NCBI GenBank assembly: GCA_017557625.1
Contig: JAFYYG010000052.1
Coordinates: 1 to 64,000 of the forward strand
Source: Muribaculaceae bacterium
GTDB lineage: Bacteria; Bacteroidota; Bacteroidia; Bacteroidales; Muribaculaceae
Length of the DNA: 64,000 nt
Direction of reading: 5' to 3'
Positions 1 through 64,000 of the stretch are shown here, in pieces (positions within the stretch are counted from its first letter, which is position 1; each line of letters begins with the position of its first letter). A program made the translations under genes and the position numbers. The notes under the pieces are model-generated. The model was not told the DNA's origin, searched no databases, and saw only the letters and a list, made by a program, of their open reading frames with translations.

Positions 1-17
1 GCATTGCCTGCTGACCC

Positions 18-87
18 GCTGTTAAAATCAGAATAACTTCTCCGTTACGCTTCGCTACACTACAAAGTTATTTCCGATTCTAACAGC
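18..87. repeat. Long imperfect inverted repeat at window start
   Basis: Arms GCTGTTA (18-24) and AATAACTT (32-39) pair with AAGTTATT (65-72) and TAACAGC (81-87), with a further AATC/GATT pairing between them, leaving a loop of about 25 bases. No transposase or gene is attached within the window. It could be a terminator-like hairpin of a gene lying to the left or a remnant of a mobile-element end; I cannot tell which. The remainder of 88-292 is AT-rich with no recognisable gene. Confidence 0.5.
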
Positions 88-234
88 ACATCATTATTAT
101 TTTTCAAGATAAAATTATGCATTTCTATCTTGAAAGTTCACGCGCAATCAAGTTATCACGCAACCTGAAAAACATTATTTCCAACAAAAAGAGGAGACTT
201 AATCTCTATATTCTTATAACAACCTAATATGCAT

Positions 235-266
235 TCTTCCCTTTTTTGCGTTATAATAGTAGGGGA
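235..266. repeat. 32-bp direct repeat, copy A
   Basis: This copy matches 1512-1543 at 29 of 32 positions and contains the shared core CGTTATAATAGTAG. The two copies lie in the same orientation and bracket the DUF3667 gene. Each is followed at a similar distance by short CTTGT/CTCGT word repeats (about 283-308 and 1576-1602). Function unknown. Confidence 0.7.
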
Positions 267-292
267 CAAGAACCCAAGGGCTCGTCAACTCG

Positions 293-1288
293 TTAACTTG
301 TCAACTTATGCTTATCCTCATCTGCTGTTTCAGAGTTGGGTTTGCTGCTTGCTTTGCGCGTTATTCTTGTGACTATCATGTTGATGCCCCAGCCGGCTGC
401 TAAAATACCTAAGGAATATAATGCTGCACCACCCGCGAGGGCATAAGGCGACAAACCATTTGCTGAAACGCTTGAATCACCGCCAAATATAAAGTATAAC
501 AATGAGGTAAACATATAAACCATAGACGCAAATACAATTATAAACCGCCACAGCGTTCCCCAGATCCCATATCCAAACAATTGCTTGTAAGCGATGAAGT
601 AATATACTATAATCACGAGGATGCTGATATAAAGATAGTAGTTGTAGTTATTCAAGAACAATAGAGGCGACAGCACAAGAAACGAGAAAAATAGATTAAG
701 AACTAATAAAAAGATTTGGATGAAGAACCCTTGTGGCAGTGTGTGGCGGGTGTGACGAGGCGAATAGCGGAACATTACCCATGTTGGCACAATAAAACAA
801 AGTGCCACAATGAAATAGGTCCATACAAAATGTCCTTTGTTCCATGACGTGAATCCGTCGAACATATTGGCAAACCCACCATACACGTCAACACCCTCAC
901 CGCGTAACTTAGGCAGCAGGTAGAAAATCCAAAAAACGATGATAACAGCGATGATGAACAGCATCTTCACTGGTGGAAAACTCACCTGGCGCTTGCCGCT
1001 GATGTAGTCGCTGATCAGATAACCTGGACGCAACAGCAACTGGCCCACCGTGCTGGGCAGTGAGCGGGAACCCAGGCCCCAAATGTCCATAATACTCTTC
1101 CTCACGCTGCTCCAACTTATATCTCCCTCACCAGCCTTCTGCGAGCAGTAGGGGCAGTAGTTGCCGGTGAAGCTATGGCCGCAGTTGTTGCAATGTTGCT
1201 CCTCGGTGGAAGCAAACTCATAGTCCTGCGGCTTTTCTTGCCACTGCTTAAAACGCTTGTAGCGCTCCTTGATTGTTTTTATACTCAT
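293..1288 (-). CDS. DUF3667-family zinc-ribbon membrane protein
   Basis: Predicted inner-membrane protein of 331 residues. The N-terminus carries a CxxC-N8-CxxC zinc ribbon (Cys33, Cys36, Cys45, Cys48), followed by a soluble stretch with the motif LLRPGYLISDYISGKR and about five hydrophobic helices. This layout is typical of DUF3667 proteins, which are common in Bacteroidetes and have no established function. I chose the ATG at 1288 rather than an in-frame ATG at 1345, because a TAACTTTG -7 box (1343-1350, minus strand) overlaps the longer start and would place transcription after it. A second -7-like box lies at 1384-1391. The gene stands alone, divergent from the phosphoesterase. Family assignment is good; the role is unknown. 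Confidence 0.85.
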   Translation of the reverse strand: MSIKTIKERYKRFKQWQEKPQDYEFASTEEQHCNNCGHSFTGNYCPYCSQKAGEGDISWSSVRKSIMDIWGLGSRSLPSTVGQLLLRPGYLISDYISGKRQVSFPPVKMLFIIAVIIVFWIFYLLPKLRGEGVDVYGGFANMFDGFTSWNKGHFVWTYFIVALCFIVPTWVMFRYSPRHTRHTLPQGFFIQIFLLVLNLFFSFLVLSPLLFLNNYNYYLYISILVIIVYYFIAYKQLFGYGIWGTLWRFIIVFASMVYMFTSLLYFIFGGDSSVSANGLSPYALAGGAALYSLGILAAGWGINMIVTRITRKASSKPNSETADEDKHKLTS

Positions 1289-1609
1289 TGCCTTGTGTTC
1301 TTGGTTAATCGGTGAAGTCTTCAACTGCGCTCCAGTTTGTTGCAAAGTTAAACAAAAAACACCACAAATAATGGCTTTTACAGCAAAGATATTTTAAAAA
1401 ACACATAAATTCTCCAATATTTATGTATTTTGCCAAAATTCAGCTAGTAGGCGCCCCCTTCACTTTTATCTGACACTTAATGATACTTTTTTCATTAAGG
1501 GGAGGAAACAATCTTCCCTTCTTTTCGTTATAATAGTAGAGGAGTATGGCGCAAGGCGTAATGGGAGAATAGTATCTCGTTCGCTTGTCAGCTTGTTAGC
1601 TATAAAAAT
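1289..1609. other. Divergent intergenic region
   Basis: About 320 bp between divergent genes. It holds two minus-strand TAnnTTTG -7 boxes (1343-1350, 1384-1391), the second copy of the 32-bp direct repeat (1512-1543) and a run of CTCGTTCGCTTGTCAGC-like words just before the phosphoesterase start. No gene is evident. Confidence 0.6.
1512..1543. repeat. 32-bp direct repeat, copy B
   Basis: Second copy of the repeat at 235-266, differing at three positions. It lies about 65 bp upstream of the phosphoesterase start and contains TATAAT within its conserved core, so a promoter role is conceivable but unproven. Confidence 0.7.
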
Positions 1610-3049
1610 ATGAAACACTTTTTGCTCAAATCTTGGTGCCTGCTGTTGAGTGTGGTGGCACCGAGTCTTAACGCGACAACTATGCAGAGTAATGACAACT
1701 ATAAAATCATGGTTATCAGCGATCCGCACCTGCTGGCGCCGTCGCTTTATGACTATGGAAAGGCGGCGCAGCAACTCGATGCTAGCGACATGAAACTGGT
1801 GCTCAACAGCGACCTCATCATGCAGCGCATGGTCGATGATATCATCAATGCCAAGCCTCAACTGCTGCTTATCAGCGGCGATCTCACCTTCAACGGCGAG
1901 CGTGCGAGTCACGAGCGACTGGCAGAGCATCTGCAACGGTTGGAGCAGGCGGGGATAAGAACTCTTGTCATTCCTGGAAATCACGACGTGATGTGTCCCT
2001 ACAGTAAGCAATACAAGGGCGATGCGCCCGTGGCGGTGCCAAATGTCACAGGCGAGGAGTTTGCAGCGATTTATCAAAACTTTGGCTACGGCAGCGACTC
2101 GCAACGTGATCCTAACTCGTTGAGTTATACCTGCGAACCCATCTCAGGCCTTGTGATTCTAGGCATTGACAGCAATATTTATGGCCAAAGCGATGATGCT
2201 CAAGTGGCCTATCATACTAACGGTGCAGTGAAGCCCGAGACACTGGAGTGGATAAAGCAGCAGCTCACTCAAGCAAATGGCAAACACGTGATTGCTATGA
2301 TGCATCATCATCTAGTGGAGCATATCGACGGCGAAGCAAAGCTGCTGCCAAACTACATTGCCGCCAACCACGACGAGGTGGCGCAAGTGTTGCGTGAAGG
2401 CGGTGTGAAGGTCGTCTTCACCGGTCACCTCCACATCACCGATGCAGCTGTCGGAGGTGGCATAACCGACGTTTCCACCGGCTCGGCTTCGACTTACCCA
2501 TTGCCCGTGCGCACCGCCACCCTCGACGCGGCGCTCATCACAATGAACATCGAGACGCGATTCTTTGAGGGCATTGACGAAAAGACGCTTGATAAAGGCC
2601 GCGCCAAGATAGAGGGCGGCAGCGACGCGCTGGCGGCACTCATCTCACGACGGTTGTGGGACAAAATGAGCAAGCGACTTGAGCAGTATGAGCCGTTACT
2701 CGCCGAGCAGGGCATTGACACATCGCGACTTCCTCGTGACGCTAAAGACGTAGCCAAGCTCATCTCCAAGCACTTGCGCGAACCGCTCACACAGAGCCTC
2801 TTGGCGGTGACACGCGGTGGCGAGGATCTGGCTCAGGCAGCGTCTATAGTTGATGCAATAAAGCAAGGAGTGCAGCAGATGATGACCGAAATATTTGGAG
2901 ACGAGGGCGAGAGTGTGGCCGACTTCCTCCTCGCCAACCTCATGCCCCGCGTGGAGCCCGCTCTGCGCAGCGCCCTCGAAGACATTAACCAAGTGGGCAC
3001 TGACATTCAATCTTCTACCCCCGACCACCAATTAACAATAAAGCTATAG
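1610..3049 (+). CDS. Secreted calcineurin-like metallophosphoesterase
   Basis: Predicted exported phosphoesterase of 479 residues with a dinuclear metal centre. Residues 1-23 look like a Sec signal peptide. The metallophosphoesterase blocks are all present: D38-x-H40, GD (90-91), GNHD (123-126), a triple-His block near residue 230 and GHLH (272-275). The C-terminal 180 residues are helical and lack an obvious domain. Substrate cannot be inferred; members of this superfamily cleave phosphomono- and diesters. It has no operon partner; the next gene is convergent and a strong hairpin separates them. Confidence 0.88.
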   Translation: MKHFLLKSWCLLLSVVAPSLNATTMQSNDNYKIMVISDPHLLAPSLYDYGKAAQQLDASDMKLVLNSDLIMQRMVDDIINAKPQLLLISGDLTFNGERASHERLAEHLQRLEQAGIRTLVIPGNHDVMCPYSKQYKGDAPVAVPNVTGEEFAAIYQNFGYGSDSQRDPNSLSYTCEPISGLVILGIDSNIYGQSDDAQVAYHTNGAVKPETLEWIKQQLTQANGKHVIAMMHHHLVEHIDGEAKLLPNYIAANHDEVAQVLREGGVKVVFTGHLHITDAAVGGGITDVSTGSASTYPLPVRTATLDAALITMNIETRFFEGIDEKTLDKGRAKIEGGSDALAALISRRLWDKMSKRLEQYEPLLAEQGIDTSRLPRDAKDVAKLISKHLREPLTQSLLAVTRGGEDLAQAASIVDAIKQGVQQMMTEIFGDEGESVADFLLANLMPRVEPALRSALEDINQVGTDIQSSTPDHQLTIKL

Positions 3050-3115
3050 AAAGGACAAGAGGACGGGAGGGCATTCGCTTTCGCTCCTATCGCGCAGCGC
3101 ATACACCAGTTAACA

Positions 3116-3151
3116 TCAAGGACTCGACACAATGAGATGTCGAGTCCTTGA
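3116..3151. terminator. Bidirectional hairpin between convergent genes
   Basis: Perfect 14-bp stem TCAAGGACTCGACA / TGTCGAGTCCTTGA with an 8-base loop, sitting between the phosphoesterase (plus) and the FKBP cluster (minus). There is no marked T-run on either side, so its strength as an intrinsic terminator is uncertain. Confidence 0.75.
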
Positions 3152-3175
3152 CTTGTAAAGAACTATGTAAATTTG

Positions 3176-4615
3176 TTATTTGCGTTTCTTGGAGGTTTTC
3201 TTGCCAGTGGACTTTTTGCCGGTTGTCTTCTTGGTGGAAGGCTGGGACTTTCCATTGGTAGCTTTCTCTTCTACGTTAGGAGTCTTTGCTGCTGGTTTGG
3301 CAGCTGCTTTGTCTGCTGGTTTGGCAGTTGCTTTGCCGGCAGGCTTGTCGGCAGGAGCGCTGTCGTCGATGCCTAGTGTCTCGATTTCGAATACTAGAGT
3401 CTCAAAAGGCTTGATGTCTTTACCTGCACCACGGTCGCCATAGGCTAGGTTGTAAGGCAGGATAGCGATCATCTTAGCGCCTGGGCTCATCATGAGCAGA
3501 GCCTCTTTGAAACCTGGCACTACTTGGCTGGGAGAGAAAGAGACGGGCTCTTTGCTCTCGTCGAAGGTTTTGCCATCGACGTGAGTTCCCTTATACATCA
3601 CTTTAATCTTGTCGGTCTCTTTGAACTTCTTGCCGTTGCCAGGGGCGAGAATCTTATATACCAGTCCCGATGGAGTTTGGATGAAATTAGGGTCTTTCTC
3701 CATTTGGTTCTCGATATACTTCTTTCCAAGTCCTTTTTGTGTGAGAGCTTCGGCGCTGTTTTCCTTAGCAAATGCCTGTACCCCTGTCATGTAGGCTTGG
3801 GTTTGTGAGTCAATATCTTTAAAGTCCTCTTTAGTAGGCACCTTGGGATCGTTGAGTACCGATGCCACAGTGGCGATGTAGGTGTCTCTGTTGAGGTTCA
3901 GCCCGAGTTGCCTCTTTATTTTCTGCTCAATAGCATTATATTCGCTTGCAAGCAATGTTCCGTCAACGAGGGGCTTGTTGCTCTCATCCATATTGATGGT
4001 GTTGTTGAAGCCTTCAAGCATCCGCGCAATATCTCCATCAACAAGGTTCTTCTTCTTGCTCAAGTTCTGCATTTGTGCTCCGAAGAAGAGTCCCATGTTC
4101 TGGCTCAGCGAGTCGGCTTTGAGGTTGATGAGAGTTGTTTGTGGCGTGATGCTGTCTTTCTTAAGTTCACCAATCTCTTCCATGAGGCGTTTGGCCTGCA
4201 TGTTGATGTTGCGCATCTCGTCGTTGAATGGAAGCGTCGATGTGGTGTCATTGAATCGTGTGAGGAAGGCCTGCGCAAAGGCCTTGCGGCTCATGTTGAT
4301 GCCTAATTGCTTGTTCACGTTTTGTGAATTGCGGTAGAACTGCTCGGCAAGACCTTTGCCCTCAAGGTAGAACTCGTTAGTCTGCTCAAGGTCGGGGGTC
4401 ATAGCCTTTTTAAAGGCCAGGAGGAAAGATTGACGTGCCTCTGCAGTAGTGTGGTTCATGGCAGTCTGCGTGCCATATACCTTGCCCAGCATTATGGTTA
4501 CAGAGTCCCCCTTGATTTCTTTCATTTTGGCTATCATTGCCAAGTCGGGCTCTTGTGCCACTGCAAAGCTGCTCATAAAGGCAGCTATTGCAATAAATAA
4601 AAATATCTTTTTCAT
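3176..4615 (-). CDS. Exported FKBP-type peptidyl-prolyl isomerase with Lys-rich tail
   Basis: Last gene of a minus-strand FKBP series. The 479-residue protein begins with a Sec signal peptide ending around AVAQ (residue 21), then has two FKBP_N-like helical dimerisation segments, each resembling the helical half of Mip/FkpA proteins. One FKBP domain follows (about 305-410) with the landmarks VMYKGTHVDG, TFDES, VVPGFKEALLMM and NLAYGD. The active-site Trp of FKBP12 is Phe here, as in the neighbouring lipoproteins. The last 65 residues are a low-complexity Lys/Ala/Pro/Thr tail ending in KKTSKKRK. Probable role is folding or chaperoning of exported proteins in the periplasm. The tail suggests binding to anionic polymer or surface, but this is inference. 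Confidence 0.88.
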   Translation of the reverse strand: MKKIFLFIAIAAFMSSFAVAQEPDLAMIAKMKEIKGDSVTIMLGKVYGTQTAMNHTTAEARQSFLLAFKKAMTPDLEQTNEFYLEGKGLAEQFYRNSQNVNKQLGINMSRKAFAQAFLTRFNDTTSTLPFNDEMRNINMQAKRLMEEIGELKKDSITPQTTLINLKADSLSQNMGLFFGAQMQNLSKKKNLVDGDIARMLEGFNNTINMDESNKPLVDGTLLASEYNAIEQKIKRQLGLNLNRDTYIATVASVLNDPKVPTKEDFKDIDSQTQAYMTGVQAFAKENSAEALTQKGLGKKYIENQMEKDPNFIQTPSGLVYKILAPGNGKKFKETDKIKVMYKGTHVDGKTFDESKEPVSFSPSQVVPGFKEALLMMSPGAKMIAILPYNLAYGDRGAGKDIKPFETLVFEIETLGIDDSAPADKPAGKATAKPADKAAAKPAAKTPNVEEKATNGKSQPSTKKTTGKKSTGKKTSKKRK

Positions 4616-4638
4616 GCTTATAGTATTTTTTATTTGAG

Positions 4639-5553
4639 TTATTTGTGAAGTTCCACAGTGGTAAGTTCAAAAACCAGTGTCTCGTTGGGGCCGATGGGGC
4701 CTTGTCCTCTCTCCCCGTATCCAATTTTGGCAGGTAAGATGGCAATGGCCTTTGCCCCAGGTCTCATGAGTGTGATCACCTCACGGAAGCCAGGCACCAC
4801 ATTCTGCAGAGGGAAAGGTACGACGTTGCCATTAGAGCTGTCAAACTCCGAGCCGTTGATATGCTTGCCTACATATATTACGTCGACGACATCGGTCGCC
4901 TTAAAAATGTCGCCCTTGCCTTCTTCAAGAATCTTGTAGCAGAGTCCCGATGGAGTTTGGATGAACGCTTTGTCTTTGCTCATCTGCTCGGCGATGTACT
5001 TCTCGCCCGCCTGCTTGTTGCTGGTTGCAACATTCAAGCCTACAGTTGTGATTTCAAACACTAGTGTCTCGTTGGGACCGATGGGACCTTGCCCTGTCTC
5101 TCCATAGGCAATATTGGCTGGAAGTATTGCGACGGCTTTTGCTCCAGGCTTCATGAGTGTGATTACCTCACGGAAGCCAGGCACCACATTCATCAGAGGG
5201 AAAGGAACGACGTTGCCATTAGAGCTGTCAAACACCGAGCCGTCGATATGCTTGCCAATGTAGATAACATCAACGATATCGGAGTCTTTGAAGTTGTCGC
5301 CCTCGCCCTCTTCGAGAATCTTATAACAGAGTCCCGATGGAGTTTTGATGAACGCCTTGTCTTTGCTCATCTGCTCGGCGATGTACTCCTCTCCCGCTTT
5401 CTTGTTGCTTTCGGCAAGGCTGTTGGCTGAGGTGCCTTCTGTGCTTTCGTCAACATTTAAGGTAGAGGAATCTTCTTTCTCGTTGTTGCTCTTGCAGCTT
5501 ATTGCTCCAAAAATCAAGCCTGCCAAAAGGATTATTGAAAAGAATTTTCTCAT
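4639..5553 (-). CDS. Lipoprotein with two tandem FKBP domains
   Basis: A 304-residue lipoprotein: the signal peptide ends in the lipobox GAISC (Cys20). Two complete FKBP domains follow (about 53-170 and 178-304), each preceded by the linker YIAEQMSKDKAFI. The two domains are almost identical in protein and DNA, which points to a recent internal duplication of about 380 bp. Both keep the landmarks VIYxGKHI, FDSSNGNVVPFPL, VVPGFREVITLM and YGExGQGPIGPNETL. Unlike its neighbours it has no long FKBP_N segment. Likely a membrane-anchored periplasmic prolyl isomerase or chaperone. It lies 23 bp upstream of the Lys-tailed FKBP gene and is probably cotranscribed with it. Confidence 0.9.
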   Translation of the reverse strand: MRKFFSIILLAGLIFGAISCKSNNEKEDSSTLNVDESTEGTSANSLAESNKKAGEEYIAEQMSKDKAFIKTPSGLCYKILEEGEGDNFKDSDIVDVIYIGKHIDGSVFDSSNGNVVPFPLMNVVPGFREVITLMKPGAKAVAILPANIAYGETGQGPIGPNETLVFEITTVGLNVATSNKQAGEKYIAEQMSKDKAFIQTPSGLCYKILEEGKGDIFKATDVVDVIYVGKHINGSEFDSSNGNVVPFPLQNVVPGFREVITLMRPGAKAIAILPAKIGYGERGQGPIGPNETLVFELTTVELHK

Positions 5554-5571
5554 TGTTAATGAAAAGTGCTA

Positions 5572-6552
5572 TTATTGAACTTTAGCAGGTTGCTGCACCT
5601 GAGCTTGACCAGAATTAGTTTGTTGCGCTGGGCTAGACTTAGACTCTGCCTTATGGAGTCCCTCAGTAGTAATCTCAATCAATAAAGTAGTGTTTGGGCT
5701 GATACCCATTTGTTCAGTTGGAATTAAGTCTCCAGGAATAACAGCGAGAACCTTTGCACCCGGTTTCATGCCCTTGACGATGTCATAGAGTTTGGCAAAA
5801 AGAGGATGCTGTTTCATCTGAGCCAGAGGCAGTGGTTGTGGCTTACTCATGTTCTCAAGAACATTGCCATTAATGTCTTTCAACAACATTTTAGTATCAA
5901 CCACCGATGCGTCGTTGAAGGACTCACCATTACCTTGATTGACTATCTTATAGATAACCCCCGAAGCGTCTTTCTGATAACCATTGTCCTTCTTCATGAG
6001 CTCGTCGATGTATTTCTTGCCAGCAGCAAGGTTTTCCTCACCTCTTATTTTTAAAGCTCTTGTTTTCATGTCTTGTACCTGAATTTGCTTTGTTTGCATC
6101 TCTTGTTGCACTTTTTCAAAGTTGATAGAGTCTTTGCTGTCAATCACTTTTTTGAATTCGTTCAAGTATCGTTTGCGGTCAACATTGATGCCTTGAGCCT
6201 CAAGTTGTGCAATCTCTTGATAGACGCGCAAACCTTGCTGCAAACCCATAATGTAGCTTTGGCTACTCTTTGTAGTGTCCATTTCTATAACTGATGTCAT
6301 GCCTTTCAAGAACTCGTCTATGTCTAATTGCATCTCCATGTCAGGGTTTTGTTGGAGTCCTGCTTTCAAATCAATACCAGCCATGTTTCCCAAATTGTCA
6401 GCCAAACTGTCTTCCAAAGCGGTTGTTGAACGTTTTGCTGTTGATGATTCGGTAGAGCTTTTGTCGCTGGAGTCGCTGGCACCACTGCCCTTGCAGCTAA
6501 TGGTTCCAAGAACCAAGCCAGCAAATAGAATTATTGATAATATCTGTTTCAT
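5572..6552 (-). CDS. FKBP-like lipoprotein, degenerate isomerase domain
   Basis: A 326-residue lipoprotein with lipobox LGTISC, a helical FKBP_N-like domain (about 45-190) containing QSYIMGLQQGLRVYQEIAQL, and a C-terminal FKBP-like domain (about 205-305). The C-terminal fold outline remains (SGVIYKIVNQGNGESF, GMKPGAKVLAVIPGD, NTTLLIEITTEGL) but the catalytic FDSS turn is replaced by LENMSK and the VVPGF helix by a KLYDIVK helix, so isomerase activity is doubtful. The ATG at 6552 starts a proper signal peptide; the in-frame extension upstream runs into the previous gene and is not credible. It is a close paralog of the next gene. Confidence 0.85.
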   Translation of the reverse strand: MKQILSIILFAGLVLGTISCKGSGASDSSDKSSTESSTAKRSTTALEDSLADNLGNMAGIDLKAGLQQNPDMEMQLDIDEFLKGMTSVIEMDTTKSSQSYIMGLQQGLRVYQEIAQLEAQGINVDRKRYLNEFKKVIDSKDSINFEKVQQEMQTKQIQVQDMKTRALKIRGEENLAAGKKYIDELMKKDNGYQKDASGVIYKIVNQGNGESFNDASVVDTKMLLKDINGNVLENMSKPQPLPLAQMKQHPLFAKLYDIVKGMKPGAKVLAVIPGDLIPTEQMGISPNTTLLIEITTEGLHKAESKSSPAQQTNSGQAQVQQPAKVQ

Positions 6553-6579
6553 TTGTGATTTTTTATTGTTTGTTTTTTG

Positions 6580-6617
6580 ATTATTTGCCTGTTTGTTGAT
6601 TATTTGCCTGTTTGTTG
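6580..6617. repeat. 19-bp perfect tandem duplication at gene end
   Basis: Two adjacent identical 19-bp units, each beginning ATTATTTGCC and ending GTTTGTTG, cover the stop codon and last codons of the 335-residue FKBP paralog. Because 19 is not a multiple of three, the same DNA is read in two frames (ending NKQAN then NQQTGK), so the duplication moved the stop codon. Confidence 0.85.
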
Positions 6618-7588
6618 GATTGCAGGTTTTGTTGCTGCTTGTCTTGCTTTGGAGCAGGTTGTGGAGCCGCAGGCTGTGGAGCCGGCTGTGGAGCGGACTG
6701 TGCATTGCGTCCGCCGGGATATTGAGATGGAGCTGGCCTTTCCTCATTTTTGCTTAGACCCACAGTAGTGATTTCAACGACAAAAGTCAAATTTGGGCTA
6801 AGTCCCCTCATTTCTGAAGAACTTTGGTCACCAGGAATGACAGCGATTACCTTTGCGCCTGGTTTCATGCCCTTGACAATGTCATAGAGATTGGCAAAAA
6901 TAGGATCCTGTTTCATCCCAGCCAGAGGCAGTGACCGTGGTTTACTTATGTTCTGATAAACATTGCCGTTCATGTCTTTCAACAATAATTTAATGTCAAC
7001 CACCGATGCGTCGTTGAAGGACTCGCCACTACCTTGCTCAACAATTTTATAGATAATTCCCGAGTTGGTTTTTTTATAACCATTATCTTTCTTCATAAGC
7101 TCGTCGATGTATTTCTTGCCAGCAGCAAGGTTCTCTTGAGCCTTTATGTTTAAAGATTTTGTTTGCAAGTCATATAATTTTGTTTGCATCTCTGTCATAT
7201 TTATGTCAATAGGTTTTTTGTCATCAAGCATTTTTTTGAATTCGTTCAAGAAAAGCCTGCGGTCAACATTGATGCCTTGAACCTCGAGTTGTGCAAGCTC
7301 TTGATAGACGCGCAAACCTTGCTGCAAACCCAAAATGTAGCTTTTGCTACTCTTTGTAGTGTCCATTTTTATAACAGACATCATGCCTTTCAAGTACTGG
7401 TCTTTGTCTAATTGCTCATCCAAATCAGGAATATTTTGGAATTGGGCTTTCAAATCAGCACCTTCCATCTTACCCATCAACTGAGCAATAGAGTCGTTGA
7501 TTTTATCAGCTTGTGATTTTCCTTTACAGCCTGTAATTGTAGAGCCCAGTATCAGGGCTGCCATCACTAAAAATAAAAACTTTTTCAT
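6581..7588 (-). CDS. FKBP-like lipoprotein, degenerate, Pro/Gln tail
   Basis: A 335-residue paralog of the preceding lipoprotein. The lipobox is TITGC, followed by the FKBP_N-like helical domain (SYILGLQQGLRVYQELAQL) and a C-terminal FKBP-like domain with GIIYKIVEQGSGESF and GMKPGAKVIAVIPGD. As in the paralog, the FDSS and VPGF active-site elements are missing. The last 55 residues are a Pro/Ala/Gln low-complexity tail. The start region and the 40 bp upstream closely match the start of the 155-residue gene at 8451-8918, showing duplication that included 5-prime flanking DNA. A structural or binding role rather than catalysis is my inference. Confidence 0.85.
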   Translation of the reverse strand: MKKFLFLVMAALILGSTITGCKGKSQADKINDSIAQLMGKMEGADLKAQFQNIPDLDEQLDKDQYLKGMMSVIKMDTTKSSKSYILGLQQGLRVYQELAQLEVQGINVDRRLFLNEFKKMLDDKKPIDINMTEMQTKLYDLQTKSLNIKAQENLAAGKKYIDELMKKDNGYKKTNSGIIYKIVEQGSGESFNDASVVDIKLLLKDMNGNVYQNISKPRSLPLAGMKQDPIFANLYDIVKGMKPGAKVIAVIPGDQSSSEMRGLSPNLTFVVEITTVGLSKNEERPAPSQYPGGRNAQSAPQPAPQPAAPQPAPKQDKQQQNLQSNKQANNQQTGK

Positions 7589-7620
7589 AATAAATCTATG
7601 TATTTTAATGTGTTGTAAAA

Positions 7621-8211
7621 TTATTTCTTGCTTTCTACTTTTATCAACTGAACGTCGAAGATTAGAGTTGAGTTCGGTTGTATGGGACCTGTGCCGTGAG
7701 GGCCGTAGGCGAGGTTAGAGGGAATGAAAAGTCTCCATGCTGAGCCTTCGCTCATCAGTTGCAGACCCTCGACCCATCCAGGGATTACTTGTCCCACGGC
7801 GAATGTGGCAGGTTCTCCGCGCTCCACTGAGCTGTCGAACACTGTGCCGTCGATCAGTCGACCGGTGTAGTGAACAGTCACCACGTCATTAGGGCCAGGC
7901 TTCTTGCCATCGCCCTCTTTGAGCACAAGGTATTGGAGACCGCTCTGGGTCACCTTCACGCCCTCTTGCTGAGCGTTCTGCTCGAGGAATTTCTTGCCAA
8001 GTTCCTCGTTCATGGCTCCAGCGTTGGCCTCCAGCTCGGTGAAGAACTCTTGCACTACCTTCTTGGCCTCATCGTAGCTCATTTTTTTCTCTTTGTTTTC
8101 ATATACGTCCCGCAAGGCATCGGCAAAGTCATCGGCATTAATGCTTTGAATGCCCGAACTCTTGAAATTCTGGGCCATACTCAAGCCCAGCGCATAGCTT
8201 AATTTATCCAT
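7621..8211 (-). CDS. FKBP-type peptidyl-prolyl cis-trans isomerase (Mip/FkpA type, cytoplasmic)
   Basis: The canonical member of the cluster: 196 residues with a helical FKBP_N domain (1-85) and a full FKBP domain (about 88-193) retaining VHYTGRLIDGTVFDSS, VIPGWVEGLQLM (the active-site Trp is present) and NLAYGPHG. No signal peptide is visible, so it should act in the cytoplasm on nascent or stressed proteins. It is the first gene of the five-gene minus-strand unit. A TACCTTTG -7 box at 8253-8260 (minus) lies about 42 bp upstream of the ATG. The lipoprotein gene follows after only 32 bp. Confidence 0.92.
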   Translation of the reverse strand: MDKLSYALGLSMAQNFKSSGIQSINADDFADALRDVYENKEKKMSYDEAKKVVQEFFTELEANAGAMNEELGKKFLEQNAQQEGVKVTQSGLQYLVLKEGDGKKPGPNDVVTVHYTGRLIDGTVFDSSVERGEPATFAVGQVIPGWVEGLQLMSEGSAWRLFIPSNLAYGPHGTGPIQPNSTLIFDVQLIKVESKK

Positions 8212-8252
8212 ATTTATAGTATTATTTTTTATTATTGTGTCAAACCAAGCTG

Positions 8253-8260
8253 CAAAGGTA
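8253..8260 (-). promoter_or_regulatory. -7 box of the FKBP operon
   Basis: TACCTTTG on the minus strand fits the Bacteroidetes TAnnTTTG -7 consensus. The -33 element is not clear. The box and about 70 bp upstream of it closely resemble the DNA at 8984-9055, which drives the next paralog upstream. Confidence 0.6.
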
Positions 8261-8345
8261 AAGACAATTAATGGTATAAAGGTTATTTTTTAGATAAAAA
8301 TTGTTTAAAAATAGTTATATTGAGACTATAAAAAATAGTGCCGTC

Positions 8346-8370
8346 AAGCACAATGATATGTTTTGTGCTT
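8346..8370. terminator. Candidate terminator hairpin
   Basis: Stem AAGCACAA (8346-8353) / TTGTGCTT (8363-8370) lies downstream of the truncated lipoprotein gene (minus strand) and before the FKBP operon promoter. It is short, so only a weak call. Confidence 0.4.
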
Positions 8371-8450
8371 ATTGGCACTTGTTTGTGGCCACCTTGATAC
8401 TGGCACAACACTTTGTGAGTTAGAACATCACAGATGTGTCAGTCAGGTAA

Positions 8451-8918
8451 CTATTGACCTTTTTGTTGGGCTGTTTTTTTAAAAGCATCCAATTTGTTTC
8501 TCATGTCTTCAATTTCTTTTTCTACTTTCTTCAAATCAAGAGAGTCTTTATCTTCAATTACTGCTCTAAACTCTTTCAAGTAGATACTGCGGTTAACTGA
8601 TATGCCTTGATTCTCAAGTTCTAGCAGTTCCTTATACAATTTCATGCCTTCCTCCAAACCTTGAACATAGCTTCTGTTGTTTTTGGTGGAGTCCATATTA
8701 ATAACAGTCATCATTCCTTTTATGTACTGATCTTGGTCAAATTGTTTTGACATTTCTTTATCTTGTTGGAACTGTTCTTTTATTATAGTTCCTTGCATTT
8801 TGCCCATATACTTAGCGATAGAGTCGTTGGTGGCATTTGATTGCGAGTTGCCTTTGCAACCTGTTACAAAAGAGCCCAATAACAGGATTGCCATTACTGA
8901 AAATAAAAACTTTTTCAT
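8451..8918 (-). CDS. Truncated FKBP_N-only lipoprotein
   Basis: A 155-residue lipoprotein with lipobox FVTGC and the same helical FKBP_N-like domain as the two degenerate paralogs (SYVQGLEEGMKLYKELLEL, SVNRSIYLKEFRAVI). It stops in the linker helix, just before the position where the FKBP domain begins in its relatives, so the isomerase domain has been lost entirely. The ATG at 8918 begins the signal peptide; an in-frame upstream extension has no support. Its own promoter-like -7 box lies at 8984-8991. It may be a free dimerisation partner for the other family members, or a decaying duplicate; the frame is intact. Confidence 0.8.
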   Translation of the reverse strand: MKKFLFSVMAILLLGSFVTGCKGNSQSNATNDSIAKYMGKMQGTIIKEQFQQDKEMSKQFDQDQYIKGMMTVINMDSTKNNRSYVQGLEEGMKLYKELLELENQGISVNRSIYLKEFRAVIEDKDSLDLKKVEKEIEDMRNKLDAFKKTAQQKGQ

Positions 8919-9246
8919 AATAAAAACATGTATTTTTAATGTGTTGTGAATTACTTTATTGCTTTTAAATCCTAAATAGATTACAAAGATATAGAGAATT
9001 AACGGCATGAAGACCATTTTTTTAGAAAAAAATAATTAAAAAACGGTTATATTTAGGCATCTTTAGGCATAGATGAGTCCGACAAAGCTCACTCAAGCAA
9101 TTTATAGAGCAACCTTAATGTATAAACCGAAAATGTAAAAAACCAAAAACTCACAAAAAAATGCGGGTTGTTTCACTTTTTATTGCTAAAGTTTATATAA
9201 ATTAGGCTGTGTCTCGTAAATAAAAATAAAAAACTTTGTTTTTGAT
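8919..9246. other. Intergenic DNA with duplicated FKBP-type promoter
   Basis: Contains the minus-strand -7 box TATCTTTG (8984-8991) of the truncated lipoprotein gene and about 65 bp of upstream DNA homologous to the FKBP operon promoter region (8253-8325). From 9060 to 9246 it is AT-rich with no gene. The relA promoter begins at 9247. Confidence 0.6.
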
Positions 9247-9277
9247 TTTGTATTTATCTCAACTTGCACTAATTTTG
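9247..9277 (+). promoter_or_regulatory. relA/spoT promoter
   Basis: TTTG (9247-9250), 19-bp spacer, TAATTTTG (9270-9277): a full match to the Bacteroidetes -33/-7 promoter. Transcription should start near 9282-9284, which is exactly where the first 67-bp repeat begins, so the whole tandem array would be transcribed as leader RNA. Confidence 0.75.
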
Positions 9278-9283
9278 TAAATT

Positions 9284-9551
9284 AAATAAAATGCTTGCAC
9301 TCGGCAGTGCTCGTGCAAGCACGGCGTTGCTTTCGCTTAATCGCATTTTTAAATAAAATGCTCACGCTCGGCAGTGCCCGTGCAAGCACGGCGTTGTTCT
9401 CGCTTAATCGCATTTTTAAATAAAATGCTCACGCTCGGCAGTGCCCGTGCAAGCACGGCGTTGTTCTCGCTTAATCGCATTTTTAAATAAAATGCTCACG
9501 CTCGGCAGTGCTCGTGCAAGCACGGCGTTGTTCTCGCTTAATCGCATTTTT
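9284..9551 (+). repeat. Four tandem 67-bp repeats forming the relA leader
   Basis: Four contiguous units at 9284-9350, 9351-9417, 9418-9484 and 9485-9551. Each starts AAATAAAATGC and ends TCGCATTTTT, so the ends can pair (AAAATGC with GCATTTT). Each also has a central hairpin CCGTGC-AA-GCACGG; units 1 and 4 carry a T that gives a G-U pair in the same place. Units 2 and 3 look identical, unit 1 is the most diverged. The array ends 35 bp before the relA ATG. There are no unique spacers, so this is not a CRISPR. A homologous single element lies at 17989-18054 in the rpsU leader. Confidence 0.95.
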
Positions 9552-9586
9552 GAATTAGCAGTATAACTTTTTTACACTCATTTCTT

Positions 9587-11854
9587 ATGACTCAAGAGGA
9601 AGAAAACAAGATAATAGACGATGCTTATCAAGAGCTGCTAAATGGTTATCTGTCAAGCAATCACCGCAAGAAGGTGGAGAAGATAGAGAAAGCCTACCGC
9701 TTTGCGCGACGTGCCCACGACGGCATACGTCGTCGTTCGGGCGAGCCCTATATCCTTCACCCTATTGCCGTTGCCACCATCGTGAGCCAGGAGATAGGTA
9801 TGGGCTCCACATCGATATGCGCCGCATTGCTCCACGATGTGGTGGAAGACACCGAATATACAGCCGAAGACATAAAAGCGATTTTTGGAGACGAGGTGAT
9901 TCCTGATACTGGCGAGAAAGTGGGCGACAAGATTGCCAACATCGTAGACGGACTCACTAAAATCTCGGGAGGCATCTTTGGTGACAAGGCCTCGGTTCAG
10001 GCCGAGAACTTCAAGAAGCTGCTGCTCACCATGAACAAAGATGTGAGGGTGATACTCATCAAGATTGCCGACCGCCTGCACAACATGCGCACTTTGGCGT
10101 CGATGCCTCCGGCAAAGCAATACAAGATTGCTGGAGAAACGCTATACATCTATGCACCAGTGGCGCACCGATTGGGCCTCTTCGCCATAAAATCGGAACT
10201 CGAGGACCTGAGTTTCAAATATGAGCACCCTGACACATATAAGTCTATTTTAGATGCTGTAGAGGCCAGTGCCGGCAAGCGCAACGATATGTTTGAGCGT
10301 TTCTCGGCACCTATCAGGGAACGTCTTGATGCTGTGGGGCTGAATTATGAGTTCAAGGCGAGAGTCAAGTCATGCTACTCGATATGGAAGAAGATGCAAG
10401 CCAAGCGAATACCCATTGATGAGATTTATGACATCTATGCTGCGCGCATTGTCTTTGACTGCCCCGACGACAAGGAAGAGAACTTGACCTGCTGGGCAAT
10501 CTACAACGAGATAACAAAGATTTATAACAAGATACATCCTGGACGAATACGTGACTGGCTCACACGAGCCAAGCCCAACGGATACCGTGCCCTTCACCTG
10601 ACAGTCATGGGACCTGATGCCGAGTGGATAGAAGTGCAAATTCGCAGTCGCAAAATGGACAACATTGACGAGCGGGGCATGACTGCCCATTGGATATATA
10701 AAAACGGCAATGGAGAATTGGAGGAGGATGTTCAGCTCGAGGAGTGGATTCGTGAAATAGATGATATCCTCAAGACTCAGGAACCTAACGCACTTGATTT
10801 GCTCGACTCGATAAAGCTGAACCTCTATGCCAGCGAAATCACGGTGTTCACACCCAAGAGAGACACTTTCACCTTGCCTAAGGGCGCTACCGTGCTCGAT
10901 CTGGCTTTCACTATTCACTCCGAAATAGGATATCACTGCATAGCTGGAAAGGTGAACCACAATCTTGTGCCCATCTCCCACAAGCTTTCGAGTGGAGACC
11001 GCGTGGAGATTTTGACCTCTCAGACAATGAAACCCGAACCCGAATGGTCAAAATTTGTGGTGAGCGCAAAGGGTAAGACGCGTCTGAACCAGGCTTTTAG
11101 GCACATGCGACGGGAGGTGATGGATCGTGGAGAGGAGCAGTTCAAGGAGTTTATGGCTCACAATTCTGCTGAAATCAATAATGAGAACCTCACACGCATC
11201 ATCAGCGCCCTTGGAGTACAGAACAAGGAGGACCTTTATTACAAGATAGGGAATGGTGACATCACACTGACACCCGTGATGCTCAAAGCTTTGAAACCAG
11301 CATCGCAAAATCTGCTCAGCAAGCTGTGGCGCAGCTCTTTTGGAGGAAAGGCGCCCAAGGAGTCGCAAACCGAAAGCGATGAACCCGCAGCTGAAGAGAT
11401 TGACCGCAAGAAGGTGTATATGCTCAAGACCGTTGATGGCAAAACCAACTACCGTCTCTCGAAGTGCTGCCACCCATTGCCAGGTGACGACGTGGTGGCA
11501 TTTGTCTCATACAAGAACGAGGTTTTGGTTCACAAAATAGATTGTCCCACCGCCATGCGACTCAAGAGCGGCTATGGCGGCCGCATTATAGAGACACAGT
11601 GGCAACTCAGCAACGAGACGTTTTTTGCCTCTATCAAGGTTGAAGGGGTTGACCGCATGGGAATACTGCAAGAAATCATCTACCTGATTTCTACTAACTT
11701 GTCGATTAACATAAGGCGCCTGAGTATCACCTCCAATGCTGGCGTGTTTATGTGCGAGATGGATGTCCTGGTCGAGGATGTTGATGCCGTCACTAAGATG
11801 TGTAAGCGCTTGGGAAAGGTGAAGGGAGTAACAAAGGCGACAAGGCAGAGTTAA
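9587..11854 (+). CDS. rsh: Bifunctional (p)ppGpp synthetase/hydrolase (RelA/SpoT)
   Basis: Long RSH enzyme of 755 residues that makes and degrades the alarmone (p)ppGpp in the stringent response. Domain order: HD hydrolase (about 30-190) with His83-Asp84 in HDVVEDTEYTAED and IKIADRLHNMRTL; synthetase domain (about 240-370) with GYRALHLTVMG; TGS domain (about 405-470) with DLAFTIHSEIGYH; a Cys/His-rich segment (YRLSKCCHPLPGDDVVAF, about 620); and a C-terminal ACT domain. Because the HD residues are complete, the hydrolase side should be active. Two in-frame elements upstream make regulation unusual: a consensus promoter and a leader composed of four 67-nt repeats. The 7TM-HD gene follows after 45 bp. 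Confidence 0.95.
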   Translation: MTQEEENKIIDDAYQELLNGYLSSNHRKKVEKIEKAYRFARRAHDGIRRRSGEPYILHPIAVATIVSQEIGMGSTSICAALLHDVVEDTEYTAEDIKAIFGDEVIPDTGEKVGDKIANIVDGLTKISGGIFGDKASVQAENFKKLLLTMNKDVRVILIKIADRLHNMRTLASMPPAKQYKIAGETLYIYAPVAHRLGLFAIKSELEDLSFKYEHPDTYKSILDAVEASAGKRNDMFERFSAPIRERLDAVGLNYEFKARVKSCYSIWKKMQAKRIPIDEIYDIYAARIVFDCPDDKEENLTCWAIYNEITKIYNKIHPGRIRDWLTRAKPNGYRALHLTVMGPDAEWIEVQIRSRKMDNIDERGMTAHWIYKNGNGELEEDVQLEEWIREIDDILKTQEPNALDLLDSIKLNLYASEITVFTPKRDTFTLPKGATVLDLAFTIHSEIGYHCIAGKVNHNLVPISHKLSSGDRVEILTSQTMKPEPEWSKFVVSAKGKTRLNQAFRHMRREVMDRGEEQFKEFMAHNSAEINNENLTRIISALGVQNKEDLYYKIGNGDITLTPVMLKALKPASQNLLSKLWRSSFGGKAPKESQTESDEPAAEEIDRKKVYMLKTVDGKTNYRLSKCCHPLPGDDVVAFVSYKNEVLVHKIDCPTAMRLKSGYGGRIIETQWQLSNETFFASIKVEGVDRMGILQEIIYLISTNLSINIRRLSITSNAGVFMCEMDVLVEDVDAVTKMCKRLGKVKGVTKATRQS

Positions 11855-11899
11855 GGTTATGCAACAAAAACCTATAATTCACGTTTATAAAGAACAATA

Positions 11900-14005
11900 A
11901 TGAAAAACTCGTTGAAGATAAAAGTGATAATCTTTGCGCTCATCGTTCTCACGGTGGGGGTGTTGTCGCTTTTCTTAGTGGGAGGCACAAGCAATAAGCT
12001 TGTATATATCGAGGGCCGCCCATGGAACTATCCCAAGCTCATTGCTCCATTTGACATCCCCATAGAATATGATTCGGTGAGGACGCAGCAAATCAAGGAC
12101 AGCATCAACCATGTGTTCTCTCCGTTCTATACAGTGAATAACGATGTGAAGGAAAAAGCCGTCTCCAATATCAAGACAGCTATTGACACTATCTCCTCGC
12201 TAAAGCAGGCGGTAAAGAGTAAGATTATCAACGATGTTGATAGCATGTTTAGCGACGGCATCATCGACATTGACACACAGAATAAGATTTCGAGGGGAGA
12301 GTTTTCACAAATCAGGTTATATTCCCAAAATGACATTAACATTAAAATAGTTGACGCCTCGCAATTGCACTCACACGAGGCGGCCTACAAGGAGATTAAG
12401 GACTCAATCTCGATGATGCACCTTCCCGAGGAGTCACTCCTCGCTGATATTCTTTACCAGAACATCAAGCCCACCCTTGAATATGATGCCATGAAGTCGA
12501 ATGCACAGCTCGAAGAGGAACACAAGCTGGCCTTAGCACCACATGGTATGAAGGTGAAAGGCGAGCGTATTATTGACTATGGCGAAATCGTAACCCCCGA
12601 GAAATATACTCTGCTCAAGACCTACGAGCGTATCCTGGATGAGCAGAACGTGGAAAACTCGGTGAAGAGCTTCTCTCGCTACGGCAACATCCTGCTGCTG
12701 TTTCTCGTCCTGTTGTCCTACTACCTCTTTATTCGCGTCCTGGTGCCTTCTGTCTTCAACAGCATGCGAAGCATGGTCTTCCTCTTCTGCTTCATCTTCC
12801 TCTTTGTGCTTATCGTCTATCTCATATCACTGCTCAGACCAGGATTCTTGTATATAGTGCCATTTGCTCTGGTGCCTATAGTGGTGACAATATTCTTCAA
12901 CACGTCGGTGGGATTCTTGACTCACATGGTGGTGGTTCTGCTGAGCTCTTTTGTTGCCCCCGATTCCATCGACTTTGTGATTATGCAGTTCCTTGCAGGA
13001 ATCATTGCCGTCGTCTCTATCAAGGGACTGATGCAGCGCTCGCAGCTGGTGGGGTGTGCTATGTCCATCTTCCTGTGCTACACAATCACTTATGTCACAC
13101 AGTCTGTGGTGCGTTATGGAGCTATTGACACCATCGATTGGCATGTGATTCTCTATTTTGCCGTCAATTGTATTGTCTTGTCGTTTGCTTACTTTATCAT
13201 TTTCGTCGTCGAGAAGATATTTGGATTCACATCACAGGTGACATTGGTGGAACTAAGTGACATCAATAACGGTGTGCTTCGTGAACTGTCGGAGAACTGC
13301 CCTGGCACATTCCAGCATTCGCTGCAGGTGGCTACGCTGGCGGGTGAGGCTGCTCGACAGATTGGTGCCAACGTGCAGCTGGTGCGTGCCGGTGCTCTCT
13401 ACCACGACATTGGCAAGATTGACAATCCTGCATTCTTTACCGAGAATCAGAGTGGGGTGAACCCACATGATGTGCTCAAACCCGAACAAAGCGCGGCGAT
13501 AGTAATCTCACATGTGGCCGACGGGCTCAAACGTGCCGAGAAAGCCAAGCTGCCGCAGGTGATAAAAGACATGATAGCCCAGCATCATGGCAAAGGCAAG
13601 ACACGTTATTTCTATAACCAGGCGTTGAGGCAGAGTGCTACTGGCAATGTGCCCGCCGAGATTTACACCTATCCCGGTCCTAACCCTAGAACACGTGAGG
13701 CGGCAATCTTGATGATGGCTGATGCCTGTGAGGCGGCAACCAAGAGCTTGGGGCATCCTGACGAACAAAGCATCACCGAAATGGTGGAGAAAATTGTTGA
13801 TGGACAGGTCGCAGACGGTATGTTCCACGAGGCGCCCATCAGCTTTAAGGAAATCACCGAGGTGAAGACGTGCCTGATAAAGCGACTGCTCACTTTCTAC
13901 CACACACGCGTTTCTTATCCTGAAGATGTGCAACCTGCCATGTTGCTCGACAGCGATGCGGCACAGAATGAGAACTCCCAAACCGAAATTGCCAATGACC
14001 AATGA
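11900..14005 (+). CDS. pgpH: 7TM receptor-HD (PgpH-like) cyclic-di-AMP phosphodiesterase family protein
   Basis: A 701-residue membrane protein. After one N-terminal helix (about 8-28) there is a large extracytoplasmic 7TMR-HDED-type domain (about 30-255), then a block of seven hydrophobic helices (about 262-460), and a cytoplasmic HD domain whose motif is H502-D503-I504-G505-K506, with upstream His in PGTFQHSLQVA. PgpH proteins of this layout hydrolyse c-di-AMP in Firmicutes; that activity is inferred here from architecture. It follows relA/spoT closely on the same strand, linking two nucleotide second-messenger enzymes in one transcript. Confidence 0.88.
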   Translation: MKNSLKIKVIIFALIVLTVGVLSLFLVGGTSNKLVYIEGRPWNYPKLIAPFDIPIEYDSVRTQQIKDSINHVFSPFYTVNNDVKEKAVSNIKTAIDTISSLKQAVKSKIINDVDSMFSDGIIDIDTQNKISRGEFSQIRLYSQNDINIKIVDASQLHSHEAAYKEIKDSISMMHLPEESLLADILYQNIKPTLEYDAMKSNAQLEEEHKLALAPHGMKVKGERIIDYGEIVTPEKYTLLKTYERILDEQNVENSVKSFSRYGNILLLFLVLLSYYLFIRVLVPSVFNSMRSMVFLFCFIFLFVLIVYLISLLRPGFLYIVPFALVPIVVTIFFNTSVGFLTHMVVVLLSSFVAPDSIDFVIMQFLAGIIAVVSIKGLMQRSQLVGCAMSIFLCYTITYVTQSVVRYGAIDTIDWHVILYFAVNCIVLSFAYFIIFVVEKIFGFTSQVTLVELSDINNGVLRELSENCPGTFQHSLQVATLAGEAARQIGANVQLVRAGALYHDIGKIDNPAFFTENQSGVNPHDVLKPEQSAAIVISHVADGLKRAEKAKLPQVIKDMIAQHHGKGKTRYFYNQALRQSATGNVPAEIYTYPGPNPRTREAAILMMADACEAATKSLGHPDEQSITEMVEKIVDGQVADGMFHEAPISFKEITEVKTCLIKRLLTFYHTRVSYPEDVQPAMLLDSDAAQNENSQTEIANDQ

Positions 14006-14072
14006 TAGCTTGCGCAGCTAAAACTCGGCGGGGAATAGTAAATGATATTTATTCAGAACTAGACAATTAACG

Positions 14073-14591
14073 ATGACATTATATACAATACTGCTCATAT
14101 TAGGATCCATCTGCCTACTTGCTGCTCTAGTGATGGTGATTAAGCCGTGGATTGTGGCTGCTATACCAGCTTATGCCGGATTGTGGCTGCTACACTTGAG
14201 CGTATATACCACTTTCCCAAAGTGGATTTTCATCTTCTATGGTTTTGCCACAGCAATGGTAGTGGGATTGAAATATATCTCACCAAAAGGAGAACCCGAT
14301 GGACGCAATACTGGAAATCTTTACATAGGCCTTGGTTCCATGATGGGGTGCCTGCTAGGAATGCTTGTTGACGCTCGATTCATGCTTTTGGGTACAATTC
14401 TGGGGGCAGTGATGGGACAATTAGCGTTCAGCCGCACGCCTCACGGCAAGTGGCTTATGCTTTCAAAAACCAATTTTATTCAGTATCTTTGCGCCAAGGG
14501 ATTGCCGGCTGTGGTCGCTGTGGCAATGATTGGCGTAGGGATTGAGGGCTTTGTCTATGACATTGCCAATGTTAGACCAATTTATTTATAA
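14073..14591 (+). CDS. Small integral membrane protein of unknown function
   Basis: 172 residues with about five hydrophobic helices, some glycine-rich (GLGSMMGCLLGMLVDARFML, GTILGAVMGQLAF) in the manner of DUF456-type proteins, but I do not assign it firmly. It sits 67 bp downstream of the 7TM-HD gene on the same strand and may be part of the same transcript. No catalytic motif is visible. Confidence 0.7.
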   Translation: MTLYTILLILGSICLLAALVMVIKPWIVAAIPAYAGLWLLHLSVYTTFPKWIFIFYGFATAMVVGLKYISPKGEPDGRNTGNLYIGLGSMMGCLLGMLVDARFMLLGTILGAVMGQLAFSRTPHGKWLMLSKTNFIQYLCAKGLPAVVAVAMIGVGIEGFVYDIANVRPIYL

Positions 14592-14685
14592 TAAGCGTTA
14601 AATGATAAGTGTTAAGCGTTCTCAAGCATGAGATGACAATTTCTATTGCATCGTCAGCTTGTTTACTAAAGAAAAACAAATAGTT

Positions 14686-15402
14686 ATGAACAAAAAAAGA
14701 ATATTCTTTTCACTAGTGTTGCTCATGCTCACGGCCGTGGCGGTGAACGCGCAATACAAGTTTCAGGTCAAGGAGGTGGATTTCGAAAAAATAAAGCAAG
14801 AAACCCTTGACCCCAATTCACGGTATTATTATCCCAAACTGGTGAAGTCGTTCAAGAGTAACGATACAATCATGAACTTTGAGGCCTATAGGGAGCTTTA
14901 TTATGGTTTCGTGTTCCAAGAGGATTACAACCCCTTTAGGCATAACGACTTTGAGGGTAAAGACGAGGTGGAGCAACTCTATTACAAGAATCCGCCTCTC
15001 ACTCGTGAGGAATGCGATAAGATAGCACGATATGCCGAGATGGCTCTAGATGACAACATCTTTGACATTGACCAGCTCAACTACTACATCTATGCGCTTA
15101 AAGAAAAGAAGAAATATGCGCGTGCGGCAGTGCGGCAATATCGCCTTGACAAGCTCATTGCCGCCATCATGTCGAGTGGTAGAGGCACCGAGGATGAGCC
15201 CTGGGTGGTAATCTCGCCCGACCATGAATATGCCATCATCAATTTTCTGGGGTATGTCGCCAAAGACCAAAAAGAGCTTGAAGGAGGTATAGATCTTATA
15301 ATCACAGAGAGCAGCAGCGACCCCAAAAAGACCCGCGATTTCTACTTCGACGTGTCACAGATGCTTCAAGAGGCTGCCCGCAAATTCCCCGATGACTTCT
15401 AA
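14686..15402 (+). CDS. Secreted DUF4919-family protein
   Basis: 238 residues with a signal peptide ending near VNAQ (residue 21). The mature part is rich in aromatic and charged residues, with DPNSRYYYPKLVKSF, YRELYYGFVFQEDYNPFRH and a later TPR-like helical stretch (YALKEKKKYARAAVRQYRLD). This matches my recollection of DUF4919, a Bacteroidetes periplasmic family of unknown role. The ATG at 14686 starts the signal peptide; an in-frame ATG 27 bp earlier adds a hydrophilic stretch and is less likely. Confidence 0.75.
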   Translation: MNKKRIFFSLVLLMLTAVAVNAQYKFQVKEVDFEKIKQETLDPNSRYYYPKLVKSFKSNDTIMNFEAYRELYYGFVFQEDYNPFRHNDFEGKDEVEQLYYKNPPLTREECDKIARYAEMALDDNIFDIDQLNYYIYALKEKKKYARAAVRQYRLDKLIAAIMSSGRGTEDEPWVVISPDHEYAIINFLGYVAKDQKELEGGIDLIITESSSDPKKTRDFYFDVSQMLQEAARKFPDDF

Positions 15403-15454
15403 AGTTAGAGTAAATAACTCATGATGTGTCAATTCAATTAATACTTAAACTATT

Positions 15455-15961
15455 ATGAAAAAATCATTCTTATTATTGTTTGCTTTTCTGATGCTACCAT
15501 TAATTGTGAGTGCTCAGGGTATGGTGGATGTTTATATAGTCGATTCCGACGGTCCGGTGACCAATGTGCGCAACTCCCCCAAAGGGAAGGTGGTGGCAAC
15601 ATTGCCCACCGATGAGGCCTATGTCGTTTCACTGATTTCGGCAAAGGGAGAATGGTGGAAAATCGATGATGTGGTGCTGCAATGTGGAGACAATGAGAAA
15701 GATGTTCTTTTAAACGGCTCAAAGACAGGATACTGGATTCATCGCTCATTGCTGTGGTTTTCTATCGCTGGAGATCCAGCAGGCGCGCTACGTGCTGCTC
15801 CTTCGGCTAAAGCAAAGGCAGTAAAGCTCAAGGGTGAGCCCTATTTCCACCCCATCGCCGTTAAGGGCAACTGGGTAAAAGCTGTCAGCACCGACGGAAA
15901 ATGCACCGGTTGGATTCATTGCGACAAGATATGCAGCAACCCTCTTACCACATGTCCGTAG
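15455..15961 (+). CDS. Secreted protein with bacterial SH3-like domains
   Basis: 168 residues. Signal peptide 1-20 (ends VSAQ). The mature protein has two SH3b-like repeats: one around VDVYIVDSDGPVTNVRNSPKGK and WKIDD, another around AGALRAAPSAKAKAVKL and GWIHCDKI. SH3b domains often bind cell-wall peptides, but here the target is unknown. A pair of Cys residues near each repeat end could form disulphides. It follows the DUF4919 gene by 52 bp on the same strand. Confidence 0.7.
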   Translation: MKKSFLLLFAFLMLPLIVSAQGMVDVYIVDSDGPVTNVRNSPKGKVVATLPTDEAYVVSLISAKGEWWKIDDVVLQCGDNEKDVLLNGSKTGYWIHRSLLWFSIAGDPAGALRAAPSAKAKAVKLKGEPYFHPIAVKGNWVKAVSTDGKCTGWIHCDKICSNPLTTCP

Positions 15962-16096
15962 GAGTAAAACGCAAAAAAAGTTTCAGAAAAAAAGAAAAAA
16001 ATCGCAATAAATTTGTTTTTATTGCGATTTTTGTGTAATTTAGAGGCGTTGTTAGTAAAACAGTACCAGAAAGCTGAAGTTTTTGACCTTTTTTGC

Positions 16097-16996
16097 ATGA
16101 GCGAAATTATCAATAAATACCTGCAATACATTAGGCTAGAGTTGAATCTCTCGCGCCATACTCAGGTGGCCTACGGCAATGACCTGAGGCAGTGGGAGGC
16201 GTTCCTCACACAGGGGAGCACCGAACTCGATGTGAAAAGTGTCACCACCAGTGACATTCGTGCCTGGATGCTGCACTTGAGCAACGAGGGTGACGGCGCA
16301 CGCACGCTGCGGCGCAAACTGCAGGCGGTAAGGGCGCTCTACAAATGGCTCATGATTAACGGCGAGGTGGTTCAGAATCCCGCTGCCGAGGTAGAAATGG
16401 CACATATCCCCAAGCGACTGCCACAAATGGTAAGGGAAAGCAGTGTTGACACTGTCATCGACAGCGAGATAGACGAGGAAGACTTTGACGAGGTGCGCAA
16501 CCGTCTCATTGTGATGATGTTATATGAGACGGGGATGCGCCGCGATGAGCTCATAGGGCTCCTCGACCACAATGTTGACACTGCCAAATGCGAACTCAAA
16601 GTGCACGGCAAGCGCGACAAAGACCGCATCATCCCCTTTGGCACAGAACTTGCACAATATATAGATAGCTACCGAGCGTTCCGTGACAAAATCACCGCTT
16701 GTGGCGACCGATTCTTTGTCAGGAGCAACGGTGAGGCACTCTACCCAATGCTCGTCTATCGAGTAGTGAAAAGCCAACTTGGCGAGGCGGGTGTCACCAG
16801 CAAGCGCAGCCCTCACGTGTTGCGGCACACATTCGCCACCGCGATGCTCAACAACGGTGCCTCGCTCAACAGCGTCAAGGAGCTGCTTGGGCACGAGTCG
16901 CTGGCAATGACTCAAATCTACACACATGTGACTTTTAGTGAATTGAAAAAAAATTATAAACTCGCCCATCCCAGGGCACTTAAAAAAGGAGGCTAA
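16097..16996 (+). CDS. xerC: Tyrosine recombinase (XerC/XerD family)
   Basis: 299 residues, the usual Xer size. The N-terminal SAM-like core-binding domain (1-95) precedes the catalytic domain, which shows Arg in ETGMRRDELIGL, Lys in HGKRDKDRIIPF, HxxR in HVLRHTFATAML, and His plus the nucleophile Tyr in LGHESLAMTQIYTHV. A complete catalytic set suggests an active enzyme for chromosome dimer resolution; XerC versus XerD cannot be separated by eye. The ATG at 16097 is chosen because the family normally begins at this helix. Its last codons (Lys-Lys-Gly-Gly) encode a Shine-Dalgarno-like sequence for hpf, which starts one base after the stop. Confidence 0.9.
   Translation: MSEIINKYLQYIRLELNLSRHTQVAYGNDLRQWEAFLTQGSTELDVKSVTTSDIRAWMLHLSNEGDGARTLRRKLQAVRALYKWLMINGEVVQNPAAEVEMAHIPKRLPQMVRESSVDTVIDSEIDEEDFDEVRNRLIVMMLYETGMRRDELIGLLDHNVDTAKCELKVHGKRDKDRIIPFGTELAQYIDSYRAFRDKITACGDRFFVRSNGEALYPMLVYRVVKSQLGEAGVTSKRSPHVLRHTFATAMLNNGASLNSVKELLGHESLAMTQIYTHVTFSELKKNYKLAHPRALKKGG
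16985..16992 (+). promoter_or_regulatory. Shine-Dalgarno sequence of hpf inside xerC
   Basis: AAAGGAGG, five bases before the hpf ATG at 16998. Strong SD sequences are rare in Bacteroidetes; this one overlaps the final Lys-Gly-Gly codons of the recombinase gene. Confidence 0.75.
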
Positions 16997-16997
16997 T

Positions 16998-17291
16998 ATG
17001 GAAATTAAAGTTAAAGCCATTCATTTTGATGCAACCGAGAAATTAGAGCAGTTTATCAACAAAAAAGTTGAGAAACTTGTTAAGCATCATGAGGAAATCA
17101 CCAACGCTGAGGTGACTCTGAAAGTGGTAAAACCCGAAACAGCGATGAACAAGGAAGCAAGCATCAAGCTCTTCGTGCCACGCACCGAAGACCTCTTCGC
17201 CAACAAAGTCGCCGACACCTTTGAGGAGGCTGTAGATCTCGCAGTTGATGCACTGAAACGACAACTCGAGAAAACCAAGAAAGACAAATAA
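16998..17291 (+). CDS. hpf: Ribosome hibernation promoting factor (short HPF/RaiA)
   Basis: 97 residues with the S30AE fold: MEIKVKAIHFDATEKLEQF, then KVEKLVKHHEEITNAEVTLKV and a C-terminal basic end (ALKRQLEKTKKDK). Short HPF-type proteins bind the 30S subunit near the decoding site and help store ribosomes in stationary phase. The order xer-hpf is common in Bacteroidetes, where rpsU and the tuf region usually lie nearby; here rpsU is downstream after a long gap and tuf is absent. It is translationally coupled to xerC. Confidence 0.93.
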   Translation: MEIKVKAIHFDATEKLEQFINKKVEKLVKHHEEITNAEVTLKVVKPETAMNKEASIKLFVPRTEDLFANKVADTFEEAVDLAVDALKRQLEKTKKDK

Positions 17292-17811
17292 TCATTCAAG
17301 TCTCGTTAAACTTGAAGTTTAGGGTTTAGAGTGGATTTTGAACAACTATTCTCTGTTCTGCCACGGGTCCTAACACCTACAACAAATATTATATATTTTA
17401 AGTTTTTCCTACTCACCACAACGCGTGAGATATGCGTGAGAAACGCAAAAGAAATACAAGGAGCTCCGCCACCGCTAGGCGCAGCTCCTTAGTGTTTAAC
17501 CCGATTGGGGGGGTATGACACTTATGCTCCGTCAGACGGCAAGAAACGAAGGCACCTCAGGCTGACTTTGAGTAGTCCCCCGCTTTCGTGACGAGCGACA
17601 GCGAGTGGAGATGGCGGCACTGGGGGTAGTAAAGCATCAGTATCTTGATGCTGTTGCAAAAACCTAAAAAAACGTGAGTTCTACGAAAATAAATTGATGT
17701 GTGTCAGCTGCTCCCCTAAGGCTCCCTCCCCTCCGCCTACGGCACAGACTCTATGCTTACACATTTTATACTTTCAAAATTTTTTTTGGATAAATTATTT
17801 TTGCAATATGT
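17292..17811 (+). other. Gene-free region with strong hairpins between hpf and the rpsU promoter
   Basis: No ORF or tRNA is evident. Hairpins present: AAGGAGCT (17458-17465) with AGCTCCTT (17483-17490), extended inward by CGCC/GGCG, and AGCATCA (17633-17639) with TGATGCT (17646-17652). Between them are G7 and C5 tracts (around 17509-17515 and 17577-17581). The first hairpin could be the hpf terminator; the rest could be a structured RNA or relic DNA. Confidence 0.4.
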
Positions 17812-17841
17812 TTTGTGTTTTTAAAAAAATTATTACCTTTG
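17812..17841 (+). promoter_or_regulatory. rpsU promoter
   Basis: TTTG (17812-17815), 18-bp spacer, TACCTTTG (17834-17841). The predicted start near 17847 gives a leader of about 350 nt before the rpsU ATG, unusually long for a ribosomal protein gene. Confidence 0.7.
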
Positions 17842-17847
17842 CACGCA

Positions 17848-18198
17848 CAAAATTGAAAGGAGGTTTGTTTTAACAACCACAGAATATTGAACTACAGACA
17901 TATAACCCCTTCCTAAGGCAGTCTTCCGCACTGCCTTGACGCTGGCACAATCGAGCGAGGATTGAGCCAAGTTGTCGCCATAAAGCGGAAAAATGCGATC
18001 AAGCGAGAGAAAGCTAAGCTTGCTTAATGGTTTCCGAGCGAGAGCATTTTATTTAAATCACTTATTTTATGACAATCATTTTGGCCTTTTGGACCAAGCA
18101 AGAGTTTGCGTGACTGCCTATATGGCACAACGCATAGCGATTGTCGCCACAAATTGACAAACAAATTAATTCACAACATTTTAAATACACAAAAAATT
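17848..18198 (+). ncRNA. Structured leader RNA of rpsU (candidate)
   Basis: The predicted 350-nt leader begins with a perfect SD-like AAAGGAGG (17856-17863) far from any start codon. CTTCCT (17909-17914) could pair with AGGAGG. Then come hairpins AAGGCAG/CTGCCTT (17915-17937) and GGCACAATC/GATTGAGCC (17944-17968), the 66-bp repeat element (17989-18054) and a second GGCACAA...TTGTCGCC motif near 18124-18156 echoing 17944-17979. No reading frame of note is present. bS21 autoregulation through SD accessibility is known for Flavobacterium; whether this leader works that way is inference. Confidence 0.4.
17989..18054 (-). repeat. Single diverged copy of the relA-leader repeat
   Basis: 66 bp homologous to the reverse complement of the 67-bp units at 9284-9551: ends AAAAATGCGA and GAGCATTTTATTT are shared, as are AAGCGAGA and CCGAGCG. 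The central hairpin differs in sequence but not in form: TAAGC-TT-GCTTA here against CCGTGC-TT-GCACGG there. Confidence 0.85.
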
Positions 18199-18393
18199 AT
18201 GATTATTGTTCCTATTAAAGACGGCGAGAACATTGAGCGCGCCTTGAAGAAATTTAAGAGAAAAACCGAGCGTACTGGCATCATCAAGCAATTGCGTCAG
18301 CGTCAGCAGTTTGAGAAACCTAGCGTAACTAATCGCAAGAAGATGATGAAGGCAGTTTATGTTCAGAAACTTCACACTACTGAAGAACTCTAA
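18199..18393 (+). CDS. rpsU: Small ribosomal subunit protein bS21
   Basis: 64 residues: MIIVPIKDGENIERALKKF followed by KRKTERTGIIKQLRQRQQFE, the standard bS21 sequence. In Bacteroidia bS21 takes part in occluding the anti-SD end of 16S rRNA, which fits the general lack of SD sequences here. An in-frame upstream ATG at 18106 would add 31 residues unlike any bS21 and is rejected. No SD precedes the ATG. A strong terminator follows at 18463-18509. Confidence 0.95.
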   Translation: MIIVPIKDGENIERALKKFKRKTERTGIIKQLRQRQQFEKPSVTNRKKMMKAVYVQKLHTTEEL

Positions 18394-18462
18394 TAACAAA
18401 AGGGTTGACTATAACGCTTATAAAAGATTAACTCAATAATTTCTCTTAACACACTTCTTTAA

Positions 18463-18509
18463 CAGATGACCGATGCTCCATAACGAGGCATCGGTCATCT
18501 GAGTTTTTT
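18463..18509 (+). terminator. rpsU intrinsic terminator
   Basis: Perfect 14-bp stem CAGATGACCGATGC (18463-18476) / GCATCGGTCATCTG (18488-18501) followed by six T residues. A textbook intrinsic terminator. Confidence 0.92.
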
Positions 18510-18553
18510 GTGGTTGACCTTATTATTTGTCAAAATGGTGTTGTCTCTGTTAT

Positions 18554-19000
18554 TTATGGTTTACTGTTATTATTAACCTCATCAAGGGTGGCCTTTATAA
18601 AGTGTTCATTGCTTAGCAATTTGTTAAATGCATCCGTGAGTTTTTGTGAGTACTCAGAATCTTCTTGCAGATTAGAATACTCTTCATTGAATTCATTTAA
18701 CTTATCGTCGCCTTTTTTCTTGTAGAAATTCATATATTGATCCTTAAGGGCTTTGAAGTCGTTTACTAGCTGTTTCGCTTCTTCATCTGATTTTATATTT
18801 TTAGACATGAGTTCTATTTGTTTCTCGCATAATTGCTTTGCGTCTTTTGCCACATCGCCAGTGGGACCTTCGGCCTCATCCACTTTTTCGCTTTTGTTCT
18901 CACTGCTGTCGCTGCTAGAACCTTTTCCCGTGTTGTCGCATGATGTGAAAGCCAATGCTAGTGCCACTGCCATCAAAATTGATAAAAACTTAAATTTCAT
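18554..19000 (-). CDS. Hypothetical lipoprotein
   Basis: 148 residues. The signal peptide ends at lipobox AFTSC (Cys21). A Ser/Asp/Glu-rich linker leads into a helical domain (about 50-140) with many Lys/Glu residues that could form a coiled coil. I do not recognise the family. Convergent with rpsU, alone on the minus strand. Confidence 0.7.
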   Translation of the reverse strand: MKFKFLSILMAVALALAFTSCDNTGKGSSSDSSENKSEKVDEAEGPTGDVAKDAKQLCEKQIELMSKNIKSDEEAKQLVNDFKALKDQYMNFYKKKGDDKLNEFNEEYSNLQEDSEYSQKLTDAFNKLLSNEHFIKATLDEVNNNSKP

Positions 19001-19169
19001 AATTCAAATAATTTTTTAGTGGGTTCTGTGAAATAATTTTATTAGTGATGATATGTGTAGAACCCGTTTGCCACATTTTCATCACCAGTTTATTGTTGCT
19101 GTAAAAAACTCGTTATCATGCTCTCATAATATGTTGTCACATTTGCGGTAATAGTGCCATGGTTTTTTG

Positions 19170-20615
19170 TTATTGAGCGGTGAACGAAAAATCGCTTTCG
19201 ACTTCTGTATCGTAATGAGTATGGGTGCCGCTGAACGAATCACCATAAACATAGCCGTCAAGTGAGCCTGTGTATTCATCATCATATATTTCATACAAGA
19301 TAATGTTATTGCCATTTTTCTCGCCATCCAACTGAATTGGTTTTCCAAATTTGATGTAGGTGTAAGTGCCACTAACATAGTTTCCGTCTATAGTGATGTC
19401 CATCTTGCACTTGGCTCCACCGACTGAGCCTGTAAGGTGATAGCTTCCATCTTCGTTAAGGTCGATAAATGACTCAGCTTTAGGAGTGTCTTCTGCCTTC
19501 TCCTCGTCAATCTCCTCACCCATCACATCATCCGCCATTGAGGGCACAGGGCTTGTGGCATACTCATAGCTAGTTGGTTGTGATGCCGAAACTCCAGGAT
19601 CTGTCATGTTTTTCTCATCATCACAGTTTCTAATGACAAAAAATAGCATTATGATTAAAACCACACAAATCAGTAGTGCCATAATCCACGAATTGCTGTT
19701 CTCGTCATTCTGCTTGTAAGCTGAGTGGTCAACTTTACTTATAGCAGCCATACCACCATTAGGAGTCCCTTTCCAGTCTAATAGTTGGTGGCAGAACGGA
19801 CACTCTCTAGTGCCAGGAGAGAGACGATGATAGCATATGGGACAGAAAACAGTGGCGGCTTGTATTTTTGATTGCAACTCGTCATGCTTCTTGCGGGTCT
19901 CGTCAGATGCTGGCGATTGCGGTGAGAACTTAGGAGGCCGCGGTGAGAACTTAGGAGGCCTGTCGCCATTTACTTCGTGTGGCTGTGCACTTTGTTCTTT
20001 GGCTGCATTAGCCTCAACTGAAACCTTACTCAAGCAATGCGGGCAAGTGAATATGTGGGGCGCTGGTGTTGTCGGTAAACTCACAGTCCACACAAAGCCA
20101 CATTGTTTACAAACCACTTTTTTCAGTTTTGCTTGTGTCGATGTTTTTTCATCACTTTCTTCTTTACTGGTTGCCGTGGCGAAATCCATGCTGTAAGAAG
20201 CTTGGTTGAAGAGTAGGTCACGAGCCATTTCATACTGCTGTGATAGTAGCTGAACGAAATATGGATAAAACCCCAGCTTGTTGTTAATCAACTCGCTGCA
20301 TCTCGCAATCCATCGTTCCTGGTCGCTCTTTTCCTTGAGTTTAAATGTCTTCACGCCCTCATCCACCATCTTGACGATGCTCTCGTGATGTGGGTCATTG
20401 GCGAGAGACTCCACAAATTCGTCACGCGACATAGTGGTGCGTTGCACCTCTGTCACCTGCTTCAGTGTCTCAAGAATCTCTTCCTCAGAAATGGCTTCGG
20501 CAAGCTCAGGATGCTCCTTCTCGTAGGCCTCACGGTCGTCGGGCTGCTTAAAGCCGCATTTGGGGCAGAACTTGAGGCCGTCATCTATCTCTCTATAACA
20601 ATTAATGCACTTCAT
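19170..20615 (-). CDS. Multi-zinc-ribbon membrane protein with extracytoplasmic C-terminus
   Basis: 481 residues. Three CxxC pairs-of-pairs are visible: Cys3/6/17/20 at the N-terminus; CKQCGFVW...CPHC near 165-190; and CPICYHRLSPGTRECPFC near 255-275. Between ribbons 2 and 3 a Pro-rich repeat (PPKFSPRPPKFSP) is encoded by a perfect 21-bp tandem duplication (19919-19960). One transmembrane helix (about 310-330, IMALLICVVLIIMLFFVI) places a C-terminal beta-rich domain (about 385-481) outside. The design resembles zinc-ribbon signalling or scaffold proteins, but no function is known to me. A TAACTTTG -7 box lies at 20638-20645 (minus), 22 bp before the start. Confidence 0.75.
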   Translation of the reverse strand: MKCINCYREIDDGLKFCPKCGFKQPDDREAYEKEHPELAEAISEEEILETLKQVTEVQRTTMSRDEFVESLANDPHHESIVKMVDEGVKTFKLKEKSDQERWIARCSELINNKLGFYPYFVQLLSQQYEMARDLLFNQASYSMDFATATSKEESDEKTSTQAKLKKVVCKQCGFVWTVSLPTTPAPHIFTCPHCLSKVSVEANAAKEQSAQPHEVNGDRPPKFSPRPPKFSPQSPASDETRKKHDELQSKIQAATVFCPICYHRLSPGTRECPFCHQLLDWKGTPNGGMAAISKVDHSAYKQNDENSNSWIMALLICVVLIIMLFFVIRNCDDEKNMTDPGVSASQPTSYEYATSPVPSMADDVMGEEIDEEKAEDTPKAESFIDLNEDGSYHLTGSVGGAKCKMDITIDGNYVSGTYTYIKFGKPIQLDGEKNGNNIILYEIYDDEYTGSLDGYVYGDSFSGTHTHYDTEVESDFSFTAQ

Positions 20616-20716
20616 GAAGCCATGGAAATTAAAAACGCAAAGTTAATGACATTTCTTCAATTTTTATGGTCTATAGCAAAAAAATGTGGAAAAAACTCTA
20701 AACCCTTTTTATCTTG

Positions 20717-21442
20717 TCAATCAAACAGCTGCCTGAGTACGTCGGGCGAGCGCAGCGTGCCTAAAGTGGAGTGGTGCAGGCGGTAGTAGCCGAGGATTAT
20801 CTCAAGCATCTCGTTGCGCTGCTCGCGCGAGAACTTGAAGCGGTGCATGTTGTCGAAGGTCATGCGCGATAAAAGCGGCAGCACCTGCGCTTGGGCGGGG
20901 GACAGCGATTTCATGCCGGGATGGGGCGACTGTGTGAACACGCCCTCGTTCATGTTGAACCAGTAGCCCTCATGGTAACTGTCGATGTCGGGCTGGATGC
21001 CTATGAACTGCCCAAGTCGGTATAGGAAGCAGATGTGGAAATTGGCTACGCTGCCGCTCATGTCCTCGAGCCTAATAATGCAGCTCTTGATGTAGCTGTA
21101 GAGCACCATGTTCTGCTCCTGCTCCTGAATGGTGTGCGACAGCAACTCGCTCAGGAACATGGCGATGGCATTCTTCATGGGGTCGCTATAGATAGACATC
21201 AGCGTGGCGGTGCGACGCACGTCGTGAAGCGTACCCAAGTCGCGGTTGGGCTGCAGCCGAGCCTCAAACTCCAGCAGCGACAGCGGCATGAACATCGCGT
21301 TGCGCATCCTTGCCGCATGCGTCGTGCCTTGGCGCACAAGAAATGCCAGCATCCCCAGCTTGTCGGTGTAGATGTGGGCGATGTTATGCTTCTCGTTATA
21401 CTTGATTACATTAATTACTATGCCATTGAGTTTCTCCTGCAT
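20717..21442 (-). CDS. recO: DNA repair protein RecO
   Basis: 241 residues. The N-terminal OB-fold (1-80) begins with the RecO-type MQEKLNGIVINVIKYNEKHN and TDKLGMLAFLVRQG; the helical C-terminal domain follows. The zinc-binding Cys cluster seen in some RecO proteins is not present, as in many Bacteroidetes. RecO loads RecA in the RecFOR gap-repair pathway. Divergent from tRNA-Glu and rpsT, an arrangement also seen in related genomes. Confidence 0.9.
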   Translation of the reverse strand: MQEKLNGIVINVIKYNEKHNIAHIYTDKLGMLAFLVRQGTTHAARMRNAMFMPLSLLEFEARLQPNRDLGTLHDVRRTATLMSIYSDPMKNAIAMFLSELLSHTIQEQEQNMVLYSYIKSCIIRLEDMSGSVANFHICFLYRLGQFIGIQPDIDSYHEGYWFNMNEGVFTQSPHPGMKSLSPAQAQVLPLLSRMTFDNMHRFKFSREQRNEMLEIILGYYRLHHSTLGTLRSPDVLRQLFD

Positions 21443-21544
21443 CGGTTTGAGTGGTTTTTAGCCTACGAAGATACACTAAATAGCGCAAATTTCGCCCAAA
21501 AAATCAAAAAAACTTTGTCTTTTAGCGATTTGACCAAAATAAAT

Positions 21545-21575
21545 TTTGCTGTTTCAAAAATTTGACCTAATTTTG
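21545..21575 (+). promoter_or_regulatory. Promoter of tRNA-Glu/rpsT
   Basis: TTTG (21545-21548), 19-bp spacer, TAATTTTG (21568-21575). Predicted start near 21581, about 24 bp before the tRNA. Confidence 0.75.
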
Positions 21576-21604
21576 CAGTCGCTTTTGAAAAAGCACACGA
21601 TCGG

Positions 21605-21676
21605 GGCCCATTCGTCTATCGGTTAGGACGCAAGATTTTCATTCTTGAAAGAGCAGTTCGACTCTGCTATGGGCTA
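21605..21676 (+). tRNA. tRNA-Glu (UUC), copy 1
   Basis: 72-nt cloverleaf: acceptor GGCCCAT/ATGGGCT, anticodon arm CAAGA-TTTTCAT-TCTTG giving anticodon TTC, and T arm AGCAG-TTCGACT-CTGCT. The CCA end is not encoded. Identical to the copy at 22063-22134. Confidence 0.97.
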
Positions 21677-21713
21677 CTAATAATCAAACAATTAAAATTT
21701 TTACACACAAATT

Positions 21714-21974
21714 ATGGCAAACCATAAATCATCTATTAAGAGAATTCGTCAGACAAAGACAAGAAACGAGCGTAACCGTTACTACGCTAAGACTATGCGC
21801 AACGCTGTTCGCAACCTGCGCAAAATGGAGAACAAAGAGGAAGCTGCCGAGGCTTACAAGAAAGTTTCAGCTATGCTCGACAAGCTGGGTCGCAAGGGTA
21901 CTATCAGCAAGAACAAAGCCGCTAACCTCAAGAGCAAGCTCGCTAAGCACGTTAACAAACTCAACGTTGCCTAA
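21714..21974 (+). CDS. rpsT: Small ribosomal subunit protein bS20
   Basis: 86 residues, Lys/Arg/Ala-rich and helical, with [20 protein letters not shown] at the start and [18 protein letters not shown] near the end: standard bS20, a primary 16S rRNA binder. It is flanked on both sides by identical tRNA-Glu genes and probably shares their transcript. A hairpin CTGAGAG/CTCTCAG (21987-22007) follows the stop. Confidence 0.96.
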
Positions 21975-21986
21975 CACGCTTCTCCC

Positions 21987-22007
21987 CTGAGAGTTTAGCC
22001 CTCTCAG
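21987..22007 (+). terminator. Hairpin after rpsT
   Basis: Stem CTGAGAG (21987-21993) / CTCTCAG (22001-22007). Only a short T-rich stretch follows, so it may attenuate rather than end transcription into the second tRNA. Confidence 0.5.
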
Positions 22008-22062
22008 TCTAGCATAATTTTCTCATGAAGATTTTGGCGCAAAGGCTAGGTCTTCACATGAT

Positions 22063-22134
22063 GGCCCATTCGTCTATCGGTTAGGACGCAAGATTTTCAT
22101 TCTTGAAAGAGCAGTTCGACTCTGCTATGGGCTA
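22063..22134 (+). tRNA. tRNA-Glu (UUC), copy 2
   Basis: Identical in all 72 nt to copy 1 at 21605-21676, but here the next three bases are CCA. A perfect palindrome with T-run follows directly. Confidence 0.97.
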
Positions 22135-22141
22135 CCACATG

Positions 22142-22170
22142 AGCGTTAAGTAAATTTACTTAACGCTTTT
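22142..22170 (+). terminator. Terminator of tRNA-Glu copy 2
   Basis: A 26-bp perfect palindrome starting AGCGTTAAGTAAA (22142-22167), followed by T residues. It fits an intrinsic terminator. Confidence 0.8.
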
Positions 22171-22472
22171 AACGCATTAGGGGGTGTCGTCCCCTTGGGT
22201 GGCGAGTATTGCTGTGGAAAACAACTCGCCTGATGATGGACATGCTGCGTGGTGAGGTGATATCCCACTCAGCCTCAGTGGGAAGACAGCGCAGGAAATA
22301 ATAAAATTCCAGGTTAGTAACTTTTCGAGATAACAATTGGAGTTAAGGTCATTCGTGTCATTCGCGCAATTCGCCGTTTGATAGTGCAGCGTGGAGTTGA
22401 TATAAATACCCCCGCGTGGCTGTGATGCTGCGCGGGGGTATTGAGTTGTGTGTTTTATGGTGAAGAGACTGT
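22171..22472. other. Intergenic region with hairpins and word repeats
   Basis: No gene. Two stems, GGCGAGT/ACTCGCC (22201-22230) and CCCACT/AGTGGG (22264-22282), are close together and could belong to a small RNA. GTCATTCGTGTCATTCGC words occur near 22349-22375. The region ends with the terminator of the minus-strand gene to the right. Confidence 0.4.
22407..22440 (-). terminator. Terminator of the T9SS cargo gene
   Basis: Stem TACCCCCGCG (22407-22416) / CGCGGGGGTA (22431-22440), 14-base loop, followed on the minus strand by TTTATAT. It sits 33 bp after the stop of the 1287-residue gene. Confidence 0.8.
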
Positions 22473-25400
22473 TTATCTTGCTATTTTGAGTGTTGTGGCT
22501 TGGCGGCCGTCGGTGGCGCGGAGGATGTAGATGCCCTTAGTGAGGCTTTCCAAGCTCACGGTGTTGTTTCCCAGTGCTACTTTCTGGCCGTTGATGTTGT
22601 AAACCTCAATCACTCCGGGAAAGAAGGCCACATTGCCGCTCACGGTGATAGGTGTTTTGCTGTCTATCACGTTCTCGATGACAGTAGAAACTTCGACCTC
22701 TGTCACACCGTTCTCATCGATGCGGAAGTAGAAGTCGCGATCGGCGTTGATGTTATAGTCGGGCAACTGCTTGCCGTTGTTCCAGTTGTTGAAGATAAGG
22801 TTGTAGTTGCCACCCTCTGTGTCAAGCAAGAACACTTTGTAGGTGGTAGCCTTATCTAAGCTCACTTCGCCAACGCTTGCCTCACCAGGCCATGCGCCGA
22901 AGAGTTCGCCATCGCCCCAAGCATAGAGTCCAAGAGCATCCCATCCAGTCTGGTCGTCAACATAGATGTAGTGCTTGGCGGCAGGAATAGTGGGGAGTTC
23001 GCCGCTGATGCTGAAGTCGTCGATGCCTATCGCCATTGCAGCATTGGCGGCGTCGCCGCTTGCCACGGTGATGTTCCATGCGAGGTAGAGGTCGCAGCCG
23101 CGAGAGATGGGCACGTCGAGCACGTCGTTCACCGTCACTGTCTCGCCAGGCACGCTGCTGTAGCCTGCTGTCTCGCTGTCAGGAGCGAAATAGGTGCGGA
23201 ACTTGTCGCCTGCGCTTGTCCAGTTGCGTCCGTCAATCGAGTAGTAGAGCTGCACGGAAAATCCGGCTGCGTTAGAGCCCTTACGGTATTTCTCCACGTT
23301 GTAGGTCACGTTCACATTCTCGATATTCTTCTTGCCGGTGTTGAGCAGGTGGGCATAGAGGTTCACGCAGCGGGTGGCGTTGGCAACACCTGTCGAGATG
23401 CCGCCAAGAGCACGGTCGCTGTTGTCATCAGCACCAAAGTTCCATGTTCCGTTCTTCGCATTGCTTGCGAGGTTCACGCCTCCGCTGTACATCGTCTCGG
23501 TGTCGGCCTGATCAAAGCGTCCCACGGTGCGTGGAGCGGTGAGGATGCGGTCGATGCGCCAAGCCTCGGGTAGGGTAGCGGTAGCCTCGTCGCCCATGGC
23601 GTCGAAATTCTCGCTTGCGCTGAGGTTCTCTTCGTTGAGTTCGATAGCAGGGAATACCACCACCTCGGTCTCGGCGGCAGCAACCTTCACGGTAGCATCG
23701 GCGCTGAAGCTGCCTGTAGTGGCGTTCACGTTGAATGTGCCGTTAGTGCCGTTGCTGGTGAACACGTAGTTATCAAGATTTCCGCCATCGCTCAGGGTCA
23801 TCACCACTGGGTCGGCAGGCTCAATCTCCATGCCGTACTGGTCGCGAACGGTAACCTTGTAGTGAACTTGGCCTGCGGTGTGGTCAACATAGTTGGTGAA
23901 GCCGTTGAGGGCGTTGCTGGCGTAGGTGCGCATACTTGCAGCATCGCTGGCGCTCAGGTCGCTGGGCGCGTAGGTGATTGATGCTGGGTCTTCGCCGAAG
24001 ATAAGGCCATATTCCATCGCTGCTGCCATATAGGTGGCCTTGAGGGTTGGATGGCGGTCGTCGAGGAACCAAGTGTTGGTGCCGTTAGCACCCTCAGCAT
24101 CATAAACTGCCTGATAAGCCACTCCCACGGGGCAGAGAGTCACGCCCAGGTCAAGTGCCACATCCTGATAGTTCTTCACGAATGTGCTGTTGAAGGCGGT
24201 GTAGTTTGCCCAGTCGCCGCTGTAAGCCCAGTTGATGGGCACGATGATGATGGCATTGGGGTTGGGGCAGAATTCGCGGATGTAGTCCACCCAGCGCTTA
24301 ACGTTGGCACGGAAGGCCTCGATGTTGGTGCGTGGGAGCGAACTCTGCTCTTGCAGGATGATGTGGCTCCATGCCTCGCTACGCACGAGCATCTTAGCGC
24401 CTGGATTGCCGTCCTCGGCCACTCCGTCGCCTTCTTCCCAATGGGTTTGTAGTGACTTGCCGAGCAGGGTATGCTTTGTCCAGTTGGCGTTCTTGCCCAT
24501 AGCAGTGGCGATGTCGTTGAACACTGCGTCTTGGTCGTTGTAGTAGATAAGGCTGTTGTTGAGCGACAGCACTTTAACCTCCTCGGGCAATTCGGGAACG
24601 AGCACCACGTCGGCAGGTTGCAGAGTCATGGTGGTGGGAGTAGAAGCCGATTTCACGAGGCTGTACTCGCCAGTGCTGAGGTTGAAGGTCACGTCGTAGG
24701 TTCCGGAAGCGGTCGATACCTTGCTAGTGCTGCCCTTGATGAGCGTGCCGCTGGTGTTGTCGCCGGTGAGGTCGCTCTCGGCACCCCATACGCCCACCAT
24801 GCCCAGACGCTGATAGATGCGCCAGTGGCAGAATCCATCTTCGCCAGCGCTCATGGTCACCTGACCAGTGAAGATGTTGTTCTCGGTGAGTTGGAGTTCG
24901 CCGCTGGTGTCCATATAGTTCCAGCCGTTGTTGTCGCCAATCACATATACCGAAGTGAGGCCTGTCTCGTCGTCATCGCTCTGCAGCAGCAAGGTTGCGC
25001 TGCCGTTGGCGATGGTGAGGATTATCTTCTTGCAAACGTAGGTGTTACCGCCGCACGAGATGTTGTCGTTGGTGCCGAGCACAAGTGCATAAGGCGTGTC
25101 AATCATCGCCGATGTGCCGTTGCTGCCGTAGTTGCATGCGCTGCTCCAGTTGGCGTCGGCAACCTTGAAGGCACCGCTGAGGGTCTTGTTGTATAGAGTG
25201 TAAACTCCGTCGCCCTCATCGCTGAACTCCCATTCGCTCACGGCGCCCCAGCTGTTAACCTCGCCGCGCAAGTAGATGCCCGAAGCCACAAATGGCGGAA
25301 TGCTTGGGTCAACCCAGCCGGTATAGTTCTCGGGGTCTGTAATCTCGGTGATTTCGGTTTTAGTTAGGCACAGGTAGTAGTCGCGGTTGGCGGTGATGTC

Positions 25401-26336
25401 AAATGTCTGGCTATTTGAACCGCCGTCGCTGAAGGTAAGGGTGTGGTTTGCGCCGTCCATGTCGATGGCCCACACCTTATAATTAACGCCGTTGACCACT
25501 GCGCTGCTTTCGGGTAGCGAGTCGTTCATGTAAAGGGCACTCCATTTGGTCACGTCTTCTACATAGATATAAGCACTCTGGTCCTGTGAGGCGAAGGTGG
25601 CGTCAATCACCACATTATCTATAGAGAGACCCATCGCCTTGTTAGGGCTCGAGCCGCTTGCCACGCTGATATTCCAGGCAAGGTAAAGCTGTTCGCCTGC
25701 GGCAAGGCTCACCATGAGTTGTTTGCCGTTGATGGCGGTGGTGCTGATGGGCACGTTGGCAGCGCCAGCAGTTGCGGCATCGGGAGCGAAATAGTTGTAG
25801 AAGTCCTCGCCCGCACTGGTCCAGTTGGTGCCGTCGGTAGAGGTGTAGAGTTGCACGGCAAAGCCGGCGGCATTGTCGCCATCACGGTATTTCTCGATGT
25901 CGTAGGCTATGGTGAGTTTGCTCACGGCCTCGTCGCCTGAATTCTTTACGCATGTCATCACGTTGATGCAGCGTGTGCCGCCGTCAACAGTGGTAGAGAG
26001 TCCGCCCACTGAGCAGTCGCCTGTCACGCTGCTCGAGAGGAAATTCCAGGTGCCGTTCTTGGCGTTGCTGGCAAGGCTTGTGCCGCCAGTGTACATTACG
26101 CTGGTGGCAGCGCTTGAATATGCCCCAACGGTTCGTGCGGCAGTCATGTTGCGGTCCACACGCCATCCCTGTGGCATGTCGAACAGGGCTTCACCGGCGT
26201 TGACATCCCACATGCCGTCGAAGTCCTGAGTCACTTGCGGCGAGGCAGCAGTCACCTCCACCACATCTTGCGCCTGAACACCGCTCCAGCAGAGCAATGT
26301 CATTGCAGCAAAAATTAAGAATGATAGTTTCTTCAT
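22473..26336 (-). CDS. Large secreted mosaic protein: SGNH-like hydrolase core, carbohydrate-binding-like modules, T9SS tail
   Basis: 1287 residues. Signal peptide 1-22. Then: a beta-sandwich domain (about 30-245) with TLASNAKNGTWNF-like motif; SusE/SusF-like modules (about 345-565) with GEVNSWG and GDNNGWN; a DUF4886/SGNH-like domain (about 580-835) with VLSLNNSL as block I and DDRHPT as the Asp-x-x-His block; a second copy of the N-terminal beta-sandwich (about 900-1115); a CBM26-like module (about 1120-1225) with YAWGDGELFGAWPG; and a C-terminal sorting domain (GVIEVYNINGQKV, LTKGIYILR) typical of type IX secretion cargo. Likely a surface or released esterase acting on a decorated polysaccharide; substrate unknown. 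A -7 box TAATTTTG lies at 26543-26550 (minus), giving a leader of about 200 nt. Confidence 0.82.
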   Translation of the reverse strand: MKKLSFLIFAAMTLLCWSGVQAQDVVEVTAASPQVTQDFDGMWDVNAGEALFDMPQGWRVDRNMTAARTVGAYSSAATSVMYTGGTSLASNAKNGTWNFLSSSVTGDCSVGGLSTTVDGGTRCINVMTCVKNSGDEAVSKLTIAYDIEKYRDGDNAAGFAVQLYTSTDGTNWTSAGEDFYNYFAPDAATAGAANVPISTTAINGKQLMVSLAAGEQLYLAWNISVASGSSPNKAMGLSIDNVVIDATFASQDQSAYIYVEDVTKWSALYMNDSLPESSAVVNGVNYKVWAIDMDGANHTLTFSDGGSNSQTFDITANRDYYLCLTKTEITEITDPENYTGWVDPSIPPFVASGIYLRGEVNSWGAVSEWEFSDEGDGVYTLYNKTLSGAFKVADANWSSACNYGSNGTSAMIDTPYALVLGTNDNISCGGNTYVCKKIILTIANGSATLLLQSDDDETGLTSVYVIGDNNGWNYMDTSGELQLTENNIFTGQVTMSAGEDGFCHWRIYQRLGMVGVWGAESDLTGDNTSGTLIKGSTSKVSTASGTYDVTFNLSTGEYSLVKSASTPTTMTLQPADVVLVPELPEEVKVLSLNNSLIYYNDQDAVFNDIATAMGKNANWTKHTLLGKSLQTHWEEGDGVAEDGNPGAKMLVRSEAWSHIILQEQSSLPRTNIEAFRANVKRWVDYIREFCPNPNAIIIVPINWAYSGDWANYTAFNSTFVKNYQDVALDLGVTLCPVGVAYQAVYDAEGANGTNTWFLDDRHPTLKATYMAAAMEYGLIFGEDPASITYAPSDLSASDAASMRTYASNALNGFTNYVDHTAGQVHYKVTVRDQYGMEIEPADPVVMTLSDGGNLDNYVFTSNGTNGTFNVNATTGSFSADATVKVAAAETEVVVFPAIELNEENLSASENFDAMGDEATATLPEAWRIDRILTAPRTVGRFDQADTETMYSGGVNLASNAKNGTWNFGADDNSDRALGGISTGVANATRCVNLYAHLLNTGKKNIENVNVTYNVEKYRKGSNAAGFSVQLYYSIDGRNWTSAGDKFRTYFAPDSETAGYSSVPGETVTVNDVLDVPISRGCDLYLAWNITVASGDAANAAMAIGIDDFSISGELPTIPAAKHYIYVDDQTGWDALGLYAWGDGELFGAWPGEASVGEVSLDKATTYKVFLLDTEGGNYNLIFNNWNNGKQLPDYNINADRDFYFRIDENGVTEVEVSTVIENVIDSKTPITVSGNVAFFPGVIEVYNINGQKVALGNNTVSLESLTKGIYILRATDGRQATTLKIAR

Positions 26337-26740
26337 TTTGAGTTGTGTTTATGTGAATAAAATTTCGCTTAATTTTTCTTCATGTTTCTCCGTAAATTAT
26401 CGCGGAATTAACCGTGAATCAATCGAGAATTGTTAATTTATTCTCAGTCAATTATCCTCGCCTATCAATTTACGGGCAAATTGCACGGTCATTCGCGGGT
26501 AATTCAACGGTGACTTTTTCACTCGTGCTTGATTGCGCACTGCAAAATTATTACATTAAATAAAGGGGAAAAACACCTTTTTAACAAAATCAAAACTATC
26601 TTTTGGAGTAAGTTGTTTGTTTTTCAGTGTATTAGGTGTTTGGGGATGTTCATAAAATCAAAACTTTTGTTTTATGAAATTAACGCGCAATTTTGGTTTG
26701 GTTGAGGTTTTGTGTAAGGAGAAAGTTGTGTGATTGTAGA
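26337..26740. other. Intergenic leader with AATT/CGCG word repeats
   Basis: No gene. From about 26394 to 26516 there are roughly ten degenerate units of 10-14 bp of the form AATTnnncGcG (for example AATTAACCGTG, AATTATCCTCG, AATTTACGGGC, AATTCAACGG). They lie in the presumed leader of the T9SS cargo gene, whose -7 box is at 26543-26550. The remainder is AT-rich. Confidence 0.6.
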
Positions 26741-28375
26741 TTAGGATAAGGCTTGTATGCGTTTTATGTCGTCTTCGAAGGTGTCTTTGTTAATGGCTCG
26801 GGCTTTGAGGCGTGAGCGGTAGGTGTAGATTGTGGCGATTGAGGCGCGGAGGATGCTGGCGATCTCCTTGTTGTCGGTGATGCCGAGGCGAATGAGAGCC
26901 AGGATGCGGAGTTCACGTGTGAGCTGCTCGTCTTCTTTAGGTTCGATTGGCTGGTCAGGAGTCAGCAGGTTGTTTACCGCCTCGATGAAATTAGGGTAGA
27001 TATTGAGGAATGCCGAGTCGAAGTTCTGGTAGAAAAGTTTGGCGTTCTCATAGTCGAAATGCGGACTTTTGAGATGCGATTTCAGTTCTTTGAGGCGGTC
27101 TTCCATGGCGAGGCGGTTCATGGCCTTGCGCTGATTCTCGTTCTTGTCGATGAGCGCGCTGCTGAAGGTGAGGAAGCGGCCCAAATATTGTTCCTTTATC
27201 TTGTCGCGCTCACGCAGCAGCTCGTTGGTGGTTTCCAGTTCACCAACGGTGTCGTTGAGCTTGTCGTTGATTCGTTTGCGGCTCTCGCTGAGGCGGCGAT
27301 ATCGCTTGTAAAGCATTGTGAGGGCTATAACACCTGCCACGAGCAAGAGTGCGAGGACGCTCAACGCAATGATGAGATTGCGCATGTTGCGGTAGTTCTT
27401 TTCCTGCTTCTCCTGATAGGCGCTGATGATGCGTGGTACCAGTTGTGACGCCTGCACGTTGCGCAGGCGTGTGCCGTAGAAATTGGCATCGGCAACGCTG
27501 ATGTTTATGTATCGGTAGGCTCGGTCAATGTCGCCCTCATCGAAGAGCAGCTCGGCAAGCTGCCTGAGTGCGGAGTTCTCCATGATGCATCCCTCGATGT
27601 CGCTAGCGGCACTCATCGCCAGTAGCTGTTTCTGCTTCTCTCGGTCGCCAAGCGTGCTGTAATAAAACGCCAGGGTACTCGTTACTACCGAATAGGTGCG
27701 GTCACCGCTATGATAATCTTTGAGCATCTCTTCGAGCAGAGCTATGGCTTCGCGGGTCTTTCCTGTGTCGTTGAGGTAGTTTGCGTGATAGAGCTTGTTG
27801 CGTTCGCTCCCAGGCTCCGAAAGATTGGCGATTTTCAATCGGTAGTCTGTTAGTTGCTGCTGATATAATTTTTCGTAGCTGCTTCCCTTGTTAAATTCCA
27901 TCCTGAACATGCACATATCCGAGAGAATTTTGTAGTAGAACAGCTTCTGATCTCTGCTCATGTTAGTGGTGTCAATCTCGTTAACCATAGTTGACGCTTC
28001 ATCAAGCAGATAGGCCTTGTTGAGAAGATGCATGAGGTTGAGACGGCTGTCTATGAGTCGGCTGTTGTCGTTAAGGTCGGTGGCGATGGCGATGTTGCGG
28101 CGCACATATTTCTGCGCCGAATCGTTCTGGAACTCGAGATACTCGCGGTAGAGTGAACTGTTGATGTCATACTCTTTGCTCAGGACCGCAGGGTCGCTGC
28201 TTGGCGCAGGGAGAGTATTCTTGATTTTATCTATCGCCGATTTCTTGCTTGCAATGCGCGTGTCGTGCTCCGAAATCAGCTTGTCGAGATGGGCAAAATA
28301 GTCATTGGCGCATGCCATCAAACCTGCGCCACACAATACCAAAATCAGCATAACTATGCCCCTCAATTTCATCAT
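26741..28375 (-). CDS. DUF6377 membrane-bound regulator with TPR region and HTH
   Basis: 544 residues. An N-terminal signal or anchor (MMKLRGIVMLILVLCGAG), a long helical TPR-like periplasmic region (about 40-325), one transmembrane helix (about 330-352), a coiled coil (about 355-405) and a C-terminal LuxR-like helix-turn-helix (TRELRILALIRLGITDNKEI ... ATIYTYRSRLKARA). This is the Bacteroidales DUF6377 design: a one-protein sensor-regulator that may bind DNA from the membrane. Targets are unknown; the adjacent T9SS cargo gene on the same strand is a natural candidate. The promoter at 28380-28412 ends almost at the ATG. Confidence 0.85.
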   Translation of the reverse strand: MMKLRGIVMLILVLCGAGLMACANDYFAHLDKLISEHDTRIASKKSAIDKIKNTLPAPSSDPAVLSKEYDINSSLYREYLEFQNDSAQKYVRRNIAIATDLNDNSRLIDSRLNLMHLLNKAYLLDEASTMVNEIDTTNMSRDQKLFYYKILSDMCMFRMEFNKGSSYEKLYQQQLTDYRLKIANLSEPGSERNKLYHANYLNDTGKTREAIALLEEMLKDYHSGDRTYSVVTSTLAFYYSTLGDREKQKQLLAMSAASDIEGCIMENSALRQLAELLFDEGDIDRAYRYINISVADANFYGTRLRNVQASQLVPRIISAYQEKQEKNYRNMRNLIIALSVLALLLVAGVIALTMLYKRYRRLSESRKRINDKLNDTVGELETTNELLRERDKIKEQYLGRFLTFSSALIDKNENQRKAMNRLAMEDRLKELKSHLKSPHFDYENAKLFYQNFDSAFLNIYPNFIEAVNNLLTPDQPIEPKEDEQLTRELRILALIRLGITDNKEIASILRASIATIYTYRSRLKARAINKDTFEDDIKRIQALS

Positions 28376-28379
28376 AGTG

Positions 28380-28412
28380 CAAAAATAGAGATTCTGTTGA
28401 AATTTGAGCAAA
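28380..28412 (-). promoter_or_regulatory. Promoter of the DUF6377 gene
   Basis: On the minus strand: TTTG (28412-28409), 21-bp spacer, TATTTTTG (28387-28380). The start point would fall around 28373-28376, at the first ATG, so the mRNA may be leaderless. Confidence 0.65.
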
Positions 28413-28559
28413 ATATTCACTTTTTTTATGATTTAAAAGTTATGCCACTTGGTCATTTTTTTGTAATTTTGTATGTTTTTAGCGCAATGCCCCAAATGGC
28501 CCTACATTGATGACTGTAAACCGCTGTAAATAAGGTGATTTTGGAGGTTTTGCAAATAA

Positions 28560-30560
<2,001 letters not shown>

Positions 30561-30620
30561 TTAAGTGTTAAGTTATAAGTGTTAAGGGTTAAGTAGGAAC
30601 AAGGTTTCTCTGAACGACAC

Positions 30621-30658
30621 AACAAAACCAGCACTCATACAGGGCGCTGGCTTTTGTT
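30621..30658. terminator. Bidirectional terminator between gyrB and the FGE-like gene
   Basis: AACAAAA-CCAGC (30621-30632) pairs with GCTGG-c-TTTTGTT (30646-30658). A/T flanks make it usable from both sides. Confidence 0.75.
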
Positions 30659-30686
30659 ATGTGTGTTGCGTGTGTTTTGGGTTCGT

Positions 30687-32945
30687 TTATGGCTCCAGCA
30701 CCAGACGGAAGCCAAGATTATCGACTTTGCGGTCGGGCTTGCCCGAGGTGCCGCGGTAGAATACTGTGGCGAACTTGGCCTCATGGCACCATCCGCCGCC
30801 ACGGTTCAGACGGTCGGTACCCGACGAGGCTCCTTTGGGGTTGGTCTGAGCAGTGGTGGAATAATCGCCAAACCAGTCTTGGCACCACTCCCACACGTTG
30901 CCGCTCATATCATAGATTCCCAGCTCGTTGGCGGCTTTTGTGCCCACTTTGTGTGTGGTATTATTGCTGTTTCCCTCGTGCCACGCCACGGCGTCGGCAT
31001 TGTTGCTGCCAGAGTATTTGTACCCCTTGCCAGCTTTACCGCCACGTGCCGCGAATTCCCATTCCGCCTCAGTGGGCAGACGGAACTTCCTGCCTGTGAG
31101 CTTGTTGATTTTGCTGATGAACTGCTGGCACTCATTCCAGCTTACGTTCTCCACTGGCAGCTTGGCGCCCTTGAAATGGCTCGGGTTGTTGCCCATCACG
31201 GCTTGCCACAGCTCTTGTGTAACCTCGGTCTCTCCAATGTAATAAGTGGATAGCGTCACCTTGTGTGTGGGTTGTTGGTTGCTGTTGTTGCTGCCTTGTT
31301 CGCGTGTCGCGCCCATAGTAAACGTGCCGCCCTCAACTTTCACCATCGAGAACTCTACACCTTTTATCTTGCATTTCTTTACTTTTTTGCCAGTGTCATT
31401 TATGACATCATTGTCCTTTTTCTTTTCGGGTTTCTTGTCATTATTGGGGGTATCTCCAGATAGCGTGATGCCATATTTCTTGGCTGCCGCCGCCACGTCA
31501 AACTTCTGCGTCTTCATCTTCCCATTGGAGCTTACGGTGACAACTTGTCCTGGCTTCAGGTTCTGTTTCTTGGAACCCTTGTTGCTTGTAACTTCCATAT
31601 CACCTTCCAATAAGTACACTCGCGAGGTTTTGCCGTCATCCACGAGCATATAGGTGGTGCCTGTGGGTTTTGCCACGCACTGCGACATGTGAAACTCGGG
31701 CTCGCCCGCATGCTTAAGCCCCTTGCCCACTATGCGTCCCTTGTGCAAGTCCCATCGGTCACTGCCATTGGCATTGCGTTTCACCAAGTGAACAAGACTG
31801 TTCTCCTTGATTAAAAGAACATCTCTCTCGTTTTTGTAATCCAGCAACACTTCCGATTGACTGCCAGTGCCGATATAGTCATTATAATATATGGGATCTA
31901 AACCACCTTCCAATGGCCTTACACTATTCTTTGGGTCAGAGTTACAGTAAGCATAGACATCACCCTGCAAGTTCCAACTAACATAATAGCAGCTAAACTG
32001 CCCATGACATAAAGGGCAACGATCGTCACCGGAAACATCGTCCCAGTTGATGGATTTGTTGGGGGTTGTAGAGGTTGATTTATTTTGTGTCTTATTCTCA
32101 GTATTGTTTGAATTTTTGACAATTTTCCATTGGAAAGAATATAATGGAGTTTTGCCTAGTTTATCAGTTTCATAAAAAAAATTTGCTTTGATTGTTCCAG
32201 TCATATCAGCAGGGATGGTATAGGAGAGTGATGCCGACTTTCCTCCCGCCGCTTTCTTCACTACTTTACCATTGTTGTTAATAAAACAATAAGTTTTAAC
32301 ATCACCATCCAATCTATATGATATCGACATGTTAATTGTATTTCCTTGATGTAGAATCATTTTCGACATATTTTTATTTTTATACTCACCTCCCGATATT
32401 GAAACATCAAAACCCGAATCATTGCCACTCTGAGAAAAAGGGTCATAACCCGGTGTTGGGGTTTGTGGCGTTTTAGGTGTTGAAGATTTCTTATTCACCA
32501 CATTCCATGTAACAACGCAGCCAAAAGGCCCCATGCGTCCTGTAAACCCCATACTTATAGTTACTTCGGTGGCATCATCGGGCACTTTGGCCGAAGCGGT
32601 AGCCGAATCCTTGCCGTTGCTGTCTTTAAGGTATAGAGTACCGCCATCGGAAGTCCTGGCTTTGATTTCAACTGTCACATCTTGATTTGACTTACCATAG
32701 TCGGTAATCTTTTTGAATGTTCCCGACACGGTGCTACCAGCCTTCACCTCACCGTCAACATATACATACATAGCTATAGTGCCTCGAGTTTTGTAATTCT
32801 TATCGGTCACTACACCGCCCGAGAAAGAATACTCCATCTTAGTGCCTTGACGGGTCAGAGTGCCTTTATAACTGTCGGCATGCGCCGCCGATGCTGTCAT
32901 CGCAAACAGCAACATCACTGATAAATACTTAAATGTTGATTTCAT
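30687..32945 (-). CDS. Secreted FecR-like / formylglycine-generating-enzyme-like fusion protein
   Basis: 752 residues. Signal peptide 1-23 (ends AHA). The N-terminal half has two beta-sandwich-like segments (about 25-150 and 165-290), a CxxC pair in DDRCPLCHGQF, and a FecR-like region (about 345-490) with VLLIKENSLVHLV and LLEGDMEVTSNKGSKKQNLKPGQ. The C-terminal 230 residues are an FGE-sulfatase domain: GGTFTMGATREQ, GETEVTQELWQAVMG, FRLPTEAEWEFAARGG, MSGNVWEWCQDW, GFRLVLEP. Only one of the two copper-binding Cys of true FGE is visible (GGGWCHEAKFA), so formylglycine formation is unlikely and a binding role is more plausible. A -7 box TAATTTTG (32986-32993, minus) overlaps a long dyad. Confidence 0.82.
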   Translation of the reverse strand: MKSTFKYLSVMLLFAMTASAAHADSYKGTLTRQGTKMEYSFSGGVVTDKNYKTRGTIAMYVYVDGEVKAGSTVSGTFKKITDYGKSNQDVTVEIKARTSDGGTLYLKDSNGKDSATASAKVPDDATEVTISMGFTGRMGPFGCVVTWNVVNKKSSTPKTPQTPTPGYDPFSQSGNDSGFDVSISGGEYKNKNMSKMILHQGNTINMSISYRLDGDVKTYCFINNNGKVVKKAAGGKSASLSYTIPADMTGTIKANFFYETDKLGKTPLYSFQWKIVKNSNNTENKTQNKSTSTTPNKSINWDDVSGDDRCPLCHGQFSCYYVSWNLQGDVYAYCNSDPKNSVRPLEGGLDPIYYNDYIGTGSQSEVLLDYKNERDVLLIKENSLVHLVKRNANGSDRWDLHKGRIVGKGLKHAGEPEFHMSQCVAKPTGTTYMLVDDGKTSRVYLLEGDMEVTSNKGSKKQNLKPGQVVTVSSNGKMKTQKFDVAAAAKKYGITLSGDTPNNDKKPEKKKDNDVINDTGKKVKKCKIKGVEFSMVKVEGGTFTMGATREQGSNNSNQQPTHKVTLSTYYIGETEVTQELWQAVMGNNPSHFKGAKLPVENVSWNECQQFISKINKLTGRKFRLPTEAEWEFAARGGKAGKGYKYSGSNNADAVAWHEGNSNNTTHKVGTKAANELGIYDMSGNVWEWCQDWFGDYSTTAQTNPKGASSGTDRLNRGGGWCHEAKFATVFYRGTSGKPDRKVDNLGFRLVLEP

Positions 32946-32978
32946 AATATTTTTGGTTTAGAAGTTAGCAATAAAAGT

Positions 32979-33011
32979 AATGTCACAAAATTAATCAATT
33001 TCTGTGACATT
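32979..33011. promoter_or_regulatory. Operator-like dyad over the promoter of the FGE-like gene
   Basis: AATGTCACA (32979-32987) faces TGTGACATT (33003-33011), and the inner AAATT/AATTT also pair, leaving a short centre. The left arm overlaps the minus-strand -7 box TAATTTTG (32986-32993). This placement suits a repressor site; the regulator is unknown. Confidence 0.55.
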
Positions 33012-33078
33012 AACAGCAATTTGTTGATAAAATCGCAAAAATCAAGGTTTTTTCCTTAATTTTGGTAGTATTATTTAC

Positions 33079-33693
33079 TTACTGCGTCAGTTTGTGGAGT
33101 TTGTCAATCATGGTCTGCGGCAAGGTGAAGCGCGTGTCGGTATTGTCTTGTGGGGCTATCGCTTCAAGGAAGTGGGGAAGCTCGTTGCCATATACGGTTT
33201 TCATGTGGGCGTTGCTCTCGTTAGTATGTAAGAAAGAGTGTGTGATGTTTGCCAGTCGGTCGGCAAGTTTTGCGAATGGTGCGTAGGGTGTCTCGCGTAT
33301 GCCCTTATAGTATTTCTCACCAGCTCTCTCGGCACGCGTGCGGCCTTTGTCGTTGGTGAGGGCATATACAATCTCGGTTGCCATGAAGGCCTGCTTTTCA
33401 TTCATGTATTGAGAGGCAATCTCCATGACATCGTTGTAGGTGAGTCTTGCATCCTCAATGCTGTCGTGGTAGTAAGCGCCAAAGAACAGAGGCAGTATGT
33501 CGCTCTCACAGGCACATACTTCGTGGCCATATTTATACACTGAGTCCACCACCATATCTAGATGAAACCCATAAGGAAGAGTTTCATCGTAGGTCTGGTT
33601 CACACTCTCGTGCAGCTTGTGAGCCGAGAGTTTTATTTTCTCGATTACATCAATGTGGTTATTGATGCTGTCTATGAATTCTTTGCGGGTCAT
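33079..33693 (-). CDS. Small HD-domain hydrolase at the end of the suf operon
   Basis: 204 residues forming a single HD domain: GFHLDMVVDSVYKYG, GAYYHDSIEDARLTYNDVME, ALTNDKGRTRAERAGEKYY and FAKLADRLANITHSF. The order of motifs (His, HD, ED, ADRLAN) resembles the RelA/SpoT hydrolase domain and MESH1-type small alarmone hydrolases, but I cannot assign the substrate. Its ATG lies one base from the sufS stop, so it should be translated from the suf transcript. Confidence 0.78.
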   Translation of the reverse strand: MTRKEFIDSINNHIDVIEKIKLSAHKLHESVNQTYDETLPYGFHLDMVVDSVYKYGHEVCACESDILPLFFGAYYHDSIEDARLTYNDVMEIASQYMNEKQAFMATEIVYALTNDKGRTRAERAGEKYYKGIRETPYAPFAKLADRLANITHSFLHTNESNAHMKTVYGNELPHFLEAIAPQDNTDTRFTLPQTMIDKLHKLTQ

Positions 33694-33694
33694 A

Positions 33695-34903
33695 TCAGAA
33701 CATTTTGGCCACGCGGGCTACGGCTTGGGTGAAGGCGTTGACTTCCTCAAGGGTGTTGTAGAGGGCGAATGAGGCCCTCACGGTGCCTGTCACGCCCAAG
33801 CGTTTCATCAGGGGTTGGGCGCAGTGGTGGCCGGTGCGCACGGCGATACCCAGCTTGTCGAGCAGCACTCCCATGTCGTAGCTGTTAATGTCGCCCACAA
33901 GGAATGAAATCACACTGTGCTTATTCTCGCTGGTGCCAAAGATGCGCATGCCCTCAATCTCCATGAGTTGACTGGTGGCGGCATCGAGCAACAGTTGCTC
34001 ATGGCTGGCGATGTTTTCTATGCCGAGCGAGTTAATAAAGTCGATGGCCGCGCCAAAGGCGGCGATGCCAACAAAATCGGGCGTGCCAGCCTCAAACTTG
34101 AAAGGCAGTTCGGCAAAAGTGGTCTTCTCGAATGTCACGTTGCCAATCATCTCACCGCCACCTTGATAGGGCACCATGCGGCTGAGGCGTTTCTCTTTGC
34201 CGTATAGCACGCCAATGCCAGCAGGGCCATACATTTTGTGGCTTGAGAAGCAGTAGAAATCGGCATCGAGGTCCTGAACGTCGATTTTCATGTGTGGGGC
34301 TGCCTGTGCGCCGTCGATGAGTACCGGCACACCGTGTCGGTGGGCAATCTCAATCATCTGTTTCACCGGGTTGACGGTGCCTAACACGTTGGACACGTGT
34401 GTGACCGCTACAAACCTGATATTCTCGGTGAAGAGGTCCTCGTAGGCGTTCATGTCGAGGTTGCCGTTGCTGTCGATGGGCACTACATGAATCTTGAGGC
34501 GCTTGTTGCGCTGGAGCAGCTGCCAGGGCACGATGTTGCTGTGATGCTCCATGACGGTGAGCACTATCTCGTCGTCGGTGTATAGGCTGTCGCCGTAGGA
34601 CGACGCCACGAGGTTGATGGCCTCGGTGGTACCGCGTGTGAAGATGATCTCGCTGGTTGACTGGGCATTGATGAACTGTCGCACTTTCTCGCGTGTCGCC
34701 TCCATGATATCGGTGGCCTCTTGCGAGATGGTGTGCACACCGCGATGCACGTTCGACTTGTGGTTAAAATACATGTCGTTGATGGTCTCCACCACGCAGC
34801 GCGGCGTCTGCGATGTGGCGGCATTATCGAGATATACCAGAGGTTTGCCCTCTATTTTACGCCCTAAGATGGGGAATTGGTCACGTATTTCGTAAATGTT
34901 CAT
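33695..34903 (-). CDS. sufS: Cysteine desulfurase SufS
   Basis: 402 residues, group II desulfurase. YLDNAATSQTP near the start, PLP lysine in SSHKMYGPAGIG (around 222) and the persulfide Cys in RTGHHCAQPLM (around 360) are present. It takes sulfur from cysteine for Fe-S cluster assembly on SufBCD. No sufE or sufU is visible in the window. It lies fourth in the sufB-C-D-S series and is separated from sufD by 68 bp containing TCTAGA-type word repeats. Confidence 0.96.
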   Translation of the reverse strand: MNIYEIRDQFPILGRKIEGKPLVYLDNAATSQTPRCVVETINDMYFNHKSNVHRGVHTISQEATDIMEATREKVRQFINAQSTSEIIFTRGTTEAINLVASSYGDSLYTDDEIVLTVMEHHSNIVPWQLLQRNKRLKIHVVPIDSNGNLDMNAYEDLFTENIRFVAVTHVSNVLGTVNPVKQMIEIAHRHGVPVLIDGAQAAPHMKIDVQDLDADFYCFSSHKMYGPAGIGVLYGKEKRLSRMVPYQGGGEMIGNVTFEKTTFAELPFKFEAGTPDFVGIAAFGAAIDFINSLGIENIASHEQLLLDAATSQLMEIEGMRIFGTSENKHSVISFLVGDINSYDMGVLLDKLGIAVRTGHHCAQPLMKRLGVTGTVRASFALYNTLEEVNAFTQAVARVAKMF

Positions 34904-34912
34904 AATAATAAC

Positions 34913-34965
34913 AAACTTCTAGATAATCTAGATTCTCTAGACATTCTAGTATTCTAGAATAACAA
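34913..34965. repeat. TCTAGA word repeats between sufD and sufS
   Basis: A chain of CTTCTAGATAATCTAGATTC-type words fills most of the sufD-sufS gap. The same word family occurs at about 37145-37186 and 62701-62745. Confidence 0.7.
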
Positions 34966-34971
34966 CTAAAT

Positions 34972-36306
34972 CTATTTCTTTAATTCGCAACTCTCGCAGA
35001 TTAGGGAGTCGCCGCTCAGGCGCATCTCCACGAGGTGACGCAGGCGGTCACGCAGGGTGTCGAGGCGCACGCCGTCAATCACGTCGCTCATAAAGGCCTG
35101 CATCAGCAGTTTTTGTGCTACTGGCAGCGAGATGCCGCGAGTCTGCATGTAGAACAGCGCATCTTGGTCGAGCTGGCCCACGGTAGCGCCATGAGAACAC
35201 TTCACATCGTCGGTGTAAATCTCAAGCTGGGGCTTGGTGTACATACGCGCTGCGGGTGACGCCACAATGTTACGGTTGCCCTGATAAGCGTCAATCTTGG
35301 GGCAGTTGGGCTTGACGAGAATCTTGCCCGCAAAAGCACCAATAGAGTTGTCGTTAAGGACGTATTTAAACATCTCGTTGCTCTGGCAGCGAGGGGCGTT
35401 GTGGTTGATGAGCGTGTGGTTGTCCACATGCTGCTCACCGCTTGCTATTGCCATTCCCAATAGCTGGGTGTCGCAGTGTTCGCCATCAACGTCAATATGA
35501 TAGTCATTGCGGGTATAGCCGTTGGTGAGTGTGATGCCGTCGATTAGCACGTTGCTGCCTTCCTGCTGGCGAACCCACAACTGTGACAGACGGGTGGTGT
35601 TTACATCGCTCTCCTCCATGTGGTAGTAGTCGAGCTGAGCGTTGCGGCCAACTATCACCTCAACGGTCTCAAGACTCAGGTACTGCTGGTCGCCTTTTGT
35701 GTGGTCGCACACAAGCACTTTGGCCTGCGCATCGTCTTCAAGCACGATGAGCAAGCGACGCACCGCCATAAGGCGGGCATTGGCATCAAACACGTTGATG
35801 AGCTGGATGGGACGTGTGGTGTGCGAGCCTTTTGGCACATAAATCAGCACGCCATCCTGGACGAGCATGGTATTGAGCGCAGTGCAAGGGTTGGAGAGGC
35901 TGGCGGCGGTGCCGTAGTACTTGGCAAGCGCCTCGGGATGCTTGGTGTTTTGGAACGACTCCACACTGGCGTTGTCACCGCTCTTGCCGGCAGTGGCACT
36001 GGGCTTGAAAGTGTCGTTAAACACATAGTAGAGGCAAGTGCTCAGATTAGGCACTTCGCAGCGGAACTTGGTGGTTGATTCTCTCGACAGATCCACATGG
36101 CTGATGTTCACGCCATAGTCGGGAGCCAGCACCGCGTTTAGGTCAGTGGCCTCATAGTCATCGCTGCCCTTGCGTGGCAGCACGGCACCCTCGAGCGTCT
36201 TGCGAGCCTCCTGCCTGAGGGCGTTAAGCTGCGGCGACGAGTGAGCGGTAATAGCATCTCTATTCTCGTCGTGCAGGTCAATATATTGCTTTAAAGCGTT
36301 ATTCAT
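34972..36306 (-). CDS. sufD: Fe-S cluster assembly protein SufD
   Basis: 444 residues of the SufBD beta-helix family: VFDANARLMAVRRLLIVLEDD, YYHMEESDVNTTRLSQLWVR, HNAPRCQSNEMFKYVLNDNS, and the C-terminal KCSHGATVGQLDQDALFYMQ with the conserved His of the SufBD interface. Forms the SufBC2D scaffold with SufB and SufC. The last residues CESCELKK add a CxxC close to the end. Third gene of the operon. Confidence 0.94.
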   Translation of the reverse strand: MNNALKQYIDLHDENRDAITAHSSPQLNALRQEARKTLEGAVLPRKGSDDYEATDLNAVLAPDYGVNISHVDLSRESTTKFRCEVPNLSTCLYYVFNDTFKPSATAGKSGDNASVESFQNTKHPEALAKYYGTAASLSNPCTALNTMLVQDGVLIYVPKGSHTTRPIQLINVFDANARLMAVRRLLIVLEDDAQAKVLVCDHTKGDQQYLSLETVEVIVGRNAQLDYYHMEESDVNTTRLSQLWVRQQEGSNVLIDGITLTNGYTRNDYHIDVDGEHCDTQLLGMAIASGEQHVDNHTLINHNAPRCQSNEMFKYVLNDNSIGAFAGKILVKPNCPKIDAYQGNRNIVASPAARMYTKPQLEIYTDDVKCSHGATVGQLDQDALFYMQTRGISLPVAQKLLMQAFMSDVIDGVRLDTLRDRLRHLVEMRLSGDSLICESCELKK

Positions 36307-36384
36307 TTATATCTCTGTAATAATGATAATAAAGCAGATGTCTCAGTGGGAAAAGTCTCTTCCCTCTCAACTCTTCCCTCTCAA

Positions 36385-37134
36385 CTAATCTACGTGTTCT
36401 TTAATCCAGTCGTAGCCTTTCTCCTCGAGTTCCAATGCGAGTTCGGGACCGCCAGTCATCACTATGCGGCCCTTGTACAGCACATGCACCTGGTCGGGCT
36501 TGATGTAGTCGAGCAAGCGTTGGTAGTGTGTGATGACAATGGTGGCGTTGTCGGGACTCTTGAGGCGGTTCACGCCGTTGGCGACGGTGCGCAACGCGTC
36601 TATGTCAAGGCCGCTGTCGGTCTCATCGAGGATAGACAGGCGTGGCTCAAGCATCGCCATCTGGAAAATCTCGTTGCGCTTCTTCTCACCGCCACTGAAT
36701 CCCTCGTTTACAGCGCGTGACGTGAGTTTGTTGTCTAGATCGACGATGGCGCGCTTCTCACGCATGAGTTTGAGGAAGTCGGTGGCGCTCATGGGTTCTA
36801 AACCTTGATATTTGCGCTTCTCGTTGATAGCGGTGCGCATAAAATTGCTCATCAGCACACCGGGAATCTCCACTGGATACTGAAAACTCAGGAAGATGCC
36901 CTCGTGCGAACGGTCTTCAGGACTGAGCTCCAGCAGGTTCTTGCCGTAGAATTCCACTTCGCCGCCAGTGACGGTGTAGGCAGGGTTGCCGGTAAGCACT
37001 GCGCTGAGCGTACTCTTTCCGCTGCCGTTAGGTCCCATAATCGCATGCACTTCACCCGGCTTTACGGTGAGGTTCACCCCTTTCAATATCTCCTTGCCCT
37101 CGATAGAGGCATGTAAATCTTTTATAATTAGCAT
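36385..37134 (-). CDS. sufC: Fe-S cluster assembly ATPase SufC
   Basis: 249 residues, a stand-alone ABC ATPase: Walker [10 protein letters not shown] (34-42), signature [14 protein letters not shown], Walker [14 protein letters not shown] and the switch His in [13 protein letters not shown]. Powers conformational change in SufBC2D. The sufC-sufB gap (124 bp) is packed with TCTAGA and GCATTATGCATT words. Confidence 0.96.
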
Positions 37135-37144
37135 TGTATTTTAT

Positions 37145-37258
37145 TGTTTTTCTAGATTTTCTAGAAGCTTCTAGAAATTCTAGACAATATAGATTATGAA
37201 TTAAGCATTATTAATTGTGCATTGAGCATTATGCATTATGCATTGTGCATTATGAATT
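37145..37258. repeat. Word repeats between sufB and sufC
   Basis: A TCTAGA run (37145-37186) is followed by a TGCATTATGCATT run (about 37200-37256). Both families recur elsewhere in the window, the second at 58031-58060 and 58474-58522. Confidence 0.75.
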
Positions 37259-38728
37259 CTAGCCCACGCTGCCTTCTAGGGAGACACTTAGCAGGCGCTG
37301 GGCCTCGACAGCGAACTCCATTGGCAGTTTTTTCATCACATCGCGGGCGTAGCCGTTGACGATGAGTCCTACTGCATCTTCGGTGCTGATGCCGCGCTGG
37401 TTGCAGTAGAATATCTGATCCTCATTGATTTTGCTCGTCGTGGCCTCGTGCTCCACGATACTCGAGTCGTTGCCCACCTCGATGACGGGGAAGGTGTGAG
37501 CTCCGCTGGTGTCGCTAAGAAGCAGGCTGTCGCATTGGGTGTAGTTGCGGCAGTTGGTGGCATTAGGCGCCACTTTCACCATGCCGCGGTAGCTGTTCTC
37601 GCTGTGCCCTGCACTGATGCCCTTGCTCACGATTGTAGAGCGTGAGTTCTTGCCCAGGTGTATCATCTTGGTGCCGGTGTCGGCCATCTGGTAGTTGCGT
37701 GTGAGCGCCACGCTGTAGAACTCGCCCACGGTGTTGTTGCCCTTGAGAATGGTGCTTGGGTATTTCCAAGTGATGGCGCTACCTGTCTCCACCTGCGTCC
37801 ACGAGAGTTTGGAGTGGTCGCCACGGCAGATGCCGCGTTTGGTGACGAGGTTATAGATGCCGCCCTTGCCGTCCTTGTCGCCAGGGTACCAGTTCTGAAC
37901 GGTGCTGTATTTTACCTCGGCGCGCTCCTCGACAATAATCTCCACAATGGCGGCGTGGAGCTGATTCTCATCGCGCATAGGCGCCGTACAGCCCTCGAGG
38001 TAGCTCACATAGCTGTCGTCGTCGGCAACGATGAGAGTGCGTTCAAACTGGCCCGTCTGCGCAGCATTGATGCGGAAATAGCTCGACAACTCCATGGGGC
38101 AGCGCACGCCCTTGGGGATATAGACGAACGAGCCGTCGCTGAATACCGCCGAGTTGAGGGCGGCGAAGAAATTGTCGGTGTAAGGCACCACGGTGCCCAT
38201 ATATTTACGTACGAGGTCGGGATAGTCCTTTACCGCTTCGCTGATGGAGCAGAAAATCACTCCCAGTTCGGCAAGTCGCTCACGGTAGCTGGTGTGCACG
38301 CTCACACTATCGACTACGGCGTCAACCGCCATGCCGCTCAGTCTCTTCTGCTCCTCGAGGGGGATGCCGAGTTTGTCAAAGGTCTTCTTCAGCTCGGGGT
38401 CTATCTCCTTCTTGTCATTGGTCTTGGTTTGCGGTGCGGCATAGTAGCTGATGGCCTGGAAGTCGATGTCGGGCATGTTGACCTTGCCCCATTTGGGCAG
38501 CTTCAATGTCTGCCAGTGACGGAATGCCTTGAGGCGGAACTCCAGCAGCCACTCGGGTTCGTTCTTGAGAGAGCTGATGCGACGCACCACATCCTCATTG
38601 AGCCCCTTTGGTATGACATCGGTCTCAAAGTCGCTCACAAAGCCATAGCGGTATTCCTCGCTAGCCGCTTGTTTGATAATCGACTCCTCGTCTTGTTTCT
38701 TCTTATTATTCTTGTTGTCTTCGCTCAT
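37259..38728 (-). CDS. sufB: Fe-S cluster assembly protein SufB
   Basis: 489 residues. Hallmarks: [76 protein letters not shown], and [21 protein letters not shown]. The Cys in GCTAP and the conserved Glu/His of the scaffold are present. First gene of sufBCDS-HD. The ATG at 38728 ([12 protein letters not shown]) is preferred to an in-frame ATG 39 bp earlier. A -7 box TATCTTTG lies at 38781-38788 (minus), about 53 bp upstream. Confidence 0.96.
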
Positions 38729-38966
38729 ATTAGTCTTTTGCCTAAATATCGCGCGAGTTGATATCATGCGAAATAATCTACAAAGATACTGCTTTTCGGC
38801 TCAACGGCACTAATAATAGAGGCAAAAAATGTCTTAGGGCACAAAAATATTTAATTTCAAAATAAAAAGAACATTAGATTAAATATAAATGTATATCTTT
38901 GCATAAAAATAACAATTGTTATTGCCATTGAGCACCGTTTTGAAAACAAACAAGATAATTAGTGAT

Positions 38967-40064
38967 ATGAGAAAGTTTTTTTTGATAGCGATAGCGATTC
39001 TTTTGGGCTGTGCATCCGATGTTGATGCCCAGTCAATTACTGTGATAGATACTGATAGCGTGCCAGTTGCCTATGCAACTGTAACGAATGAGCAGGGTCA
39101 GCTCATTGGCGCCACCAACGTAAATGGCATTCTCGACGACACCAAGGGAAATGGCGTGTTATGCTTCTCTCATGTGGCCTACAAGCCAATAACAGTGAAT
39201 GTGGCCGATTTGACCGACGGTGTGGTTATAATGGAAGAGGAGAGATATACCCTTCCAAGTGTGGAAGTGAAGCCCAAGGAACTGCTCTACATGCAGACTT
39301 ACTACCGTGTCACCTACATAGACGAGGAAGGCCCCATCTACTACAGGGCAGGTGTTATTGACAACACATACGAGTTTGCCAATCGAAAGGTGAAAACCAA
39401 ATCAACAAATATTTCGGAAGGACAATCAGGATTCCTTAAGTTCGTGTTAAACAAAATTGCGGGAGGCATGATAGAGGACATATGCAAGATACAAAAGGAG
39501 TCAACCTATCAACTGGTTGGCAGCAACAATGGCAAATGGGCCAAAGTGAGTGTTGCCGTTGATTCCACTGGTCGAAAAGTGATAAGAGATTCAGAGTCGA
39601 TATTGGGATATGTCGACGAGGACATGGAGGAAGGCAAACGCATAACATCGTTTGATAATTGGCTCTTCAGAAAGCATCTCGATATAGCCAAAGAGAAAAA
39701 TGAAAAAAAGAAACAGAAAAAGCAGACTGAACTCGATAAAGAGCAGGAAAATAGTGAAAGAAGTTACTATGAGGTCTATCGCATTGATGAGGAAGGACGC
39801 TCAACAATAAGCGACTTTGTGATGATGCAGCATCTTTCCAAAGGCGTTTTTAAGCGTACTAAAAAAGAATACATCCTCGTTCTCGAGTCATTTGCGACCG
39901 AGACAGCCTACATCGACAAAAAAGAGTTCAAGCAGACACGCAAGGATAACGAAGTGGATAAAAGCTACGAGGATATGCTGCGATATGAGAAGGCCCATAA
40001 CATCCCGCCATTGGCTCCACACCTAAAAGCACAAGTCGAGAAATTGTTTGAAAAAAAGAAATAA
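38967..40064 (+). CDS. Exported protein with carboxypeptidase-regulatory-like domain
   Basis: 365 residues. The N-terminus is a signal peptide that could be cleaved after VDAQ or lipidated at LLGC (Cys13). Residues 25-95 resemble a CarboxypepD_reg-like beta-sandwich (ITVIDTDSVPVAYATVTNEQG ... GVLCFSHVAYKP), often found at the start of TonB-dependent receptors. The remainder is mixed, with a highly charged helical stretch around 235-260. Function unknown. A -7 box TATCTTTG at 38894-38901 lies about 65 bp before the ATG. Confidence 0.78.
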   Translation: MRKFFLIAIAILLGCASDVDAQSITVIDTDSVPVAYATVTNEQGQLIGATNVNGILDDTKGNGVLCFSHVAYKPITVNVADLTDGVVIMEEERYTLPSVEVKPKELLYMQTYYRVTYIDEEGPIYYRAGVIDNTYEFANRKVKTKSTNISEGQSGFLKFVLNKIAGGMIEDICKIQKESTYQLVGSNNGKWAKVSVAVDSTGRKVIRDSESILGYVDEDMEEGKRITSFDNWLFRKHLDIAKEKNEKKKQKKQTELDKEQENSERSYYEVYRIDEEGRSTISDFVMMQHLSKGVFKRTKKEYILVLESFATETAYIDKKEFKQTRKDNEVDKSYEDMLRYEKAHNIPPLAPHLKAQVEKLFEKKK

Positions 40065-40159
40065 AGATATAAATTAAAGTAACACTCAGATTATAAGCGA
40101 TTTGGATGAAAACTTGTGATTTTTTTTGCAAAAACTATTGCCAATTCAAAAAAAAGCGG

Positions 40160-40167
40160 TAACTTTG
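40160..40167 (+). promoter_or_regulatory. -7 box of tRNA-Leu
   Basis: TAACTTTG, 17 bp before the tRNA. A -33-like ATTG (40137-40140) lies 19 bp upstream. Confidence 0.6.
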
Positions 40168-40184
40168 CAACCGCATTTCAAAAT

Positions 40185-40266
40185 GCCCAAGTGGCGGAAT
40201 TGGTAGACGCGCACGTTTCAGGTGCGTGTGCCGCGAGGCGTGAAGGTTCGAGTCCTTTCTTGGGCA
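40185..40266 (+). tRNA. tRNA-Leu (CAG)
   Basis: 82-nt class II tRNA: acceptor GCCCAAG/CTTGGGC, anticodon arm CACGT-TTCAGGT-GCGTG giving CAG, a long variable arm (TGCCGCGAGGCG) and T arm GAAGG-TTCGAGT-CCTTT. CCA is not encoded (CCC follows). Confidence 0.96.
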
Positions 40267-40413
40267 CCCAAAAGTCCGATAATTTGTTGGTAATCAACGA
40301 TTTTCGGGCTTTTGTTTTTATGGCTTTGGTGTAAAAAATGACCCAATTTTTGGTAATATATAAGATTTTTCTTAATTTTGTCTCATTATTCAATAACCTC
40401 TAAAAAAAAAGAT

Positions 40414-41178
40414 ATGAAAACTTATTTGAAACAATTATTATTGGTGGCGATGCTTTTTGTAACAGTTAATGCCACAGGTTCTAACCTTCCTCAAAAGCAG
40501 AGCAGTTCTGGTGTTACCAAGGAGTATATAGCTGCCGTGAATGCTTTGCTTGATGCAAATAACTATATAAAGAATGAGAGAGAGAGTTTTATCGTAATAT
40601 TGGCTCAATTTGGGATAGAAGGTCCTATGGCTGATAGGATTGTTGATGAATTGACTAAAAGACTTCCTGATATAATGGTCCAGATTTATTCAAATCATTT
40701 CACTCTTGATGAAATTAAGCAGATGACAAAACTCAATCAAGATAAAGTCCGACAAAAATATAATACATTACAACTGCAAATAAGTAAAGAGATGATGCAG
40801 GAAATGGAATGCTATATTTCGGGAAAGACAAGTCCTTTATCGGACATCACTGTGTCAAGCGACTTTGAAGCTGCAATGAGGGAGTATTTTGATGCTGAAG
40901 AATTTGATAAAGCATTTGATATGATGCGCCCTATTTATGAGCAGATGTTTGGTTTTCAGAATGGTACACTTAATGATTATTCTGATGTTCTGCGTGAAAT
41001 AATGGTGCGTTTTTATTCCAAATATTTCACAGTAAGTGAAATCAGGCATCTTACATCACAAGCGAATGAGCCCTGTATGAAGAAATTACGCCAAGAGAGT
41101 CCTGACATTACTAAGGAAAGTATGGAAGAAATACAAAAAGCATTGTATGACATTATACAAAACCAGTTATCACAATAG
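40414..41178 (+). CDS. Exported DUF2059-like protein, tandem paralog 1
   Basis: 254 residues with a Sec signal peptide (ends VNATG). Two internal repeats share the pattern SNHFTLDEIKQMTK and SKYFTVSEIRHLTS, each followed by a helical block, recalling DUF2059. The paralog 42 bp downstream has the same layout and shares SSDFEAAMR-Y-DAEEFDK. Likely periplasmic, role unknown. ATG chosen at the start of the signal peptide. Confidence 0.72.
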   Translation: MKTYLKQLLLVAMLFVTVNATGSNLPQKQSSSGVTKEYIAAVNALLDANNYIKNERESFIVILAQFGIEGPMADRIVDELTKRLPDIMVQIYSNHFTLDEIKQMTKLNQDKVRQKYNTLQLQISKEMMQEMECYISGKTSPLSDITVSSDFEAAMREYFDAEEFDKAFDMMRPIYEQMFGFQNGTLNDYSDVLREIMVRFYSKYFTVSEIRHLTSQANEPCMKKLRQESPDITKESMEEIQKALYDIIQNQLSQ

Positions 41179-41220
41179 TTTTTTAAAATCAATATTAATA
41201 ATCTCTATAATAGTGAGAAT

Positions 41221-42048
41221 ATGAAAACCTTCATTAAACAATTATTGTTGGTGGTGATGATGTTTTTAGTTGTCGAATCCACAGGTTGCAAAAATAGTCA
41301 CAGGGATAGTGATTCTGGCAAGAGCAAGTCAAAGAAGAGCAAGTCTAAAAAAGACAAGAAAGACGAAGATGATGCCGAGGATTATGACACCGCAGTTAGG
41401 GAATTGCTCGAAGCTATGGACTATGAGCAGAACACAAGAGCTAATCTTTACGCAACATATTCACAGATGGGCTTTGATGCTCAATATACAGAAGGTTTAG
41501 TGGATGATTTGCTAGAAAAAATGCCCGATAAGATGGTGGAGATTTATTCAAATCATTTCACTGTTGATGAAATAAAGCAGTTGACAAAAATCAATGGTGA
41601 CCCGATATTCAAGAAGCAAAGAGAGTATCTAACTCAAATCTACCAAGATTTTATGCAGGAAGGAAGAGCTTTGGCTACAGGTGAGCCAAGTCCTTCAGCC
41701 AATATTGATGTGTCGAGCGACTTTGAAGCTGCAATGAGAGATTATTTAGATGCTGAGGAATTTGATAAGCAATTAGAGCAATTGAAACCGATTATGCAGC
41801 AAAATTACAGTTCGACGTATAGTGATTTTGATTCGTTCTACGAATCGTACTGCGCTGAGGCACCCGATATGATGGTGCGTATCTATTCTAAGTATTTCTC
41901 AACAAGCGACATTAAGAAGCTAACAGCTTTCTCAAAGATGCATTGTTCTAAGGAATTCCGTGATAAGGCTCCTGCAATTACTCAGGAGGCTATGGAGGCA
42001 ACAAGACCTATAGTTGAAAGCTACATTAAGAACCATCCTATCCGTTAG
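41221..42048 (+). CDS. DUF2059-like lipoprotein, tandem paralog 2
   Basis: 275 residues. The lipobox VESTGC makes it a lipoprotein, unlike paralog 1 (ATGS at the same place). A Lys/Ser/Asp-rich linker (about 22-55) follows, then two internal repeats (SNHFTVDEIKQLTK and SKYFSTSDIKKLTA). It appears to have arisen by gene duplication. A strong hairpin follows at 42071-42101. Confidence 0.74.
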   Translation: MKTFIKQLLLVVMMFLVVESTGCKNSHRDSDSGKSKSKKSKSKKDKKDEDDAEDYDTAVRELLEAMDYEQNTRANLYATYSQMGFDAQYTEGLVDDLLEKMPDKMVEIYSNHFTVDEIKQLTKINGDPIFKKQREYLTQIYQDFMQEGRALATGEPSPSANIDVSSDFEAAMRDYLDAEEFDKQLEQLKPIMQQNYSSTYSDFDSFYESYCAEAPDMMVRIYSKYFSTSDIKKLTAFSKMHCSKEFRDKAPAITQEAMEATRPIVESYIKNHPIR

Positions 42049-42070
42049 GGTCTGAGAACCGACCAAAATA

Positions 42071-42101
42071 CAGGGCGGGCATCGCTGTGATGCTCGCCCT
42101 G
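42071..42101. terminator. Hairpin between convergent genes
   Basis: CAGGGCGGGCATC (42071-42083) pairs with GATGCTCGCCCTG (42089-42101) with one G-U. It separates the lipoprotein gene from the convergent carbamate kinase gene. Confidence 0.8.
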
Positions 42102-42121
42102 ATTGATGTATAGAGTAATTG

Positions 42122-43063
42122 TTACTCTTTCACGAGGATTGTGCCTGTGTTGCCTTTGAGGGCCTCGCGGGCTTTCTCGAGGGAGGTGATGAGTGCAGTG
42201 CCGCCGGTGGTGTTCTCCACGAAGCTGATGCACGACTCCACCTTAGGCAGCATACTGCCTGGAGCGAAGTGTCCCTCGGCTATGTACTGGCGTGCCTCGG
42301 CGATGGTCATGCGGTCGAGGTCACGTTGGTCGGGTTTGTTGAAATTGATGGAAACTTTCTCGACAGCTGTGAGGATTACCAGCATGTCGGCGTTGAGGTC
42401 GAGCGCGAGTTTGGCGCTGGCACGGTCTTTGTCGATAACTGCTGCCACTCCCTCATAGTCGCCGGGACTTTTCTCCATGACGGGGATGCCGCCACCGCCC
42501 ACGGTTATTACCACGCTGTGCAGGCCCACGAGCTGCTCCACGATGGGCAGTTCCACAATCTTCACGGGGATGGGGGAGGGCACTACGCGGCGATATCCGC
42601 GACCTGCGTCCTCAACAAAGGTGTAGCCAGTCTCGTCCACGATGCGGTCGGCATCTTCCTTGTTGTAGAACATTCCCACTGGTTTAGTGGGATTCTGGAA
42701 AGCTGCATCTGCAGGGTCAACAACCACCTGAGTCACCACAGCGGCACAGGGTTTGTCGATGCCACGGCGGGCGAGTTCGCGTTCAACAGCCTGCTGCAGG
42801 TGATAGCCGATGTAGCCTTGTGTCATGGCGCCGCATTCGGGGAAGGGCATCGCTGGAGTGCCGCCGCCATTGTTGGCGCTGTACTCAAAAGCGAGGTTCA
42901 CCATTCCCACCTGTGGACCGTTGCCGTGACCTATCACCACGTCATATCCTTCCTCAACAAGGTCGACGATGGTAGAGGCTGTGCCTTTTACCAGCTCGAG
43001 TTGCTCCTGAGGAGTCTTGCCAAGAGCGTTGCCGCCCAAGGCTATAACTAAACGTTTGCTCAT
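42122..43063 (-). CDS. arcC: Carbamate kinase
   Basis: 313 residues, amino-acid-kinase fold: VIALGGNALG at the start, VIGHGNGPQVGMV, VVTQVVVDPADAAF, and GGGGIPV plus AVIDKDRASAKLALDLNAD. Makes ATP from carbamoyl phosphate and ADP, releasing ammonia and CO2: the energy-yielding step of the arginine deiminase route. The ATG at 43063 (MSKRLVIALGG) is chosen. It lies downstream of the ornithine carbamoyltransferase gene on the same strand, separated by 118 bp of repeats. Confidence 0.96.
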   Translation of the reverse strand: MSKRLVIALGGNALGKTPQEQLELVKGTASTIVDLVEEGYDVVIGHGNGPQVGMVNLAFEYSANNGGGTPAMPFPECGAMTQGYIGYHLQQAVERELARRGIDKPCAAVVTQVVVDPADAAFQNPTKPVGMFYNKEDADRIVDETGYTFVEDAGRGYRRVVPSPIPVKIVELPIVEQLVGLHSVVITVGGGGIPVMEKSPGDYEGVAAVIDKDRASAKLALDLNADMLVILTAVEKVSINFNKPDQRDLDRMTIAEARQYIAEGHFAPGSMLPKVESCISFVENTTGGTALITSLEKAREALKGNTGTILVKE

Positions 43064-43081
43064 AATCTTATTTTTAAGCGA

Positions 43082-43172
43082 AAGCAGACGAACAATAGAG
43101 TAATCGAACAATCGATTAATCGAGCAATCAAACAATCAAAAAACCGAAGATTGTGCTATCGCTCGTCTGCTT
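43082..43172. repeat. Inverted repeat enclosing AATCG words, between arcC and the OTC gene
   Basis: AAGCAGACGA (43082-43091) and TCGTCTGCTT (43163-43172) are perfect inverted arms around a chain of AATCGAACAATCGATTAATC-type words. It occupies nearly the whole intercistronic gap. Confidence 0.75.
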
Positions 43173-43181
43173 GTCGGCTAT

Positions 43182-44174
43182 TTATTTAAGTGTTGCATAC
43201 ATCACGGCCTTGATGGTGTGCATGCGGTTCTCGGCCTCGTCAAATACTTTGGATTGTGAGCTGCGGAACACCTTGTCGGTAACTTCCATCTCCTTCAAGC
43301 CAAACTTCTCGTGAATCTCACGACCAATAGAAGTCTCGAGATCGTGGAACGAAGGCAAGCAGTGCAGGAAGATAGCTTCGGGGTTGGCATTGGCCATAAC
43401 CTCGTCGTTCACCTGATAGGGGCTGAGCAGTTTGATACGCTTCTCCCAGAGCTCGGCAGGCTCACCCATCGATACCCAGATGTCGGTGTAGATAACGTCG
43501 GCGTTCTTGGTGCCTTCCTTCACGTTGTCGGTGAGTGTGATTGTGCAGCCGTTCTCCTTGGCAATCTCGCGGCAGGTGGCAACGAGCTTCTCGTCGGGCA
43601 TATTGTCCTTAGGACCACAAGCCACGAAGTTGATACCTAATTTAGCCGAAACCACCATCAGAGAGTTGGCGACGTTATTGCGGGCATCGCCCATGAAGAC
43701 CATCTTCAAGCCTTTGTAGCGGCCGAAGTTCTCCTCGATGGTGAGCACGTCGGCGAGCATCTGTGTGGGGTGGAACTCAGTGGTGAGACCGTTCCAAACG
43801 GGAACGCCAGCATAGCGGCCCAGATCCTCAACGATGTTCTGGTCGAAACCGCGATACTCGATGCCATCATACATGCGGCCAAGCACCTTAGCGGTGTCTT
43901 CGAGCGACTCTTTGTTGCCCATCTGCGACGAAGCGGGGTCGAGGTAGGTAACGCCCATACCCAGGTCGTTGCCTGCTACCTCAAACGAGCAACGGGTGCG
44001 TGTAGAGGTTTTCTCAAACAACAACACGATGTTCTTGCCGGTTAAATACTTGTGAGGAGTGTTGGTTCTCTTAAGACGCTTGAAATCCTTAGCGAGTTCA
44101 AGTAAATACTGGATTTCCTCGGTGGTGAAGTCTAACAACTTCAAGAAATTTCTTCCTGATAAACTTCTTGGCAT
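43182..44174 (-). CDS. arcB: Ornithine carbamoyltransferase (likely catabolic)
   Basis: 330 residues. Carbamoyl-phosphate motif STRTR (57-61), HPTQ (135-138) and HCLP near 272 are conserved; WVSMGEP is the ornithine-loop region. Bacteroidales usually make arginine with an N-acetylornithine carbamoyltransferase, so a true OTC next to carbamate kinase points to catabolism: citrulline plus phosphate to ornithine plus carbamoyl phosphate. A -7 box TACCTTTG lies at 44250-44257 (minus), about 75 bp upstream. Confidence 0.93.
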
Positions 44175-44349
44175 AGTAGTAAAAAGTTTTTATTGTTAAT
44201 ATTAATGTGTATCGTGTATCTTTTATATGATTTTACTCTTTTTCGGGCGCAAAGGTAAGCATTTTAGTTCAACAAAAGAACGTTTTTAACCACTAATTTT
44301 CACTAATTATCTCTAATGGCCTCAATATAGAGCATATAAAGTGTTGTTC

Positions 44350-44988
44350 TCAATAGAATAACATGTCAATGAACATTTTTACTCTTGCAAAATATTCCCG
44401 GATATAAGTCATAAAAGCTGTGTTGGACGTGGAGTTTGCAGCATTAAAGCCTATGACATTGTTGGTGTCAAACCCCGAATGCTCAGCAATGTATATTGCT
44501 CTTTCGTTGTGAAACTTTTGAGAAATGACAATGAAACTGTGGATATTATAAATTTTCACGGCATTTTCAATTGAATTAATGGTTCTGTACCCCTTGCCGT
44601 CAAGAATGATGTCTTTTGCGTCAACTCCGCGAGCAACTAGAGAGTCTTTCATGCATTCCACTTCATTGATGTTGTCAAGGCTCCTCTCATCACCGCTGAT
44701 TAGGATTTTTTTGATTTTTCCGGCTTTGTAGAGCTGTTCAGCTGCATCGATACGGTGTATGAAGAACGTGTTGGGCTTTTTCCCGAATCTTGAATATGGA
44801 CTAGTTCCTAATAATAATCCATATTCAGCTGAGGGCACACTTTCAATGTCGGTGTATAACTTGTTTTTTGCGTTGTTCACTACAATAATATTGCATATCA
44901 GCAGCAATGCAATACAGCCCGCTAATAAAATGGCTATTGGCCACAATACATATATTTTGAACCTCTTGTTTATCTTTATCCTTCTCAT
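44350..44988 (-). CDS. SanA/YdcF-like DUF218 membrane protein
   Basis: 212 residues. One N-terminal helix (about 12-36) and a periplasmic DUF218 domain: YGLLLGTSPYSRFGKKPN, RIDAAEQLYKAGKIKKILISGD, DSLVARGVDAKDIILDGKGYRT, FIVISQKFHNERAIYIA. Similar to SanA, linked in Enterobacteria to envelope permeability. Its consensus promoter is at 45007-45038. Confidence 0.88.
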   Translation of the reverse strand: MRRIKINKRFKIYVLWPIAILLAGCIALLLICNIIVVNNAKNKLYTDIESVPSAEYGLLLGTSPYSRFGKKPNTFFIHRIDAAEQLYKAGKIKKILISGDERSLDNINEVECMKDSLVARGVDAKDIILDGKGYRTINSIENAVKIYNIHSFIVISQKFHNERAIYIAEHSGFDTNNVIGFNAANSTSNTAFMTYIREYFARVKMFIDMLFY

Positions 44989-45006
44989 GATTGTTTTTTT
45001 GCGTTA

Positions 45007-45038
45007 CAAAGATAGTGTTTTGACGATTTGTTATCAAA
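45007..45038 (-). promoter_or_regulatory. Promoter of the SanA-like gene
   Basis: Minus strand: TTTG (45038-45035), 20-bp spacer, TATCTTTG (45014-45007). The ATG follows at 44988. Confidence 0.7.
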
Positions 45039-45128
45039 TATTAGATGATTCGTTGTGATTAATTAACGTTAACTGCAGCCACTTTTTACAAGAGAGTGAA
45101 ATGAGGCATGTGATTTCTGTTGGTTTCT

Positions 45129-45160
45129 TTTGGCGGATTAAGTAATAATTCGTAACTTTG
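45129..45160 (+). promoter_or_regulatory. Promoter of rocA
   Basis: TTTG (45129-45132), 20-bp spacer, TAACTTTG (45153-45160). The ATG follows at 45216. Confidence 0.75.
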
Positions 45161-45215
45161 CACGCAGAACCATAGCAAAAACTTATCTATCTATAAAATA
45201 ATAACAAAACTAATC

Positions 45216-46841
45216 ATGAACAATTCAATTATCAATTTTCCTCTTCCAGCAAATGAGCCAGTAAAGGCTTATTTGCCTGGATCCCCCGAGCGTGTAGCAT
45301 TAGAGAAAGAACTTGAGCGTCAGAGCAAGATGGTGGTAGAGATACCAATCATCATTGGCGGTAAAGAAATTCGCACCGGCGATATGGGCGAGGTGACTTG
45401 TCCACACGACCACCAGCACGTTATTGCCCGCTACCACAAGGTTGGCAAGAAAGAGGTTGAGATGGCTGTTGAGGCAGCTATGAAGGCTTGGCAAGAGTGG
45501 AGCCGCACCCCTTGGACCACCCGCGCCGCTATCGTGATGAAGATGGCTGAGCTGCTTGCCACCAAGTACCGCCCCATCATGAATGCCGCCACCATGCTTG
45601 GACAGAGCAAGAACTTCTTCCAGGCAGAGATTGACTCGGCTTGCGAGACTATCGACTTCTTCCGTTACAATGTTCACTACGCATCTAAGATATATGCCAT
45701 GCAGCCCAAGGACGGTGTGGCACAATTGAACCACACCGAGTATCGCCCACTCGAGGGCTTTATCCTCGCTGTGACACCTTTCAACTTCACTTCTATCGCC
45801 AGCAACCTGTGTATGACTCCTGTTCTCATGGGTAACGTGGCACTGTGGAAGCCATCAACTACTGCCTTGCTGAGCAACTATTACCTGATGCAGCTCTACA
45901 AAGAGGCTGGTTTGCCCGACGGCGTAGTTAACTTCCTGCCTGGTAGCGGCGCGCTCATTGGCGAGGTTGCCACTCAGTCGAAATACTTCTCAGGAATCCA
46001 TTTCACCGGTAGCACCGCAACCTTCCAGTCGCTGTGGAAACAGGCGAGCATGAATGTTGACAAGTACATCTCTTATCCACGCCTCGTGGGTGAGACTGGT
46101 GGCAAGGACTTCATCTTCGTTCACCCCAGTGCCGATCCTAAGGCCGTTGCCACAGCAGCCTTCTGCGGAGCCTTCGAGTTCCAGGGCCAGAAGTGCTCGG
46201 CAGCATCACGCATGTACATCCCCAAGAGCATGTGGGCTGGCGTTCTAGAGGATATGAAGGCCATGGCAGCCGAGGTTAAGATGGGCGACGTGATGGACCC
46301 CAGCAACTTCATCAACGCCGTTATCGACAAGGCCTCGTTCGACAAGGCCAAATCTTACATCGACTTCGCTAAGGACGCTAAAGACGCAGACATTGTGATG
46401 GGTGGCAAGTGCGACTGCAGCAAGGGCTGGTTTGTGGAGCCCACCGTTATCGAGACCAGCAATCCCAACTTCAAGTCGATGGAGGAGGAAATCTTCGCTC
46501 CTGTGCTCACCGTTTATCCCTATGATGATGAGAAGTGGGAAGAGGTTGCTCACAAGTGCAACGAGACCTCGCCTTACGGCTTGACTGGCGCAGTATTTGG
46601 CCGCGACCGCATGGCAGTGGAGAAGATTACCGACATCCTGTGCTATGCAGCTGGTAACTTCTACATCAACGACAAGCCAACAGGCGCTGTAGTTGGTATG
46701 CAGCCCTTCGGTGGTGCACGCGCCAGCGGTACCAACGACAAGGCAGGCGGCGAGTTCAACCTCATTCGTTGGATTATCCCACGCGTGATTAAAGAGACAT
46801 TGGTATCGCCCACCGACTACCGTTACACTTATATGAAATAG
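45216..46841 (+). CDS. rocA: L-glutamate gamma-semialdehyde (P5C) dehydrogenase
   Basis: 541 residues, aldehyde dehydrogenase superfamily, P5CDH group 1 (length and YRPLEGFILAVTPFNFTSIA). Catalytic Cys327 in EFQGQKCSAASR, Glu in LVGETGGKDF, and the C-terminal PFGGARASGTNDKAGG. Oxidises glutamate semialdehyde to glutamate with NAD, completing ornithine or proline breakdown. Stands alone with its own promoter, 156 bp upstream of arcA. Confidence 0.95.
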   Translation: MNNSIINFPLPANEPVKAYLPGSPERVALEKELERQSKMVVEIPIIIGGKEIRTGDMGEVTCPHDHQHVIARYHKVGKKEVEMAVEAAMKAWQEWSRTPWTTRAAIVMKMAELLATKYRPIMNAATMLGQSKNFFQAEIDSACETIDFFRYNVHYASKIYAMQPKDGVAQLNHTEYRPLEGFILAVTPFNFTSIASNLCMTPVLMGNVALWKPSTTALLSNYYLMQLYKEAGLPDGVVNFLPGSGALIGEVATQSKYFSGIHFTGSTATFQSLWKQASMNVDKYISYPRLVGETGGKDFIFVHPSADPKAVATAAFCGAFEFQGQKCSAASRMYIPKSMWAGVLEDMKAMAAEVKMGDVMDPSNFINAVIDKASFDKAKSYIDFAKDAKDADIVMGGKCDCSKGWFVEPTVIETSNPNFKSMEEEIFAPVLTVYPYDDEKWEEVAHKCNETSPYGLTGAVFGRDRMAVEKITDILCYAAGNFYINDKPTGAVVGMQPFGGARASGTNDKAGGEFNLIRWIIPRVIKETLVSPTDYRYTYMK

Positions 46842-46948
46842 TCGGCTTTGCCGAAGGTTAGAGTTTAGTGTTTAGAGGTTAGAGTTTAGAGACCCCTATT
46901 ACCTAAAACACCTATACACATTTTCTATAGAACAATTCAATCCATTCT

Positions 46949-46976
46949 CCGCAACCGCTCTTCTGGGTGGTTGCGG
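46949..46976 (+). promoter_or_regulatory. Hairpin between rocA and arcA
   Basis: CCGCAACC (46949-46956) / GGTTGCGG (46969-46976), 22 bp before the arcA ATG. No T-run follows, so it may be a leader structure of arcA or a weak terminator of rocA. TTAGAGTTTAG-type words lie just upstream (about 46857-46891). Confidence 0.5.
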
Positions 46977-46997
46977 GGTGGGTTAAAGAAACAATTT

Positions 46998-48245
46998 ATG
47001 GATAAAAAACAACTAAAGCCTTGTGAAGTAAACGTAAGTTCCGAGACTGGCAGGCTCAGGGCTGTGCTGCTGCATCGTCCAGGCGTGGAGATTGAGCGCA
47101 TGACACCGCTCAATGCCAATGCCGCGCTCTACAGCGACATCCTCAACAAGCCGATTGTTGACGAGGAATACAGCAACTTCAGCGGTGTTCTCGAGCGCTG
47201 GACTCAGGTCTATTACGTGCAGGACATCCTTGAGGAATTGCTCAAAGACGAGGCGGTAAAAGAAAAACTGCTCGCCGACAGTCTGCGCGGCTGCAACCAG
47301 AAGACGGCAAGGGTAATCGCCGAAATCACCGGCGACGACCCCAAGAAACTTGCACAGGTGCTCATTGAGGGCTGCGAAGACCCGAAATGGGATGGCGTGA
47401 GCGAGCATCGTTTTTTGCTCAAGCCGCTTTACAACTTGTTTTTCACCCGCGATGCCTCGTCAACGATATATAACCGTGTGCTCATCAACTCTATGAGTTT
47501 TGAGGTGCGTGAGCGTGAGTCGCTGATTTATGAGGCGATTTTCAAACATTTCTTTGGGGTTGAAACCCTTAATGCGATGGCTTGGAATCATTACGCACGC
47601 ACCGAGGGTGGCGACGTGCAAATTGCCAGTGCCGACACGTTATGTATAGGTCAGGGCATACGCACCAACCGCAAGGGCATTGAGTATTTGGCTCAGACTT
47701 TCGCCCGCGAGCGCGACCACTTCAATATCATTGCGCAGGAATTGCCTATGGAGCCAGAGTCGTTTATCCATCTTGATATGGTGTTTACTTTCTTGGGCAA
47801 GCATCAGTGTATGGTGTTTGAGCCTATGCTTAAGAAACAAGGACTCTTTGCCGGTAAGGACACTACGCTGATCACCATCGACCACGGTAATATCACCTAC
47901 AAGCGCATTAGCAACATCATTGAAGGCCTTACCACTTTAGGCTGGGATATCGAGCCTGTGATTGGAGGCGGCAGCGACCCCTGGACACAGCTGCGTGAGC
48001 AGTGGCACAGTGGCGCGAACTTCTTTTCGCTGGGCGATAGTAAGGTTTTGGGATATCGCCGAAACACCCACACTATCGATGCACTTGACAAGGCCGGTTT
48101 CGCCATTCTCAACGCCGAGGACATCGTCAGCGGCAAGGTCAACATGAACGACTACGAGAAGTTTGTGGCAGCCTTCCCAGGCAGTGAACTCCCCCGCGCC
48201 GGCGGCGGCGCCCGCTGCATGACAATGCCGATACTGCGTGACTGA
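46998..48245 (+). CDS. arcA: Arginine deiminase
   Basis: 415 residues. Motifs: LLHRPGVEIERMTP, FTRDASSTIYNRV, EGGDVQIAS, HLDMVFTFLG and the nucleophilic Cys407 in GGGARCMTMP. Hydrolyses arginine to citrulline and ammonia. No arginine/ornithine antiporter gene is in the window. The ATG at 46998 is preferred over a non-ATG start 27 bp upstream that falls in the hairpin. A long terminator follows. Confidence 0.94.
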   Translation: MDKKQLKPCEVNVSSETGRLRAVLLHRPGVEIERMTPLNANAALYSDILNKPIVDEEYSNFSGVLERWTQVYYVQDILEELLKDEAVKEKLLADSLRGCNQKTARVIAEITGDDPKKLAQVLIEGCEDPKWDGVSEHRFLLKPLYNLFFTRDASSTIYNRVLINSMSFEVRERESLIYEAIFKHFFGVETLNAMAWNHYARTEGGDVQIASADTLCIGQGIRTNRKGIEYLAQTFARERDHFNIIAQELPMEPESFIHLDMVFTFLGKHQCMVFEPMLKKQGLFAGKDTTLITIDHGNITYKRISNIIEGLTTLGWDIEPVIGGGSDPWTQLREQWHSGANFFSLGDSKVLGYRRNTHTIDALDKAGFAILNAEDIVSGKVNMNDYEKFVAAFPGSELPRAGGGARCMTMPILRD

Positions 48246-48258
48246 GGCAAGTCAAAAC

Positions 48259-48311
48259 AAAAGAGGGTGTGTCAAAATTAAGGAAACCGAAATTTTGACA
48301 CACCCTCTTTT
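48259..48311. terminator. Terminator of arcA (GGGTGTGTCA family)
   Basis: A perfect 21-bp stem: the left arm starts AAAAGAGGGTGTG (48259-48279), the right arm ends CACACCCTCTTTT (48291-48311). A related palindrome is at 51456-51483. Confidence 0.9.
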
Positions 48312-48663
48312 ACTTCTTGCTATATTGAATGTGGCTTAATGAAGAAATAAAAAGAAGACTAAGATAAAAACTGATTATAAGAATTCCTGTTAGAGAGTTC
48401 TACAAACATTTTTCTTAACTTTGCCTCAGAATATGCATTTGCTTGTTGACTCTACTATAAAGAAGAAATCGTATCATAATTGTAATTATTTTTGAAAAAT
48501 AAGTTCAACTTTAAGAAATTTTTCTTATTTTTGTGGTTTATAGAAGTAGTTAGTTTTTTTTCTACCACAAGATTACTGAAAAACAGAGACTTTGTTAAAT
48601 TACATATATACTTTTTTATACTTGGAAATTTTAATTTAATAATTTAAAGATAGGAATTAAAAC
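48312..48663. other. AT-rich region upstream of the SPFH gene
   Basis: About 350 bp without a gene. Two -7-like boxes, TAACTTTG (48416-48423) and TATTTTTG (48536-48543), lie upstream of the SPFH gene; -33 elements are unclear. Confidence 0.5.
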
Positions 48664-49749
48664 ATGAGTCTATTTCATAACCCTAATGAATCTGACTATC
48701 AGGGTGGCAAGAAGCACATCCTGGAGTCGTTAAAGAATGCGGGGCCGGCCGGTGTTTTAGTGTGGAAACAACCCGAAGAGGACTTCAACACCCACTCGGT
48801 GTTGACCGTCAATCCAGGCGAGGAAGCTGTCTTCGTCAAGAATGGAGAGATTGTTCACGTGTTTGGCAACGGTCGTCATGTGCTCACAACCGAAAACTAT
48901 GCGTTCCTTAGCCGTCTACGCAACATGCTCAGTGGCGGTATCAGTACATTCAATTGCTTTGTTTACTTCGTTCGAAAGGCAGATTCTCAGGAAGTTCTCT
49001 GGGGCACCGATTCGCCCATCCAGTTACGTGACCCCGTTCAAGGCATCGCCACCAGCATCAAGGCTCACGGCAGTTACAAGGTTATGGTTGACGACAGCGT
49101 AAAGTTCATTACCAAGCTCATGGGCTCGAACCTAAAACAACTCAAGCCCGGTGATCTCGGTCGCTACTTCAGCAACCAGTTCCAGCAAGGCATCAAAGCT
49201 ACCATTGCTAAGGGGCTCAAGAGCAGCAACGAGGAGTTACTTGGCATCTGCGCCGAGCTCGACACATTCGCCAACAAGATTACGCCTTTGGTGGGCGAAA
49301 TACTTGCAAAGTATGGTCTTAAGCTACAGAACTTTTCAATTTCGGCGATGGACATCCCCGAGGACGATCCTAACCGCCAACTACTTGAGGGTGCGTTCGC
49401 ACGCAAGCGCGAATTCGATGTCATGGGCAAGGATTACCAGCAGATAAAGGGCATGGAAATAATGCGCGAGATGGCTGGCAATACAACCTCGAATGATGGC
49501 ACCACTGGAAACATGGCAGGAATGGGTATGGGAATGGGTATGGGAATGGCTGCTGGCAGCGCATTTGGCCAAATGGCTAGCAATATATTTAACAAGCAAG
49601 GAGCAATTGCCGATGGTTCCACTATGGGAAGTGCCACAGCAGATGACCCTCTAGTTAAACTCACCACACTCAAGAAGATGCTTGATGCAGGACTTATTAC
49701 CCAGCAGGAGTACGATTCCGTTAAACAGCAAGTACTCAGCAAATTCTAA
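48664..49749 (+). CDS. SPFH-domain protein with C-terminal SHOCT motif (YdjI-like)
   Basis: 361 residues. The SPFH core runs about 20-250 (GPAGVLVWKQPEEDFNTHS, VFGNGRHVLTTENY, AKYGLKLQNFSISAMDIPED); after a Gly/Met repeat (MAGMGMGMGMGM, about 285-296) the protein ends with a SHOCT-type helix hairpin (DPLVKLTTLKKMLDAGLITQ). This matches B. subtilis YdjI, which works with a zinc-ribbon TM protein and a small TM protein in a membrane-damage response. Both partner types follow directly on the same strand. Confidence 0.85.
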   Translation: MSLFHNPNESDYQGGKKHILESLKNAGPAGVLVWKQPEEDFNTHSVLTVNPGEEAVFVKNGEIVHVFGNGRHVLTTENYAFLSRLRNMLSGGISTFNCFVYFVRKADSQEVLWGTDSPIQLRDPVQGIATSIKAHGSYKVMVDDSVKFITKLMGSNLKQLKPGDLGRYFSNQFQQGIKATIAKGLKSSNEELLGICAELDTFANKITPLVGEILAKYGLKLQNFSISAMDIPEDDPNRQLLEGAFARKREFDVMGKDYQQIKGMEIMREMAGNTTSNDGTTGNMAGMGMGMGMGMAAGSAFGQMASNIFNKQGAIADGSTMGSATADDPLVKLTTLKKMLDAGLITQQEYDSVKQQVLSKF

Positions 49750-49793
49750 ACGCTGAGATTTAGTGATTTATTAACCAATAATCATAAGTAACT

Positions 49794-50240
49794 ATGGATG
49801 CAAACAAGACTGCGAAATTGATACTGGCGCTAATCTTTCCGCTTGTGTTCAATCTCTTGTTTTTATTGCTTAATGACGTAAAGGCTATTACCACAACCCA
49901 ATGGTTGTCGTATGCTTTCCTCCATGTAGCTTACCTGGTGCTATTTCTACCCGCATTGCTAAATAAGAATGTCAACACAGAGAAGACACTCAGCTGGACG
50001 CTTTTTGGCATTGCCACCACCTATTTTGTAATAGAACTCATGGTGGCCTTTTGCTTCCTTTTCATCTTCAAGGCAGAAGCCTACTACGAGTCCGCTCTCA
50101 TCCTGCAAGTGATACTCTTAGCTATTGCAATAGCAATCATTCTTGTGAGCTACCTGGTGAACAACAACACCAAGCAACACCTAGACGAGCAGGCCGCAGC
50201 ACGGAGGCAACGCGAATTGCAGCAGAAGGATAAGCAATAA
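49794..50240 (+). CDS. Four-helix membrane protein (YdjH-like position)
   Basis: 148 residues with four hydrophobic helices (about 8-28, 34-54, 66-92, 97-123) and a charged C-terminal tail (AAARRQRELQQKDK). No enzymatic motif. It sits 44 bp after the SPFH gene and 84 bp before the zinc-ribbon gene, in the position of YdjH in the Bacillus operon. Function by association only. Confidence 0.7.
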   Translation: MDANKTAKLILALIFPLVFNLLFLLLNDVKAITTTQWLSYAFLHVAYLVLFLPALLNKNVNTEKTLSWTLFGIATTYFVIELMVAFCFLFIFKAEAYYESALILQVILLAIAIAIILVSYLVNNNTKQHLDEQAAARRQRELQQKDKQ

Positions 50241-50324
50241 CCCTCATCCGTCCAGTAGCGGCCCAATGACACGACAATCTAAATAAAAACAAATATACAA
50301 TCAAAAAAACCATAACGCATATAT

Positions 50325-51401
50325 ATGGCAACATTAGAATTACAACAAGTGAAATGTCCCAATTGCGGAGCGCCTATCTCCTCATTCAATGCGTTCAAGA
50401 CACAGATTGAATGTCCCTACTGCCACGCCACGTTGCGCAACCCGAGTTCCATCGCAGTGCTGAAGTCGATGAAACAGCCTGAGCGTATCATCCCCTTCAC
50501 AACGAAGGAAGAGGATTTTGGGAATCACTTGGTTGACGCGCTTATCCATCGCAAATATGTGCCTAAGGATGTGTTCGACTACATTCACGCCGAGGACACC
50601 ATAAAGGCCTACCTTCCAATGTTTCTCTTTGAGGGTAAGTATGAGGCATCATGGAGCGGATATGTCAACGAGTATTATGAAGACAACGGCTCAACTAAGA
50701 GTCGTAAACGTTATGTCAATGGCAACGCCTACGACAACTTTTCGTTTCTCTGTTTGGCTTATGAAGGAGAGGATATCCCTGAAGAACTGAAATCGTTCTC
50801 AAACACGTTCCCCTATGACATTAACATTACCCGCATGTATGACCCAGCTATTATCGGCAACGACCCCGATCAGAACCTTACCACAATTCCTGTCAACTCT
50901 GACCCCGAACTCGTGTGGCACCGTGACTGCGAGGCTAATGCCATCAAAATAGCCGAGAATGGAATTCGCCAACAGGCAGGTAAGGAGGTGAAGAACCTGC
51001 AGTGGAATGTCGCTTTCGATGTTTTTAACCGTGGAACTCTCGTGCTTGTGCCCTTCTGGTTCGTTTACTATAATTATCAGCAGAGCACGTATTACTTCAT
51101 AATGGACGGTATCGGAAGTAAGGAGCAAATTATCAGTCCAGAAGACATGAACGAAAAGAAAGATATAAAGAAATACAACTGGCTTATGTGGGTCGCCGGT
51201 ATCATAGCCTTAGCTTGTATAATCATTTCAGCTACTGATGTCTTGGGCGATAATGTGACGGCGAGAGTGTTGATCGGTGTCGGTAGTATAGTGCCGCTGA
51301 TTATCTCCATCATCTATTGTTTAGTGCGTAAGAGCAACATCCTCAAGGAAAGCGAGGCAATTCGTTCCGAAAGGGCGGAGCGATTCCTCGCTGGACAATG
51401 A
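50325..51401 (+). CDS. Zinc-ribbon membrane protein (YdjG-like)
   Basis: 358 residues. N-terminal zinc ribbon CPNCGAPIS ... CPYCHATL (Cys10/13/27/30 by eye), a long soluble region (about 40-280) and two helices near the C-terminus (about 285-330) followed by a charged tail. Resembles B. subtilis YdjG, which recruits partners at damaged membrane. Third gene of the module; no PspA-like coiled-coil gene is present nearby. Confidence 0.78.
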   Translation: MATLELQQVKCPNCGAPISSFNAFKTQIECPYCHATLRNPSSIAVLKSMKQPERIIPFTTKEEDFGNHLVDALIHRKYVPKDVFDYIHAEDTIKAYLPMFLFEGKYEASWSGYVNEYYEDNGSTKSRKRYVNGNAYDNFSFLCLAYEGEDIPEELKSFSNTFPYDINITRMYDPAIIGNDPDQNLTTIPVNSDPELVWHRDCEANAIKIAENGIRQQAGKEVKNLQWNVAFDVFNRGTLVLVPFWFVYYNYQQSTYYFIMDGIGSKEQIISPEDMNEKKDIKKYNWLMWVAGIIALACIIISATDVLGDNVTARVLIGVGSIVPLIISIIYCLVRKSNILKESEAIRSERAERFLAGQ

Positions 51402-51455
51402 TAGGATTACGACAAATAAAAGTTCAAATAAGACTATATCGAATTAAATATAAAA

Positions 51456-51483
51456 AGGGTGTGCCAGAATTCTGACACACCCT
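51456..51483. terminator. Terminator of the SPFH module (GGGTGTGTCA family)
   Basis: AGGGTGTG (51456-51463) and CACACCCT (51476-51483) flank the palindrome CAGAATTCTG. Same family as 48259-48311. Confidence 0.75.
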
Positions 51484-51505
51484 CTATATGTGCAATCGGA
51501 AGAAT

Positions 51506-51561
51506 CTGATATCTGACATCTGATATCTGACATCTGATATCTGACATCTGATATCTGACAT
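51506..51561. repeat. Four tandem 14-bp repeats
   Basis: Four perfect copies of CTGATATCTGACAT at 51506-51519, 51520-51533, 51534-51547 and 51548-51561, ending 6 bp before the stop of the convergent lipoprotein gene. Confidence 0.95.
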
Positions 51562-51566
51562 CTACA

Positions 51567-52214
51567 TCATCTCTTCCTTGTTTGTATTTGGAATGAGCTC
51601 ACGGTGTAGAGTTGGTCGCCGTTTGAGAAGCTGATGTTGAAGTCGGCGACTCCGTTTTTGAGTTTGTTGGTTGCTACTACTTCGGCTTGGTAGCGCACTG
51701 CTTTGCCTGGAGCTAACTCGCTGATAATGGCAGTGGGGGAGAGGTAAATCTGCTTGGTCCCTGACACTGTGATTACTGGAGCGATGTCATAAACATAGTC
51801 GTTGCCCATGTTGCGAATCTCGAAGATGAGCTTGGCGTGCTCACCGGCATCGATGCAGTTGTTACTCATGCTCTCGGCGAGACGAATGTTCTCAATGTAA
51901 ATGTTAGAGTATGGGCTGTAAGAGTTGTTCTGATGATAGTCATCGTAGTCATAACCATTGTTGTAGTCGCTGGTGCGGTTCTCTTGTTTAACTTTTGGGG
52001 CTGTAGCAGCGGCTCCGATTACTCCACCAATTGCCATACCTGCGATGGTGCCCACATCACTGCCACGCCATCCGCCAGTAATGCCGCCAATTGCTGAGCC
52101 AAACATGCCACCTATCGAAGCGCCAGTTGCTGCTCCATAAAACTGGCTTGCCGATTGGCAGCTGCTCATCACTATCAAAGCGGCACTCAAAACTGAAATC
52201 AAAGTCTTTTTCAT
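51567..52214 (-). CDS. Glycine-zipper lipoprotein
   Basis: 215 residues. Lipobox VMSSC (Cys19), a Gly-rich zipper (about 30-70: GAATGASIGGMFGSAIGGIT, GTIAGMAIGGVIGAA), a Tyr/Asn/Asp-rich linker and a C-terminal beta-sandwich (about 105-215) with IENIRLAESMSNNCIDAGE. Glycine zippers insert in or pack on membranes. Role unknown. Confidence 0.78.
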   Translation of the reverse strand: MKKTLISVLSAALIVMSSCQSASQFYGAATGASIGGMFGSAIGGITGGWRGSDVGTIAGMAIGGVIGAAATAPKVKQENRTSDYNNGYDYDDYHQNNSYSPYSNIYIENIRLAESMSNNCIDAGEHAKLIFEIRNMGNDYVYDIAPVITVSGTKQIYLSPTAIISELAPGKAVRYQAEVVATNKLKNGVADFNISFSNGDQLYTVSSFQIQTRKR

Positions 52215-52443
52215 AATAGCTATTATTTTTTATTATCTTATCGGTTTATTTCACGATGCTAAAGTAGTAATAATCAAAAACTATGCCAAATTTATTAGAC
52301 AAACAGGCATAAAAAATCGCCAAATCTAACATTTTTTAGACATTTTTATTCGTGTTTGGTTTAACTTGTAATGTGTAAATGGCCGCTTCAAGTGCTTCAA
52401 ATTTGGAAAAATAGTATTACTTTTGCGCATATTTTAATAGGAC

Positions 52444-53556
52444 ATGGAAATATTGAAAGGCGACAAATTGCTTGGTAAGGCTCAGTGTCAGGTGTTGCGC
52501 GGAATAGCCATTTTGGGCATATTCCTGCACAACTTCTGCCACCTAATGCGTGGCAGCAACGAGGAGAACGAGTTTGAATTTATCACTGAGCGCGCCAATA
52601 ATATGTGGAACTATTGGACTACTGGTGTTGATGTGTTTGCGCCAATTCAGTTGTTCGCATTTTTCGGCCATTATGGCGTGCCCATCTTCTTGTTTCTCAG
52701 TGGCTATGGCTTGGTGATGAAATATGAGCGAGGTGATGTGTCGTCACATGTGGGGATATGGCTATTTCTTGGTTCGCATTGGCTCAAGTTGTTCAAACTT
52801 ATGGTTCTGGGCTTTGTTCTCACGGTAATTACCTTCTTGGCTTGTGGCTTGCAGTGGCACGGCATCTTTGAGTATTTGGCACAAGCCACGATGCTGTCGA
52901 ATGTAGTCCCAAGTCTTTGTGATTCACATACTCCCTCGCCTTATTGGTTCTTTGGTGTGATGGTGGAGGTGTATGTTATTTACCGTTTCTTGATATATCC
53001 TTTCCACGATAAGCGGCAGTCTGTGTGGCGATGGCTTATGCCGTTGTTGCTGATAGTGCTCGCTTGGCTGCCGCAAGTGATGATGGAGCACCACCGCAAC
53101 ATGCTCATCTATGTGCGTCACAATGCGGCGATAGCGATGCTGCCGTTTGCCTTGGGGGTGCTGGTTGCGCGGTATAGCTTCCCAAAATTGCCGCGATGGT
53201 CACTAGCTGTGGTCGCTGTTGTGGCACTACCTATGCTAGCACTTTTTAGTCTCAATTATCAGCTGTGGCTCTGGGTTCCCGTATTAGTGATTGCCGGCAG
53301 CGTGGCATTTGTCAAACTCCTTGAGCCGTGCAAAGGTCTGTGTCACACCATTGTTATCTCGCCCCTTCACTACTTGGGCATGCTGTCGGCAATGTTTTTT
53401 GTCGTTCACTCCATCCCACGCATGCCCATCTATGTATTTGTGCTCAAAGCGCACAGCGGCCTGATGCTTATCGACTACGCCTGGCTCGCTCTCTACTTCG
53501 TGCTGACATTGGCGTTGGCATGGGGTTATAAGAAATGCATAAAGCACATTTCATAA
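52444..53556 (+). CDS. Acyltransferase-3 family membrane protein
   Basis: 370 residues with about ten helices. Family motif LRGIAILGIFLHNFCH at the N-terminus, with the conserved Arg and His; GVPIFLFLSGYGLVMKYERG follows. Transfers acyl groups to extracytoplasmic sugars in known members; substrate unknown. A TACTTTTG -7 box lies at 52418-52425, 18 bp before the ATG. Confidence 0.88.
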   Translation: MEILKGDKLLGKAQCQVLRGIAILGIFLHNFCHLMRGSNEENEFEFITERANNMWNYWTTGVDVFAPIQLFAFFGHYGVPIFLFLSGYGLVMKYERGDVSSHVGIWLFLGSHWLKLFKLMVLGFVLTVITFLACGLQWHGIFEYLAQATMLSNVVPSLCDSHTPSPYWFFGVMVEVYVIYRFLIYPFHDKRQSVWRWLMPLLLIVLAWLPQVMMEHHRNMLIYVRHNAAIAMLPFALGVLVARYSFPKLPRWSLAVVAVVALPMLALFSLNYQLWLWVPVLVIAGSVAFVKLLEPCKGLCHTIVISPLHYLGMLSAMFFVVHSIPRMPIYVFVLKAHSGLMLIDYAWLALYFVLTLALAWGYKKCIKHIS

Positions 53557-53613
53557 TGCACAATGGGACTACGGCAGAACCGTCGTACAGAGAACCTCTT
53601 AGTAAAACATTGT

Positions 53614-53656
53614 GGAAAAATAAAAACAGGCGGCCTGCCAATTGACGGGTCGCCTG
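53614..53656 (-). terminator. Terminator of rocD
   Basis: Stem CAGGCG (53627-53632) / CGCCTG (53651-53656) with further GG/CC pairing, followed on the minus strand by TTTTTATTTTTCC. Confidence 0.8.
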
Positions 53657-53680
53657 AGGGATTGGTTATGAGAAAGTGTA

Positions 53681-54964
53681 TTACTCTGACATTTCTTCGA
53701 AGGTCTTCTTGATGATTGCCACGGCTTCGAGGATTTCTTCCTTGTTGATGCACAAGGGTGGAGCGAAGCGGATGATGTGGTCATGGGTGGGCTTAGCCAG
53801 CAGACCGTTGTCGCGCAACTTGAGGCAGATGTCCCAAGCTGTCTTGCCCTTGATGGGTGTAGTTACGATGGCGTTGAGCAAGCCGCGTCCACGCACCTGA
53901 ACGATGAATGGCGAGTTAATTTTGTTGATTTCCTCACGGAAGATCTTACCCATCTTCTCGGCATTCTGGGTGAGTTTCTCCTCTTTCACAACCTTCAGTG
54001 CCTCAACTGCCACACGTGCTGCGAGGGGGAAGCCACCGAATGTGGAGCCGTGTTCGCCTGGTTTCACGTTGAGCATGATATCGTCGTCGGCAAGGCAAGC
54101 CGAAACAGGAAGTACACCACCACCGAGGGCCTTGCCCAGGATAACGATGTCGGGTCGGATGCCGTCGTGCATAGAGCAGAGCATCTTACCGGTGCGGGCG
54201 ATACCAGTCTGTACCTCATCGGCGATGAAGAGCACGTTGTGCTCGTGGCACAGGTCGAAGCATTTTTTCAGGTAGCCGTCATCGGGTACGAAAACGCCTG
54301 CCTCGCCTTGAATAGGCTCGGCGATGAAGGCGCATACCTCGTCACCATATTTCTTGAGGGCTTTCTCAAGAGCCTTTGGGTCGTTGTAGGGGATGCGGAT
54401 GAAACCAGGAGTCAATGGACCATACTCTGCGTATGAGCTTGGGTCATCGCTCATGGTGATGATGGTCACGGTGCGTCCGTGGAAGTTGCCTTCGCAGCAG
54501 ATTATCTTAACTTTGTCGTTGGGAATACCTTTCTTTACTACACCCCAGCGGCGGGCGAGCTTCAAAGCTGTCTCCACACCCTCAGCACCGGTGTTCATGG
54601 GGAGCACCTTGTCATAGCCGAAGTACTGGTGGATGTATTTCTCATACTCGCACAGCACGTCGTTGTAGAAAGCGCGTGAAGTGAGGCACAGCGTGTCGGC
54701 CTGTTCTTTGAGCGCTTTCACGATGCGTGGGTGGCAGTGACCTTGATTAACAGCACTGTAAGATGAGAGGAAGTCGAAGTATTTCTTGCCCTCAACGTCC
54801 CACACATAGATGCCTTTGCCCTTGTGAAGCACAACGGGTAGTGGGTGGTAGTTGTGAGCTCCGTACTTGTCTTCCATTGCCATGCATCGTTTGCTGGCGG
54901 TGTTAGTGGTTTTTTTACATGTGGTTTTTTTACAAGATGGTTTAGTTTTTTTGCAAGTAGCCAT
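53681..54964 (-). CDS. rocD: Ornithine aminotransferase with Cys/Lys-rich N-terminal extension
   Basis: 427 residues. PLP enzyme, class III aminotransferase: [38 protein letters not shown], the cofactor Asp in [14 protein letters not shown], and PLP Lys in [12 protein letters not shown]. Converts ornithine plus 2-oxoglutarate to glutamate semialdehyde plus glutamate. The first 27 residues (four Cys among many Lys/Thr, with the repeat CKKT) are not part of the family fold; the usual enzyme begins near [14 protein letters not shown], for which Met28 or Met30 could serve as alternative starts. The frame is open from the ATG at 54964. Confidence 0.92.
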
Positions 54965-55060
54965 AATTAGTTGTTTTAATAGAAAATTTGTTCTGATTGT
55001 GCAAAATTACTTCTTTTTTGCCGAAAAAATCAAGAAACGCGATTAAAATAATGTGCAATT

Positions 55061-55092
55061 TTTGTTAACACAATTTTTTTTGACTATTTTTG
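55061..55092 (+). promoter_or_regulatory. Promoter of the 177-residue secreted protein gene
   Basis: TTTG (55061-55064), 20-bp spacer, TATTTTTG (55085-55092); the ATG is at 55117. Confidence 0.72.
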
Positions 55093-55116
55093 TGACCTGC
55101 AAAACACATCAAAATT

Positions 55117-55650
55117 ATGAAAAAAATCTTATTGTTGCTATTTGCGATGTTATCGCTGACTGCCAGTGGGCAGTATATGATAACCGACAAAGGCTATTTC
55201 TATAGTCCTGATGGTTTTAAGTGCAAACATGGCCACATCTACACTAAAGACATGCAGACGCTGGTGCGCACAGGGTGGTACGGCCGTGACGACTGGGATC
55301 AGCACTACCTTGTTGAGAAGCTTATAGAGGTGCCCTCGGGTGCCGAGGTGATTCCAAGCAATTTCCTTTATAATCCTGCTGGCGAGGCTGCTACGGGCTA
55401 CAACTGGCTTTATGCCGTAGTGATTCCGAGTTCGGTGCAATGGATAGCGACCGATGCCTTTATGATGTCTCGCGTGGTGTTCTTCACCGGAGAGACACCA
55501 GTGGAGTCAGCACCAAGTATCACTGCCGACCCCAATGCCACCGAACTTGCACGTTTCAATGTCGAAGGTCAGCGCATCGACGGGCCCCAGCCCGGCGTGA
55601 ACATCGTGCTGATGAGCGACGGCACAGCGCATAAAGTACTGGTAAAATAG
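55117..55650 (+). CDS. Secreted hypothetical protein with sorting-like C-terminus
   Basis: 177 residues. Signal peptide 1-19 (ends ASGQ). The middle contains a BspA-like beta-strand phrase (YAVVIPSSVQWIATDAFMMS). The C-terminus ARFNVEGQRIDGPQPG followed by NIVLMSDGTAHKVLVK resembles the short Bacteroidales tails related to type IX sorting domains. Probably surface-exposed; role unknown. Confidence 0.75.
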   Translation: MKKILLLLFAMLSLTASGQYMITDKGYFYSPDGFKCKHGHIYTKDMQTLVRTGWYGRDDWDQHYLVEKLIEVPSGAEVIPSNFLYNPAGEAATGYNWLYAVVIPSSVQWIATDAFMMSRVVFFTGETPVESAPSITADPNATELARFNVEGQRIDGPQPGVNIVLMSDGTAHKVLVK

Positions 55651-55664
55651 TTCATAGTTTAGAG

Positions 55665-55745
55665 TTAATAGTTCATAGTTTTTTTAATGAGTGACGGCAA
55701 TCGCTATTGGCTTGTTAGCTTGTTTACTCGTTAGCTTGTTTGCTT
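55665..55745. repeat. Word repeats upstream of phoH
   Basis: TTCATAGTTTAGAG words are followed by CTTGTTAGCTTGTTTACTCG words, both families also found elsewhere (46857-46891, 59903-59940; 283-308, 1576-1602). Confidence 0.7.
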
Positions 55746-55754
55746 AAATACAGA

Positions 55755-56723
55755 ATGATAGAACGACACGTAATAATTGACAACGTTGACCCTGTAGTGT
55801 TTTACGGGGTTAACAACACTAATATCCAATTAATTCGCAACTTGTTTCCCAAGCTGAGGATGGCGGCTCGCGGTTCGGTGATTACCGTCATTGGCGATGA
55901 GGCCGAGACCGAGAAGTTTGAGCACGACATCAAGCAGCTCGAGGACTATTGCGCTACTTACAACATTCTGCCCGAGGATGTGATACTCGACACCATCAAG
56001 GGGCTGCCGCCCAAGGAGCTCAAGATGGATGACGTGATTATCTACGGCGTGAACGGCAAACCCATCAAGGGCCGCACGCCGAACCAGCAGTTGATGGTCA
56101 AAACCTTCAACGAGAACGACTTGACCTTTGCGCTTGGTCCTGCGGGTACTGGCAAGACTTACCTTGCCGTGGCTCTTGCGGTGCGTGCGTTGAAGAATCG
56201 TGAGGTACGCAAGATTATCCTGTCGCGACCTGCTGTGGAGGCTGGCGAGAAATTGGGTTTCCTGCCTGGCGATATGCGCGATAAGATAGACCCCTATCTG
56301 CAACCGCTTTATGATGCCCTTGAGGACATGATTCCCGGAGCAAAGCTCAAGGAATATATGGACACTAATGTCATACAGATTGCTCCGCTTGCCTTTATGC
56401 GCGGTCGCACTCTCAACGACGCTATCATAGTACTTGACGAGGCGCAGAATACTACTACTCATCAGATTAAAATGTTCCTCACCCGCTTGGGAATGGGTTC
56501 AAAGATGGTGGTTACAGGCGACATCACTCAAATTGACCTGCCCCGCAGTGTCACCTCAGGTCTCATCCAAGCCCTGAAGGTGCTTGATGGCGTGAAAGGC
56601 ATCGGCAAGATTGAGTTTGGCAAGAAAGACATCGTGCGCCACCAGCTCGTGCAGCGCATCGTTGAGGCTTATGAGAAGCATGATGCGCTTGCATCTATCA
56701 ATGCAGAAAGAATGAAAGATTAG
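55755..56723 (+). CDS. phoH: PhoH-family ATPase
   Basis: 322 residues. Walker A GPAGTGKTYLAV, RPAVEAGEKLGFLPGD, IAPLAFMRGRTLND, Walker B VLDEAQNTT and VVTGDITQIDLP are all present. PhoH proteins are RNA-linked ATPases often tied to ribosome or RNA turnover. The ATG at 55755 (MIERHVIIDNVD) is chosen over an upstream non-ATG start. Followed by the first bracketed cassette. Confidence 0.94.
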   Translation: MIERHVIIDNVDPVVFYGVNNTNIQLIRNLFPKLRMAARGSVITVIGDEAETEKFEHDIKQLEDYCATYNILPEDVILDTIKGLPPKELKMDDVIIYGVNGKPIKGRTPNQQLMVKTFNENDLTFALGPAGTGKTYLAVALAVRALKNREVRKIILSRPAVEAGEKLGFLPGDMRDKIDPYLQPLYDALEDMIPGAKLKEYMDTNVIQIAPLAFMRGRTLNDAIIVLDEAQNTTTHQIKMFLTRLGMGSKMVVTGDITQIDLPRSVTSGLIQALKVLDGVKGIGKIEFGKKDIVRHQLVQRIVEAYEKHDALASINAERMKD

Positions 56724-56781
56724 ACAGTCCCTTTTCTAGACATAAGAACAGAAGTTGGTTTTTGGCTGCGCCTACTCTTTT

Positions 56782-57284
56782 TTAGACAAAAGAACAAAAG
56801 TTTTCAGAAGAACATAAATATTTTTTATGGATATTGAGAAATTGATTAGTGAAATATTGGATTGCGCTAATATTGTAAGAAAGGCTCTTGCACCAGGATA
56901 TGCCGAAAAAGTATATGAAAATGCTTTGATGATTGAGCTTTCAAAAGCAGGGATTAGTGCAAAACAGCAATCACCTATCATGGTAAAATATGATGATAAA
57001 GTGGTTGGTGAGTTCTATGCTGATATTTTTGTGGAAAATTGTGTCATAATAGAGTTAAAAGCCGTGCAAAATATCAATGAAGCGCATCAAGCACAATCGG
57101 TAAATTATTTGACAGCTACAGGTGTTGATAACGGATTGCTGATAAATTTTGGCAATGAAAGTAAAATACAGATTAGACGAAAATATCGCGTTTATCGGCC
57201 CAAAGAATAATTTGCTCTCAATTGGCACGCAAGATAATAATTAATTATGTTTCTTATGTGAAATAATTATGTTCTTTTGTCTAA
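56782..57284 (+). mobile_element. Candidate 503-bp cassette bounded by 15-bp inverted repeats (GxxExxY gene)
   Basis: TTAGACAAAAGAACA (56782-56796) and its perfect reverse complement TGTTCTTTTGTCTAA (57270-57284) enclose one gene (56827-57210). An imperfect direct copy of the left arm (TCTAGACATAAGAACAGAAG) precedes it at 56735. No obvious target-site duplication. The arms belong to a short-word family, so the bracket could also arise from repeat-dense DNA. Confidence 0.5.
56827..57210 (+). CDS. GxxExxY protein (PD-(D/E)XK-like)
   Basis: 127 residues. The family motif is GYAEKVYENAL (Gly-x-x-Glu-x-x-Tyr); YADIFVENCVIIELKAV carries the Asp/Glu-x-Lys pattern typical of PD-(D/E)XK nuclease folds. 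Function is not established. It is AT-rich compared with its neighbours phoH and ubiE, consistent with insertion between them. See the bracket at 56782-57284. Confidence 0.9.
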   Translation: MDIEKLISEILDCANIVRKALAPGYAEKVYENALMIELSKAGISAKQQSPIMVKYDDKVVGEFYADIFVENCVIIELKAVQNINEAHQAQSVNYLTATGVDNGLLINFGNESKIQIRRKYRVYRPKE

Positions 57285-57302
57285 TTTAACAGCAGAAGAG
57301 TG

Positions 57303-58037
57303 ATGAAGGTTGAGGAGATAAAGCCATATAGCAGTGAGGGGGAGAAGGCTCGGCAGGTGGAGGCGATGTTTGACAGCATTGCGCCTGCCTACGACTTTAT
57401 GAACCGCGCCATGACGCTAGGCATAGACCGGTGGTGGCGGCGTGTGGCAGTGAAGATGGTGAAGCGTAGCAATCCGCGCCGCATCCTCGACGTGGCGACA
57501 GGCACTGGCGACTTCGCCATTGACCTCTACCGTAAGATAAAGCCTGAGGCGGTGGTAGGCATAGACCTCTCGCAGGGCATGCTCGATGTGGCACGCAAGA
57601 AGATTGCAAAGCGTGGTCTTGGCGATGCCATCACCGTGCAGCAGGGCGACTGCCTGGCGTTGCCATTTGGCGATGGTGAGTTCGATGCGGTGACTGTGGC
57701 GTTTGGCGTGCGCAACTTCGAGCACCTGCAGCAAGGTTATCAGCAGATGCACCGTGTGCTCAAACCCGGCGGAATGTTGTGCGTGATAGAACTGTCCACA
57801 CCTCGCAACCGCGTGGTGCGGTGGTTCTATGACCTCTACACGCTGCATATAATACCGTGGTTTGGTGCGCTAAAATCTCACGATAAGAGTGCTTATCGTT
57901 ACTTGCCTCAAAGCATCGCTGCTGTACCGCAAGGCGAAGATATGCTCGCAATAATGCGCGAAGCAGGCTTCAAAGACTGCAAGGTGAAGCGGTTAACATT
58001 AGGTACTTGCTCAATCTACAGTGGGATAAATGCATAA
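57303..58037 (+). CDS. ubiE: Demethylmenaquinone methyltransferase (UbiE/MenG)
   Basis: 244 residues. SAM-binding motif VATGTGDFAI, then VGIDLSQGML, TVAFGVRNFEHLQQG and KPGGMLCVIELSTP: typical UbiE/MenG. Performs the last step of menaquinone synthesis, supplying quinone to cytochrome bd, whose genes lie 2 kb downstream. The ATG at 57303 is used. The stop codon (58035-58037) lies inside a TGCATAATGCATAATGC repeat, so the last two residues (Asn-Ala) are repeat-encoded. Confidence 0.95.
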   Translation: MKVEEIKPYSSEGEKARQVEAMFDSIAPAYDFMNRAMTLGIDRWWRRVAVKMVKRSNPRRILDVATGTGDFAIDLYRKIKPEAVVGIDLSQGMLDVARKKIAKRGLGDAITVQQGDCLALPFGDGEFDAVTVAFGVRNFEHLQQGYQQMHRVLKPGGMLCVIELSTPRNRVVRWFYDLYTLHIIPWFGALKSHDKSAYRYLPQSIAAVPQGEDMLAIMREAGFKDCKVKRLTLGTCSIYSGINA

Positions 58038-58509
58038 TGCATAATGCACAATGCATAAAAATGTTTAATCCTTTAATTCTAAATTAATGAAAAAAGATAA
58101 TGATAATATTATTGTGATTAAGAGCAAAACTTTTGCTTTGCGCTCAATTAAACTTTATCGTTATATGATTGAAGAAGAACACGAATATGTGTTGTCAAAA
58201 CAGTTTTTGCGTTCTGCCACAAGCATAGGTGCAAATGTGAAAGAAGCTATTAGAGGTCAAAGTGATGCTGACTTTGGTGCTAAGATGAATATTTCTTTAA
58301 AGGAAGCTAGCGAGACAGAATATTGGCTTGAATTAATGCAAGAGAGTGAGTATATCCCTTTTGACGAAGGCGAAAATATGCTTGCCGCCTGTCGTGAGTT
58401 AATAAGAATTCTCACAGCAATAGTCAAAACCACATTTGAGAATAATAAACAAAAATAATTAACCTTTCATTTTGCATTACGCATTCTAGATTGTGCATTA
58501 TGCATTATG
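58033..58509 (+). mobile_element. Candidate 477-bp cassette bounded by 20-bp inverted repeats (four-helix-bundle gene)
   Basis: CATAATGCATAATGCACAAT (58033-58052) has a perfect reverse complement at 58490-58509, enclosing one gene (58087-58458). The left arm overlaps the ubiE stop; the right arm ends 20 bp before pfkA. Four-helix-bundle (S23-like) genes are known inside 23S rRNA intervening sequences, which are also flanked by inverted repeats. Here the host would be a protein-coding transcript. Confidence 0.5.
58087..58458 (+). CDS. Four-helix-bundle protein (23S rRNA IVS/S23 type)
   Basis: 123 residues, all helical: [20 protein letters not shown], then [15 protein letters not shown], the family hallmark, and [18 protein letters not shown]. 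The family is known from intervening sequences of 23S rRNA and is related in fold to Avd proteins of diversity-generating retroelements; its function is unsettled. AT-rich relative to ubiE and pfkA. Confidence 0.92.
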
Positions 58510-58529
58510 AATTATGCATTTTAAGAAAA

Positions 58530-59510
58530 ATGGCAAAGATTAAGACAATTGGCGTGTTGACATCGGGAGGTGATGCTCCTGGCATGAATGCCTCAATCAG
58601 GGCGGTTACACGCTCGGCGATTTTTAATGGATTTAAGGTCAAAGGCATCTATCGCGGTTACCGCGGACTGGTGGAGAATGAAATCGTGGACTTTGAGGCA
58701 CAGAATGTGTCGAATATTATCCATCATGGGGGTACAATCCTGCGCACGGCGCGCTGCAAGGAGTTTAAGACCGAAGAAGGTAGGCAACAGGCTTATGATA
58801 ATATGAAGAAGCACGGCATTGACGCGCTGGTGGTGATTGGTGGCGACGGTTCGCTCACAGGAGCAAGGCAGTTTGCCAGCGAGTTTGATGTGCCTATTGT
58901 TGGCATTCCAGGCACTATCGACAACGATCTCTATGGTACCGACCACACCATTGGTTACGACACGGCCCTCAACACCATCATGTGGTGCGTGGATCGCATT
59001 CGCGATACCGCCAATAGCCATGAGCGCCTGTTCTTCATAGAGGTGATGGGGCGTAATGCAGGTTTCCTAGCCCTTAATGGCGCTATCGCTGGAGGTGCCG
59101 AGGCAGCTATCATCCCTGAGATTTCTATTGAGCACGACCAGTTGGCAGAGCTTATTAAGAGCGGTTTCCGTAAGAGTAAGAAGTCGGCGATAGTGCTTGT
59201 CGCCGAGAGTCCAATCACTGGAGGCGCCATGGGACTTGCCGAACGTGTGCACAACGAGTTTCCGCAGTATGACGTGCGTGTCACCATCCTCGGACACCTT
59301 CAGCGTGGAGGTACGCCAACTGCCCAAGACCGCATCCTCGCCTCGCGCATGGGTGACGCTGCAATAGAGGCACTGCTTGAAGGTCAGCGTAACGTGATGA
59401 TTGGCGATGACGACGAGAAGATGGTGTATGTGCCCTTCAGCAAAGCCATCAAGAACGAGAAAGATATAGACCGCCATCTGCTTGAGGTTGTGCACAGATT
59501 GTCGATTTAG
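58530..59510 (+). CDS. pfkA: ATP-dependent 6-phosphofructokinase
   Basis: 326 residues. [27 protein letters not shown] with the ATP-site Gly-Gly-Asp, catalytic [19 protein letters not shown] and [12 protein letters not shown]. Commits fructose 6-phosphate to glycolysis. The ATG at 58530 is chosen; an in-frame upstream ATG is made of the GCATTATGCATT repeat. A GTTGCGA/TCGCAAC palindrome follows the stop. Confidence 0.96.
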
Positions 59511-59518
59511 CCTTTTCA

Positions 59519-59537
59519 GTTGCGACGCCATCGCAAC
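59519..59537. repeat. GTTGCGA...TCGCAAC palindrome, copy 1
   Basis: GTTGCGA (59519-59525) and TCGCAAC (59531-59537) pair around five bases, directly after pfkA. A near-identical palindrome lies at 59885-59902; together they bracket the DUF4492 gene. Confidence 0.75.
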
Positions 59538-59580
59538 ATACTAAATTTAGAGGTAAAAATGGTGTGAAATCGCAAAAAAG

Positions 59581-59609
59581 TTACCTTAGGGTAATTTACC
59601 TTTGGGTAA
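59581..59609 (+). promoter_or_regulatory. Two adjacent TTACC-N4-GGTAA dyads upstream of DUF4492-cydAB
   Basis: TTACC-TTAG-GGTAA (59581-59594) and TTACC-TTTG-GGTAA (59596-59609), spaced by one base. A -7 box TATATTTG (59617-59624) follows 7 bp later, so both dyads lie where the -33 region would be. The 5-N4-5 form is that of CRP/FNR-family sites. An oxygen- or redox-responsive regulator is a reasonable inference. Confidence 0.6.
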
Positions 59610-59616
59610 CTTTTAG

Positions 59617-59624
59617 TATATTTG
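59617..59624 (+). promoter_or_regulatory. -7 box of the DUF4492-cydAB operon
   Basis: TATATTTG matches TAnnTTTG and lies 28 bp before the DUF4492 ATG. No clear -33 TTTG at the normal distance, which would suit an activator-dependent promoter using the dyads upstream. Confidence 0.6.
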
Positions 59625-59652
59625 CGGACCACATTCTTAACTAATTGAAAAT

Positions 59653-59874
59653 ATGGAAGAAAAGAAGGGCTTTTGGGCACGGGCGGTTGACCTTTATGTT
59701 GACGGTTTCCGTTCAATGACGGTGGGTAAGACCTTGTGGATTATCATCGGCATCAAGCTCATTATATTCTTTGTGATAATAAAAATACTGTTTTTTCCTA
59801 ACTTCCTATCCTCTAAGAGCGATACCGATGAGGGTAAAGCGCAATATGTGCGTGAGCAACTCACTAAGAAATAA
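59653..59874 (+). CDS. DUF4492-family small membrane protein
   Basis: 73 residues: an amphipathic N-terminus (FWARAVDLYVDGFRSM), one transmembrane helix (about 28-48) and a charged tail. DUF4492 genes commonly precede cydAB in Bacteroidetes, as here, suggesting an accessory subunit or assembly factor of cytochrome bd; this is context-based. Confidence 0.88.
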   Translation: MEEKKGFWARAVDLYVDGFRSMTVGKTLWIIIGIKLIIFFVIIKILFFPNFLSSKSDTDEGKAQYVREQLTKK

Positions 59875-59884
59875 GTGTTAAGTG

Positions 59885-59902
59885 GTTGCGATGCATCGCA
59901 AC
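59885..59902. repeat. GTTGCGATGCATCGCAAC palindrome, copy 2
   Basis: Perfect 18-bp palindrome between DUF4492 and cydA, followed by AACTATAAACTGTGAAC-type words up to the cydA start. Confidence 0.85.
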
Positions 59903-59945
59903 AAACTATAAACTGTGAACTTTGAACTATTAACTTATAACTATC

Positions 59946-61532
59946 ATGGGTGACTTATTAATGACAGTAGTCGATTGGTCGAGGGCGCAATTCGCGTTGA
60001 CAGCCTGTTATCACTGGCTGTTTGTGCCGTTGACGCTAGGACTGGGAGTAATAATCGGTGTGATGGAGACCATCTATTATCGCACTCGCGATGAGAAATG
60101 GCTTGCCACCACCAAGTTTTGGATGACCGTCTTTGGCGTGAACTTCGCCATTGGCGTGGCAACGGGCATCATCCTCGAGTTTGAGTTTGGCACTAACTGG
60201 TCAAACTATAGCTGGTTTGTGGGTGACATCTTCGGTGCGCCGCTTGCCATCGAGGGAATTCTCGCCTTCTTCATGGAATCGACGTTCATTGCTGTGATGT
60301 TCTTCGGTTGGAAGAAGGTGTCGCCCAAGTTCCATCTTGCCGCTACATGGCTCACGGCTTTAGGAGCGAGCATCTCGGCATTGTGGATTCTTGTGGCAAA
60401 CTCGTGGATGCAATATCCTGCTGGTTGCACCTTCAATCCCGAGACGATGCGAAATGAGATGACCAACTTCTGGGACGTGGCATTCTCACCGATGGCTATG
60501 GCGAAGGTGTTCCACACCGTGACCAGCGCTTGGGCGCTCAGCGGTGCCTTTGTGGTGGGCGTGTGCGGATGGCTGCTGCTGAAAAAACGCAACCGCGACC
60601 ATGCCTTGCGAAGCCTCAAGGTGGGCGGCTGGGTAGGACTGATAGGCATCGTCCTCACCAGTATCAGCGGCGACACCTCGGCAGTCCAGGTCGCTAAGCA
60701 TCAGCCGATGAAACTCGCTGCGATGGAGGGCCTCTACAAGGGCGAGCAAGGCCAGTCGATAGTGGCATTCGGCATTCTCAACCCATCGAAGGAGGTTGGC
60801 GATAGCAATGACCCTTATCTATTTGATATTTCTATTCCTCACGGCCTTGCATTCTTGGCAACCCATGATTTCAACGCCTTTGTGCCTGGTATAGAGGATA
60901 TTATTGACGGTAAGTCGATGGATGCCGACGGTAAGCCCATCAACACAGTGTCTTACGCTGACCGCATAGAACAAGGAAAGTTGGCTAAAGATGCGCTCGG
61001 AGTGTATCAGAAGGCGCACAGAATAGGCGATAGTATCACCATGCAGGAACAAAGTAAGGTTATTGATGATAATTTCAAGCATTTGGGTTATGCTTACCTA
61101 GATAAACCCGAGGAAGCTGTGCCCAATGTGCCGTTGACGTTCTACACCTTCCACCTGATGGTGACAATAGGTGGTTATCTTGTGCTGTTCTTCATTGTGG
61201 TGCTTCTGTTACTCTACAAGCCTGAAGGGATTCCTTGGAAAGAAAAACTGGCGAAACCAGCCTATTGGCTTGCTATTCTCACCATTCCGCTTACTTACCT
61301 GTGTTCGATGTGCGGATGGATAGTCGCCGAGGTGGGCCGCCAGCCGTGGACCATCCAAGACCTTATGCCCAACAAGGTAGCTATAAGCGACCTCTCAGCT
61401 GGATATGTGCAGACCACCTTCTGGATCTTTGCTGTGGTGTTCACCGCGCTGCTAATTGCCGATGTAAGCATCATCTGCAAGCAGATTTCCAAGAAATCGA
61501 AGACTGATCTCAATGTAGTAGAAACAAAATAA
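59946..61532 (+). CDS. cydA: Cytochrome bd quinol oxidase subunit I
   Basis: 528 residues, about nine helices. The haem b595 His is His23 (ACYHWLFVPLTLG); a second haem ligand His lies in KVFHTVTSAWAL (around 196); GRQPWTIQ is conserved near 465. The periplasmic loop between 240 and 390 contains the quinol-binding region. Reduces oxygen to water at low oxygen tension with menaquinol. Operon DUF4492-cydA-cydB. Confidence 0.96.
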   Translation: MGDLLMTVVDWSRAQFALTACYHWLFVPLTLGLGVIIGVMETIYYRTRDEKWLATTKFWMTVFGVNFAIGVATGIILEFEFGTNWSNYSWFVGDIFGAPLAIEGILAFFMESTFIAVMFFGWKKVSPKFHLAATWLTALGASISALWILVANSWMQYPAGCTFNPETMRNEMTNFWDVAFSPMAMAKVFHTVTSAWALSGAFVVGVCGWLLLKKRNRDHALRSLKVGGWVGLIGIVLTSISGDTSAVQVAKHQPMKLAAMEGLYKGEQGQSIVAFGILNPSKEVGDSNDPYLFDISIPHGLAFLATHDFNAFVPGIEDIIDGKSMDADGKPINTVSYADRIEQGKLAKDALGVYQKAHRIGDSITMQEQSKVIDDNFKHLGYAYLDKPEEAVPNVPLTFYTFHLMVTIGGYLVLFFIVVLLLLYKPEGIPWKEKLAKPAYWLAILTIPLTYLCSMCGWIVAEVGRQPWTIQDLMPNKVAISDLSAGYVQTTFWIFAVVFTALLIADVSIICKQISKKSKTDLNVVETK

Positions 61533-61536
61533 AAAA

Positions 61537-61543
61537 GAGGAGG
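61537..61543 (+). promoter_or_regulatory. Shine-Dalgarno sequence of cydB
   Basis: GAGGAGG, eight bases before the cydB ATG at 61552. One of very few SD sequences in the window. Confidence 0.6.
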
Positions 61544-61551
61544 ACGCAACT

Positions 61552-62691
61552 ATGACACACGAAATGTTACAAAACTATTGGTGGCTGATAATGTCGGTGC
61601 TTGGCGCACTGCTGGTGTTCCTGCTCTTTGTGCAGGGCGGACAGTCGATGCTCATCACTACCAAGAAAGAGAAACGCCCGTTGCTCATCAACTCGCTTGG
61701 GCGCAAATGGGAGCTTACTTTCACTACTTTAGTGACCTTTGGCGGAGCTTTCTTCGCCTCGTTCCCGCTGTTCTACAGCACCAGCTTCGGTGGTGCCTAC
61801 TGGCTGTGGATTCTTATCCTTTTCAGCTTTGTGGTCCAGGCTGTTGCCTACGAGTACCGCACCAAGCATGGCAACGTGTATGGCACAAAGTTCTACGACA
61901 CCTTATTATTAATAAATGGTTTTGCCGGTCCTGTGCTTCTTGGCGTGGCGGTGGCAGGAATGTTCTTTGGCGCCGATTTCACCGTTGAGAAAACCAATAT
62001 CCTCGATGTTCAGGCCGCTACAATCTCGAAGTGGGGTCCTCATCATGGCCTTGAGGCTATAGCCTGCTGGAAGAACCTGCTCTTCGGGTTTATGGTGTTC
62101 TATCTGGCCCGCACATTGGCGTCGCTCTATTTCATCAACAACATCAATGACGAAGAGGTGCAGCGTGGCCAGCACAAGCGGCTCTTTATCAACTCTACAA
62201 TCTTTGTGGTGCTGTTCCTGGCTGTAGTGGCAGTGATTCTCACATCGCCTGGAGTGGAAATTGACGAGGTCGGGAATGCCATTTGGGTGCCAAACAAGTA
62301 TCTTACCAACTACGTGCAGATGTGGTGGGCACTCGGAGCATTGCTCTTTGGCGTGGCGATGGTGCTCAATGGCATCATCAAGTCGCTGCTCAAGAAAACC
62401 TACAAGAAAGGCATCTGGTGGGCTGGCATCGGTGTGGTGCTTGTGGTGATGAGCCTGTTCTGGGTAGTGGGTTACAACCACACCGCTTATTATCCCTCGC
62501 TGCAGGATGTGCAGCATTCACTCACTCTCGCTAACAGCTCGTCGTCTGAGTTCACGCTCACAGCCATGAGCTACGTGTCGCTGCTTGTTCCATTTGTCCT
62601 TGCCTACATCGTGTGGGTGTGGCGTAAAATGGACCACACTAAGCTCACCGACGAGGAAATCAATCAAGCCGGCGACGATGAAATTTATTAA
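61552..62691 (+). CDS. cydB: Cytochrome bd quinol oxidase subunit II
   Basis: 379 residues with about eight helices. NYWWLIMSVLGALLVFLLFVQGGQ at the N-terminus and WELTFTTLVTFGGAFFASFP are family features; the protein supports the haem core in CydA. It starts 19 bp after cydA with a clear SD. Followed by TCTAGA word repeats (62701-62745). Confidence 0.94.
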   Translation: MTHEMLQNYWWLIMSVLGALLVFLLFVQGGQSMLITTKKEKRPLLINSLGRKWELTFTTLVTFGGAFFASFPLFYSTSFGGAYWLWILILFSFVVQAVAYEYRTKHGNVYGTKFYDTLLLINGFAGPVLLGVAVAGMFFGADFTVEKTNILDVQAATISKWGPHHGLEAIACWKNLLFGFMVFYLARTLASLYFINNINDEEVQRGQHKRLFINSTIFVVLFLAVVAVILTSPGVEIDEVGNAIWVPNKYLTNYVQMWWALGALLFGVAMVLNGIIKSLLKKTYKKGIWWAGIGVVLVVMSLFWVVGYNHTAYYPSLQDVQHSLTLANSSSSEFTLTAMSYVSLLVPFVLAYIVWVWRKMDHTKLTDEEINQAGDDEIY

Positions 62692-62700
62692 TGCTCAATG

Positions 62701-62745
62701 CACAATCTAGAATTTCTAGACTATCTAGTTGTCTAGAACATCTAA
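62701..62745. repeat. TCTAGA word repeats after cydB
   Basis: CTAGAATTTCTAGACTATC-type words fill the gap between cydB and the TonB-like gene; same family as in the suf operon. Confidence 0.7.
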
Positions 62746-62767
62746 AAAAACTAACAACTAATAACTT

Positions 62768-63250
62768 ATGAAACGATTTATATTGATTTTGCTCGCTGTT
62801 GCGGTGGGCGTGGCTGGGTTTAATGCCGATGCCAAGAAGAAACGTCGTAGTCACAAGCGCAAGGCTAAAACGACCATCGTACAGCCCGAACCTAAGGGAT
62901 ATGAGATAGTGGAAGGTGACTATGATGGCGTGATGGAGTATGAGAAAGCCAAGTATCCACCCGAATATCCTGGTGGCAATGAGGGATTAAGTAAGTTCCT
63001 ATCCGAAAATATCAAATATCCCAAGAGTGCCGAGAAGAACGGCGTTCAGGGAACTGTGGTGCTGCAGTTCGTCGTGGAGAAGTCGGGCGCGATAAGCAAC
63101 GTGAAAGTGGTCAGGAGCGTGGATAAGGCCCTCGACAACGAGGCGGTGCGTGTGGTGAAGCAGATGAAGCACTTCATCCCCGGCTACAACGAAGACCACG
63201 CCGCAGTGCGTGTGCTCTACACCCTGCCGGTGAAGTTCAAGCTGGAATAA
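62768..63250 (+). CDS. Secreted TonB C-terminal-domain protein
   Basis: 160 residues. Signal peptide about 1-22 (ends NADA), a very basic stretch (KKKRRSHKRKAK) and a TonB_C domain (about 75-158): YPGGNEGLSKFLSENIKYP, GVQGTVVLQFVVEKSG, VKVVRSVDKALDNEAVRVV. Unlike TonB it appears to be cleaved and free in the periplasm; such proteins are common in Bacteroidetes and of uncertain role. Confidence 0.85.
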   Translation: MKRFILILLAVAVGVAGFNADAKKKRRSHKRKAKTTIVQPEPKGYEIVEGDYDGVMEYEKAKYPPEYPGGNEGLSKFLSENIKYPKSAEKNGVQGTVVLQFVVEKSGAISNVKVVRSVDKALDNEAVRVVKQMKHFIPGYNEDHAAVRVLYTLPVKFKLE

Positions 63251-63315
63251 CCGATTCGGGTTTTACTGCTCTCAAAATTGACCAATGGAGGCGTTACGTT
63301 TAGGCTCGTGTGCCT

Positions 63316-64000
63316 CTACTCTTGTCCAACATACACAGCACGAACACTCGAGCCCCAATGACGGGAGTATAAGGCTGGAGTAAGCGACCCCATACTGCTA
63401 TTGCGGAACCCCAGAGTAACAGCATAGTTTTGCGGCTCATCGTCGAACATAATGCGTGACCAATAGTTGCCACCGGATTCTTCTCCTCCATATCCACCGT
63501 TGCCAACAGGCCATCCGGCAGCCGGGAAGAAAACGGCTCTATTGTTTGTGTTACTCTTGAAAAGATAGCCCTCCGTTCCGTTGATGTTGGTCCACTGACC
63601 TGTGGTGTTGTGCAAAAGTTCCCAAATTTGCTGCCCTGAAGGCATGCGCCACTCTGGTCCCCAATTCACGTATGCGGCATCATCTTCTGGTTCAAGTTCT
63701 GTCCTGTTATCGACAGTGCCATAGTTGCTCATGGAGCAGTACTTCGTGATTTTATGGTCGTCACCACCGCTGTACCACTTGTAGCCACTCTTTGTATAGG
63801 ACGGCTTGGTAACGGTTTCGCCCCAGGCGTAATAATTTCCATGTTCTAACGGGACCTTGGCACCAATATTACAGCACGCCCACTTTGTCCCCGACGGCAA
63901 GCCAAGGTCAATAATGTGCGGATGATTTGAGTCGGGGCAGAACTCATTAGAGAAATACAGTGTTGAGCCATCCCAGGTGACTTGCATATAATAGGCGCTG
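63316..64000 (-). CDS. Secreted major-paralogous-domain-like protein (5-prime end outside window)
   Basis: At least 228 residues; the frame stays open to the right edge (codons for Ser-Ala-Tyr-Tyr precede the first visible Met), so the true start lies beyond 64000. The C-terminal 200 residues match the Fibrobacter-type major paralogous domain: IDLGLPSGTKWACCNIGA, YYAWGETVTKPSY, WRMPSGQQIWELL, GNYWSR. A surface or secreted protein of unknown role. Confidence 0.75.
   Translation of the reverse strand, partial: SAYYMQVTWDGSTLYFSNEFCPDSNHPHIIDLGLPSGTKWACCNIGAKVPLEHGNYYAWGETVTKPSYTKSGYKWYSGGDDHKITKYCSMSNYGTVDNRTELEPEDDAAYVNWGPEWRMPSGQQIWELLHNTTGQWTNINGTEGYLFKSNTNNRAVFFPAAGWPVGNGGYGGEESGGNYWSRIMFDDEPQNYAVTLGFRNSSMGSLTPALYSRHWGSSVRAVYVGQE

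Follow-up and report, generated by a model that had tools for sequence, protein, structure and literature searches.

An S23 four-helix-bundle gene within inverted heptamer arrays suggests a mobile unit that has a repeat of its own

What is a small four-helix-bundle gene, framed by inverted repeats, doing between ubiE and pfkA? In the 64-kb stretch of Muribaculaceae DNA analysed here (the window), a first-pass annotation had picked out such a gene within 20-bp perfect inverted repeats, seen the ubiE stop inside one arm, and likened the whole to the intervening sequences (IVSs) of 23S rRNA, here placed between protein genes. Gene, arms and the enclosed stop were all confirmed (Table 1), and the placement of an IVS-type unit between protein genes is supported. 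The gene scored 101.3 bits against TIGR02436 (E 3.3e-29; curated cut-off 24) and 90.3 bits against PF05635 (E 1.2e-25; cut-off 33.8), and is by profile a member of this four helix bundle S23 family. Pfam and NCBIfam scans detected no transposase domain in it; besides PF05635 and TIGR02436, they returned two PRK12275-type models below cut-off.

Table 1 Coordinates of the S23 unit, its neighbours, the adjacent GxxExxY unit and solo arrays in the window
Feature	Position	Strand	Remark
S23 / four helix bundle gene, 123 aa	58087..58458	+	TIGR02436, PF05635; 2rld is the only solved relative by sequence
Left arm, GCATTAT/GCATTGT heptamer array on the minus strand	58029..58058	-	ubiE stop inside
Left copy of 20-nt perfect inverted repeat	58033..58052	+	
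Right copy of 20-nt perfect inverted repeat	58490..58509	-	
Right arm, GCATTAT-type heptamer array	58467..58521	+	degenerate inner part 58467-58485; main part 58491-58521
ubiE, upstream neighbour	57300..58037	+	same strand as S23 gene
pfkA, downstream neighbour	58530..59510	+	same strand as S23 gene
Solo array of the window-unit heptamer	37191..37258	+	at 3' end of a minus-strand ORF
Second, weaker solo array of the window-unit heptamer	53534..53566	-	
GxxExxY gene (TIGR04256, PF13366)	56827..57210	+	just upstream of ubiE
Left arm of GxxExxY unit, 42 nt	56782..56823	+	71% complementary to right arm
Right arm of GxxExxY unit	57243..57284	+	

The whole S23 unit occupies 58029–58521, between the ubiE stop and the pfkA start. 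The perfect arms end in a mismatch at the next base on both sides; as imperfect arms they extend to 31 nt with a 90% match (58028–58058 and 58491–58521), with the ubiE stop TAA at 58035–58037 inside the left arm and the ATG of pfkA (58530) eight bases after the right arm. An arm–arm stem was predicted in the RNA of the unit (fold z −2.24; 2/100 shuffles as good), and by sequence match and fold prediction the unit thus has the complementary, stem-capable termini of an IVS. Positions 55000–62000 gave no Rfam match, that is, the unit is not in an rRNA gene; no rRNA was found at 20 other S23 loci (of the 128 described below), and one tRNA was. Among the 16 listed inverted pairs of the window (at least 22 nt, within 1.5 kb), the unit ranks second. 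With up to two mismatches, GCATTATGCATT occurred 27 times in the window against 10 expected, indicating that single arrays are dispersed through it. The heptamer-array nature of the arms, the subfamily-specific repeats described below and a second bracketed unit nearby had not been part of the first-pass annotation.

We interpret the locus as a compact, IVS-like selfish unit, in which an S23 gene would travel within inverted arrays of a 7-nt repeat specific to its subfamily, protein and repeat forming a partnership; we put the probability of this reading at about 0.6.

Similar arms were found around related S23 genes elsewhere. S23 genes are carried by 55 of 61 genomes of the genus (228 matches by per-genome count), from which 128 loci, mostly the stronger ones, were taken; one (L008) was not recovered by the S23 profile and three of the 127 genes had too little flank, leaving 124 loci, or 52 sites after merging those with common flanks. 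Inverted arms scoring at least 14 were present at 43 of the 52 sites, compared with 113 of 2652 mispaired left and right flanks, and arms were scored as matching at 109 of the 124 loci (L003 arms score 27). One control gene in 185 reached 14, and it abuts a GxxExxY fragment. Nine sites scored below 14 and six of these below 12 (L007, which is broken, L137, L145, L152, L186 and L213); L213 is a member of a subfamily used in the co-occurrence test below. The source genome has eight S23 matches, and six of the seven with analysed flanks score at least 14, with repeats that differ. Matching over so many loci within each locus rules out an origin of the arms in the chance density of GCATTATGCATT words.

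Beyond the genus, 11 of 29 loci returned from many matches in a phylum sample reached 14 (mispaired, 10/812), as did 18 of 20 plasmid S23 loci (mispaired, 58/380). The plasmid set used 20 of 26 records, from Cyanobacteriota, Spirochaetota, Bacillota, Chloroflexota and Bacteroidota, with gene bounds set by hand at the unannotated loci L315, L320, L334 and L338. One of its members, L325, carries an identical 40-nt arm pair that includes a non-heptad insert. Comparison between sites shows that, at the level of sequence, arms and gene form one unit occurring at different sites. The recurrence of this arrangement around related genes in several phyla points to a mobile unit that is widespread and has its particular repeat as partner.

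The period of the arms is predominantly seven. At lags 7 and 14, autocorrelation was 0.389 and 0.366 in S23 flanks, as against 0.282 and 0.273 for control genes, and 0.456 and 0.436 in plasmid S23 flanks from the five phyla. The best period in the 109 S23 arm pairs was 7 in 86, 8 in 8, 14 in 6, 6 in 2 and 10 in 1, with none in 6. The order of variant units was more alike between the two arms at 30 of 46 sites, less so at 6 and within 0.01 at 10, which favours in-register copying, but as the register had been chosen as the best one the test is biased and we give it no weight. The L325 arm pair described above is a more telling individual example.

The heptamer itself differs from one S23 subfamily to another. 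A single mobile element with constant terminal repeats was rejected on account of this variation. When sites with unrelated flanks were compared, an arm score of at least 17 was reached by 0.5–2.3% of pairs below 55% S23 protein identity, by 24% (n = 495) at 55–65%, by 56% (n = 190) at 65–80% and by 10 of 10 above 80%. One S23 subfamily was found behind different genes.

Three heptamer families were then counted across the same 61 genomes. GCATTRT matches occurred in every one of the 11 genomes whose S23 shares 58% or more identity with that of the window and in 6 of the 50 others (G011 28, G034 14, G030 7, G005 4, G039 2 and G053 1). In the five genomes listed in full, matches outside the unit numbered 1 (G015), 7 (G016), 20 (G001), 25 (G049) and 38 (G056); nine of the ten matches in G015 lie inside the unit itself. 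For CTAGTYY, 17 genomes have an S23 that is 62% or more identical to three reference members; 14 of them gave matches, the exceptions being G034, G041 and G057, and so did 7 of 44 others (G036 53, G037 21, G017 10, G032 2, and one each in G020, G052 and G059). Six or more GAAGTRR matches were found in all four cognate genomes and in none of the 57 others, eight of which had at least one. Reversed-pattern controls gave none for GCATTRT, one for CTAGTYY (G004) and five for GAAGTRR (G000 three, G049 two). Comparison thus shows array matches of the three tested heptamers mainly in genomes with the cognate S23, with exceptions; as the patterns were taken from unit arms, the identity cuts were placed at gaps in the lists when the counts could already be seen, and relatedness among genomes still contributes to the numbers, these co-occurrences are to be read as associations.

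Could the arrays instead be host repeats of other origin, slippage-prone intergenic heptamers in which S23 genes land or which they use as regulatory sites? The several genomes with arrays but no cognate S23 would be expected from this, as would the heptad arrays without S23 that, by eye, fill many junctions, for example the gap before a carbonic-anhydrase-like gene; the intergenic heptamers of Xanthomonas, Nostoc and Beggiatoaceae were likewise reported, in the accounts we drew on, without a link to S23 (PMC4692102, PMC4679880). Against it, the arms match within a locus and track the S23 subfamily at unrelated sites, and the three repeat families largely follow the cognate S23 across genomes. 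We consider this origin of the arrays unlikely.

A further possibility is that S23 is an RNA- or DNA-binding regulator of adjacent genes, with the arms as operator or processing stem and ordinary recombination moving the unit. Judged from substitution rates, S23 is under purifying selection (median dN/dS 0.084, highest 0.288, over 47 non-independent same-site pairs with dS 0.05–1.48), so the protein matters to something; this selection fits the selfish-unit reading as well as a regulator. The left arm also lies within 15 nt of an upstream stop codon at 58 of 77 loci by longest-frame calling and at 33 of 42 sites by a codon-bias caller, and plasmid copies adjoin genes annotated as restriction, Cas or DUF1156/Swt1-type. 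Patchy presence among relatives, the occurrence of one subfamily behind different genes and the dispersed solo arrays all speak against a regulator of neighbours, and we regard it as less probable still than a host origin of the arrays.

Among these plasmid neighbourhoods, S23 lies antisense between cas2 and cas1 on Nostoc and Anabaena plasmids (L326 and L329) and upstream of cas1 on a Pseudanabaena plasmid (L331); other copies adjoin the restriction or DUF1156/Swt1-type genes, and those on two Nostoc plasmids (L321 and L322) adjoin XisH or XisI genes.

The unit had also been proposed to act on mRNA. Within the genus, unit and upstream gene run in the same direction at 49 of 51 sites (a further site was unclear), compared with 77 of 112 control genes; these calls come from the codon-bias caller, which replaced longest-frame calling (same-strand at 39 of 52 sites) as the latter was noisy on strands. 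Of 19 plasmid units, 13 share the strand of their upstream gene, a proportion not above that of the control genes (77/112), so that the mRNA reading draws on the genus alone. In the plasmid annotation, which is incomplete, thirteen units are co-directional with both neighbours, three run antisense between like-directed genes, three lie next to an upstream gene that diverges from them, and for one nothing is annotated upstream. A putative action on mRNA agrees with the sense position in the genus and the predicted stem, but not with plasmid orientation at control level or with the antisense units.

Solo arrays show a similar preference for gene ends. In the source genome, 17 of 21 have the stop of an ORF of at least 90 aa inside them or within 5 nt (by eye; 30 of 58 matches covered), and they are in this respect 7-nt arrays near stops with fixed polarity, of the kind known as intergenic heptamers in Xanthomonas and Nostoc.

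Relatives were fetched via ubiE and are mostly rumen Muribaculaceae and allied metagenome-assembled genomes. The empty sites that the first-pass annotation had proposed looking for in sister genomes were found: no S23 is present in the ubiE–pfkA spacers (about 30–260 nt) of L070, L071, L073–L080 and L082, and the unit at this site is, like an IVS, sporadic among relatives. L069 shares the window unit, with an S23 96% identical. In another species, L081, the ubiE–pfkA gap holds a GxxExxY gene with other flanks (L081:3724-4392).

The suggestion that the left arm had supplied the last codons and stop of ubiE held in part. The stop does lie in the arm, but ubiE ends in AATGCATAA or a close variant in four insert-free relatives as well (L073, L078, L080 and L082), so gene ends of this kind exist without the insert, and the arm, which coincides with one, was not necessarily its source. 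In L069, ubiE has lost the stop within the first heptamer, and its frame continues through the array to a later stop.

Between the window and L069, dS is 0.20 for S23, 0.62 for GxxExxY, 0.87 for ubiE and 1.15 for pfkA, and the unit therefore either is younger at this site or changed hands once the two hosts had diverged. Identity over 57300–59510 is 92% for ubiE and only 85% for pfkA, a difference that may reflect recombination between them. A tree of ubiE and pfkA leaves the order of events at the site unfixed.

One relative, L072, has arms at the same site around a short non-coding core and no S23. Together with the inverted termini and compact build, this arms-only form is what a conventional insertion sequence or MITE with fixed terminal repeats might leave. 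The termini vary by subfamily, however, the scans found no transposase domain, and no target site duplication was recognised by eye when occupied and empty ubiE–pfkA sites were compared; such an element is in our judgement very improbable.

At a second site, before the carbonic-anhydrase-like gene, a unit was seen by eye within 230 bp in 2 of 30 loci (L283 and L286), a few of the other loci being without the usual upstream gene. The heptad arrays in this gap (L283–L312) differ by species, as if replacing each other (by eye).

The window also holds a GxxExxY unit (56782–57284), with a PD-(D/E)XK gene, which ranks first among the 16 inverted pairs. GxxExxY flanks are periodic at 9 and 18 nt, whereas control genes have neither a 7/14- nor a 9/18-nt period, and the best period in 26 GxxExxY arm pairs was 9 in 12 and 8 in 3, with none in 11. 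An arm score of 14 was reached at 26 of 30 loci but also in 224 of 870 mispaired flanks, the motif being common across loci. On plasmids, two of six loci fetched (eight records) reached 14, with no clear period, so the 9-nt class is supported for this genus only. In this genus, GxxExxY genes are a parallel class with 9-nt repeats.

How might the S23 unit work? It would have landed, in the sense orientation, downstream of the ubiE stop and upstream of the pfkA start. An S23 oligomer may bind its own heptamers, and the arms would pair in read-through mRNA, allowing the insert to be tolerated between cistrons; the model for such tolerance would be the rRNA IVSs, whose stem is cleaved by RNase III. 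Copying of the unit and its arrays could be promoted by S23, possibly together with host enzymes, in a partnership like that of RAYT with REP.

What the unit has in common with RAYT–REP is a protein gene that stands between copies of its own repeat, further copies being scattered between genes, and here dispersed copies do occur in the same genome as an S23 gene flanked by its own repeat. RAYT–REP is defined by a Y1/HuH transposase gene, which the S23 unit does not have; it carries no transposase domain by Pfam or NCBIfam, and its repeats are 7-nt arrays rather than palindromes. A four-helix-bundle relative of S23, Avd of diversity-generating retroelements, works with a reverse transcriptase and a template repeat.

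The comparison with IVSs was strengthened by a described 23S IVS that itself carries an S23p ORF: it is 428 nt long and has complementary termini of 28 bp, its ORF reads in the direction of the host transcript and is preceded by two or three tandem heptamers, and RNase III cuts this IVS in vitro (PMC4990558). The window unit resembles it in its sense S23 ORF, its complementary termini and the heptamers beside the ORF, and differs in lying between protein genes, in an ORF that is conserved rather than decaying, in arrays on both sides and in the solo arrays elsewhere. S23 proteins have, on that account, a solved fold and no known function (PMC4990558).

The heptamers of Xanthomonas and Nostoc are described as intergenic, near stop or start codons and with a strand preference, forming inverted pairs in Xanthomonas (PMC4692102), and TAACTGA repeats have been described in Beggiatoaceae, cyanobacteria and Bacteroidetes (PMC4679880). 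The S23 solo arrays share with these the closeness to stop or start codons and the strand preference. The author of the TAACTGA study raised the idea that what moves might be some unidentified protein that binds the repeats, and likened the distribution of XisH/XisI genes to that of the repeats (PMC4679880). The terms S23 and helix bundle are absent from the main texts of both reports, and the open-access literature that we consulted offered no prior link of S23 genes to heptamers outside rRNA.

A broader proposal, to which we give somewhat less than even odds, is that S23 is a sequence-specific partner of heptad arrays that drives their spread, forming a new protein–repeat mobile class apart from RAYT–REP. 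It would explain arrays in Bacteroidota, cyanobacteria and others, make rRNA IVSs one landing site, and place the GxxExxY nucleases, with their 9-nt arrays, as a sister class.

The wider finding is, as far as sequences tell, a protein family that has a short-period repeat of its own as partner. Intergenic heptamer arrays have so far been described piecemeal, in Xanthomonas, Nostoc and Beggiatoaceae, and in the accounts cited above without a named protein or mechanism. The link proposed here would give S23 a candidate role and the arrays a candidate owner, and it would make rRNA intervening sequences a single instance of a broader kind of element.
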